From Natronomonas salinimetallica (GTDB taxonomy: Archaea; Halobacteriota; Halobacteria; Halobacteriales; Haloarculaceae), in contig NZ_JACDNQ010000007.1 of NCBI RefSeq assembly GCF_013839515.1, positions 81,090-115,758 of the forward strand: DNA of 34,669 bases. Direction: 5' to 3'. The translations under genes were made by a program, and so were the position numbers. Below the pieces are notes generated by a model that saw nothing but the letters and a program-made list of their open reading frames with translations, did not search any database and was not told the origin of the DNA. Positions 1 to 34,669 of the stretch are shown here, in pieces. How positions within the stretch are numbered: position 1 is the stretch's first letter; each line of letters opens with the position of its first letter.

Positions 1-2
1 AT

Positions 3-644
3 GACCTCGACGTCGAGGGGGCAATCGAGCCGCTCGCGACGGACCTCACTGACGACGATGCCGTCCAGTCGATGGTCGAAGACGCCGCCGACCTCGGGAC
101 CCTCCGGTACGTCGCCAGCATCGCCGGGATGCAACACATCGCGTCGATCCCCGAGTTCCCGATGGAGCGATACGACCTCCTGCTCGACGTCATGCTCCGG
201 GCGCCGTTTCTCACCGCCAAGTACGCCATGCCGCACATCCGGGCGACCGAGGACGGCGTCGGCGCGATCGCGAACATGTCCTCCGTCCACGGCCAGTACG
301 CCACCCAGGACAAAGCCGCCTACATCACCGCCAAACACGGCCTCAACGGGCTGACGCGGGCGATCGCGGCCGAAGGCGAGGGCACGCTCCGGAGCTTTTC
401 GATCAGTGCCGGCTACGTGTTGACGCCGCTGATGTTGAACCAGATCGAGGACACCGCCGAGGAGCGCGGGATCTCCGAACGGGAGGTCGTCGAGGACGTC
501 ATGCTCGGACAGGCCCGCACCAAGGAGATGATGACACCCGCCGAGGTCGCGAACCTCTTTACCTTCGGCCTCTCGAAACACGGCACACACCTCAACGGGG
601 CCGACCTGCTCTGGGACGGCGGCTACACCCACACCTACGAGTGA
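3..644 (+). CDS. SDR-family oxidoreductase (3-hydroxybutyrate dehydrogenase-like), 5' truncated by window edge
   Basis: The frame is open from the window edge to a TGA, so the gene starts outside the window and the first strand and dinucleotide-binding glycine motif of the Rossmann fold are not visible. What remains is the catalytic half of a short-chain dehydrogenase/reductase: a serine in MSSVHG and the Tyr-x-x-x-Lys pair in YITAK. The stretch GMQHIASIPEFP resembles the QH-x-x-x-I-EEFP region of bacterial D-3-hydroxybutyrate dehydrogenases, and the C-terminal DLLWDGGYTH is the usual SDR end. The likely reaction is NAD(P)-dependent oxidation of a small hydroxy acid such as 3-hydroxybutyrate in the cytoplasm, but SDR substrate assignments from sequence are weak. 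An internal ATG at 72 would give only a partial fold and is unlikely to be the true start. Confidence 0.85.
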   Translation, partial: DLDVEGAIEPLATDLTDDDAVQSMVEDAADLGTLRYVASIAGMQHIASIPEFPMERYDLLLDVMLRAPFLTAKYAMPHIRATEDGVGAIANMSSVHGQYATQDKAAYITAKHGLNGLTRAIAAEGEGTLRSFSISAGYVLTPLMLNQIEDTAEERGISEREVVEDVMLGQARTKEMMTPAEVANLFTFGLSKHGTHLNGADLLWDGGYTHTYE

Positions 645-687
645 GAGAGCAAAGGCGACGCGGTGACGAACGCCGTCATGACGGCGA

Positions 688-1683
688 TCAGGCCTCGACG
701 TACTTCCTGTCGAGATACTTCTCGTTGAACGTCCACTCGCCCTCCTCGTCTTTGATCATGTACTCGCCGTAATAGGGGACGCGCTCGTCGACGGTCTTGC
801 GGAACGTCTCGCGGATCTCGGGTTTCGTCATCTCGCCCATGCTCTTGAGGTCGTCGTTGCGGTTGAGACAGCCCTTCAGGTATCCCTCGTGCGTCACCCG
901 AACGCGGTGGCAGTTCGCACAGAAGTCGGCGTTGCCGACGGGATCGACGATCTCGACCATGCCGCCGGGGAGGTCCGGATCGTCCTCGCCGACGAAGTAC
1001 CGACGGCGGCCGTGCATCTCGCGGCGCTCGACGCGGTCGGCTTGCTCTGTGAGCCATCCGTGGACGCGGTCGATCTCGATGGCCCACTCCGGGCGACCGG
1101 CGAGTTCGGGCATGTACTCGATGAGCTGGAGCTGGAGCCCCTCGTTCTCGGCGACGTGATCGACCATCTCAGGGACGTAGCCCGCGGTGTGCTCGAAGAC
1201 GACCATATTGAGCTTGACCGGGTCGAGCCCGGCCTCGAGTGCGGCATCGATCCCGCTCATCACGTCCTCGTAGGCCGTGCTCTTCGTGACCTCCTGAAAC
1301 GCCTCCGGCGAGAGCGCGTCCTGGGAGACGTTGACCCGTTCGAGGCCGGCCTCGGCGAGGCCCTCCGCGCGCTCGGGGAGGAACGTCCCGTTCGTCGTCA
1401 ACGACGTGTCGATACTGTCCGGCGTCCGACGGATGATCTCCTCGAGATCCTGTCTGAGCATCGGCTCGCCGCCCGTGAACTTCGCCTTCCGGACGTCGAA
1501 CTCCGTGGCGACGTCCAGAAATCGAACGACGTCGTCGGTCGACATCTCGTCGTCCGCCGGTTCCATCGGCCCCCGCGTGTCGCCCAGCCCCTCGTTGTGG
1601 CAGTACACGCAGTCAAAATTACACCGGTCGGTGAGCGAAATCCGGACACCGGTCGTTTCGCGGCCGAACCCGTCTTCGAGCAT
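688..1683 (-). CDS. moaA: GTP 3',8-cyclase MoaA, molybdenum cofactor biosynthesis
   Basis: A 331-residue radical SAM enzyme that converts GTP to 3',8-cyclo-GTP, the first step of molybdopterin synthesis. The N-terminal CNFDCVYC (Cys21, Cys25, Cys28) is the CX3CX2C signature binding the SAM-cleaving 4Fe-4S cluster. The C-terminal Cys255, Cys258 and Cys272 form the CX2CX13C set that binds the second, GTP-side cluster and distinguishes MoaA from other radical SAM proteins. FTGGEP is the SAM-contacting glycine motif. The length is normal for the family. The start is supported by a TTTTAAG element about 27 bases upstream on the minus strand, which implies a leaderless transcript. It is divergent from an Mrp-type ATPase gene. 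No other moa gene is present in the window. Confidence 0.95.
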
Positions 1684-1827
1684 ATGCGGGGATTCATCTA
1701 CGGGTGCTTAAAATCGACGCCGCAATCCCGCGCTTCGAAACGGCTTTTGATTACGTTAGGACGTCGTGTCGGCCACCGGCGGGGGTCGGTCACAATCCTT
1801 ATCGGCGAGTACGAACCTATTCGACGT
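1684..1827. promoter_or_regulatory. Divergent promoter region moaA / mrp
   Basis: This 144-base gap separates two divergent genes. On the minus strand TTTTAAG (1707-1713) sits about 27 bases from the moaA ATG. On the plus strand CCTTATC (about 1797-1803) sits about 27 bases from the ATG at 1828. Both spacings fit archaeal TATA boxes driving leaderless transcripts. No obvious long palindrome lies between them. Confidence 0.55.
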
Positions 1828-2868
1828 ATGGACGAAGACGAGGTCCTCGACCGCCTCTCGGAGGTCGAGGATCCCAGCCTTGGGGACGATATCGTCTCGC
1901 TCGGGCTCATCAACGAGGTACGCATCGATTCGGAGACGATCGCGATCGATCTGGCTCTCGGCGCTCCGTACTCGCCGACCGAGACCGCACTCGCGGGGAC
2001 CGTCCGAGAGACGCTCGCCGACACCGGCTACGGAATCGAGCTCTCGGCGAGCATCGACACGGACCTCGATGCCGGCGAGCAGATTCTGCCGGACGTCGAG
2101 AACATCATCGCGGTCGCCTCCGGGAAGGGCGGCGTCGGGAAGTCGACCGTCGCGGTGAACCTCGCCGCCGGACTCGCCGAGATGGGTGCCCGCGTCGGGC
2201 TGTTCGATGCCGACGTCTACGGGCCGAACGTCCCCCGGATGGTCGAATCAGACGCCCGGCCCAAAGCGACCCACGAGGAGACGATCGTCCCGCCGGAAAA
2301 ATACGGCATGAAGCTCATGAGCATGGATTTCCTCGTCGGGGAGGACGACCCGGTCATCTGGCGAGGACCGATGGTACACAAGGTCCTGACGCAGTTGTGG
2401 GAGGACGTCGAGTGGGGCGCACTCGATTACATGATCGTCGACCTGCCGCCGGGGACCGGTGACACGCAACTGACGCTTTTGCAGTCCGTCCCCGTCTCGG
2501 GGGCGGTGATCGTGACGACGCCCCAGCAGGTCGCCCTCGACGACGCGCGCAAGGGACTCCGGATGTTCGGCGAGCACGACACGCCCGTCTTGGGTATCGT
2601 CGAAAACATGTCCGGGTTCGTCTGTCCGGACTGTGGCGGGGAACACGACATCTTCGGCAGCGGCGGCGGCGAGGCGTTCGCGGAGGACGTCGATATGCCG
2701 TTTTTGGGCGCTCTACCGCTCGACCCGGCCGTCCGGAAGGGTGGCGACGCCGGCCGTCCGATCGTCCTGGAGGAGGAAAGCGACACTGCCGACGCCGTCG
2801 CTTCGTTCGCCGAGAAGACCGCCGACATGCAGGGAATCGTACAACGGCGGCTGGTCGCGAATCGGTGA
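1828..2868 (+). CDS. Mrp/NBP35-family P-loop ATPase, iron-sulfur cluster carrier
   Basis: A 346-residue protein with an N-terminal MIP18/DUF59-type domain (about residues 1-85) followed by an Mrp/ApbC P-loop domain. SGKGGVGKST (Gly99 onward) is the deviant Walker A with its signature lysine. DYMIVDLPPGTGD is the Walker B/switch region, and FVCPDCGG carries the CxxC that bridges an Fe-S cluster between subunits. Family members assemble or transfer 4Fe-4S clusters to apoproteins in the cytosol. The neighbouring MoaA needs two such clusters, which may or may not be meaningful. The open frame extends upstream to 889 antisense to moaA. I chose the ATG at 1828 because the DUF59 domain starts there and a TATA-like element lies 27 bases upstream. 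Confidence 0.92.
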   Translation: MDEDEVLDRLSEVEDPSLGDDIVSLGLINEVRIDSETIAIDLALGAPYSPTETALAGTVRETLADTGYGIELSASIDTDLDAGEQILPDVENIIAVASGKGGVGKSTVAVNLAAGLAEMGARVGLFDADVYGPNVPRMVESDARPKATHEETIVPPEKYGMKLMSMDFLVGEDDPVIWRGPMVHKVLTQLWEDVEWGALDYMIVDLPPGTGDTQLTLLQSVPVSGAVIVTTPQQVALDDARKGLRMFGEHDTPVLGIVENMSGFVCPDCGGEHDIFGSGGGEAFAEDVDMPFLGALPLDPAVRKGGDAGRPIVLEEESDTADAVASFAEKTADMQGIVQRRLVANR

Positions 2869-3242
2869 CGACGCGGAGAGGTGGGTAGCCGGGTCGGCAC
2901 CGGTGAGGCGTTACCCGCGCCGTGTTTTTATAAGAGAGCCCGAGAGCTGTTCGAATAGGTTTCCAACGGAGCCGGTGGCTCGATTTTGATTCCTCCTGCC
3001 CGATGCCAGCGGCGCGTATGACGCCGCACGCCCTCCGTCCTCGCCAGTGCCCTTTCCCTCGCCCACCCTCCCCTCGCACGCCCTCGATTTCGATGATGAC
3101 GGTCGATTCCTCGCGCGCCGAGGGGTGTCCAGTGCGCCGAGCTGTGCCCGCCGCTGTTGGACTCCCTCTCACGACACGCCGCCCTCGCCGGGGCGGCGCG
3201 GGCGGCTGGCTGTGTCACCAGGCTGACGCGCCCTCGCTCGCG
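2869..3242. other. Gene-poor spacer with a strong promoter-like element and short hairpin
   Basis: No convincing gene is seen. TTTTTATAAG at 2925-2934 is a good archaeal TATA box on the plus strand. A GAGCC-GGT-GGCTC hairpin at 2969-2981 followed by GATTTTGATT lies just after the expected transcription start (about 2957). The rest (about 3000-3240) is GC-rich, arginine-coding in every frame and looks non-coding. It ends abruptly where a YHS domain frame begins, so the backbone/cassette junction may lie near 3243. Confidence 0.45.
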
Positions 3243-3383
3243 CTCACGTGTGCCGAGTGCAACAAGACTGTCGATTCTGAGGGGAAGACGAGTCGTATCG
3301 GTGGAGAGATCTATCATTTTTGTTTCTCATCGTGCCAAAGTCAATTCGAAGAGCGACATCAGCGTCTCGAAGAAAGAGTGTAG
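3243..3383 (+). pseudogene. YHS/TRASH metal-binding domain stub lacking its own start
   Basis: The last 46 codons before the TAA read as a small YHS/TRASH zinc-ribbon-like domain: a CAEC pair, then GGEIYHFCFSSC (Cys-x3-Cys after an aromatic Tyr-His-Phe), then a charged helix ending QRLEERV. TRASH/YHS domains bind soft metals such as Cu or Hg in sensors, permeases and ATPases. Codons upstream of 3243 are in the same frame but encode an Arg/Pro-rich string with no family resemblance, and no ATG or GTG lies close to the domain. The possible start codons are at 3093 or further upstream. I therefore read it as a 5'-truncated remnant at the left edge of the copper cassette. It could still be expressed as a 97- or 126-residue fusion from the promoter at 2925. 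Confidence 0.5.
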
Positions 3384-3476
3384 CGCTGGCACCGGTTTGG
3401 AACCGAAAGTAAACACCGCTGATTACCCACACTATCCAAGTAGAAACGCACCTAACGGAGTAGCCCCTATAGTATA

Positions 3477-6104
3477 ATGATGAAAACACGCACCGCACAT
3501 CTCGACATCACAGGGATGACCTGCGCCAACTGCTCGGGGACAGTTGGCGATGCCCTGGAGTCACTCGACGGCGTCGTCGAGGCGAACGCCAATTTCGCCA
3601 CGGACGAGGGCTCCGTCGAGTACGACCCTGACGAGGTATCGCTCGCAGATATCTACGAGACGATCGAGGACGCCGGCTACGGTGCGGTGTCGGACACGGT
3701 GACTATAGGCATCTCCGATATGACCTGTGCCAACTGTGTGCAGACGAACGAGACCGCACTCGAGAACACGCCGGGTGTTATCGCGGCCGAGGCAAACTTC
3801 GCCACCGACGAAGCGCAGGTCAGGTACAACCCCGCGGACACCTCACTCGACGCACTCTACGACGCTATCGAGGACGCTGGGTACTCGCCGGTTCGTGAAG
3901 ACGGCGACAGCGGTGAATCGGGTGCAGATGCTCGGGACGCTGCACGACAGGGCGAGATTCGAAAACAGCTTCGACTGACGCTGTTCGGAGCCGCGCTGTC
4001 GGCCCCGATGCTGTTTTTCCTCGCAGAGAAGTTTCTGCTCGGCGGGGGAATTCTCCCGGAGACGGTCCTCGGCGTCGAATTCGGGTGGGTCGAGTTCCTG
4101 CTGGCAACACCCGTTCAGGCCGTGCTCGGCTGGCCGTTCTACAAGAACTCGTACAACGCGCTGGTCAACAACAGGCGCGCCAACATGGACGTTCTCATCG
4201 CACTGGGTTCGTCCACTGCATATTTCTACTCCGTTGCAGTACTTGCCGGACTGATCGCGGGGAGCCTGTACTTCGATACTGCCGCGCTCATCCTCGTATT
4301 CATCACGCTTGGCAACTACCTCGAAGCCCGCTCGAAAGGGCAGGCTGGCGACGCCCTTCGGAAGCTCCTCGAAATGGAGGCCGAGACGGCCACCCTCGTC
4401 GACGAGGACGGCAACGAGACGGAAGTATCACTCGAAGACGCCACCGTCGGCGACCGCCTGAAGGTCCGTCCCGGCGAGCAGATTCCGACCGACGGCGTCG
4501 TCGTCGATGGGCAAAGCGCCGTCGACGAGTCGATGGTCACCGGCGAGTCAGTCCCCGTCGAGAAAGGCGAGGGCGACGAGGTCGTCGGCTCGACGATCAA
4601 CGAGAACGGCGTCCTCGTCGTCGAGGCGACGAAGGTCGGTGCGGACACGGCCCTCCAGCAGATCGTCCAGACGGTCAAGGAAGCCCAGTCGCGCCAACCC
4701 GACATCCAGAATCTGGCGGACCGTATCTCGGCATACTTCGTCCCAGCAGTCATCGCGAACGCGTTACTGTGGGGCGCTGTGTGGTTCCTCTTCCCCGAAG
4801 CGCTCGCCGGACTCGTCGAGTGGCTCCCGCTCTGGGGAGCGGTCGCCGGCGGACCAGTCGTGGCTGGTGGCACCGTCTCAGTCTTCGAATTCGCGCTCAT
4901 CGTCTTCGCGTCGTCCGTGCTGATTGCCTGTCCCTGTGCGCTGGGGTTAGCAACGCCGGCTGCAACGATGGTTGGGACGACGATCGGTGCCCAAAACGGC
5001 GTCCTGTTCAAGGGCGGTGACATCCTCGAACGCGCGAAAGACGTCGACACGGTCGTCTTCGACAAGACGGGTACGTTGACGAAAGGCGAGATGGAGCTGA
5101 CTGACGTCGTCGTCTTCGACGGTGACGGCCAACCTGTCGCGGACGGTGGGGATCCGGCAGCCGACGGCGGAGCGCTAACTGCACGCGATCGTCTCGGTGA
5201 GGACGACATCCTCCGATTCGCGGCGGCGGCCGAAAGTGGAAGCGAGCACCCGCTTGCGAGGGCTATTGTCGATGGAGCCGAAGCCCGTGGTATCGACGTG
5301 GCCGACCCGGACGACTTCGAGAACGTCCCTGGCCATGGCATTAAAGCGACCGTCGGTAACAGCGAGGTGCTGGTCGGGAATCGGAAGTTGCTCCGGGACA
5401 ACGGGATCGACCCCTCGCCCGCTCAGGAGACGATGGAGCGCCTCGAGAACGAGGGGAAGACGGCGATGCTCGTCGCCCACGTGCCCGCTGGCACGGACGA
5501 GGGCAAACCCGTCGGTGTGGTCGCTGACGCCGACACGATCAAAGAAAGTGCGACCGAGGCCGTGAGTCAACTGCAGGAGCGTGGCCTCGACGTGATGATG
5601 ATTACCGGTGACAACGAACGGACTGCTCGTGCCGTCGTCGAGCAGGTCGGCATCGATCCCGAGAGCGTCCGTGCAGAGGTGCTCCCCGAGGACAAATCCG
5701 ATGCCGTCGAGGCCATCCAGGACGAAGGTCGCAAGGCAATGATGGTGGGCGACGGCGTCAACGACGCGCCCGCACTCGCGGTCGCCCACGTTGGGACCGC
5801 CATCGGGAGCGGGACGGACGTCGCCATCGAAGCTGCGGACGTGACGCTAATGCGCGACGACCCGCTCGACGTGGTGAAGGCCATCCGTATCTCAGACGCG
5901 ACACTCCAGAAGATCAAACAGAACCTCGTGTGGGCGCTTGGTTACAACACGGCGATGATCCCGCTGGCCTCGCTGGGACTCCTCCAGCCCGTGCTGGCTG
6001 CCGGGGCGATGGCGTTCTCGTCGGTGTCGGTGCTGTCGAACAGCCTCCTGTTCCGCCGGTACACCCCCGACCACGACTACAAACTACTCGGGAGGTTCCG
6101 GTAA
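3477..6104 (+). CDS. copA: Cu+-exporting P1B-type ATPase (CopA)
   Basis: An 875-residue P1B-1 ATPase that pumps Cu(I) (or Ag(I)) out of the cytoplasm. Two N-terminal heavy-metal-associated domains carry GMTCANC and DMTCANC. The transmembrane CPC motif is Cys485-Pro-Cys487 in [12 protein letters not shown]. The phosphorylation site DKTGTLT has its Asp at residue 529, the nucleotide-binding SEHPLARAI motif follows, and [10 protein letters not shown] starts at Gly758. The last two membrane helices contain GYN and [14 protein letters not shown], matching the Tyr-Asn and Met-Ser-Ser copper site of the P1B-1 subgroup, which favours copper over zinc or cadmium. The length is typical. Two adjacent ATGs (3477 and 3480) are both possible starts. 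The gene is followed after 126 bases by a metal permease gene on the same strand, and a YHS stub precedes it. Confidence 0.93.
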
Positions 6105-6111
6105 GTTGTCC

Positions 6112-6180
6112 CCGCAGGGCGATTCATCCCCACCCTACTCGCTCCCGTTGGTCGATCCTTGAGAGTGGGGGCTTCTCGCC
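6112..6180. repeat. Hairpin-bearing segment resembling an IS200/IS605-type element end
   Basis: Just after copA the sequence runs GATTCATCCCCACC, then a 24-base loop, then GAGTGGGGGCTTCTCGCC. CCCCAC pairs with GTGGGG, and the stem extends by two base pairs past one mismatch. The order TTCATCCC, hairpin, GGG-TTCTCGC resembles the ends found downstream of TnpB/OrfB genes of the IS200/IS605 superfamily in haloarchaea, from memory. No transposase is present, so this would be a solo end or remnant. It may also act as a transcription terminator for copA. Confidence 0.35.
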
Positions 6181-6230
6181 CAATCCGCTTAAGAACAATT
6201 GACAAAACAGATAGCTGCGATAGTCTAGAT

Positions 6231-7634
6231 ATGCAAGCCGCCCTCGTCGACGGAATCCTCGAGTCGCTGCGGATCGGCGTCGGTTTCCTCTGGACCGCCG
6301 CATGGGCGATCATCATGGGGCTCGTCATCACGAGTCTCGTACAGGTCTACGTCTCGAAGGAGCGGATGGCCCAGATCCTCGGAAATGATGACCTGAGTGG
6401 ACTCACCAAAGCAACGGTGTTCGGCGCCGCGAGTAGCGGCTGTAGCTTCGGGGCCGTCGCTATTGGGAAGGGGCTGTTCAAGAAGGGTGGTCACGTCGTG
6501 AACGTCCTCGCGTTCATGTTCGCCTCGACGAATCTCATCGTTGAGCTCGGTCTGATGATCCTGATCCTCCTCGGCTGGGAATTCTTGGTAGCGGAACTCC
6601 TCGGCGGCATCATCCTCATCGCCGTGATGGCGCTGCTCGTCCACGTGACGCTCCCCGAGAACCTCTTCGACGAGGTGCGGCAGGAACTGAACGAACGCGA
6701 TCAGGAACACGGTGTCACCGAGGATCCGACCTGCGGGATGGAAGGCAAAGACGAGTACTCGCTGACGACCGACGGTGGCGAGACGCTAAAGTTCTGCTCG
6801 GAAGGCTGTATGGAAACCTATGAGCAGGGGACCGCAAGTAGCGGCGGATGGCGCGATGAACTGCTCTCGTGGGGGGGCTGGTACAAAGTCGGAAACCAAT
6901 ACCGCAAGGAGTGGTCGATGATCTGGAAGGACGTCGTCGCGGGCTTTCTCATCTCGGGGTTCGTCATCGTGTTCGTCCCACAGTGGGTGTGGAACACACT
7001 CTTCCTCCAAGGCGATGGGTTGCTTGTCAGCGCGGAGAACGCGGTTATGGGCGTCACCGTCGCGGTTCTCAGCTTCGTCGGCAGCATGGGCAATGTCCCG
7101 TTCGCCGTCGCGCTCTGGGGCGGTGGGGTCAGCTTCGCGGGCGTTATTGCGTTCGTCTACGCCGATCTCATCACCATCCCCGTCCTGAACGTCTATCGGA
7201 AGTACTACGGCTGGAAGGTGATGCTGTACATCCTCGGAATCTTCTTCGTAACGATGGCCTTCACGGGCTTCCTCATGGAGTTGCTATTCGACGCCTTCGG
7301 CATCGTCCCGGATCTGGCCGGTGGCGAGACGGCGACCGAACAGACGTACTTCGAGCTCAACTACACCTTCTACCTCAACATCGTCGCGTTCGCCCTCTCT
7401 GGCTTCCTCCTCTACGTGTATCGACGTGGCCTCGGTGCTCCCGGCCAGTACCGCGATCCCGTCTGTGGGATGCGAACCGACGACAGTAGGCCGAGTCTCA
7501 CCCACGATGGCGAGACGTACTACTTCTGTTCGGACCGATGCAAGCGATCGTTCGAGAAGCACCCCTCCGAATTCGCACAGCAACACCCACCGGTCTCGGA
7601 GGCGGGAGCTTCCCAGAGCCATGAACATCACTGA
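6231..7634 (+). CDS. DUF318/SO_0444-type metal permease with two YHS domains
   Basis: A 467-residue membrane protein. Two homologous membrane halves contain AASSGCSFGAVAIG (Cys71) and VGSMGNVPFAVALWGGG (Met286), the re-entrant-loop motifs of the ArsP/DUF318 permease superfamily. A YHS domain beginning DPTCGM (residue 165, metal cysteines in FCSEGC) sits in the loop between the halves. A second begins DPVCGM (residue 409, FCSDRC) and is followed by a tail ending SHEHH. The family has been linked to Cu/Zn or organo-arsenical efflux. Given its neighbour CopA and soft-metal YHS ligands, copper or a similar ion is the likely cargo, but this is inference. I chose ATG 6231 over 6159 because the 24 extra residues are polar and unlike a transporter start, and CTTAAG at 6187-6192 could be its TATA box. 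Confidence 0.82.
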   Translation: MQAALVDGILESLRIGVGFLWTAAWAIIMGLVITSLVQVYVSKERMAQILGNDDLSGLTKATVFGAASSGCSFGAVAIGKGLFKKGGHVVNVLAFMFASTNLIVELGLMILILLGWEFLVAELLGGIILIAVMALLVHVTLPENLFDEVRQELNERDQEHGVTEDPTCGMEGKDEYSLTTDGGETLKFCSEGCMETYEQGTASSGGWRDELLSWGGWYKVGNQYRKEWSMIWKDVVAGFLISGFVIVFVPQWVWNTLFLQGDGLLVSAENAVMGVTVAVLSFVGSMGNVPFAVALWGGGVSFAGVIAFVYADLITIPVLNVYRKYYGWKVMLYILGIFFVTMAFTGFLMELLFDAFGIVPDLAGGETATEQTYFELNYTFYLNIVAFALSGFLLYVYRRGLGAPGQYRDPVCGMRTDDSRPSLTHDGETYYFCSDRCKRSFEKHPSEFAQQHPPVSEAGASQSHEHH

Positions 7635-7710
7635 ACGCCGCATCGTGATCTCGAGTTTCGCGGCCAAACAGCCCCAAATATTGCGTTTGTCAATCACAAC
7701 TGGTACAGCG

Positions 7711-7770
7711 ATGTCTCACAAACCCTCGCGTATGGGCAAGTACCTCGGCGGATCCAGGTGGGAGAGATGA
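7711..7770 (+). CDS. Possible 19-residue leader peptide overlapping the regulator gene
   Basis: A short frame from ATG 7711 encodes 19 residues (MSHKPSRMGKYLGGSRWER) and stops at TGA 7768-7770. The stop overlaps the ATG of the next gene in an ATGA arrangement. An AT-rich AAATATT (about 7675-7681) lies 30-36 bases upstream and could be its TATA box. The peptide is basic, unlike its acidic surroundings. It may be a translation-coupling leader for the membrane regulator, or an accidental frame. No homology is recognisable. Confidence 0.25.
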   Translation: MSHKPSRMGKYLGGSRWER

Positions 7771-8360
7771 ATCGACGGCGAGCCGATATAGTAGTCGGTG
7801 GCTTGGTCGCTGCCGTCCTTATCGTCGGCGGGGTGCTCAGCTGGCAAGCGTACCAGCAACAGCAGGCCTTCGACCAGATGGGATCGATGATGGGCACGTC
7901 AATGGGAGCGGTTCATGGAACGAATCCGCTCTGGTACGTCCTCGGAACCCTCCTCGTCTCGGCTGTCATCGGTGGAGGGTATCTCGTGGTTCGGGACGAA
8001 CTCAGTAGCACAGACGTACCCGATCGCTTACAGATGGAGATGGCGGATCCGACCGATCCAGAGAGTGCCGAATCACCGGAGGGGGAAACCCAATCAGCGG
8101 GGGACATCAATCCAGAGGCTCAGCCACAGGCTCGCGTATTAGACCTCTTGCCGGATGATGAACGCCGTATCCTCGAACCGGTTCTTTCCTCGCCCGGCAT
8201 CACACAGATCGAACTCAGGGATCGCTCGGACTTCTCGAAGAGCAAGGTCAGTCAGACGGTGAGCGCTCTCGAGAAGCGTGGCCTGCTGTACCGCGAGCGC
8301 CAGGGGCGGACGTATCGTATCTATCCGAGCGACGACCTACAGGAGAAGCAAATGAACTAG
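7767..8360 (+). CDS. Membrane-anchored winged-helix regulator with Met/His-rich external loop
   Basis: A 197-residue protein. Residues 8-26 and about 55-75 are hydrophobic membrane segments, and the N-terminal MNRRR predicts both termini inside. The short external loop holds Met38, Met41, Met42, Met46 and His50, a spacing reminiscent of Cu(I)/Ag(I)-binding methionine motifs. After an acidic, Pro/Glu-rich linker (about 80-120), residues 125-190 form a MarR/TrmB-like winged helix: LLPDDERRILEPVLSS, KSKVSQTVSALEKRGLL as the recognition helix, and a wing ending GRTYRIYP. I infer a one-component sensor in which external copper is read through the membrane to control the cassette; the family itself is not characterised as far as I know. 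I use ATG 7767 because AGGTGGG just upstream matches a Shine-Dalgarno sequence. GTG 7758 is an alternative in-frame start. Confidence 0.75.
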   Translation: MNRRRADIVVGGLVAAVLIVGGVLSWQAYQQQQAFDQMGSMMGTSMGAVHGTNPLWYVLGTLLVSAVIGGGYLVVRDELSSTDVPDRLQMEMADPTDPESAESPEGETQSAGDINPEAQPQARVLDLLPDDERRILEPVLSSPGITQIELRDRSDFSKSKVSQTVSALEKRGLLYRERQGRTYRIYPSDDLQEKQMN

Positions 8361-8456
8361 CGGGCCATTTCCGCCGATTCAGAACCATTCATCGGAGTCG
8401 TAGGTGCTGAAGTTGAACCAAGCGATGGTCGTATGACCCTCCTTCAGCGCGAGGCC

Positions 8457-8733
8457 TATACTCGCCGACCACGAAAACGAGGGAAATGACTCCCACTCTT
8501 GGAGCGCTCGCGAGCTGTGCCGGTCAGCTACCGGGCACCAGCGATGACGGTGGGCGTGAGGTAACGCCACGCTCGACAGTCATGTCCGAGCCAGATAGCT
8601 CCGTCAGCCTCACCGCGGGGTCCGGGACGGTTCGGCCAGCCCCCGAGACCTCGACGACTAACTGGATGTACGGGGATCAATTTCCGGGACCAGAATTACG
8701 GAAAATTCGAGGAGAAAGCCTCGCCGTTCACGG
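8457..8733 (+). pseudogene. Multicopper oxidase N-terminal fragment
   Basis: The frame from about 8457, with its first ATG at 8486, contains a lipobox-like LASC followed by a Gly/Thr/Asp-rich linker. It then has LTAGSGTVRPAPETSTTNW and YGDQFPGPELRKIRGESLAV. The QFPGPELR...GE pattern is the start of the first cupredoxin domain of multicopper oxidases (laccase/CueO type). The homology stops after ESLAV, where the HWHG copper ligands should follow about 15 residues later, and two hairpins begin at that point. No copper-ligand histidine motif is present, so the product cannot be active. Multicopper oxidases often accompany CopA in copper-resistance loci, so this was probably part of the same cassette. 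The twin-arginine signal is not visible. Confidence 0.6.
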
Positions 8734-8737
8734 CGTT

Positions 8738-8785
8738 AACGAGAGCGAAGCTCTCGTTCGTACACCAGAACGCTTCGCGTTCTGG
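8738..8785. repeat. Two adjacent perfect 9-bp hairpins
   Basis: AACGAGAGC-GAA-GCTCTCGTT (8738-8758) and CCAGAACGC-TTC-GCGTTCTGG (8765-8785) are both perfect stems with three-base loops, separated by six bases. They lie where the multicopper-oxidase homology breaks. Such hairpins occur at ends of IS200/IS605 elements and in haloarchaeal palindrome-associated elements. I see no transposase, so a small non-autonomous element or scar is the likeliest reading. Confidence 0.6.
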
Positions 8786-8971
8786 GGACGGAGATGAAGC
8801 CGACAACACCGTCACGATCGCCGGAATTAAGCCCCAGACAGCGTATCTGTGGGCGAGTACAACGGGCAAACCCTGGCGGTTGGATTGGGGTCCGCCCGGA
8901 CGGCGAAGGATCCGACGCGGCGGCGATGATCGCGAAACACGCCGCTCGACCGTGTTCCGGCCGATACCGAA

Positions 8972-9811
8972 TCAGTAGTACTGGCGGTCGACGTTCCGGA
9001 CGGCTTCGATCCGTTTTTCCATCGGCGGGTGGGTCGCAAAGAGCCGCTGAAGCGCGGAACGGTCGCCGCCGGAGATACACAGCGCGGAGACGTTGTCGTC
9101 CAACTCGGCGTCGCCCCGCCCGTTGGCGGTCGAGATCTTGCCGAGGGCCCGCGCCATCGCGTCGCCGCCGACGTGGCCGGCCGCGTCCGAGTCGGCGACG
9201 TACTCGCGGTATCGAGAGATGGCGAGGACGAACACCATTGCGACCATCTGGACGATGACGCTCGCGAGATAGCCCAATACGATGTTTCCGATGCCGCCGT
9301 CGCGCGAGAAGGCGATGACGAAGTACGCCGCCAGCCCGAGCATCGAGGCGATCGATTGGCCCATCACCATCATGACCACGTCGCGGTTGTCGACGTGGGC
9401 GAGTTCGTGGGCGAGCACTCCCTCGAGTTCGTCGTGATCGAGCAATCGGATGAGCTGCTCGGAGACGACCACGACGCCCGCGCCACGGCGTCCGACCGCG
9501 AAGGCGTTCGGGACGCCCATGTCAGCGACCATCAGGCGGGGCTTTTCGAGATCCATTTCGTCGGCGATCCGCTCGACGGAACGGTGAATCTCCGGGTACC
9601 GATCCGCCGGCATGTCCTCGGCACCGGAACTCCACAGCGCGATCTTCTTGCCGAGGACGTACTGGAAGCCGGCGAAGCCGACGGTCCCGAGGAGGACGAT
9701 CGGGATCCCGACGCCGAAGGCCTCGACGGCGACGATCGCGACGAGGGCGTAGAAGGCAAAGAGAACGCTCCCGACGACGGCCATCCTGGCTTTGAGTCCG
9801 ACGTGTCTCAT
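8972..9811 (-). CDS. htpX: HtpX-like membrane zinc metalloprotease (M48)
   Basis: A 279-residue integral membrane endopeptidase. Two N-terminal hydrophobic segments (about 10-52) precede the active site HELAH (His135, Glu136, His139). Two further membrane segments follow, and REYVADSDAAG supplies the third zinc ligand, a glutamate. The C-terminal HPPMEKRIEAV is conserved in HtpX. In bacteria HtpX clears misfolded membrane proteins; the archaeal role is presumed similar. The frame opens at ATG 9841, but I chose the ATG at 9811 because GGGAGAGGT lies just upstream on the minus strand and MRHVGLKARM resembles HtpX starts. The 10 extra residues are the alternative. It is divergent from the dapAB pair and unrelated to the metal cassette on its other side. 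Confidence 0.9.
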   Translation of the reverse strand: MRHVGLKARMAVVGSVLFAFYALVAIVAVEAFGVGIPIVLLGTVGFAGFQYVLGKKIALWSSGAEDMPADRYPEIHRSVERIADEMDLEKPRLMVADMGVPNAFAVGRRGAGVVVVSEQLIRLLDHDELEGVLAHELAHVDNRDVVMMVMGQSIASMLGLAAYFVIAFSRDGGIGNIVLGYLASVIVQMVAMVFVLAISRYREYVADSDAAGHVGGDAMARALGKISTANGRGDAELDDNVSALCISGGDRSALQRLFATHPPMEKRIEAVRNVDRQYY

Positions 9812-10185
9812 ATACCTCTCCCGTAGGGGATTTGGCGGCATATGGCTTCCGGCCGACGGCGGGAGGCGGGCTGACGTCGGGGGGCGGGTCGGTGACCCGG
9901 CGACGGAACGGGGCCGGTATCCCCGATGCAGTGAGCCCTCGGTGGCCGCGGAAACTCAAAACGCCTAAGTCGCTCGCCGACGCTGTGGCGAGTATGCGAC
10001 ATCGCGTGCTCGTCCGTCGGCCCGACGCTGACAGCCGCGAGCGCGCCGTCCCGACCGCTTTTTCGAAGGCCAAGCGTCCGTAGCACGGTCTGCGGCGGGC
10101 GTGGCACCCCCGTCACAGGTCGACCCCGGACGGACGCGGCACACGAACGTTTCCGAGAACGGATACCGACCCCACCCACACACCA
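9812..10185. other. Divergent spacer htpX / dapA with a possible cryptic transcript
   Basis: A 374-base gap. CCTAAGTC at 9964-9971, preceded by AACTCAAAACG, looks like a BRE/TATA pair and sits about 27 bases before ATG 9994. That ATG opens a 29-codon frame ending TAG 10081-10083 whose basic product resembles nothing I know. AACGTTTCC about 40 bases before dapA may be the dapA promoter region. I see no tRNA or long palindrome here. Confidence 0.35.
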
Positions 10186-11070
10186 ATGACACACGACACA
10201 TTCACCGGCGTGTTCCCCGCGATGACCACGCCGTTCCACGACGACGAAAGCATCGATCACGACACCCTCCGCGCGCACGCACAGCGGCTCGAAACCGCCG
10301 GCGTCGACGGGGTCGTCCCCGTCGGCACCACCGGCGAGTCGGCGACCATGTCCCACGACGAACACGTCGAAGTCATAGAGACGGTCGCCGACGCGGTCGA
10401 GGACGTCCCCGTGATCGCCGGCTCCGGCTCGAACAACACCCGTGAGGCGCTCGAACTCTCCGAACGGGCCGCCGCCGCCGGAGCCGACGGTCTCCTCTTG
10501 ATTTCGCCGTACTACAACATCCCCGAACCCGAGGGAATGCAAGCGCACTTCAGAGCCGTCGCCGACGCGGTCGACCTCCCACAGATCATCTACAACGTGC
10601 CCGGCCGAACCGGGCGTAACATCGCGGTCGAGACGGCCGTTTCGCTGGCCGAGCACGAGAACGTCGTGGGATACAAGGCCGCAAGCGGTGATTTGAACCG
10701 GACCAACGAGGTCATCGAACGCACCCGGGCGGAGAACTTCGCCGTGCTGTCGGGCGACGACGCGCTCACGCTGCCGATCATCGCCCAGGGCGGATCGGGC
10801 TGTATTAGCGTCGCGGCAAACGTCGAACCCGAGCGCACCGTCGCGTTGGTCGGCTCTGCGCTCGCCGGCGACTTCGATCGCGCTCGCGAACTCCAGTACG
10901 AACTCGGCGACCTCTTCCGGACGCTGTTCATCGAGACCAACCCGATCCCGATCAACGAGGCGATGGACATGCGGGGGATCCACTCGGCGACGATGCGCTC
11001 GCCGCTGAACCCCCTCCAGCCCGACCACCGGGAGACGCTGCGGGCCGTTCTCGAGGAGCTCGAACGATGA
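10186..11070 (+). CDS. dapA: 4-hydroxy-tetrahydrodipicolinate synthase (DapA)
   Basis: A 294-residue TIM-barrel aldolase that condenses pyruvate with aspartate semialdehyde in lysine biosynthesis. Lys164 in GYKAASG is the Schiff-base residue, Tyr136 in YNVPGRTG is the catalytic tyrosine, and GTTGES is the pyruvate carboxylate-binding loop. Length and motifs are typical, so DapA is preferred over related N-acetylneuraminate or KDG aldolases, and the adjoining dapB confirms it. The stop codon overlaps the dapB start (ATGA at 11067-11070), implying one operon with coupled translation. Later lysine genes are not in the window. Confidence 0.95.
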   Translation: MTHDTFTGVFPAMTTPFHDDESIDHDTLRAHAQRLETAGVDGVVPVGTTGESATMSHDEHVEVIETVADAVEDVPVIAGSGSNNTREALELSERAAAAGADGLLLISPYYNIPEPEGMQAHFRAVADAVDLPQIIYNVPGRTGRNIAVETAVSLAEHENVVGYKAASGDLNRTNEVIERTRAENFAVLSGDDALTLPIIAQGGSGCISVAANVEPERTVALVGSALAGDFDRARELQYELGDLFRTLFIETNPIPINEAMDMRGIHSATMRSPLNPLQPDHRETLRAVLEELER

Positions 11071-11813
11071 CGATGGACATCGTCGTCGTCGGTGCGACCG
11101 GCCGGACCGGAAGCGAGATCGTCGCCGAAGCCAGCGGCCGCGGCCACGACGTCGTCGGGATCGCTACGACGCCCGACACGATCGAGGACGTGCGTGTCTA
11201 CCCGAGCGAGGAGTTCCCCGAACTGCTCGACGGGGCCGACGTTGTCATCGACTTTACGCTCCCCGAGGCGACCCGCGAGTACGCCGGGATGGTCGCCGAC
11301 GCCGGCGTCCCCTACGTCGTCGGGACGACCGGGTTCGAGGCGGCGGGGCTCGATGCGCTTCGGGACGCCAGCGAGTCGACCGCGGTCCTCAAGGCCTCGA
11401 ACTTCGCCCGGGGCGTGCAGGCGCTGTTGCGGGTGGTCGAGGCGGGCGTCGAGGCGCTGCCCGACTACGACGTCGAACTCACGGAGACACATCACAGCGG
11501 CAAGCGGGACGCCCCGAGCGGCACCGCGAACACGATCCTCGACGTCGTCGATTCGGCCCGTGGGGCGAACCTGGAGCGTACCCATGGACGTGAGGGCGAA
11601 CACCGACGTGAGGACTCGGAGGTCGGCGTCCACGTCCGTCGCGCCGGCGCTGTCCGCGGCGAGCACGAACTCCTCCTCGCCGGCAACGACGAGGTCCTGA
11701 CGTTGACCCACCGGGCCGAATCCAGGCGGGTCTTCGCGGCCGGCGCCGTCGACGCCGCCGAGTGGCTCGCCGGTCGGGTGCCCGGATGGTACGAGTTCGG
11801 GGACGTCTTGTAG
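11067..11813 (+). CDS. dapB: 4-hydroxy-tetrahydrodipicolinate reductase (DapB)
   Basis: A 248-residue reductase acting on the product of DapA with NAD(P)H. The N-terminal VVVGATGRTGSEI is the dinucleotide-binding loop. THHSGKRDAPSGTA holds the catalytic histidines (His142, His143) and Lys146, and GTTGF is conserved. The protein is slightly shorter than bacterial DapB (about 270 residues), with the shortening in the N-terminal half. The start overlaps the dapA stop. The next gene is convergent and begins three bases after the dapB stop, so the operon ends here and dapD, lysA and dapF must lie elsewhere. Confidence 0.95.
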   Translation: MTMDIVVVGATGRTGSEIVAEASGRGHDVVGIATTPDTIEDVRVYPSEEFPELLDGADVVIDFTLPEATREYAGMVADAGVPYVVGTTGFEAAGLDALRDASESTAVLKASNFARGVQALLRVVEAGVEALPDYDVELTETHHSGKRDAPSGTANTILDVVDSARGANLERTHGREGEHRREDSEVGVHVRRAGAVRGEHELLLAGNDEVLTLTHRAESRRVFAAGAVDAAEWLAGRVPGWYEFGDVL

Positions 11814-11816
11814 GTA

Positions 11817-12590
11817 TTAGACGTCGTCGACCTCGTAGGCGAGCCCCGAGTCCCGAAGCGCGTCAGTGACCCGCCCCGCGAGATCGGTCGTAGCAACGAC
11901 GACGACGTCCAGCCCGCGGCCCGCTGCATCGGCGGCGACCTCGCCGGCCGCGAAGGTCACGTCGGGGTCGGTACCCGACGCGTCCAGCGTGGCGACCGCC
12001 TCGACCCCTGCCGCCGCGACGAGATCCGCCGCAGCCGCGGCGGCGGCCAGCACCCCCGAACCGCTCGGCTCGGCCGACCGGATCGGCGCGACCTGAAACA
12101 CCGTTACGTCGCCGGGATCGAGGTCGATGATGCCCGCAAACCCCGTGACGCCCACGACGGCACCGGCGTCTGCATCGGTCGTCGCGATCCCGGTTGCGGG
12201 CCCGCCCTCGCCCGGCGTCGCGTGCAATAGCCCGTCCTCGATCGAGAGCGAGACCGTTTCGCCGGCTTCGATGACAGCCGTCGCGAAGGCCGCGTCCTCC
12301 TGCATGCTGCCGAGGACGTCCTCCGTGACGTGATCGGCGAACCGTCGTACGTCGGAGGACTGCTGGAACAGCCAATCGACGCCCCGCTTCGTCACCCGGT
12401 AGCGCGATCTGGCCTCCTTCTCGACGAACCCCTCGTCGACGAGTTCGCGGATGTACTCCGAGACCGCCTGGCTGGTCACGCCGACGGCGTCGGCGATCTC
12501 GCCCTGATTGACCGCCGGCTGCCGCTCTGCGATCTCGACGAGCACGCGGAACTTCGTCGCGGAGCGCTTGTTGTCGAGGACGTCGACCAT
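11817..12590 (-). CDS. Winged-helix transcriptional regulator with conserved C-terminal domain
   Basis: A 257-residue protein. Residues 10-75 form a MarR/TrmB-like helix-turn-helix: VNQGEIADAVGVTSQAVSEYIRELVDEGFVEK, then wing RSRYRVTKRGVDWLF. The remaining 180 residues alternate beta strands with Ala/Val-rich helices (GVTGFAGIIDLDPGDV; VLAAAAAAADLVAAAGVEAVATL). This suggests an alpha/beta ligand-binding or sensing domain, which I recognise only as a recurrent haloarchaeal architecture without known ligand. TTTATAAA at about 12611-12618 lies 24-27 bases upstream of its ATG, implying a leaderless mRNA. It is convergent with dapB and divergent from a metallophosphoesterase gene; neither neighbour proves a target. 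Confidence 0.8.
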   Translation of the reverse strand: MVDVLDNKRSATKFRVLVEIAERQPAVNQGEIADAVGVTSQAVSEYIRELVDEGFVEKEARSRYRVTKRGVDWLFQQSSDVRRFADHVTEDVLGSMQEDAAFATAVIEAGETVSLSIEDGLLHATPGEGGPATGIATTDADAGAVVGVTGFAGIIDLDPGDVTVFQVAPIRSAEPSGSGVLAAAAAAADLVAAAGVEAVATLDASGTDPDVTFAAGEVAADAAGRGLDVVVVATTDLAGRVTDALRDSGLAYEVDDV

Positions 12591-12675
12591 ATCCGCACGT
12601 CGTGTCGACCGTTTATAAACACCCGAGACTCGGGGACCCCGTCAGCGCTTTGAGCGCGGCGACCGACCGGTCCGT
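12591..12675. promoter_or_regulatory. Divergent promoter region, regulator / metallophosphoesterase
   Basis: TTTATAAA (12611-12618) is a strong palindromic TATA box, correctly spaced for the minus-strand regulator. The weaker GCTTTGAGC (about 12645-12653) is about 27 bases before the plus-strand ATG at 12676. Confidence 0.5.
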
Positions 12676-13368
12676 ATGGAGTTCGACCCATTCGACCGTG
12701 CCGTCTACCTTCCGGCCACCGGGACGCTCGTCTGTGCCGACCTCCACGCCGGTCGGGACGCGGCATCGGAACTCGAGTTCCGGGTCGGCGAACACGAAGA
12801 CCTCACGGAACGTTTCGAGCGGCTACTCGATCGCTACGAGCCCACCGAGGTCGTCATCGCCGGGGATCTTCTGCACTCCTTCGATCGGGTCCCGACGGGC
12901 GCGGCGTCGACCGTCCGTTCGATCTCGACGCTCGCGGCGGACCGGGACTGTCCGATCGCCGTCACCCCCGGCAACCACGACACCCTGCTCGAGGAACTGT
13001 GGGACGGCCCGATCGTCCCGGAGTATCCGATCGGCGACAGCTCGATCGTCGTCACACACGGCCACGTTCCGCCCGAGGGCGACGCGGCGTGGTACATCGT
13101 CGGCCACGACCATCCGACGATAGAGATCGAGGGTGTCCGCCGGCCGTGTTATCTGTACGGTCCCGGCCAGTACGACGGGGCGGGCGTGTTGATGCTCCCG
13201 TCGTTCAGTCGGCTCCCGGCCGGGATCGAGATACACGGGCTGTCGGCCGCGGAGTTCCAGTCCCCATTTATAACCGATCCGGGGACGCTCCGGCCGATCG
13301 TCCACGACGTCGAGGCCGACGAAACCCACGAGTTTCCGCCGCTTTTGGAGCTGCGGCGGTTCCTGTGA
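12676..13368 (+). CDS. Calcineurin-like metallophosphoesterase
   Basis: A 230-residue cytosolic phosphoesterase of the haloarchaeal/archaeal single-domain type. The metal-binding motifs are in order: ADLHAG (Asp22, His24), AGDLLH (Asp64), PGNHD (Asn100, His101, Asp102), HGH and finally GHDHP. These bind two divalent metals such as Mn or Fe. The substrate is not predictable; phosphodiesters or nucleic acid ends are possible, and homologues are often found beside DNA repair helicases, which is not the case here. A regulator is divergent upstream and pspA follows after about 146 bases, separated by a tandem repeat. Confidence 0.88.
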   Translation: MEFDPFDRAVYLPATGTLVCADLHAGRDAASELEFRVGEHEDLTERFERLLDRYEPTEVVIAGDLLHSFDRVPTGAASTVRSISTLAADRDCPIAVTPGNHDTLLEELWDGPIVPEYPIGDSSIVVTHGHVPPEGDAAWYIVGHDHPTIEIEGVRRPCYLYGPGQYDGAGVLMLPSFSRLPAGIEIHGLSAAEFQSPFITDPGTLRPIVHDVEADETHEFPPLLELRRFL

Positions 13369-13387
13369 GACGGCCCTCGCGACCGCG

Positions 13388-13449
13388 GCTGTTGTTCTCC
13401 GAGCGGGCGGCTGTTGTTCTCCGAGCGGGCGGCTGTTGTTCTCCGAGCG
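13388..13449. repeat. Three tandem 22-bp repeats upstream of pspA
   Basis: GCTGTTGTTCTCCGAGCG recurs three times with a 22-base period (copies begin near 13388, 13410 and 13432), joined by GGCG. It ends 33 bases before the pspA TATA box. The repeats lie outside any gene. They could be regulator-binding sites for the stress gene pspA or simply a slippage product. Confidence 0.8.
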
Positions 13450-13480
13450 ACGGTCCCCCGCCCGCGTCGGGACGGAGTAG

Positions 13481-13490
13481 CCTTTTAATC
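13481..13490 (+). promoter_or_regulatory. TATA box of pspA
   Basis: CCTTTTAATC is centred about 29 bases before the ATG at 13515 and about 20 before the ATG at 13506, favouring the downstream start and a leaderless transcript. Confidence 0.5.
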
Positions 13491-13514
13491 GCTGCGGCCA
13501 CAACGATGGGGTAT

Positions 13515-14354
13515 ATGGGTATCCTCTCGCGGGCATCGTACGTCATCCGATCGAAAGTGAACGCCGTCCTGAATCGCGCGGAAGACCCCCACGAAACGCT
13601 CGATTACTCCTACGAACAGCTCCGAGACGAGCTCCAGGACGTAAAGAAGGGGATCGCGGACCTGACCACACAAAAGAAACGACTCGAGATCCAGAAACGC
13701 CGGCTCGAAGAGAACGTCGAAAAGCACAACCAACAGGCCAGACAGGCCGTAGAGCAGGGCCGTGACGACCTCGCGCGGCGCGCGCTGGAAAAGAAAAAAC
13801 AGAAGATGAACCAGATCGAGGACCTCGAAACCCAGATCGCGGACCTCGAGGGCACCCAGGACAACCTCGTCGAAAAGAAAAACGAACTCCAGGGTCGGAT
13901 CCAGGAGTTCCGAACCGAAAAGGAGACGATGAAAGCCCGGTACGAGGCCGCCGAGGCCAGCGCCCGCGTCAGCGAGGCGATGACCGGTGCCGGCGACGAG
14001 ATGGAGAACGTCTCACGGTCGATCGATCGCGCCCGCGACGAGACCGAAGAGATGGAGGCCCGCGCTGCGGCGATGGACGAACTCGAAGACAGCGGCGCTT
14101 TCGAGGGCGCGCTTTCGGACGAGGGCGACCTCGAACGCGAACTCGACGAGATGCGACGGGGCGGGGAAGTCGAGGCCGAACTGGAGACGCTGAAATCCGA
14201 GACGGGCGTAGAAAACGGCGATGAGGGTGACGTCGACGTCGAATTCGATGATGAGGCGGTGGACGTCGAAACCGGCCCCGGTGACGAACTCGCGAGCGGG
14301 ACCGACGAGGAGCTCGAAGCGGAGCTCGACGATATCAAACGCGACGACGAGTGA
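13515..14354 (+). CDS. pspA: PspA/IM30 family membrane-stress protein
   Basis: A 279-residue protein starting MGILSRASYVIRSKVNAVLN, the amphipathic helix by which PspA/IM30/Vipp1 proteins bind damaged membranes. Residues 30-180 are heptad-rich coiled coil with alternating Glu/Lys/Arg (for example KKRLEIQKRRLEENVEKH), the ESCRT-III-like fold of the family. The C-terminal 90 residues are a highly acidic, probably disordered tail typical of haloarchaeal versions. The role is membrane protection and remodelling under stress. An in-frame ATG at 13506 would add three residues. The stop is six bases from the convergent thrS stop. Tandem repeats upstream may contribute to regulation. Confidence 0.9.
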   Translation: MGILSRASYVIRSKVNAVLNRAEDPHETLDYSYEQLRDELQDVKKGIADLTTQKKRLEIQKRRLEENVEKHNQQARQAVEQGRDDLARRALEKKKQKMNQIEDLETQIADLEGTQDNLVEKKNELQGRIQEFRTEKETMKARYEAAEASARVSEAMTGAGDEMENVSRSIDRARDETEEMEARAAAMDELEDSGAFEGALSDEGDLERELDEMRRGGEVEAELETLKSETGVENGDEGDVDVEFDDEAVDVETGPGDELASGTDEELEAELDDIKRDDE

Positions 14355-14360
14355 CCCGTC

Positions 14361-16289
14361 TCACTCGCCGATGAAATCCGGCTCGACGCGCTTTTGTTCG
14401 ACCTCGGATTCGAGGTGGCTACGGAACGTCTCGACGTCGACGGCTTTGGCTTCGGCTTCGAACCGGTCCCGAACGGAGACGGTCCCCGCCCCCTCCTCGT
14501 CGTCACCGACGACGAGCATGTACGGGACGCGGTCGTCGTGGGCGGTCTGGATCTTCTTGCCGACGGTCCACGACCGGTCCTCGATTTCGACGCGGAACTC
14601 GGAGAGATAGCGGTTCTTGAGCTGTTTGGCGTAGCCGACGTTGTCGTCCGAGACCGGGAGGATCCGGACCTGCTCCGGCGCGAGCCACGTCGGGAAGTTC
14701 CCGTTGAAGTGCTCTATGAGCACCATAAAGAAGCGCTCGTAGCTGCCGTAGAGTGCCCGGTGAATCATCACCGGCTGGTGTTCCTCGTTGTCCTCGCCGG
14801 TGTAGGAGAGATCAAAGCGCTCGGGCATGTTGAAATCGAGCTGGACGGTCGGGCCGTCCCAGTTGCGGCCCAGCGCGTCCTCGAAGGCGAAGTCGATCTT
14901 CGGGCCGTAGAAGGCACCGTCACCGGACTCGACGTCGTAGTCCATCCCGCTGGATTCGAGGACGTCCCGGAGTTGGGATTCGGCCTGCTCCCAGATCTCG
15001 TCGGAGCCGACGGACTTTTCGGGCCGGGTAGCGAGTGCGACCTCGTAGTCGAGGTCGAACGTCTCCAGGACCTCGTTGATCTGTCGCATGATGGTATCGA
15101 CCTCGCGTTCGATCGAGTCGGGCTCCACGAAGAGGTGGCCGTCGTCGATCGTGAACGCCCACACCCGGGAGAGCCCCGAAAGCTCGCCGCGCTGTTCTTT
15201 CCGGTAGACCTTCCCGTTTTCGGCGTAGCGGATCGGGAGGTCACGATACGACCAGTTACCCTGGTTGAAGATCGTCGCGTGGCCGGGGCAGTTCATCGGT
15301 TTGAGGCCGTACTCCTCGTCGTTGACGTCGAGGAGGAACATGTCGTCGACGTAGTTTTCGTAGTGGCCCGACTGCTTCCACAGCTCCGTCCGGAACAGAT
15401 GCGGCGTCTCGACGAACTCGTAGTCCTGCTCGTCGTTGAGGCCGTCGACGAACGCCTCCAGCTCCCGGAGGATCGCCTTCCCGTTGGGATGATACAGCGG
15501 AAGCCCCGGCCCCGTCACGTCGGGGATCGAAAAGAGGTCCAGCTCCTGGCCCAGTTTCCGGTGATCGCGCTCTTTGGCCTCCTCGCGCCGTTCGAGGAAC
15601 GTCTCTAGGTCCGCCTCGCTCTCGAAGGCGGTCCCGTATATTCGGGTGAGGGTGTCGTTTTCCTCGTCACCGCGCCAGTAGGCGGCCGCGATATTCAGAA
15701 GCTTCACCGCGCCGATCTCGCCCGTCGAGTCGACGTGTGGGCCCTGACAGAGGTCCTGCCAGTCGTCCTGGACGTAAAACGAGACCGTCTCCTCGTCCCC
15801 GGCTTCGGTCTCCAGGATCTCCCGTTTGTACTCGTTGTCCTCGTAGACGTCGAGGGCCTCCTCGCGGGAGCGCTCGACGCGTTCGATGTCATAGTCGGCC
15901 TCGATGATCGACTCCATCTCGGCTTGGATCGCTTCGAGGTCGTCCGAATCGAGGTCGACGCCCGCCACGTCGTAATAGAACCCCTCGTCGGTCGGTGGAC
16001 CGATCGCGAGTTTCGCGTCGGGGTAGAGCCGCTGAAGGGCCTGTCCGAAGACGTGTGCTGCGGAGTGTCGGAGTACCTGGAGGTACTCGCTCGATTGGTC
16101 GGTGACGATGACGAGTTCGCAGTCCTCACGAAGCGGCTCGGACTTGTCGGCGAGTTCTCCGTCGACGATACCCGCGACCGTATCCGACCCGAGGCCCGGT
16201 CCGATCTCGTAGGCCACGTCCTCGACGGAGGCCCCCGACTCGACTTCGAGTTCGGAGCCGTCCGGCAACGTGACGACGATTTCGCTCAT
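14361..16289 (-). CDS. thrS: Threonyl-tRNA synthetase with bacterial-type editing domain
   Basis: A 642-residue class II synthetase. Residues 1-62 form a TGS domain. The next domain holds HSAAH (His75, His79) and LCQGPHV, the zinc-like editing site that removes Ser-tRNA(Thr) in bacterial ThrRS. The catalytic core has MNCPGH, the [15 protein letters not shown] motif-2 region, FTIDDGH and [13 protein letters not shown] (motif 3 with the zinc His), and the anticodon domain follows (QVRILPVSD). Most archaea carry a different, D-Tyr-deacylase-like editing domain, so this is a bacterial-type enzyme, consistent with old transfer. The longer open frame upstream to 16871 is antisense to the next gene. 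ATG 16289 is supported by the TGS start and a minus-strand CTTATG about 27 bases upstream. Confidence 0.95.
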
Positions 16290-16398
16290 ACGTACCACAA
16301 CTTTGGGCGCCCGCATAAGTCCAACCTTTCGCTCCTCGATGCCGGGAGCATCGGCCGACTTCAGCCGCTTTATGTAGCTCTCGGTGCTACGGGCGCAT
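16290..16398. promoter_or_regulatory. Divergent promoter region thrS / repeat protein
   Basis: On the minus strand GACTTATGC (about 16312-16320) lies 26-30 bases from the thrS ATG. On the plus strand CTTTATG (about 16369-16375) lies 27 bases from ATG 16399. Both fit leaderless archaeal promoters. Confidence 0.5.
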
Positions 16399-17130
16399 AT
16401 GTCACCCGAGAACACCGAGAACGATCCGGAACCGACCGACGCGGAACCGATCGACGCGGAAGCGACCGGCACGGAATCGGCGGCGTCGGGAGGGGACGAG
16501 CAGGCGGCGTCGGGAGGGGGCGAGCAAGCGGCGTCGGGAGAGGACGAGCAAGCGGCGTCGGGAGAGGACGAGCAGGCGGCGTCGGGAGAGGACGAGCAGG
16601 CGGCGTCGGGAGAGGACGAGCAGGTGGCGTCGGGAGGGGGCGAGCAAGCGGCGTCCGACGGAGACGGCGGGACCAGTGACGGGAAATCGGACTCGATTTC
16701 GGACATCGAACGGATCCTCCTCGATCCCGACAAACTGGTCCAGATGCTCGCGTACAACGGCCAAGCGGACATCGGGCAGAAGTCGAAGGCGGTGTATAGC
16801 CTCCGACCGCCGTTCGGCGAGACGGTCGAGCCGACGCTGAAACACCTCGACGAGGACTCGACGGACAGCAAGGCGGACGACGAGATTCACATGCGCCCGT
16901 TCCGGTTCGTCGTCGAAGGACGACAGGTGATCGAGCAGCGTCCGACCCGGGAGGTCGCAACGGAGGAACTCGACGCCGAGGATCCAACCGACGCGGCGAT
17001 CAACTCGTGGATCGACGAAGCGATGCTCACCTGGAAAGAACACGTCCGTGAGAACCTCGCCGAGTCGGTCGATATCTTCTCACCACACGGGATGTCCATC
17101 GTCAGCGTCGAATACGCGTCCGAGGAGTGA
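16399..17130 (+). CDS. Conserved haloarchaeal protein with N-terminal octapeptide repeats
   Basis: A 243-residue protein. Residues 1-27 are acidic and low-complexity. Residues 28-91 are eight 8-residue repeats of AASGEDEQ type (seven good, the last degenerate), coded by a 24-bp minisatellite. Residues 95-243 look like a folded domain without known function: [20 protein letters not shown], then a beta-rich stretch ([22 protein letters not shown]), [22 protein letters not shown], and a helical [23 protein letters not shown]. No signal peptide or membrane segment is seen, so it is probably cytosolic. Repeat number probably varies between strains. ATG 16399 is favoured over the upstream codon at 16384 by the TATA spacing. 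Confidence 0.8.
16480..16671 (+). repeat. 24-bp coding minisatellite, about eight copies
   Basis: GCGGCGTCGGGAGAGGACGA (first 20 of 24 bases) recurs in phase with the codons at 16480, 16504, 16528, 16552, 16576, 16600, 16624 and, degenerate, 16648. Four internal copies are nearly identical while the flanking ones carry GGGGGC or a GTG variant, a pattern expected from unequal exchange or slippage. Confidence 0.9.
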
Positions 17131-17247
17131 TCGGACCCCTCGCCGAGTCGACTCTCCGACCCGAGGGCGAGGGATATCCGCCGTACTCCCGATGGACACG
17201 GCCCGACAAACACAACACCGAAGGCCGCGCGGCGGCGAACGTATCCA

Positions 17248-18516
17248 ATGCATCTCATCGAAACCACGCGTGACCTTCTGGCGACGGGGCCGCTCTGTAA
17301 CTCCTGTCTCGGCCGCCCGGTCGCCGATCGGAGCTTCGGGTTGACGGACGAGGAACGCGGCCGCGCGCTCCGGACGACGCTTGCGCTCGAGGACGACATT
17401 CCCTACGAGGAGCCCGAAGCGCCTTGTTGGGTCTGTGAGGGGCTCTGTGATCGGTTCGACGAGCTCGCGGCGCGTACGATCGAAGCCCTGGGCGCGACGG
17501 AACTGTACACCTACCAGGTCGGAAGCCGGATCCCGCCGCTCGTCGAGGAGAACGACCGACTGCTCCGGATCGATGCCGGGTTGGATCCCGAGGCGGGCGA
17601 GGAACTCCGGGCCGAACTCAACCGCGAAGTCGGCAGACGGATCGGACGGCGCCTGGGCGCTGACGTCGACTTCGAGCGCCCCGACGTACAGTTCCTCCTC
17701 GATCTGGAGGCCGACTCCGTCGAGATCCAGCGCAACTCCGTCTCGGTGTACGGCCGCTACCGGAAGCTCGAACGGGGCATCCCACAGACGGAGTGGGAGA
17801 AGTTCGACGAGAGCGTCGAGGAACTCGTCGCGCCGCCGTTTTTGAGCGCCTTCCGCGGAACGGACGCGGTCTTTCACGGCGCGGGCCGCGAGGACGTCGA
17901 CGCGCTAATGGTCGGCTCCGGGCGGCCGTTCGTCCTCGAAATCAAAGAGCCTCGCCGCCGCGACGCCGACCTCACGGAGCTGCGGACGGCGGTCAACGAG
18001 GGAACCGACGGAAAGGTCGAGATCGAGGCGTTGGCGTTCGCGGCCCACGACATGGTCGAGCGGGTCAAAGAACACGACGCCTCGAAGACCTACCGGGCGA
18101 CGGTGGACTTCGTCGAGCCGGTCGATGCCGCCGCCTTCGAGGCGGCGATCGAGACACTCGATGGCGCGACGGTCGAACAGCGGACCCCCCACCGGGTCGA
18201 CCACCGGCGGGCCGATCTCGTCAGGGAACGGACGGTCCTCGATATCGAGGGTACCCTCACGGACGAGTACACCGCGACGGTTCGCGTCCACGGTGAGGGC
18301 GGACTATACATAAAAGAGCTCGTGAGCGGGGACGAGGGACGGACGGAACCGAGTCTCGCCGGTGTCCTCGGCGTCGACGCGACGGTGGCGGCCCTCGATG
18401 TGGTCGACGTCGAGGGCGTCGAAGCGCCGTTTTTCACGCCGGCGTTCCGTCTCGACCGGGAGGGCGACCCGGTCTCCGGCGACGAGGTGACGTCGGCCGG
18501 TAAGGACCCGGCGTGA
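17248..18516 (+). CDS. pus10: tRNA pseudouridine(54/55) synthase Pus10
   Basis: A 422-residue enzyme making pseudouridine at positions 54 and 55 of the tRNA T-loop in archaea. The N-terminal domain has Cys17-x2-Cys20 and Cys60-x2-Cys63 (plus Cys67), the zinc-binding pairs of Pus10, within a THUMP-like region. The catalytic domain contains FHGAGREDVDALM, in which Asp216 of GRED corresponds to the catalytic aspartate of the TruA-like GRTD motif. GSGRPFVLEIKEPRRR and the late HGEGGLYIKELVSGDEGRTEPS are diagnostic. The length is standard. It is a single gene, preceded by 117 bases with no obvious TATA box and followed by a hairpin. Confidence 0.95.
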   Translation: MHLIETTRDLLATGPLCNSCLGRPVADRSFGLTDEERGRALRTTLALEDDIPYEEPEAPCWVCEGLCDRFDELAARTIEALGATELYTYQVGSRIPPLVEENDRLLRIDAGLDPEAGEELRAELNREVGRRIGRRLGADVDFERPDVQFLLDLEADSVEIQRNSVSVYGRYRKLERGIPQTEWEKFDESVEELVAPPFLSAFRGTDAVFHGAGREDVDALMVGSGRPFVLEIKEPRRRDADLTELRTAVNEGTDGKVEIEALAFAAHDMVERVKEHDASKTYRATVDFVEPVDAAAFEAAIETLDGATVEQRTPHRVDHRRADLVRERTVLDIEGTLTDEYTATVRVHGEGGLYIKELVSGDEGRTEPSLAGVLGVDATVAALDVVDVEGVEAPFFTPAFRLDREGDPVSGDEVTSAGKDPA

Positions 18517-18562
18517 GTGATACTGGTGGACGAAATCAAATGAAACCGATTCGCGAGAGATC

Positions 18563-18586
18563 CGCCGTTCGCTCCGTCGAACGGCG
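18563..18586 (+). terminator. Hairpin downstream of pus10
   Basis: CGCCGTTCG-CTCCGT-CGAACGGCG is a perfect 9-bp stem with a six-base loop, 47 bases after the pus10 stop. A T-rich stretch (TGTTTATATTCTTTTGTC) follows 15 bases later. It is a plausible terminator. Confidence 0.45.
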
Positions 18587-18743
18587 TGATCCTCGTACGT
18601 CGTGTTTATATTCTTTTGTCCGTCAGTATGAGCCACGTCGGCCTCCCGCACCCGCAAACAGCTTAAACGTATACACGAAAACGCGCCGTGCAGCGGACGG
18701 CGGGTATATAATCGGTCGTTTTTATGCCTGAATCACTACAAAA

Positions 18744-18998
18744 ATGTGTTCCGAAGACGGGCATGCCCACGACGTCGTCGATTGGACCGTTCTAAAATCG
18801 ATCCAGAAAGCCAACGCCGAATCGATGGGCGCGATGGAGCAGTACCTCCTCATCGCGAGTTACCCGGACGCCGTCGGGAGCGCCGACCGAACCCGAGAGC
18901 TGCTCGAGCGATCGATCGAGCACCACGAGCGGGTCATCGAGCAACTGGAACTGGCCGCGACCGAGATCGACGCGGAGATTACGCGAGAGACCTCCTAG
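18744..18998 (+). CDS. Small helical protein of unknown function
   Basis: An 84-residue acidic protein, probably cytosolic, with no signal peptide or membrane segment. It seems to be two or three long helices (VVDWTVLKSIQKANAESMGA; DRTRELLERSIEHHERVIEQ), with a His-His pair in the second. No family is recognised. Upstream AT-rich elements GTATATAATC (18703-18712) and TTTTTATG (18718-18725) lie 20-40 bases before the ATG, so the gene probably has its own promoter. A winged-helix gene follows 65 bases downstream on the same strand. Confidence 0.65.
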   Translation: MCSEDGHAHDVVDWTVLKSIQKANAESMGAMEQYLLIASYPDAVGSADRTRELLERSIEHHERVIEQLELAATEIDAEITRETS

Positions 18999-19063
18999 CA
19001 TCCGTGGGTACCGTCGGCCGACACTATCAAAACCGAGACACACGAACCCCTACACACTGGACT

Positions 19064-19348
19064 ATGAAATTGGCCTCCCCAACCGACTTCGACGTCCTGG
19101 AGTCACTCTCCGACGGCAAACGAAACACCGCGGCGAACATCGCCATCGAGATCGACCGCGACCGCGCGTATATCAACACGCGGTTGCCCCTTCTCACCGA
19201 CCACGGCCTCCTCGAGCGTATCGGGCCGGCCCCGAACAGCGGACTCTATGAGATCACCCCAAAGGGGCGGGCCGCGCTCCGATACCGCGAGGCGTACCAC
19301 GACGACGACACCGACTTCGAGACGCTGGTCGAGTCGGAAATCGACTAG
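19064..19348 (+). CDS. Small winged-helix DNA-binding protein
   Basis: A 94-residue protein that is almost wholly a winged helix-turn-helix: FDVLESLSDGKRNTAANIAI, recognition helix YINTRLPLLTDHGLLERIG, wing NSGLYEITPKGRAALRYR, then an acidic tail. It is similar to PhiH1-repressor-like and PadR-like haloarchaeal regulators. It may control itself or the exported-protein genes 116 bases downstream, where an inverted repeat straddles the TATA box; that link is inference. ATG 19064 is used because the frame upstream of it continues only out of the 84-residue gene in another phase. Confidence 0.8.
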   Translation: MKLASPTDFDVLESLSDGKRNTAANIAIEIDRDRAYINTRLPLLTDHGLLERIGPAPNSGLYEITPKGRAALRYREAYHDDDTDFETLVESEID

Positions 19349-19415
19349 ACTGCCTGTTCTGGAGCAACCTCCGATCGTTCCGACCGGTAGACGGTCCCTC
19401 TGGTCGATTTCAGTA

Positions 19416-19449
19416 GTACATACTAGCAGTAGATATTAAACATATGTAC
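19416..19449 (+). promoter_or_regulatory. TATA box flanked by 7-bp inverted repeats, surface-protein promoter
   Basis: GTACATA (19416-19422) and TATGTAC (19443-19449) are perfect inverted arms 20 bases apart. Between them is TATTAAA (19434-19440), centred about 28 bases before ATG 19465. Binding of a dimeric regulator to the arms would block TBP. Confidence 0.5.
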
Positions 19450-19464
19450 GGTTAGCTACCGCCA

Positions 19465-22260
19465 ATGACATACAACGGTCGGACGGGTCGGATCAGCGTC
19501 GTGATACTCCTAACGGTCTCGATGGCGGCGATCACCGTTCTCTTCGTCCCGCCCGCGGCGGCGCAACCCGAGATCACCCCCGCCGACTACGAGTACGACG
19601 GCAGTGATCTCCTGATCGAGGGCTCTGTGACCGCCACCGACGGGACGGTACTACTCACCCTCGACGAAACCGCGGCGGAGACCGATACGATTCACGTCGA
19701 ACTCGGAGACGGCCACTCCGGTTTCGAAATCGCGGCCGTCACCGACGAAACGACCACCGACGTCGGGATCTCACTCGAGGCCACCGCCGAGACGATCACC
19801 ATCCAACTCACCGATCCCGGCGCGGACGGGACCTACGACGGGGCGGAGATCCGCGTCGGCGTCGACCTCACCGCTACCGACGGCATCGCCGGCCGTGCCC
19901 ACGAGTACGACTCGACCCCGATCGCGACTGTCACGGCCGACGACACGGGGGGAACCCTCGTCGGGCAGGCGGCCCTCCGGGTTACGGTGGATCCGAGTGC
20001 GGAGATCGGGTTCGATGCTGATACGATTAACGAGATGATATCGCAGGGATATGCTCCTGTCTGGGAGTACGATTTCTTCGTGATCGATTTTTCTCATGAA
20101 TCAGTAACAGTTGTGAGTAATGATAAAATAAATATCTCTGTTGACCCAGGCGCAGTCCATCCAGGCGATGAGGATGGAATCGGAATCTATGACGTATGGA
20201 CTGAGGGTATCTTGGGTAAGAATATAACTGGAGTTGAAGTTGCTGCATCCAGCAGCGCGAACGTATTAAACGGTAGTAATGATCAAGTTACGATTACAAT
20301 ACGTACAGCAAATGACGAGCCAAAGCTAGTCTCGAATGAAGCTATTGTAGTCGGGGTACAGCTGAGTGTAAGAACTGAGCCGATGTGGCGGGCTGCCGAC
20401 CGATACCGCAACGTCGACCTCCTCACAGTCGACGTCGAGGGGGAAGACAACGCCGAACTGACCGACAACAGCGACGTGCGAACGGAGACGCCGGTGGTCT
20501 TGGACATCTACCCCGGCGAACCGAACGCCGAGGGGTTCGACCTCGGGGTCGACAACGGGGCGGAGTTCGGTATCGGCGAGGGCCGGTCGCTGTCGGTCGA
20601 CGGCCTCGAAGACGGGTACGGCAACGAAATCCCGCGAGCGGCGTTCGAGTTCGTAGTGGACGGGTACACGGGCCGACACGTTCACTCCGGTATCTGGACG
20701 GAGACGGACGGAACCGGCGGCCCCGATCTCGACGGGACGGGGGTACTGGACGTCTCCTTGGGGGTGTTCGATCTGTCCGCGACGGTGACCGACGTCCCCG
20801 GCCCGGCGGAGCCGACCGGGACCACCGACGCGGACCGTACGGAAACCGCGACGGGGATCACGGTCTACCCCGACGACGTACGCGTCGATACGACGGCTGG
20901 GTACCGTGATTTCGACGTCGGGGCGAACGCGACGATCGAGATCGCGGTGGATCTCGGGGTCGAATCGGACGACGTCGGGCAAGTCGACGTCGAACTTCGA
21001 CGCGAGTCGGGGAACGGGACCGTCACGTTCGATCCCGGTAGCGGATCGCCGACGTCGACCGACCTCTGGGAGGAGACCGGTTATGGAGGCGACGACCGAC
21101 TCGGGCGGGAGAACCCCTGGGCGATCGAGCGCGATCTCACCGCCGCCGACTTCGACGGGGGCGTCCGGCGGTACGTCCTCGACGCCGACACGGCGGCCCG
21201 ATACGAAATCGCCGCGACCGTGATGCCCTACGGCGCATCGCTTGATCCGGATCCGTCGGCGGTCGAGACGTCGCTTGCGGACGATCCCGGAGACGTCAAC
21301 CGGGGGAGCGTCGGGATCACCGCGACCGGCCCGATCGACGGCATCACGAACGTCTCGGTCCGCGGCGACGACGAGTTCGTCGGGATCGAGACGGACGAGG
21401 GCGGCGCTGTCGAGATCGATATCGGGGGATTCGAGGACGCGAACGGCAACACGGTGACGAATACCGACGAGGCGGTCGCGGTTCGGTTCGGCGGGGCGAA
21501 CGCCGGGACGGCGAGCCCGATCGCCGGGGACGGATCGACCGTCGTCACCGCCGATCCGACCGCGATCGACGCCGGCAGCGTCGAGACCGGGACCGACACC
21601 GAGGTCGCGATCGAACTCGCGGGCGGCATCCAGCGGAACGAGACCGGCCTGACGCTGCTCCACCGGGTGATAGAGCGTCCCGGCGGCACGTGGCGATCGG
21701 GGTCGCTACCGCTGCCCGCATCGGTCTACGTCGACGCCGACGGCGATCGGGACGTCGTCCAGTGGAATCCCGAACGCGAGTCCTACGAGGGGGTCGCGGC
21801 CGACGTCGCCGGCGATACCATCGGCGTCGGCCGGATCGGGCACGAAGACCTCCACCGGGGGTTTTACGCCTACTCCTCGGACGGCGGGCTCCGGATCGGA
21901 TTCGACTACGTCACGACGGCCGAGGGGGCGATCGGGACGGACGGGATCGACCTCGCCCCCGGGTGGCACCTGGCGAGTTCGAACTACGATATCTCCTCGC
22001 ACTCGCGACGGGACCTCGCCGCCGACGTGAACTGGGCGACGTACGGGTTCGGCGACGGTGACGACGCCTTCGCCGTCTGGAACGCCGGCCGGACTGGTCG
22101 GCTTCACGACGACACCCCAGGGATCGACGTCGACGGGGCGAGTGAGTCGGTCGGCCACGACGAAGCGTACTGGATCGAGATCGACGACGGCGATCAAGCG
22201 CCGCTGGTTCGTCGCATCGTCTCGCCGACGTTCTCTGAAAACAGCGGGACGGACGAATGA
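19465..22260 (+). CDS. Large exported beta-rich surface protein with internal AT-rich block
   Basis: A 931-residue protein. Residues 10-32 are a Sec-type signal sequence (ISVVILLTVSMAAITVLFV then PPAAAQ, a likely cleavage site). The mature part is strongly acidic, beta-rich and contains several Asn-x-Ser/Thr sites, as in haloarchaeal surface glycoproteins or adhesins. It reads as several repeated-looking immunoglobulin-like modules. The last 150 residues contain IDLAPGWHLASSNYDISS, a motif I associate with haloarchaeal surface proteins. There is no C-terminal membrane anchor, so it may be released or held by the following gene's product. Residues about 183-308 are encoded by DNA of about 43% GC (my count over 20041-20340), far below the flanks. 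The stop overlaps the next start (ATGA). Confidence 0.8.
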   Translation: MTYNGRTGRISVVILLTVSMAAITVLFVPPAAAQPEITPADYEYDGSDLLIEGSVTATDGTVLLTLDETAAETDTIHVELGDGHSGFEIAAVTDETTTDVGISLEATAETITIQLTDPGADGTYDGAEIRVGVDLTATDGIAGRAHEYDSTPIATVTADDTGGTLVGQAALRVTVDPSAEIGFDADTINEMISQGYAPVWEYDFFVIDFSHESVTVVSNDKINISVDPGAVHPGDEDGIGIYDVWTEGILGKNITGVEVAASSSANVLNGSNDQVTITIRTANDEPKLVSNEAIVVGVQLSVRTEPMWRAADRYRNVDLLTVDVEGEDNAELTDNSDVRTETPVVLDIYPGEPNAEGFDLGVDNGAEFGIGEGRSLSVDGLEDGYGNEIPRAAFEFVVDGYTGRHVHSGIWTETDGTGGPDLDGTGVLDVSLGVFDLSATVTDVPGPAEPTGTTDADRTETATGITVYPDDVRVDTTAGYRDFDVGANATIEIAVDLGVESDDVGQVDVELRRESGNGTVTFDPGSGSPTSTDLWEETGYGGDDRLGRENPWAIERDLTAADFDGGVRRYVLDADTAARYEIAATVMPYGASLDPDPSAVETSLADDPGDVNRGSVGITATGPIDGITNVSVRGDDEFVGIETDEGGAVEIDIGGFEDANGNTVTNTDEAVAVRFGGANAGTASPIAGDGSTVVTADPTAIDAGSVETGTDTEVAIELAGGIQRNETGLTLLHRVIERPGGTWRSGSLPLPASVYVDADGDRDVVQWNPERESYEGVAADVAGDTIGVGRIGHEDLHRGFYAYSSDGGLRIGFDYVTTAEGAIGTDGIDLAPGWHLASSNYDISSHSRRDLAADVNWATYGFGDGDDAFAVWNAGRTGRLHDDTPGIDVDGASESVGHDEAYWIEIDDGDQAPLVRRIVSPTFSENSGTDE

Positions 22261-23732
22261 GCGTCGGGGGGCGAACCGCCGGGGCGACCGGCGTTGATCG
22301 CTTGGTGGTGGTTTTGCTCACCGCCCTGGTGGCGACAGGCATTGCTTGTGGTGCGTCCGTCGGCCCGGTGACGGCGGACAGCGGCCCGGGTGAGCCGGCT
22401 TCGTTTTACGGAACGGCGGCCGATGCGGACGGGAAACCGGTCGACTCGGGAACGACGATCGTCGCCGTCGTCGACGGCGAGACGAGAGATTCGATCACCG
22501 TCGATCCGGACGGCGAGTACGGTGGCGGAGGGGCGTTCGACGGGAAGCTTCGGATCGACAGTGAGGCGGGCGAGGAAGTAACGTTCCGACGCGGCGACGC
22601 TGGCGGTTCGATCGGTGGCTCGGCCGAACTGGTCCCCGGCGTGTTCGAGGAGGCGTTGATTTTCCCGGCGGAATCTACCGAAGCTGATTCAGACCCCGAT
22701 GGGGACAATACGGACGGCCCAACGTCGGATTCGGACTCGTCGACATCGGATGGAGGGACGGATGATTCGGACTCGTCAGTTGATGGCTCAGATAATCCAA
22801 CCGAGGATCCAAACGAATCCGGTGACGATAGTGAGAGCAGTGGCGGGAGCAGTGGCGATGGGAGCAGTGGCGGCAGCAGTGGTGGCGGCGGTGGTGGTGG
22901 CGGTGGGGGGAGCAGTGGTGGTGGCGGTGGTGGTGGCGGTGGGGGGAGCAGTGGTGGTGGCGGCGGTGGTGGGGGCGGCGGTGGTGGTGGCAGTGGTGAC
23001 AACAAAAATAGCAGCGGAGGCGGTAGCACAGATACCGACGATAAGGACAGCTTCGATGTAGAGTTCCCCAACGCTTCTAATCCCGTCTTCGAGGGGCGGT
23101 TCGTGATCAAGGACGCCTATCCGGATGCATCGGAGACGACGGCCGTCTTCGAGGGACCGACCGTCCGGGAGATCGGCTTCGAGGACGACGATGCGAGCGG
23201 TACCGTCTGGATTCGCGAGTACGGGAACGTCACCGGCGACGTGCCGCCGCTGCCGGGCGATCTCCGGGTTATCTCCGCATCGATCATCACGGTCCCGTCC
23301 GCCCAACGCGAGACACCGGCGGTCGTCCGCGCGGTCGTCGATCCCGAACGGCTACGGGCGAAAAACGTCGTTCCGGACCGACTCGGGGTGTATCGGCTGC
23401 CGAGCGGCGGCGACGAGTGGCACGCGCTTCCGACCGAGACGTTCGGCGTCGATGACGGGATACTCGTCGAAGCGGAGACGCCGGGGTTCTCACAGTTCGT
23501 CATCGCCGGGCCGGCGACGCCGGGGTTGATCGGGTCCGATGCCACTCCAGCATCGGCCTCGAAGACACCCGACCCGGACGGGGCGAACGGGGTCAGAGAC
23601 GTAATGAGGCGACTGTCGGGCTCGTACGTGCTCGAGACGGTCGGGATCAGCCGACCGACGGCGGCGCTTCTCGCCCTGTTAGCCGTCGTCGCCGTCATCG
23701 CGCGGATCTTCATCCCGCGCGGGCGACGCTGA
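22257..23732 (+). CDS. Exported membrane-anchored protein with poly-glycine linker and PGF-pre-PGF-like region
   Basis: A 491-residue protein. Residues 15-40 are a signal sequence (LVVVLLTALVATGIACG). A small beta domain follows (GEPASFYGTAADADGKPVDS, resembling carboxypeptidase-like or surface-protein modules). Residues about 140-265 are a Ser/Asp/Gly linker with runs of ten or more glycines. A beta domain after residue 270 has DPERLRAKNV...YRLPSGGDEWHALPTET and ETPGFSQFVIAGPA, resembling the PGF-pre-PGF region of archaeal surface proteins. The C-terminal hydrophobic helix (PTAALLALLAVVAVIARIFI) and RGRR make a membrane anchor. Translation is coupled to the preceding exported protein, which suggests the two form a surface complex. 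Confidence 0.8.
   Translation: MSVGGRTAGATGVDRLVVVLLTALVATGIACGASVGPVTADSGPGEPASFYGTAADADGKPVDSGTTIVAVVDGETRDSITVDPDGEYGGGGAFDGKLRIDSEAGEEVTFRRGDAGGSIGGSAELVPGVFEEALIFPAESTEADSDPDGDNTDGPTSDSDSSTSDGGTDDSDSSVDGSDNPTEDPNESGDDSESSGGSSGDGSSGGSSGGGGGGGGGGSSGGGGGGGGGGSSGGGGGGGGGGGGGSGDNKNSSGGGSTDTDDKDSFDVEFPNASNPVFEGRFVIKDAYPDASETTAVFEGPTVREIGFEDDDASGTVWIREYGNVTGDVPPLPGDLRVISASIITVPSAQRETPAVVRAVVDPERLRAKNVVPDRLGVYRLPSGGDEWHALPTETFGVDDGILVEAETPGFSQFVIAGPATPGLIGSDATPASASKTPDPDGANGVRDVMRRLSGSYVLETVGISRPTAALLALLAVVAVIARIFIPRGRR
22875..22990 (+). repeat. 36-bp tandem repeat encoding SSGGGGGGGGGG
   Basis: Two good 36-base units (22875-22910, 22911-22946) and a third, expanded unit (from 22947) share AGCAGTGGTGGTGGCGGTGG. 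The coding strand has many GG and GGGGGG runs and could form G-quadruplexes. The length is likely unstable. Confidence 0.85.
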
Positions 23733-23811
23733 GCCGGGCGAAGGCTCCGACCCCCGACCCGACTCGCTGGCACGTGGCAACCGTTTTGTCGTCGGTGCTG
23801 GTATTGGACCC

Positions 23812-24444
23812 ATGCAGTTCGGCGTCGACGAGGCCGGCAAAGGTCCCGTTCTGGGGTCGATGTTTGCGGCGGCGGTGCGTGCCCCCAGAGAAGCGCTACC
23901 GGCGGGTATCGACGACTCGAAGCGACTGTCGGCGTCCAACCGAGAGGACCTCGCAGACCGGATTCGAGACGACGCTCGCATCGGGATCGGGCTCGCGGAA
24001 ATCACGCCCCGACGGATCGACGCCGGGAACATGAACGACCTGACGGTCACTGCACACGCCGACGCGGCGGCGGCCGTCGTCGGGCCGGGTGATACCGGCC
24101 ACTGTGACGCCGGCGACGTCGACGCCGACAGGTTCGCCTCGCGCGTCGAGGCCGAACTCGGCGCTGCCGTCACGGTCGAGGCCACCCACGGTGCGGACGG
24201 ATCCGACGCCCTCGTCGGCGCGGCGAGCATCGTAGCGAAAAGCGCGCGCGAACGCCACGTCGAATCCCTCGCGGCTCGGCTCGGCGAGATCGGCAGCGGC
24301 TATCCGAGCGATCCGACGACACGGTCGTTCCTCCGGCGATACGTCGAAGAACACGGGACGTTCCCGCCGCAGACGAGGCGCTCGTGGTCGACGTGTGCGT
24401 CGATCCGGGCGGCGGTCGAACAGACCGGTCTCGGGGATTTCTAG
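23812..24444 (+). CDS. rnhB: Ribonuclease HII
   Basis: A 210-residue RNase HII that nicks DNA at embedded ribonucleotides and removes RNA primers. GVDEAGKGPVLG (Asp6, Glu7) provides the first two metal ligands. DDSKRLS is the conserved substrate-contacting segment, and GADGSDALVGAASIVAKSAR contains a further catalytic aspartate context. SGYPSDPTTRSFL and FPPQTRRSWST are conserved archaeal C-terminal motifs. The length is normal. It lies 79 bases after the surface-protein operon and 43 bases before cofH, on the same strand. Confidence 0.93.
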   Translation: MQFGVDEAGKGPVLGSMFAAAVRAPREALPAGIDDSKRLSASNREDLADRIRDDARIGIGLAEITPRRIDAGNMNDLTVTAHADAAAAVVGPGDTGHCDAGDVDADRFASRVEAELGAAVTVEATHGADGSDALVGAASIVAKSARERHVESLAARLGEIGSGYPSDPTTRSFLRRYVEEHGTFPPQTRRSWSTCASIRAAVEQTGLGDF

Positions 24445-24487
24445 TGGGTGACGACACCCCTATTATGCTCCGGTCGGGAGGGGTGGT

Positions 24488-25840
24488 ATGGACGCGTTCG
24501 AGGCGTCGGCAAACGTCCCGCGGGAGGGCTTCGAGTTCGACTGTCGCCCAGAGAGCGACCAGTCCTTCGAGAACGCCCTGGAGAAGGCCCGATCGGGGGT
24601 CCGACTCGACGTCGCCGATGCGATCGAACTGCTGACGACGGGGACGGGGACGGGGAGGTCGGGGATCGACCTCGACAGAAAAGAACGCGTGCTCGAAGCC
24701 GCCGACAGACGCAGAGCCGAGGTCGTCGGCGACGAGGTCACGTTCGTCGCAAACCTCAACAACAACGTCACGACCGCCTGCAACGTCGGCTGTCTGTTCT
24801 GTAACTTCAAGGACGCCGCACGGCGCTTCGAGTCCGACCACGGCGATGGGACCGACGGATTCAGCAAGACCCCCGCACGGTCCCGCGAGATCGTCGGCGA
24901 CGCCGTCGAGCGGGGCATCTACGAGGTCTGTTCGGTCTCGGGACTGCACCCGACGCTCGCGTTGGACGACGAACACGAGGAAATCCTCGCTGGAGACGGG
25001 GGCGAACACAACTACAAGCCCTCGGACGTGTACGATACCGACCCGGGCACCTACGTCGAGCAGATCGAGGCGATGAACGTCGGTGGCGTCCACGTCCACT
25101 CGATGACTCCCGAGGAAGCGTATCACGCCCGTCGGGGAACCGACTGGAGCTACGAGGAGGTCTTCGGCCGGTTGCGCGAGGCCGGCCTCGACTCAGTCCC
25201 CGGCACCGCCGCGGAGATCCTCGTCGACGAGGTTCGGGAGGTGATCTGTCCCGGCAAGATCGGTACCGACGAGTGGCTCGACGCCATGACAGCCGCGGCC
25301 TCGGTCGGCCTCGATACGACGGCAACGATCATGTACGGCCACGTGGAAAACGAGGCCCACCGGGCGCGCCACCTCGATCGGATCCGCGACCTCCAGGACC
25401 GGACCGGCGCGATCACCGAGTTCGTCCCGCTCTCGTTTATCCACCCCGAGACGCCGCTGAAAGAGCGAGGAATGGTCGAGTCGGGCGCGACGACACACGA
25501 GGACGAGTTGATGATCGCCGTCTCGCGGCTGTATCTCGACAACGTCGAACACATCCAGTCGTCGTGGGTGAAATACGGCGATTCCCAGGGGCTGAAGATG
25601 CTCACTTGCGGCGCGGACGACTTCATGGGGACGATCCTCTCCGAGGAGATCACGAAGCGGGCCGGCGGCGGATACGGGGAGTTCCGCTCCGTTCGGGAGT
25701 ACGTCGACATGATCGCCTCGATCGGCCGGGTCCCCGTCGAGCGTTCGACCGATTACGAAACGCGCCGCCGGATCGATCCCGAGGCGGGACCGTTCGGCCC
25801 GACGCTGGGGCCGAAAGCCGACGGAACGCCGCTGATATAA
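24488..25840 (+). CDS. cofH: FO synthase subunit CofH (coenzyme F420 biosynthesis)
   Basis: A 450-residue radical SAM enzyme. With CofG it makes 7,8-didemethyl-8-hydroxy-5-deazariboflavin, the chromophore of F420, from tyrosine and a ribityl uracil. ACNVGCLFCNF holds Cys98, Cys102 and Cys105, the CX3CX2C cluster motif. CSVSGLHP, NVGGVHVHSMTPEEAYHARR, PGTAAEILVDEVR, TTATIMYGHVE and FVPLSFIHPETPL are family hallmarks, placing it with CofH rather than MqnC/MqnE. GGGAGGGGTGG directly before the ATG may be a ribosome-binding site, and CTATTATG at 24459-24466 may be a TATA box. CofG is not in this window. Confidence 0.92.
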   Translation: MDAFEASANVPREGFEFDCRPESDQSFENALEKARSGVRLDVADAIELLTTGTGTGRSGIDLDRKERVLEAADRRRAEVVGDEVTFVANLNNNVTTACNVGCLFCNFKDAARRFESDHGDGTDGFSKTPARSREIVGDAVERGIYEVCSVSGLHPTLALDDEHEEILAGDGGEHNYKPSDVYDTDPGTYVEQIEAMNVGGVHVHSMTPEEAYHARRGTDWSYEEVFGRLREAGLDSVPGTAAEILVDEVREVICPGKIGTDEWLDAMTAAASVGLDTTATIMYGHVENEAHRARHLDRIRDLQDRTGAITEFVPLSFIHPETPLKERGMVESGATTHEDELMIAVSRLYLDNVEHIQSSWVKYGDSQGLKMLTCGADDFMGTILSEEITKRAGGGYGEFRSVREYVDMIASIGRVPVERSTDYETRRRIDPEAGPFGPTLGPKADGTPLI

Positions 25841-25863
25841 CGTGACGCGGCAGCTGTTATATC
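25834..25863 (+). terminator. Inverted repeat overlapping the cofH stop
   Basis: GATATAAC (25834-25841, containing the TAA stop) and GTTATATC (25856-25863) are perfect 8-bp arms around a 14-base GC-rich loop. The stem is weak but could mark the cofH transcript end. Confidence 0.35.
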
Positions 25864-26034
25864 GATCACTCGATCACGCCGCGGTGGCGCGCGCTCGGGG
25901 CCGTGCCCGAGGCGGGCGGCGAGCAAAAGCGAGCCGCCCCGCCCGAGGGCCGCCGCCGAACCCCCGTGCGAGGGATGAGCGACGCGGAACCGCGGGTTCC
26001 GCGCGCGAACGGGCGCGAACGCGCCCGAGAGCGA

Positions 26035-26090
26035 GCGAGTCGGCTGGGGAGGCGTGTGGACTGCGAGTCGGCTGGGGAGGCGTGTGGAGC
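26035..26090. repeat. 28-bp direct duplication
   Basis: GCGAGTCGGCTGGGGAGGCG begins at 26035 and again at 26063; the two 28-base units differ only in their last two bases. Confidence 0.85.
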
Positions 26091-26201
26091 AGGAGAGATG
26101 GTCAGGATCGACCCGAGCACGCATCTACTCATCGCGGGATCCGTTCGACGGCGACGGCGTCTCCCGTGGCTATGCCCGGATCCGTGTGGGATGGACGTGG
26201 G

Positions 26202-26290
26202 GCGCGTCCACGTTCACCCACACGGAGCGCGTCCACGTTCACCCACACGGAGCGCGTCCACGTTCACCCACACGGAGCGCGTCCTCGCTC
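26202..26290. repeat. 25-bp tandem repeat, three copies plus a partial
   Basis: GCGCGTCCACGTTCACCCAC (first 20 of 25 bases, then ACGGA) starts at 26202, 26227 and 26252. A diverging fourth copy starts at 26277. The copies are identical, implying recent amplification. There are no unique spacers, so it is not a CRISPR array. Confidence 0.85.
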
Positions 26291-26330
26291 GTCCTGCCCC
26301 ACCCCACGGGCGTTTTTGCCCGAAGAGCGT

Positions 26331-26530
26331 GTGATGAAAGCATAGTACGCGGTCGCCCTCCTCGCGTTCCTACCAAGCTAGTTCACTCGTCGGGATCGGG
26401 TTTGTCACACAGGTCGGCGAACACTCCGCGCGAGACGTTGTCTCCGTGTATCTCATGTTAGTAACGGCGGCCGTACCGACTGGCGTCGTTGCGTGGGGGG
26501 AAAGCTCATACCGCCGGTGTGCCGTGACCG
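26331..26530 (+). pseudogene. Probable decayed small two-helix membrane-protein gene
   Basis: From GTG 26331/ATG 26334 the frame reads MKA, a TAG stop, then YAVALLAFLP. A shift of frame then gives SSLVGIGFVTQVGEHSARDV, then VSVYLMLVTAAVPTGVVAWG and ESSYRR. Joined together this would be a short protein of two membrane helices with a basic end, a common haloarchaeal type. It needs one stop-codon reversal and one frameshift, so it is a pseudogene if real. Codons 3' of the shift run on into antisense of the cdc48 gene. Confidence 0.3.
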
Positions 26531-26559
26531 ACTCTACAGGTGGGGCAGGCCGAGGCGGT

Positions 26560-28782
26560 TCACTGGAATCCGATCCGGCCGCCGCTCTGTCGGCGGCCGT
26601 CCGGGCTCCCGCCGCGGAACTGCTCTTCGATTCCCTCGTAGTACTCGCGGATGTCCTCGGTGATCGTCGGGCGGACCGACTCGAGGGCCTGCCGGAAGTG
26701 TTGCATCTCCACCTCGTCGGCGTTGTCGTCCTCCCGCAGCGCCTCGATCGCCGCCTCGCGGGCGATCGATTCGAGGTCGGAGCCGACGTAGCTTCCGGTC
26801 ATCTCGGCGAGTTCGCGCAGGCTCACGTCCGGCGCGAGTGGCGTCTCGTCGGTGTGGATGCGGAGGATCTGCTCTCTGCCCTCCGTGTCGGGTTCGCCGA
26901 TCATCACGAGACGGTCGAACCGACCGGACCGGATGAGGGCCGGATCGATCATGTCGGGGCGGTTCGTCGCACCGATGACCATCACGTCGTCCATGTCCTC
27001 GAGGCCGTCGAGTTCCGTCAGGAGCTGGTTTACGACCCGTTCGGAGACGTTCGAGCCGACCTCACCCCCGCGGCCGGGCGCGAGCGAATCGAGCTCGTCG
27101 AAGAAGATCACCGTGGGGGAGACCTGTCTGGCCTTCCGGAACGTCTGTCGGATCGCCTTCTCGCTCTCGCCGACCCACTTCGAGAGAAGCTGTGGGCCAC
27201 GGACCGAGATGAAGTTCGCGTTGGTCTCGTTGGCGACGGCCTTCGCGATGAGCGTTTTGCCGGTACCCGGCGGGCCGTACAACAGCACACCGGCGGGCGG
27301 ATTGATTCCCATCCGGTCGAACTTCTCCGGGGCGTTCATCGGCCATTCGACCGACTCTTTGACCTGGTTTTTCTCGTCGGTGAGACCGCCGACGTCGTCC
27401 CAAGACATCTTGGGCAACTCGACGAGCACCTCCCGCATCGCCGAAGGATCGACCTCGTTCAACGCGCCGCGGAAGTCCGTCCGCTTGATGATCATCTGAT
27501 CGATGAGACTCGGCGGGATGTCCTCCTCGTCGAGGTCGATCTCGGGGAGGTACCGACGCAGCGCCTTCATCGCGGCCTCCTTCGTCAGGCTCTCGATGTC
27601 CGCACCCACGAAGCCGTGGGTCTCGTCGGCCATCGTATCGAGGGAGACGTCGTCCGCCAGCGGCATCCCACGGGTGTGGATCTGGAGGATCTCCTTGCGG
27701 CCCGTCTCGTCGGGAACGCCGATCTCGATCTCCCGATCGAATCGGCCGGGACGACGGAGCGCGGGGTCGACGGAATCGACCCGGTTCGTCGCCGCGATGA
27801 CGATGACCTGGCCGCGAGATTCCAGCCCGTCCATCATCGTCAACAGCTGGGCGACGACGCGGCGTTCGACCTCACCGGTCACGTCCTCGCGTTTGGGGGC
27901 GATCGAATCGAGTTCGTCGATGAAGATGATCGAGGGGGACTCCTCGGTCGCGTCCTCGAATATCTCGCGCAGTTGTTGTTCGGACTCGCCGTAGTACTTC
28001 GAGATGATCTCGGGGCCGGCGATCGAGAAGAAACTCGCGGACGTCTCGTTGGCGACCGCCTTCGCAAGCAGGGTCTTACCGGTACCGGGCGGACCGTGAA
28101 GGAGGACTCCCTGTGGCGGCTCGATGCCGAGTTTCTTGAATATCTGGGGGTGTTTCATCGGCAACTCGACCATCTCACGGACGCGCTGGATCTCGTTTTG
28201 GAGGCCGCCGATGTCCTCGTAGGTGATCCCGCCGCCGGTCTTCTCGAAGCCGGCAATCGGCTCCTCGCGGAGTTCGACCTCCGTGTCCTCGGTGATCAGA
28301 CAGACCCCGTCGGGGTCCGTCTCGACCGCGATGAGCGGGATGGCCTGTCCCGGCGACCGCATGAATGGATGGTTCGTCGAACTCATCACCGGAACGATGT
28401 CGCGCTCTACGACCGGCCGTTTGAGTATCTGTCGTTTGACCATTCCGGCGGCATCGGAGCCGAACTGCACCGACGCCTCCTCCGGCGGGGCAAGCACGAG
28501 TTTGTCGGCTTTCGTCGCCTCCGCCTTTCGTATGGTCACTCGTTCGCCGATGCCCACGTCGGCGTTCTGTCTGGTGAAGCCGTCGATCCGGACTGTATCC
28601 GTGTTCCAGTCCTGCCTGTCGGCCCGCCAGACCTTCGCTGCCGTCGTATCGCTCCCCTCGATTTCGATGATGTCACCCGGTGACAGCTTGAGGTGAAGCA
28701 GGGTATCCGGATCGAGGCGTGCGATCCCCCGTCCGGAGTCGTTGGGATACGCCTTTGCGACCTCGAGTTGAACCTCGTTCAT
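26560..28782 (-). CDS. CDC48/VAT-type AAA+ ATPase
   Basis: A 740-residue double-ring unfoldase of the p97/VAT family. The N-terminal double-psi barrel and clam domain (about 1-180) starts [19 protein letters not shown]. Two AAA modules follow, each with Walker A GPPGTGKT (residues 230-237 and 503-510), Walker [13 protein letters not shown] or [12 protein letters not shown], and sensor/arginine-finger segments [13 protein letters not shown] and [13 protein letters not shown]. The ring hexamer threads substrates, probably feeding the proteasome. The short C-terminal tail is Gly/Arg-rich ([12 protein letters not shown]) and could carry interaction motifs. Haloarchaea usually have more than one paralogue. 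It is divergent from a small regulator gene. Confidence 0.95.
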
Positions 28783-29013
28783 CCTGATGTGAACACTCAG
28801 GACCGCCCGGAGATATGCCTTTTGCTCACGCCCCCGGGGGCCTGTTGCTCACGCTCCTGAGGGCCCCCTCGGAGACCGCCCGACTGGGCGACGCCTCACC
28901 ACATCGACGGGACAGCGTTCCACTACATCAGCGGAGTGACGCCTCACGACAGGCACACGGACGGGGACTGACTCCGACACCGTTTTGACCGTCGGGTCGG
29001 TATCGATGTCCGA

Positions 29014-29307
29014 ATGATACAGCGGTTGGCGAGACAGCTCGGAAAAGAAGAGCGGGACCTTCTCGTCTTGGAGGTAGTGCTCTCGAATCATCCGATCGGG
29101 ATCCCGCGGATCGCCGAGGAGACCGGAATCGACGAGCACAAAACGAGGTACTCCCTCCGAATGCTGGAGGACGATGGGCTCGTGAATCCCACCCCCGATG
29201 GAGCCGTCCCGGTCGACGGTGTCGAAGCCCGTGTCGGGGAGATCAACGCTGGACTGGACGCGCTCGCCGACCGGGTCGAGGAGCTCAAAGAATACGGTTC
29301 CGGGTGA
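29014..29307 (+). CDS. Small winged-helix regulator
   Basis: A 97-residue protein. Residues 12-60 form a winged helix (LVLEVVLSNHPIGIPRIAEE; KTRYSLRMLEDDGLV as recognition helix; wing PTPDGAVPVD). Residues 65-95 are an amphipathic helix (VGEINAGLDALADRVEELKEY) likely to dimerise. The architecture is a haloarchaeal predicted transcriptional regulator with no known ligand. CCGTTTTGACC about 28 bases upstream of the ATG fits a leaderless promoter. It is divergent from the CDC48 gene, and a small membrane protein follows 49 bases downstream. Confidence 0.78.
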   Translation: MIQRLARQLGKEERDLLVLEVVLSNHPIGIPRIAEETGIDEHKTRYSLRMLEDDGLVNPTPDGAVPVDGVEARVGEINAGLDALADRVEELKEYGSG

Positions 29308-29356
29308 GATATCCCTGAACCGGAAGGCTCGAAACGTTCGATTACGTACAACCGCT

Positions 29357-29581
29357 ATGCGATTTCTCCAGACGGCCGTCGACCTCCCCGGTTGGGTCTC
29401 GGGTGTGCTGTTGCTCGCGGGAACCATCTCGACCGCCGGTCTAACGGACTACCTCTTGACGAGTACCGGCTATGGAACACTTGGAACCGCCGTTTGGGCG
29501 GTTTGTTATGCCGGCGCGCTCGCCACGGTCTGGGTCGTCTGGCTGCGCGATCTCGAACTGACCGGACCGGAAAGCGGGTGA
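29357..29581 (+). CDS. Small two-helix membrane protein
   Basis: A 74-residue protein with two hydrophobic segments (about 11-33 and 42-62: VSGVLLLAGTISTAGLTDYL; TAVWAVCYAGALATVWVVWL) and a short acidic C-terminus. No family is recognised; such proteins are common and uncharacterised in haloarchaea. Length and codon usage support a real gene. The start at 29357 is chosen because it places the first helix close to the N-terminus; the frame upstream is an artefact of the preceding gene. Confidence 0.65.
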   Translation: MRFLQTAVDLPGWVSGVLLLAGTISTAGLTDYLLTSTGYGTLGTAVWAVCYAGALATVWVVWLRDLELTGPESG

Positions 29582-29618
29582 GAGCGAGGACCGATGGGCC
29601 GGGCCGATCGAAGATCGC

Positions 29619-30668
29619 TCAGGACGCGTCGACGATCTCCTCGTACCGCGCGCCGGTCTGTTTCAGCGTCTCCGTCGAGTAGAGCCGTTCGTGCTCGAAC
29701 GGGAGCTGTTCGTCGGCCAGTTCGTCGATCTTCTCGTCGACCGCGTCCGGATCACGGCCGTGGATCATCGTAAACAGATTGTAGGGCCACCCCTGCTCCG
29801 GGCGGCGAGGACGGTGATAACACAGCGTCACGTAGGGTAGCTCCCCGACCCGTTCGCCGTGGAGATCGAGATCGGCGTCCGGCACGTTCCAGACCACCAT
29901 ACAGTTGGCGTCGAACCCCGTCACGATGTGGTTGACGACGCAGCCGATGCGTTTGATACAGCCGTCCGAACGGAGCCGTTTGATCGCGGCCAACACGTCG
30001 TCGACCGGGGTGTCCAGACTGGCGGCGACGTCGCGGTACGGCGTCGCCGACAGCGGAAACCCGTCCTGGATTTCGAGCAGTAGGGCGCACTCCAGCGCGG
30101 AGAGATCGGCCGCTGCCGTCTCTGAGATCCGGGTCGCGTCGACGGTCGTCGACTCGATCGACTCCCTCGCGAACCGATCGCCGTTGACCACCGGAAATTC
30201 GAGATCGATATAGAAATCCGTCAGCATCGGGAGTACCAACACGGAACAGCCGGTCTCGGATTCGATCTCCGAGATGATCCGATCGCGCGTTTCGAGCGAA
30301 CCGGCCGTCACGACGAACCACATGTTCCACTCGTGATCGCGGCGGTAGTTGTGGTTCACCTGCCGGTAGCCGTTTACGACGTCGGCGACCTCCTCGAAAC
30401 GGTCCTCGGGTGCCCGTACCGCCGCGAGCGCCGACGATCCGATAACCGGAGGGTTCAACACCGCCCCGAACCGGCGGAATATTCCGGCCTCCCGGAGCCG
30501 TTCGACGCGTTCGAGCGCCTCCCGTCCGTCGATCCCGAGCGCCTCTCCAACCCGCTCGAACGGCCGCTCGACGATCGGGAAATCGGACTGATAGCCGTCG
30601 ATGAGCGCCGCATCGATCGAGTCGATGTCAGCACGCCAATCGTCGCCATCGGTCGCCGACGTACTCAT
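29619..30668 (-). CDS. Siroheme decarboxylase, two AhbA/AhbB-like units fused
   Basis: A 349-residue protein made of two tandem Lrp/AsnC-like units. Each has a winged helix (DAALIDGYQSDFPIVERPF; LECALLLEIQDGFPLSATPY) followed by a RAM-like alpha/beta domain. The catalytic-type signatures are VNHNYRRDHEWNMWFVV in the first and CYHRPRRPEQGWPYNLFTM in the second, as in AhbA/AhbB and NirD/L/G/H. These decarboxylate siroheme to 12,18-didecarboxysiroheme in the archaeal siroheme-dependent heme pathway. Automated annotation often calls such proteins Lrp regulators. Haloarchaea carry such double units as more than one gene, so I cannot say whether this is the A- or B-type. The start is supported by a minus-strand TCTAAAC about 24 bases upstream. 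Confidence 0.85.
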   Translation of the reverse strand: MSTSATDGDDWRADIDSIDAALIDGYQSDFPIVERPFERVGEALGIDGREALERVERLREAGIFRRFGAVLNPPVIGSSALAAVRAPEDRFEEVADVVNGYRQVNHNYRRDHEWNMWFVVTAGSLETRDRIISEIESETGCSVLVLPMLTDFYIDLEFPVVNGDRFARESIESTTVDATRISETAAADLSALECALLLEIQDGFPLSATPYRDVAASLDTPVDDVLAAIKRLRSDGCIKRIGCVVNHIVTGFDANCMVVWNVPDADLDLHGERVGELPYVTLCYHRPRRPEQGWPYNLFTMIHGRDPDAVDEKIDELADEQLPFEHERLYSTETLKQTGARYEEIVDAS

Positions 30669-30769
30669 TGTCCGTCTTAGGGATCGTGGGGTTTAGACTT
30701 CGTCGGTCCCGGAACGGGAGTACCTACCGGATGGGATGGGTTTTTGACCCGGTGGCCCAAACCGCCCGT
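30669..30769. promoter_or_regulatory. Divergent promoter region, siroheme decarboxylase / TrpD-like
   Basis: On the minus strand TCTAAAC (complement of about 30689-30695) lies 21-27 bases from the ATG at 30668. On the plus strand GGTTTTTGACC (about 30739-30749) lies about 26 bases from ATG 30770. Both genes would be leaderless. Confidence 0.45.
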
Positions 30770-31834
30770 ATGTCACAGGCGACCGAACGGTACGGCGAGT
30801 GGCCGCTGAAACGGCTGATGACCGAAGTCGTCGGATCGGGGCACAAATCCGCCGACGATATGACACGCGAACAGGCGAGCGAGGCGTTCCGACGGATCCT
30901 CGATGACGAACCGGATCCGACGACACTCGGTGCGTTCTGGCTCGCCAACCGCTGGAAGCGAAACACCCCCGAGGAGCTCGCCGCCTACGTCGACGTGATG
31001 GCCGAGGGCGTCGAGGCCGCCGCGCCGGATTGCGATCCGGTCGACTGTGGCGCGAACTACGACGGGAAGGGACGAACGGCCCTGCTGGGAGTCGCCTCGG
31101 GGCTTGTCGCCGCCGCCGCGGGGACGCCGGTCGTTACCCACTCCGGAGACCGCGTTCCCACACAGAAACAGGACGCCTACAAACACGTCCTCGACGAGCT
31201 CGGCGTCCGGACCGAACTGTCACCGGAGGAGTCCGCCGAGATGACCGACGAGGTCGGTTTCGGCTTCTATTATCGCCCCGAGTTCGCCCCCGACATCGAG
31301 GCGCTCTCCGATCGCCGCGACCGGATGGGCGTTCGGACCTTCCTCAACACCGTCGAGACGCTCGCCAACCCCGCCGAGGCGTCCGTCCACCTCGGATCGT
31401 TTTATCACTTGCCGTACGCAAAACGGATCATTGATACGTTCGAGGCGTCGGAGACGTCCGATATCGAACGCGTCGTGATGTTTCAGGGGATGGAAGGGTA
31501 CGACGACGTTCGCCCCGGTTCCACGAAAGTCGCCGCCTGGACCCGCGGCGGCGGGCTAACGGACTTCGAGATCGAAACGCCCGAGTACGGCATGGACTTC
31601 GAAAGCGAGGACCTCCGCATCGACGACGTCGCGGCCGGCTCGGCGACGATCACCGAGGAGATCCTTCGGGGCGAACGGAACGATCACTTCGCCGACGCGG
31701 TCGCGGTCAACGCCGCCCTTCGCATCTATGCCGGCGGGGACGCCGAGGACGTCGACGCCGGACTCGACGCGGCGTGGGACGCCATCGAGTCCGGTAGGCC
31801 GGCGGAGCGACTCGACGCTCTCAGAGGGTTCTAG
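30770..31834 (+). CDS. Anthranilate phosphoribosyltransferase-like protein (TrpD2-type)
   Basis: A 354-residue protein of the TrpD/nucleoside phosphorylase superfamily. The N-terminal helical domain is present (LKRLMTEVVGSGHKSADDMT; TLGAFWLANRWKRNTPEELA), and the alpha/beta domain follows. The segment that should read GTGGD-x-x-x-TFNIST in true TrpD instead reads DCGANYDGKGRTALLG. The KHGNR-SSKSG-type loop is replaced by VTHSGDRVPTQKQ. These changes match the YbiB/TrpD2 subgroup, which is not a tryptophan enzyme and for which nucleic-acid binding has been described in bacteria. No trp genes are nearby. ATG 30770 is chosen from the TATA spacing; the frame extends upstream to 30668 without homology. 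Confidence 0.82.
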   Translation: MSQATERYGEWPLKRLMTEVVGSGHKSADDMTREQASEAFRRILDDEPDPTTLGAFWLANRWKRNTPEELAAYVDVMAEGVEAAAPDCDPVDCGANYDGKGRTALLGVASGLVAAAAGTPVVTHSGDRVPTQKQDAYKHVLDELGVRTELSPEESAEMTDEVGFGFYYRPEFAPDIEALSDRRDRMGVRTFLNTVETLANPAEASVHLGSFYHLPYAKRIIDTFEASETSDIERVVMFQGMEGYDDVRPGSTKVAAWTRGGGLTDFEIETPEYGMDFESEDLRIDDVAAGSATITEEILRGERNDHFADAVAVNAALRIYAGGDAEDVDAGLDAAWDAIESGRPAERLDALRGF

Positions 31835-32124
31835 GGAACCCGAAGCGAGTACGCGATGATCGAGAGTCCCGAGAGAATGAACAAGCTTTCGATGAGGACC
31901 CCCACTCTGAACGTGACGTTCAACAACTCGAAGGTAAACCCAGCAAGCAAGACGCCGATGACGATGAGTCCGAACCCGGCCGTGAGGAATCCGAGCGACC
32001 GATCGTTGGTTCGTCGATACGCACTGAAAGCGAGATACGTGACGACGCCGCCGACGAGGAAAATGAGCGTCTTCGTCACGACGATCGTAAATCGGATCCC
32101 AAAGTCGGTTGTCGAATGTACCAT
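31831..32124 (-). CDS. Small three-helix membrane protein paired with an HTH regulator
   Basis: A 97-residue protein with three hydrophobic segments: IVVTKTLIFLVGGVVTYLAF, LGFLTAGFGLIVIGVLLAGF and VGVLIESLFILSGLSIIAYS. The first is followed by AYRRTNDRSL, a cytosolic basic loop. It belongs to a recurrent haloarchaeal family (I recall DUF7521) that is usually encoded directly after a winged-helix gene, as here with a two-base gap. The function is unknown; the pairing suggests a membrane partner or signal input for the regulator. Its last bases overlap the convergent TrpD-like gene by four bases. Confidence 0.75.
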   Translation of the reverse strand: MVHSTTDFGIRFTIVVTKTLIFLVGGVVTYLAFSAYRRTNDRSLGFLTAGFGLIVIGVLLAGFTFELLNVTFRVGVLIESLFILSGLSIIAYSLRVP

Positions 32125-32126
32125 GA

Positions 32127-32504
32127 TTACAGTTCCTTTCCTACTTCAGACCACATCTCCGCGAGGCGTTCGTCGGCCTTTCGTGCCGGCCGCTTGATTT
32201 CGATTTCGATCTCCGCCGATTCGGTCCGAGTCACGACGACGTCCTCGAAATCGAGTTGGTATTGGGTCGCGTGACTGCCGTCGCTGCGGATTTCGGTTCG
32301 CTCTCTCAGGAGTGTCGCTTCCGAGAGCTGATCGAGTTTCCGGTACAGCGTCGATCGGGGAATCTCACACCGAGCGAGGAGCTCCCGTGCCGTCCGAGGA
32401 GTTCCCAACTCGGCGAGGATGGCACGACAATCCTCGTCGTGTAACGCCCCCAGCACCGTATCCATATCCGGGGAGTCGTCATCGACCAACGGATCCCGAA
32501 CCAT
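32127..32504 (-). CDS. Winged-helix transcriptional regulator (ArsR-like)
   Basis: A 125-residue protein. Residues 14-70 form a winged helix (DTVLGALHDEDCRAILAELG; RTARELLARCEIPRSTLYRK; wing ERTEIRSDGSHATQYQLDFE). A beta/helix tail follows (VVVTRTESAEIEIEIKRPAR), ending in a helix. The architecture is that of ArsR-like haloarchaeal regulators encoded with a small membrane protein. No metal-binding Cys cluster is seen. ATG 32504 is supported by a minus-strand TTTAAT about 25 bases upstream. The frame runs on to 32921 antisense to the cyclophilin gene, which is an artefact. Confidence 0.8.
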   Translation of the reverse strand: MVRDPLVDDDSPDMDTVLGALHDEDCRAILAELGTPRTARELLARCEIPRSTLYRKLDQLSEATLLRERTEIRSDGSHATQYQLDFEDVVVTRTESAEIEIEIKRPARKADERLAEMWSEVGKEL

Positions 32505-32598
32505 GGTGTGAATTCGTCTCGGGGCATTAAACGGCTGTGGGTTGGAGACGACGTCGGTACCGATAGACATATATTTTCCTCCCCCGCTCTTGGATGGT
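32505..32598. promoter_or_regulatory. Divergent promoter region, regulator / cyclophilin
   Basis: CATATATTTTCC (32566-32577) is a strong TATA box about 27 bases before ATG 32599. On the minus strand TTTAAT (complement of 32526-32531) serves the regulator. The regulator may therefore affect the cyclophilin gene. Confidence 0.5.
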
Positions 32599-33315
32599 AT
32601 GACGTTTACGCGACGGACGCTCCTCCGTCGAGGAACGGTCGCCTTCGTGGCGACGACTGCCGGCTGTCTCGGCGGCGGGGCGACGGCCGAGGACGGGGAT
32701 GAAAGCCGGCAGTCTTTTGCGACACCCACCCCTGATGCGGATATGAGCGACGATAGATCCGTGTCCGACCCGGACAACCCGACCGTGACGCTCCAGACGA
32801 CCCACGGCGAAATTACCGTCGAACTGTTCGAGGAACGTGCCCCGCGGACCGTCGAGAACTTCCTCGGACTGGCGCGACACGATCCTGCCGCCGACGCCGA
32901 TCCCGCACCCGACACCAACACCTGGGCGGATCCCGAAACCGGCGAAGTCCGCGGTGACTCCCTCTATGAGGGTACTGTCTTCCACCGGGTTATCGACGAC
33001 TTCATGATCCAAGGCGGGGATCCGGAAGGGACCGGTCGCGGTGGCCCGGGCTATCAGTTTGACGACGAGTTCCACGAAGACCTCACCCACGACGGGGCCG
33101 GAATCCTCTCGATGGCCAATTCGGGGCCGGATACGAACGGTTCGCAGTTCTTTATTACGCTAGACGCGACACCACACCTCGACGGCAAACACGCCGTCTT
33201 CGGTCAGGTGATAGATGGGATGAACGTCGTCGAGAAGATCGGTTCGCTGCCGACCGGCCGCAACGACGCGCCCAGAGAGGACGTCGAAATCGAGTCGGTC
33301 AGTATCGACCGATAA
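32599..33315 (+). CDS. Cyclophilin-type peptidyl-prolyl isomerase, Tat lipoprotein
   Basis: A 238-residue protein. TRRTLLRRG (residues 4-12) is a twin-arginine signal, followed by a hydrophobic stretch and the lipobox TAGC with Cys23, so the mature protein is a lipid-anchored exported lipoprotein. After a linker the cyclophilin domain (about 60-238) has FHRVIDDFMIQGGDP, GSQFFITLDATPHLDGKHAVFGQV and the usual catalytic Arg in FHR. It would speed proline isomerisation in proteins folding outside the cell. Residues from Met49 onward (MSDDRSVSDPDNPTVTLQTT) resemble the start of a cytosolic cyclophilin, and TCTTTTGC lies 26-30 bases before that ATG (32743), so a shorter cytosolic form is possible. 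The alternative ATG at 32594 is out of frame. Confidence 0.9.
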   Translation: MTFTRRTLLRRGTVAFVATTAGCLGGGATAEDGDESRQSFATPTPDADMSDDRSVSDPDNPTVTLQTTHGEITVELFEERAPRTVENFLGLARHDPAADADPAPDTNTWADPETGEVRGDSLYEGTVFHRVIDDFMIQGGDPEGTGRGGPGYQFDDEFHEDLTHDGAGILSMANSGPDTNGSQFFITLDATPHLDGKHAVFGQVIDGMNVVEKIGSLPTGRNDAPREDVEIESVSIDR

Positions 33316-33321
33316 ATCGGA

Positions 33322-33873
33322 CTATGCGTCCGTTTGGACGGCGTACTGGAGGACGGCTAGTGCCGAGCGGCCATCGCGCAACCGGCCGACGGCGGCCCGC
33401 TGTCGTAGCTCCTCGAACGTCGTCGTTTCGACCGTAATCGACTCGTTGTCGTCGAGATTTTGTTCCCCGACGGGCGTACAGCCGTGGGCGACGACGTAAT
33501 GAAACACCGAATCGAAGAGGCCGTTTGCGGGTTCATAGGTCCCGAGTTGCTCTATGACCCCGGCCTCGTAGCCGGTCTCCTCGGCTAGTTCCCGGTGGGC
33601 GGCCGCACGGAGGTTCTCGTCGTCCGCTTCGAGACCACCCGCGGGCAGCCCATCGTTGATCCGGTCGACCGCCTGTCGCCACTCGCGGATGACGACCACG
33701 TCACCGTCCTCGGTGAACGGCAACACGACCACCGTCGGCGGCTCCGAGACGTAGTGGAATTCGGTTTCGGTCCCGTCGGGGAGCCGTACGTCGTCACGCA
33801 CGACGTCGAATCCGGGACACGTGTAGTCGATTTCGGAGTCGAGCGTTTGCCACGCCAGGTCGCGATCGTCCAT
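33322..33873 (-). CDS. NUDIX hydrolase (ADP-ribose pyrophosphatase-like)
   Basis: A 183-residue protein with a complete Nudix box at residues 80-102: GLEADDENLRAAAHRELAEE then TGY, matching GX5EX7REUXEEXGU. The glutamates bind Mg or Mn and the enzyme cleaves a nucleoside diphosphate linked to another group. The upstream VIREWRQAVDR and INDGLPAGGLE pattern is that of ADP-ribose or nucleotide-sugar pyrophosphatases, as a housekeeping activity. ATG 33873 gives a normal family length; the frame upstream to 33933 encodes an unlikely Cys/His-rich leader. It is convergent with the cyclophilin gene (six-base gap). Confidence 0.88.
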   Translation of the reverse strand: MDDRDLAWQTLDSEIDYTCPGFDVVRDDVRLPDGTETEFHYVSEPPTVVVLPFTEDGDVVVIREWRQAVDRINDGLPAGGLEADDENLRAAAHRELAEETGYEAGVIEQLGTYEPANGLFDSVFHYVVAHGCTPVGEQNLDDNESITVETTTFEELRQRAAVGRLRDGRSALAVLQYAVQTDA

Positions 33874-34148
33874 ACTCCGACGTCGGTCGGCATGGTGAAA
33901 ACAGTACAGTATGTGTTGAGCGGCATGGCACACCGACAGGGGGCAGCCTCCCTGGACGTGAATACCGTTCGAAATACACTGTATTCCCCCTCAATGGCGA
34001 GCAGGCGGCGCGTTCGCGTTTTTCCGGCGGTGGTGCCCCGCGCGTTCGCTTTGGCCGGCCGCCGGTCGTCGATTATTTCACGGGGAGTCTGGCCACGTTC
34101 CGTTATATAAACCCGCGCTCCGGGAGACGTATGCTTCCCCGAGAGAGA
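33874..34148. other. Spacer with a palindrome and a strong TATA box
   Basis: AATACA-C-TGTATT (33973-33985) is a perfect 6-bp-arm palindrome, with a related TACAGTAT about 70 bases nearer the NUDIX gene. GTTATATAAAC (34102-34112) is a near-symmetrical TATA box. On the plus strand it points into the antisense of the CHY gene; on the minus strand it would give a leader of about 200 bases for the NUDIX gene. No gene is seen. Confidence 0.45.
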
Positions 34149-34487
34149 TCACGGTTCGGTCCCGTCGATCCACTCGAAGTAGCGGTCGTAGTGCTTCGCA
34201 CACCCCGGATTGAACGCCGACGCACAGTTCGGGCACGTCCCGGCCGATATGTACTCCGATGCAGTCATCGTCGTCCCGCAGACACCACACAGGACAGCCG
34301 GTTCCGTACGGCGATCGGCCGGCCACGGTTCCGCCCCGTGGTCGGCAAGCGTTCGGTGACAACTGAGACAGCAGTAGTACTCCGCACAGCAGCCAAAGCG
34401 GAGCGCGACGACGTCCAGTTCCGTCCCGAAATGTACACACCGGGTTTCGCCATCCATCCCGACCCCATAGACGTTCTCGTGTGACAC
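34149..34487 (-). CDS. CHY zinc-finger protein
   Basis: A 112-residue protein with the CHY zinc-finger pattern: GMDGETRCVHFGTELDVVAL, then FGCCAEYYCCLSCHRTLADH, then LCGVCGTTMTASEYIS and CPNCASAFNPGCAKHYDRYF. These Cys/His sets would bind three zinc ions. Eukaryotic relatives are parts of RING ubiquitin ligases; the free-standing archaeal proteins have no established role. The start is GTG 34487, supported by a minus-strand GATATAATA centred about 27 bases upstream. The first in-frame ATG would remove only ten residues. An inverted repeat pair overlaps the start and lies upstream of the promoter. Confidence 0.85.
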   Translation of the reverse strand: MSHENVYGVGMDGETRCVHFGTELDVVALRFGCCAEYYCCLSCHRTLADHGAEPWPADRRTEPAVLCGVCGTTMTASEYISAGTCPNCASAFNPGCAKHYDRYFEWIDGTEP

Positions 34488-34628
34488 GACGGGTCATGCG
34501 TCCTCTCTGTTATTATATCGAATGGGCGGAGACGTCTGTTCCGATAGCAGTTCCAGATACGGCGTACTGCTGACTGATACTGTCGGACGTAACTACTTGA
34601 ATCGAAAATCTCTGAGCGTCGTGTCACA
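34480..34628. repeat. 12-bp inverted repeats around the CHY promoter
   Basis: TGTGACACGACG (34480-34491) and CGTCGTGTCACA (34617-34628) are perfect inverted copies. The left copy overlaps the GTG start and lies in the symmetrical CGTGT-G-ACACG (34478-34488); the right copy is partly symmetrical. The minus-strand TATA box (34511-34520) lies between them. Operator pair or small-element ends are both possible. The rest of the region to the window edge holds nothing recognisable. Confidence 0.6.
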
Positions 34629-34669
34629 GTACGGTTTCGTCTATCTGAACGATTCAGGTATTCACGAAA

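Follow-up and report, generated by a model that had tools for sequence, protein, structure and literature searches.

Regulators of the CadC and ToxR type combine a membrane-embedded sensor and a DNA-binding domain in one protein, and in CusS-type systems copper and silver are sensed on the extracytoplasmic side of the membrane. What is known of copper sensing in archaea comes mainly from TRASH regulators of the cytoplasm. In Halobacterium, the Lrp-type TRASH protein VNG1179C controls a copper ATPase and chaperones (PMC3551603). Among permeases, SO_0444 is required under copper and zinc stress in Shewanella (PMC3219624), and a haloarchaeal COG0701 permease, a candidate orthologue of the one described below, rose by 3.49 (log2) at 0.5 mM silver (PMC10694973). 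Here we consider a locus of Natronomonas salinimetallica within a stretch of 34,669 nucleotides, which we call the window. The host genome comprises 2.78 Mb in 30 contigs. We think it rather probable that this is a copper/silver detoxification island which was acquired horizontally and has partly eroded, and that it includes a membrane regulator, HTHm.

Between Mrp, which ends at 2868, and HtpX, whose 3' end lies at 8972, the window holds copA, a permease gene and the HTHm gene, all intact and all on the + strand (Table 1). Partly repeated intergenic DNA, about 370 bp on the Mrp side and about 270 bp on the HtpX side, separates the island from these two flanking genes. The layout agrees with an earlier note on this DNA, which had described a P1B-1 Cu+ ATPase, a permease with two YHS domains and a membrane-anchored winged-helix protein lying in one direction between Mrp and HtpX, with a 3'-truncated multicopper oxidase and hairpins on the right. 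The hairpins (about 8738-8758 and 8765-8785) both fall within a repeat dispersed among Natronomonas genomes, and the window has no Rfam match.

Table 1. Features of the island and its edges, in window coordinates.
Feature	Coordinates	Strand	Basis or remark
Left-edge intergenic DNA	2986..3246	.	reaches the regulator break; 80% and 94% matches in related genome G121
HTH-TRASH copper regulator remnant, TRASH domain only	3241..3383 (about)	+	PF24273, DNA homology
copA, P1B-1 Cu(I)-transporting ATPase, intact	3477..6104	+	TIGR01511, motifs, dN/dS
Junction of copA module and permease module	6105..6187	.	homology of first module stops at 6104, of second starts at 6187-6190
Conserved element directly before permease start (CTTAAGAACAATTGACAAAACAGAT...)	6188..6230	+	52-locus alignment; likely promoter/operator
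PF03773 permease with two YHS domains, intact	6231..7634	+	Pfam match, dN/dS
Conserved element CAATCACAACTGGTACAGCGATG in permease-HTHm gap	7691..7713	+	candidate operator/promoter; about -69 from HTHm start in most of 49 loci
HTHm: predicted membrane hairpin, cytoplasmic linker, DUF7343 winged helix	7767..8360	+	Pfam, model, dN/dS
HTHm extracytoplasmic Met/His loop (M38, M41, M42, M46, H50)	7878..7916	+	conservation; proposed Cu(I)/Ag(I) site
Multicopper oxidase remnant, 3' part gone	8486..8700	+	alignment to intact oxidase in locus L211
Dispersed intergenic repeat	8708..8910	.	right edge of island; holds both hairpins; partial copies in 14/20 Natronomonas genomes

CopA carries the full set of P1B-1 Cu(I) ATPase features: a TIGR01511 score of 543.7 bits (cut-off 397), two N-terminal HMA domains with CXXC motifs, E1-E2 ATPase and hydrolase domains, and the motifs CPC in TM6, GYN (YN) in TM7 and MAFSS (MxxSS) in TM8. 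Other P1B ATPases with copper-type motifs are encoded in the same genome, so copA may be redundant. As in the Halobacterium circuit (PMC3551603), a TRASH domain of the HVO_1752/VNG1179C regulator type precedes copA, but where intact relatives have a whole HTH-TRASH gene before copA the window copy is without its DNA-binding half. An intact gene of this kind, with an AsnC-type HTH (Halobellus DFY28, 196 aa, 89% DNA identity), aligns only from 3238 onwards, at about its codon 150, so that the last 46 codons are left and none of the AsnC HTH and linker. The earlier note had seen a 5'-truncated YHS domain here; the truncation stands, and the domain is best matched by PF24273 (TRASH_HVO_1752_C in Pfam, 74.8 bits against a cut-off of 27). 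By these matches it is not a cut YHS domain but what remains of an HVO_1752-type copper regulator, the TRASH domain, after loss of the part that binds DNA. CxxC and CxxxC are retained, and one further conserved cysteine is lost (FCC to FCF). The missing half was not found elsewhere in the genome; a full HTH-TRASH paralogue on contig C7 could act in trans. We considered the stub as a functional mini-protein and rejected this reading on three grounds: there is no haloarchaeal-like coding start, the upstream frame is rich in Arg and Pro, and dN/dS against relatives is raised to 0.33, a weak estimate over 46 codons.

The oxidase at the other end has fared no better. What is left is 79% identical to residues 18-101 of an intact 468-aa multicopper oxidase; it has lost 44 bp internally, within the Tat-signal region, and breaks off at 8700 beside the dispersed repeat. 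It matches the N-terminus of the CopA/CueO-type oxidase that adjoins HTHm in intact islands; unlike that oxidase it keeps about 70 codons, the N-terminal start alone, and not the three cupredoxin domains with their copper ligands. We found no other copy of the missing part in the genome, and with so few codons left the remnant is surely non-functional. The suggestion that the domain stubs are working parts of the system was not upheld, and both look like products of decay.

The permease scores 198 bits against PF03773 (ArsP_1; gathering threshold 32.3) and has YHS stretches at about 6723-6830 and 7455-7583. Its similarity to the SO_0444 copper/zinc efflux permease (NF033936, PMC3219624) is weak and overlaps the PF03773 region, and both are linked to copper genes, but the window protein is haloarchaeal, has two YHS domains and reaches 73.1 bits against the family cut-off of 300. 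Given the copper context and the need for this distant relative under copper and zinc stress, we regard it as a probable second exporter of soft metals. That its YHS domains may relay metal, as the earlier note suggested, is plausible. Matches occur in 74 of 146 Haloarculaceae genomes, and close copies are 77-91% identical. A sequence search returned no related solved structure, and the predicted model, from an 18-sequence alignment, was poor (pLDDT 55.9) and too weak for a fold search.

Comparison with other haloarchaea divides the cassette in two. The [HTH-TRASH]-copA module is homologous from 3238 to 6104 to a Halobellus plasmid (89% DNA identity), and the permease-HTHm-oxidase module from 6187-6190 to 8700 to Haloparvum (about 87%). 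The closest relatives of copA, at about 90% on plasmids of Halobellus, Haloarcula, Natronorubrum and Natronosalvus, cover the TRASH-copA half only, and some relatives carry only permease, HTHm and oxidase. By these alignments two modules that mostly occur separately have been fused in the cassette. The full order HTH-TRASH, copA, permease, HTHm occurs in several plasmids or chromosomes (L079/L145, L076/L154, L083), where copA and the permease are for the most part separated by other DNA.

We surveyed the neighbourhoods of 37 loci found by HTHm alone, which are not independent of one another because the island is mobile. The permease lies immediately upstream of HTHm in 22 of them, including a few damaged copies, and 19 of these 22 adjacent pairs are separated by 131-132 bp. 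Within about 10 kb, 35 of the 37 loci have at least one copper-type neighbour of the gene types searched for, in overlapping sets: small secreted protein c4 (30), small Met-rich SHOCT protein (28), multicopper oxidase (20), DUF302 (19), other metal pumps (15), halocyanin (10) and a copA orthologue (5). The permease-HTHm pair is thus a genuine recurring unit, and linkage to copA is a minority state. Haloarcula marismortui is among the culturable relatives that have the pair. One conserved element precedes the permease and another lies in the permease-HTHm gap, an arrangement that favours two or more promoters or operators over a single transcript from copA. An AAYTG motif was considered as a shared permease/HTHm operator and is kept as no more than a lead: it has a fixed place upstream of the permease in 22 of 52 sequences and upstream of HTHm in 38-39 of 49, but orthology alone explains that fixity. 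The idea of one system is only partly borne out: the cassette was joined from two modules that have upstream elements of their own, and the actual unit is permease-HTHm.

These observations bear on a rather unlikely alternative, in which two independently regulated units are chance neighbours and copA has no functional link to permease and HTHm. The nearest copA relatives without a permease (51% coverage matches), the five copA orthologues among 37 loci and the separate upstream elements are what such an arrangement would produce; the recurrence of the full gene order, however, speaks against it. In addition, two other Natronomonas genomes (G125 and G128) have homologues about 42% identical to HTHm immediately behind HTH-TRASH-copA, the permease being absent. 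Both arrangements suggest shared physiology even if the transcripts are separate.

HTHm itself consists of two predicted membrane helices followed by a DUF7343/MarR winged helix, with a PF24034 score of 37.3 bits against a gathering threshold of 27.6; all 22 members of an HTHm alignment match the same family. An AF2 model (pLDDT 67.4) places a disordered linker between two long helices and the winged helix. By the positive-inside rule, the N-terminal RRR suggests that the N-terminus is inside and the loop, MGSMMGTSMGAVHG, outside. Over 49 homologues (effective number about 15.6), mean conservation is.94 in the winged helix versus.41 in the linker, and in the loop reaches.87 at M38,.94 at M41,.84 at M46 and 1.0 at M42, S45, H50 and G51; the last four residues are also invariant in the 22-sequence alignment, which covers identities of 55-91% to the window protein. 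The Natronomonas homologues found after copA keep a Met-rich loop (GMMSQMMGTMPGMDP).

Because the loop is conserved and nearly all homologues lie among copper-type genes, we infer, in line with the sensor role suggested by the earlier note, that HTHm is a one-component Cu(I)/Ag(I) sensor, although the ligand could instead be another soft metal, or the loop might bind no metal. Like CadC and ToxR, it would unite a DNA-binding domain and a membrane sensor in a single protein, but with a two-helix hairpin and short Met/His loop in place of a folded outer domain, and with a DUF7343/MarR winged helix. As proposed here it would share with CusS the reading of metal outside the membrane through Met/His residues, and differ from it as a single archaeal protein without kinase or response regulator. 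We further propose, tentatively and with slightly more doubt than conviction, that HTHm founds a family of haloarchaeal membrane one-component Cu(I)/Ag(I) sensors with an outside M-x2-MM-x3-M-x3-H loop and direct action on DNA, complementing cytoplasmic HTH-TRASH. The literature searched, which took in few subscription journals, contains no mention of DUF7343 and no description of such a sensor. It is improbable, in our view, that HTHm responds to a signal that is neither copper nor silver (for example another soft metal, or envelope or redox stress) and that its Met loop is structural. One homologue, 38% identical (L215), entirely lacks the Met loop, as that reading would allow, but the invariance of H50, M42 and S45 across the 22 aligned sequences and the overwhelmingly copper-type neighbours of HTHm weigh against it.

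As to origin, the earlier note had suggested an imported island and proposed composition relative to the flanks as a test, and import is supported. GC3 is 0.78 in copA, 0.80 in the permease and 0.68 in HTHm, compared with 0.85-0.89 in the flanking genes of the window, and many close relatives reside on plasmids across many genera. Of 18 relatives sampled, 17 have a ribosomal-protein gene after Mrp, which we identify by sequence as S13/rpsM; here the genome's own copy of that gene is on contig C26, which places the island at a rearrangement breakpoint. A simple empty site between Mrp and HtpX was rejected, as the two are not neighbours in relatives, where the ribosomal-protein gene follows Mrp and other genes follow HtpX. 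Contig C14 of the same genome carries c4, SHOCT and DUF302 genes with an HTHm fragment, a second remnant.

The intact genes look to be under purifying selection, with dN/dS against relatives of 0.08 for copA, 0.09-0.10 for the permease and 0.14-0.20 for HTHm, pairwise values that partly reflect selection in other lineages. That the entire cassette is in decay and no longer has any function, as the truncated regulator and oxidase and the repeats at both edges might suggest, is very improbable in view of these three full-length frames and their dN/dS.

We return to the reading of the locus as an acquired and partly eroded detoxification island. The comparisons show which genes are present, how they are conserved and selected, and, to the base, where the two modules were fused and where both stubs break off; substrate, transport direction, sensing and DNA targets, including action of HTHm on the upstream elements, we infer. 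CopA would pump Cu(I) out at the expense of ATP, and the double-YHS permease would export Cu(I)/Ag(I) or a complex thereof, its YHS domains binding metal. Metal bound outside by the Met/His loop of HTHm would change the membrane hairpin and thereby DNA binding by the cytoplasmic winged helix, with control of the permease and of its own gene and, in intact islands, also of the oxidase that lies downstream and the small Met-rich proteins. The island would have formed when [HTH-TRASH]-copA was joined to permease-HTHm-oxidase, after which the DNA-binding part of the regulator and the oxidase were lost.

The cassette itself is an ordinary mobile copper-resistance island of the kind passing between haloarchaea, and the locus illustrates how plasmid resistance modules are fused and later trimmed within a genome. 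What is modestly interesting is HTHm, apparently an uncharacterised membrane regulator family and, putatively, a novel form of copper sensor. If this is correct, intact islands would have copper sensors both inside (HTH-TRASH) and outside (HTHm), a DUF7343 winged-helix family would gain a function, and a widespread HTHm sensor, paired with a double-YHS permease at near-fixed spacing, would add outward-facing metal sensing in archaea.

A small protein, c4, lies close to HTHm, the membrane-anchored winged-helix protein of the copper island, in 30 of the 37 loci found by HTHm alone, and it has no Pfam match. Another copper-island remnant occurs in the same genome as the window, with an HTHm fragment of about 46 residues. 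In two Natronomonas genomes (L212 and L213), an HTH-TRASH regulator, copA and a distant HTHm are consecutive, without the permease, and a small ORF seems to terminate directly upstream of the distant HTHm. A P-type ATPase copy on contig C4, with a match that an in-frame TGA interrupts, is probably a broken gene.

Features at other loci (G000 denotes the genome carrying the window)
Feature	Location	Description
P-type ATPase copy	G000:C4:23219-27331 (L006/L010)	match broken by in-frame TGA
Copper-island remnant	L222:5579-7457 (G000 contig C14)	c4, SHOCT, DUF302, SHOCT and HTHm fragment
c4	L154:16918-17211 and relatives	~98 aa, secreted-looking

On the left flank of the island, a ribosomal-protein gene follows Mrp in 17/18 sampled relatives; here (2868-3243) the two are parted, and the genome's copy of the ribosomal-protein gene lies on contig C26. 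At the right edge, 8708-8910 is a dispersed intergenic repeat containing two strong hairpins, with numerous partial copies across Natronomonas genomes, and may represent a MITE or IS-end remnant.

Follow-up and report, generated by a model that had tools for sequence, protein, structure and literature searches.

Introduction

In the textbook picture, P-type ATPases move copper out of the cytosol. One of the permease families nearest to the protein considered here is the SO_0444 family: SO_0444, termed a copper/zinc efflux protein, is required for growth under Cu or Zn stress (PMC3219624), Cd and Cu induce a gene of the family (PMC10092412), and one member, with a UxC motif, is listed among selenoproteins (PMC13188914), in each case according to the available part of the report. 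The organoarsenical exporter ArsP is a two-half permease of the same Pfam family (PF03773) as this protein; its hairpin 1 carries a C(S/T)C motif, which the accessible text of one survey reports for all ArsP proteins surveyed (PMC4435449). In the arsenite carrier ArsB, as described in the portion available of PMC13381914, the As(OH)3 site is formed by the tips of hairpins 1 and 2 and by the broken-helix loops L1 and L2 (N111/D112, N158-L159-V160, N337-M338 and S380-L381-A382).

YHS domains have also been linked to copper. The YHS domain of a Mycobacterium phlei adenylyl cyclase responds to Cu2+ and is a probable Cu2+ sensor, and the accessible text of the same study already gives a haloarchaeal permease, Halovivax ruber AGB15007.1, as a YHS protein (PMC4626032), so that a YHS-bearing haloarchaeal permease is in print. 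Extracts of two further reports describe a COG0701 permease, which may not be of the YHS form, that is up in silver-exposed Haloferax alexandrinus (log2FC 3.49 at 0.5 mM; PMC10694973), and a COG0701 permease gene beside a copper module in an Arthrobacter insertion element (PMC6305408). We found no functional study, whether of mechanism, substrate or direction, of a permease with two YHS domains in the open-licence PMC literature. Here we analyse such a permease, encoded in a 34,669-nucleotide stretch of Natronomonas salinimetallica DNA (the window), for which a sequence-only reading had proposed a metal pore gated by the YHS domains.

Results

The gene encodes an ArsP_1 permease with two YHS domains

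The open reading frame at 6231-7634 on the forward strand is uninterrupted over 467 codons. Its product matches ArsP_1 (PF03773) across residues 13-350 (E 2.1e-58; 198.2 bits against a Pfam gathering score of 32.3) and YHS (PF04945) in two stretches (E 1.1e-15; 57.8 bits for the whole protein against a gathering score of 30.3), the inner one at approximately residues 164-200, between the membrane halves, and the second at approximately 409-450, at the C-terminus. These matches, together with sequence conservation, rule out a chance reading frame; it is a real gene for a permease of the known ArsP_1 family, and the dual-YHS arrangement noted from the sequence alone is correct. The two motifs to which that reading drew attention, SGCSFGA (residues 69-75, including Cys71) and GSMGNVPF (residues 284-291, including Met286), lie one in each half (Table 1). 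A sequence search for PDB homologues of the membrane part found none, the matches being to the YHS region or to L24e, plus one weak unrelated entry.

Table 1. Coordinates of the permease, its parts and selected neighbours. Positions refer to the window, except in the last two rows, which refer to the locus named.
Feature	Position	Strand	Basis or remark
CopA-like copper P1B-type ATPase, two HMA domains	3477..6104	+	Upstream of the permease; TIGR01511 543.7 bits, cut-off 397
Permease CDS, ArsP_1 and two YHS domains, 467 aa	6231..7634	+	Pfam; listed best matches 81-91% identical
Membrane half 1, residues 2-140	6234..6650	+	AlphaFold helices; repeat with half 2
Hairpin 1, residues 55-84, tip SSGCS; Cys71 at 6441-6443	6393..6482	+	AlphaFold; C71 in 63/63 unique sequences
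Inner YHS, residues 164-200; D165, C168, C189, C193	6720..6830	+	Pfam; four residues invariant
Membrane half 2, residues 214-355	6870..7295	+	AlphaFold
Hairpin 2, residues 268-297, tip GSMGN; Gly284 at 7080-7082, Met286 at 7086-7088	7032..7121	+	Conservation, AlphaFold, repeat alignment
C-terminal YHS, residues 409-450; D409, C412, C433, C437	7455..7580	+	Pfam; four residues invariant
MarR/winged-helix protein, hydrophobic N-terminal stretches and Met-rich loop	7758..8360	+	Downstream of the permease; Pfam
Two-YHS and one-YHS permease pair, L042	6001-7401 and 8381-9706
Two-YHS and one-YHS permease pair, L043	6001-7401 and 8380-9705

Similarity to the SO_0444 family profile (NF033936) extends over residues 22-381 of the permease, but the scores for this family (73.4 bits) and for the SaoE efflux transporter (NF040736; 64.5 bits) are below the respective equivalog cut-offs of 300 and 325, and the protein is assigned to neither. 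Nor does it carry the ArsP signature, since hairpin 1 reads C71-S72-F73 where ArsP has C(S/T)C. By our own analogy, the UxC motif of the SO_0444-family selenoprotein is a hint that a reactive residue lies close to the Cys71 site.

An Asp and three Cys are found in each YHS domain, as in the YHS copper ATPases and the M. phlei YHS adenylyl cyclase, which are linked to copper; in contrast to those proteins, this one has the domain twice and is a secondary permease. All eight residues (D165, C168, C189, C193 and D409, C412, C433, C437), which make up the sets proposed to bind metal, are invariant among 63 unique close sequences, drawn from the window and 80 related loci.

Modelling suggests an elevator-type carrier with cytosolic YHS domains

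An AlphaFold model built from 29 sequences, those of the window and related loci, had a pLDDT of 69.8 and a pTM of 0.67. Each half of it has a long helix and an arm helix, then a hairpin (55-67/72-84 and 268-281/288-297), a broken helix (89-100/103-113 and 302-313/316-326) and a last helix (116-140 and 328-355); both YHS domains are folded, and an extra helix spans 376-399. The same membrane layout is seen in a second model (pLDDT 68.7), whose lead sequence is a relative with one YHS domain that is approximately 35% identical; the two are not independent because their alignments, both shallow, share most sequences.

When the models were compared with known structures using VIA-align, ArsB (PDB 10tp) was matched with Z 14.0 and rmsd 4.6 over 288 aligned residues by model 1, and with Z 13.8 and rmsd 5.1 over 314 by model 2. 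The corresponding values for VcINDY (4f35) were Z 12.3, rmsd 4.3 and 278 aligned residues, and Z 13.9, rmsd 4.5 and 286 aligned residues. YdaH, NaCT, TRAP and CNT structures are present in the lists of both models, and for model 2 rows 1-46 (Z at least 7.6) are nearly all from these or related elevator families, the next row having a Z of 4.8, although helical folds can reach similar Z values by chance. Foldseek returned no match at E ≤ 0.001 for either model (E above 0.01), and the fold assignment therefore rests on the VIA-align rows. An hhalign comparison with 12 relatives of CitMHS, one ion-transporter family, aligned the Cys hairpin with an SGFINNT hairpin, but the alignment is weak (E 0.022, probability 2%) and the attempt to prove membership of the superfamily by sequence through this family was not significant.

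The hallmark of the ion-transporter superfamily, two inverted halves that each contain a hairpin and a broken helix, is thus seen in the predicted models, and modelling of moderate confidence supports both the fold and the topology described below. These comparisons suggest that the permease is an elevator carrier of this superfamily rather than a channel; the two motifs would sit at the tips of the hairpins, in the predicted substrate site. It would share with ArsB the fold and the convergence of hairpins and broken-helix loops at that site; it differs in having a hairpin Cys and added YHS domains, in showing no significant sequence relation in our searches, and in that the model halves have fewer scaffold helices than ArsB as described in the available text of PMC13381914. 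Going by order and model, and not by residue alignment, the elements matching the ArsB site may be S68-S72, S99-T100-N101-L102-I103, G284-N288 and A311-D312-L313-I314.

Lysine and arginine account for 15 of 90 residues in the predicted inside loops against none of 64 in the outside loops, with loop limits chosen after viewing the model. Four membrane crossings separate the two YHS domains in the model, so both should lie on one side, and by the charge rule this is probably the cytosol, as had been supposed. We treat gated metal handover by the YHS domains as a hypothesis.

The permease gene lies in copper-themed neighbourhoods

Neighbours were counted in the best 80 of 203 relatives, with approximately 6 kb on each side, some of it cut; the cupredoxin part alone served as the plastocyanin query and the ATPase core alone as the ATPase query, and query families were checked by Pfam. 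A P-type ATPase was found in 50 of the 80 loci (44 with an open segment of more than 300 aa), and any copper gene, whether ATPase, HMA, multicopper oxidase, DUF326 or plastocyanin, in 67. SHOCT Met-rich proteins occur in 62/80, DUF302 in 31/80, plastocyanin domains in 27/80, HMA proteins in 17/80, multicopper oxidases in 12/80 and four-helix DUF326 proteins in 9/80, while a MarR-type protein is present in 42/80, always downstream on the same strand. Counting each unique permease once gives 62 groups, of which 33 have the ATPase and 49 at least one copper gene. The N. salinimetallica genome itself (2.78 Mb) has seven P-type ATPase places, from which approximately 3% of 12-kb flanks would be expected to hold one; the loci are related by plasmid transfer and not independent, so that a binomial significance for the ATPase pairing is overstated. 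The pairing is seen in at least one locus for 27 of 37 genus or strain labels.

Thirteen of the 80 loci showed no member of this copper gene set; at least five of them are short or cut by contig ends. Inspection by eye of seven of them (L096, L098, L103, L104, L105, L111 and L113) gave no consistent alternative theme; universal stress proteins recur in some, and L104, L111 and L113 have island-type genes (SHOCT, TRASH, DoxX). Annotated haloarchaeal plasmids are mostly copper-themed, one showing plastocyanin without an ATPase and another mostly hypothetical proteins and transposases.

Several neighbouring products have features of their own. The MarR-type protein downstream of the permease looks like a membrane-bound metal-sensing regulator; its loop MGSMMGTSMG..HG is conserved and was seen in all 17, of 24 unique sequences, that could be read throughout the loop. 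The piece at 8486-8797 reads as a multicopper oxidase stump: in an 83-residue alignment it is 64% identical to the N-terminus of an L045 protein of 471 aa that has all three Cu-oxidase domains, and its own Pfam score is 17 bits (below the cut-off of 21). A short reading frame at 3003-3383 ends in a match to the C-terminal TRASH domain of the HVO_1752 type (E 5.8e-21) after an unusual, low-complexity upstream part, and may be what remains of a copper regulator gene ahead of copA. Small SHOCT membrane proteins such as that at 2177-2548 of L094 have Met/Gly-rich stretches (MMGFGPMMGGMWGGGMWG) and are possible extracytoplasmic copper binders, and a plastocyanin-like neighbour (L145, 12341-13084) ends in a SHOCT domain by Pfam.

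We also examined bacterial relatives, in none of which a YHS domain was found, indicating that YHS is not needed for the core function. Copper genes are present in four of nine annotated bacterial regions, the other five having no clear copper theme; a tenth region carries no annotation. Three of the four belong to relatives with Gly284 and Met286, beside copA, cueR, SCO and multicopper oxidase genes in the first, P-type ATPase, PCuAC and SCO genes in the second, and CusA/TolC and DUF411 genes in the third; the fourth is a Cys-type relative beside P-type ATPase and multicopper oxidase genes. Among annotated bacteria with a readable motif, copper genes thus lie beside three of three Gly284/Met286 proteins versus one of four of the Cys type, which, the numbers being small, points to the Gly/Met type as the copper-linked form.

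These neighbourhoods support a soft-metal role complementary to CopA, as had been proposed. They also bear on direction. The permease might be an importer whose cytosolic YHS domains receive copper destined for plastocyanins, oxidases and multicopper oxidases, a reading consistent with the plastocyanin-domain (27/80) and multicopper oxidase (12/80) genes, with the occurrence of SCO, CcdA and cytochrome genes next to those of bacterial relatives, and with Na+-coupled importers such as INDY among the matched carriers. However, efflux ATPases are the commoner neighbours (50/80) and are accompanied by HMA, four-helix copper-binding and CusA genes, and SO_0444 behaves as a resistance gene in the available account (PMC3219624); we regard import as unlikely. 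Less probable still is export of organoarsenicals or metalloids in the manner of ArsP proper. The Pfam family is shared and ArsB is the top fold match of one model, but the C(S/T)C motif described in the accessible text of PMC4435449 is missing, and the window permease has copper rather than ars neighbours. No named ars gene appears in the annotated stretches around eight haloarchaeal relatives, whose tables are incomplete and include many hypothetical proteins.

The second hairpin carries a clade-specific exchange

Cys71 is invariant in the 63 close sequences, as are T100, N101, S285, N288, D312 and L313, whereas residue 286 is Met in 54 and Ile in nine. Counterparts of C71, S72, T100, N101, S285, N288, D312 and L313 are also invariant across the window protein and eight distant archaeal and bacterial relatives. 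A wider family set comprised 133 unique sequences, 88 with two YHS domains and 45 others, including the window's own and a few fragments, with the second motif readable in 130. Gly284 occurs with Met286 in 80 of these (77 two-YHS proteins and three proteobacterial proteins that lack YHS) and with Ile286 in 11; Cys284 occurs with Val286 or Ile286 in 39, and in none of the 130 with Met286. In 33 other ArsP_1 loci hairpin 1 is C-S-C in 27, of the one-YHS SSCSY type in four and neither in two; hairpin 2, aligned for eight such members, reads T-x-T-E-[VA]-P in five and differs in three.

Alignment of the profiles of the two halves (E 8.5e-5 in a single comparison, probability 60%) pairs C71-S72-F73-G74 with G284-S285-M286-G287. 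Together with the AlphaFold hairpins, this agrees with the sequence-only reading that SGCSFGA and GSMGNVPF lie on equivalent re-entrant loops. However, because the register sets Cys71 opposite residue 284, the site symmetric to Cys71 is 284, a Cys in related groups, and Met286 lies opposite Phe73. The composition of one thiol and one thioether is as stated, yet by this alignment the two positions are not equivalent.

A midpoint-rooted tree was made from 75 of 127 two-motif sequences (all 39 that are not two-YHS, all 11 Gly/Ile and 25 random Gly/Met). It joins the haloarchaeal two-YHS form with the YHS-free proteobacterial Gly/Met proteins (support 1.0), and separates this clade from two Cys groups, one actinobacterial and Paraburkholderia, the other haloarchaeal with one YHS domain. 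Since two-YHS and YHS-free proteins group together, the Gly/Met hairpin is independent of YHS. Met286 has changed to Ile at four places in the tree, or at fewer, as several nodes there have support below 0.8.

These results weigh on the pore that had been envisaged, in which a soft metal would pass between thiol Cys71 and thioether Met286 under the control of two gating YHS domains. Conservation speaks for it in part: Cys71 holds throughout, and Met286 is found in 54 of 63 close sequences and in three proteobacterial relatives. But Ile replaces Met286 in nine of the 63, at four places in the tree, so a required thioether is not supported; the repeat register pairs Cys71 with residue 284; and the predicted fold is of the carrier type. 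Of the two residues whose lack of conservation was to count against the proposal, Met286 varies and Cys71 does not. A strict Cys/Met pair is thus unsupported, and a channel-like pore seems improbable.

Two-YHS permeases are widespread in Halobacteria

The permease has matches at E ≤ 1e-3 in 249 of 391 Halobacteria genomes, some of them solely to the YHS domain. The best match is below 1e-150, the level expected of the two-YHS form, in approximately 148 of the 391 (counted by hand, and possibly in error by a few). It also matches 144 plasmid records, 50 of them at 80-95% identity; a search of viral contigs for diverse relatives gave 107 pattern stretches and no relative. The two-YHS permease is thus a widespread haloarchaeal variant, with one YHS domain inserted, one appended and a clade-specific hairpin change.

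Haloarchaeal ArsP_1 permeases with one YHS domain (for example in L118 and L147) are approximately 35-40% identical to the window protein and have YHS at the same insertion site, but they are without the C-terminal YHS and have Cys284 and Val286 where the window protein has Gly284 and Met286. In five loci (L041, L042, L043, L045 and L082) permeases of the two kinds are at most approximately 5 kb apart, and their sharing of an island suggests that they have different jobs. Elsewhere in the N. salinimetallica genome (C23:193298-194187; L003 and L004), two adjacent ArsP_1 matches both fall on the N-terminal half of the profile (14-153 and 7-140), and are perhaps half-size permeases or a broken gene.

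Discussion

The domains, the conserved motifs, the clade-specific hairpin change and the copper neighbourhood are observed directly, and on balance we lean towards an ArsP_1-family secondary exporter of a soft metal, most likely Cu(I) or Ag(I), with an ion-transporter-superfamily (ArsB/INDY-like) elevator fold, encoded beside CopA; substrate and direction of export are our inferences. The silver induction of the H. alexandrinus COG0701 permease is suggestive, though that permease may not be of the YHS form. In such an exporter, two inverted halves would each contribute a re-entrant hairpin and a broken helix, and four tips (S68-S72 with Cys71, T100-N101, S285-N288 and D312-L313) would form one substrate site. 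An ion gradient would probably power the sliding of this site from one face of the membrane to the other, with the coupling ion a matter of conjecture. The cytosolic YHS domains might bind copper, whether to load the site while it faces inward or to serve as an occupancy switch, and the permease would work in parallel to CopA.

We put forward more tentatively a fuller version, in which an ATP-independent, ArsB-like elevator exporter of Cu(I) or Ag(I) in haloarchaeal copper islands has exchanged the hairpin thiol Cys284 for Gly with Met or Ile, and the two cytosolic YHS domains are copper sensors or donors that license each cycle. Export of a copper-thiolate or other sulfur ligand, or a redox-stress relay, in place of transport of the metal itself would fit a single hairpin thiol in a site that is polar rather than sulfur-rich, and the DoxX, thioredoxin-family and TauE-type neighbours of some loci, but the YHS domains argue for metal contact and, with no direct support found, we consider this the least probable reading.

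If the permease is indeed a soft-metal exporter, a widespread secondary permease, often plasmid-borne and with its own predicted copper-binding modules, would give haloarchaea a second means of resisting copper. Ligand choice within one fold could readily be compared between the natural Cys284/Val286 and Gly284/Met286 forms, and the YHS-free bacterial relatives would offer a way to probe the role of YHS by removal.
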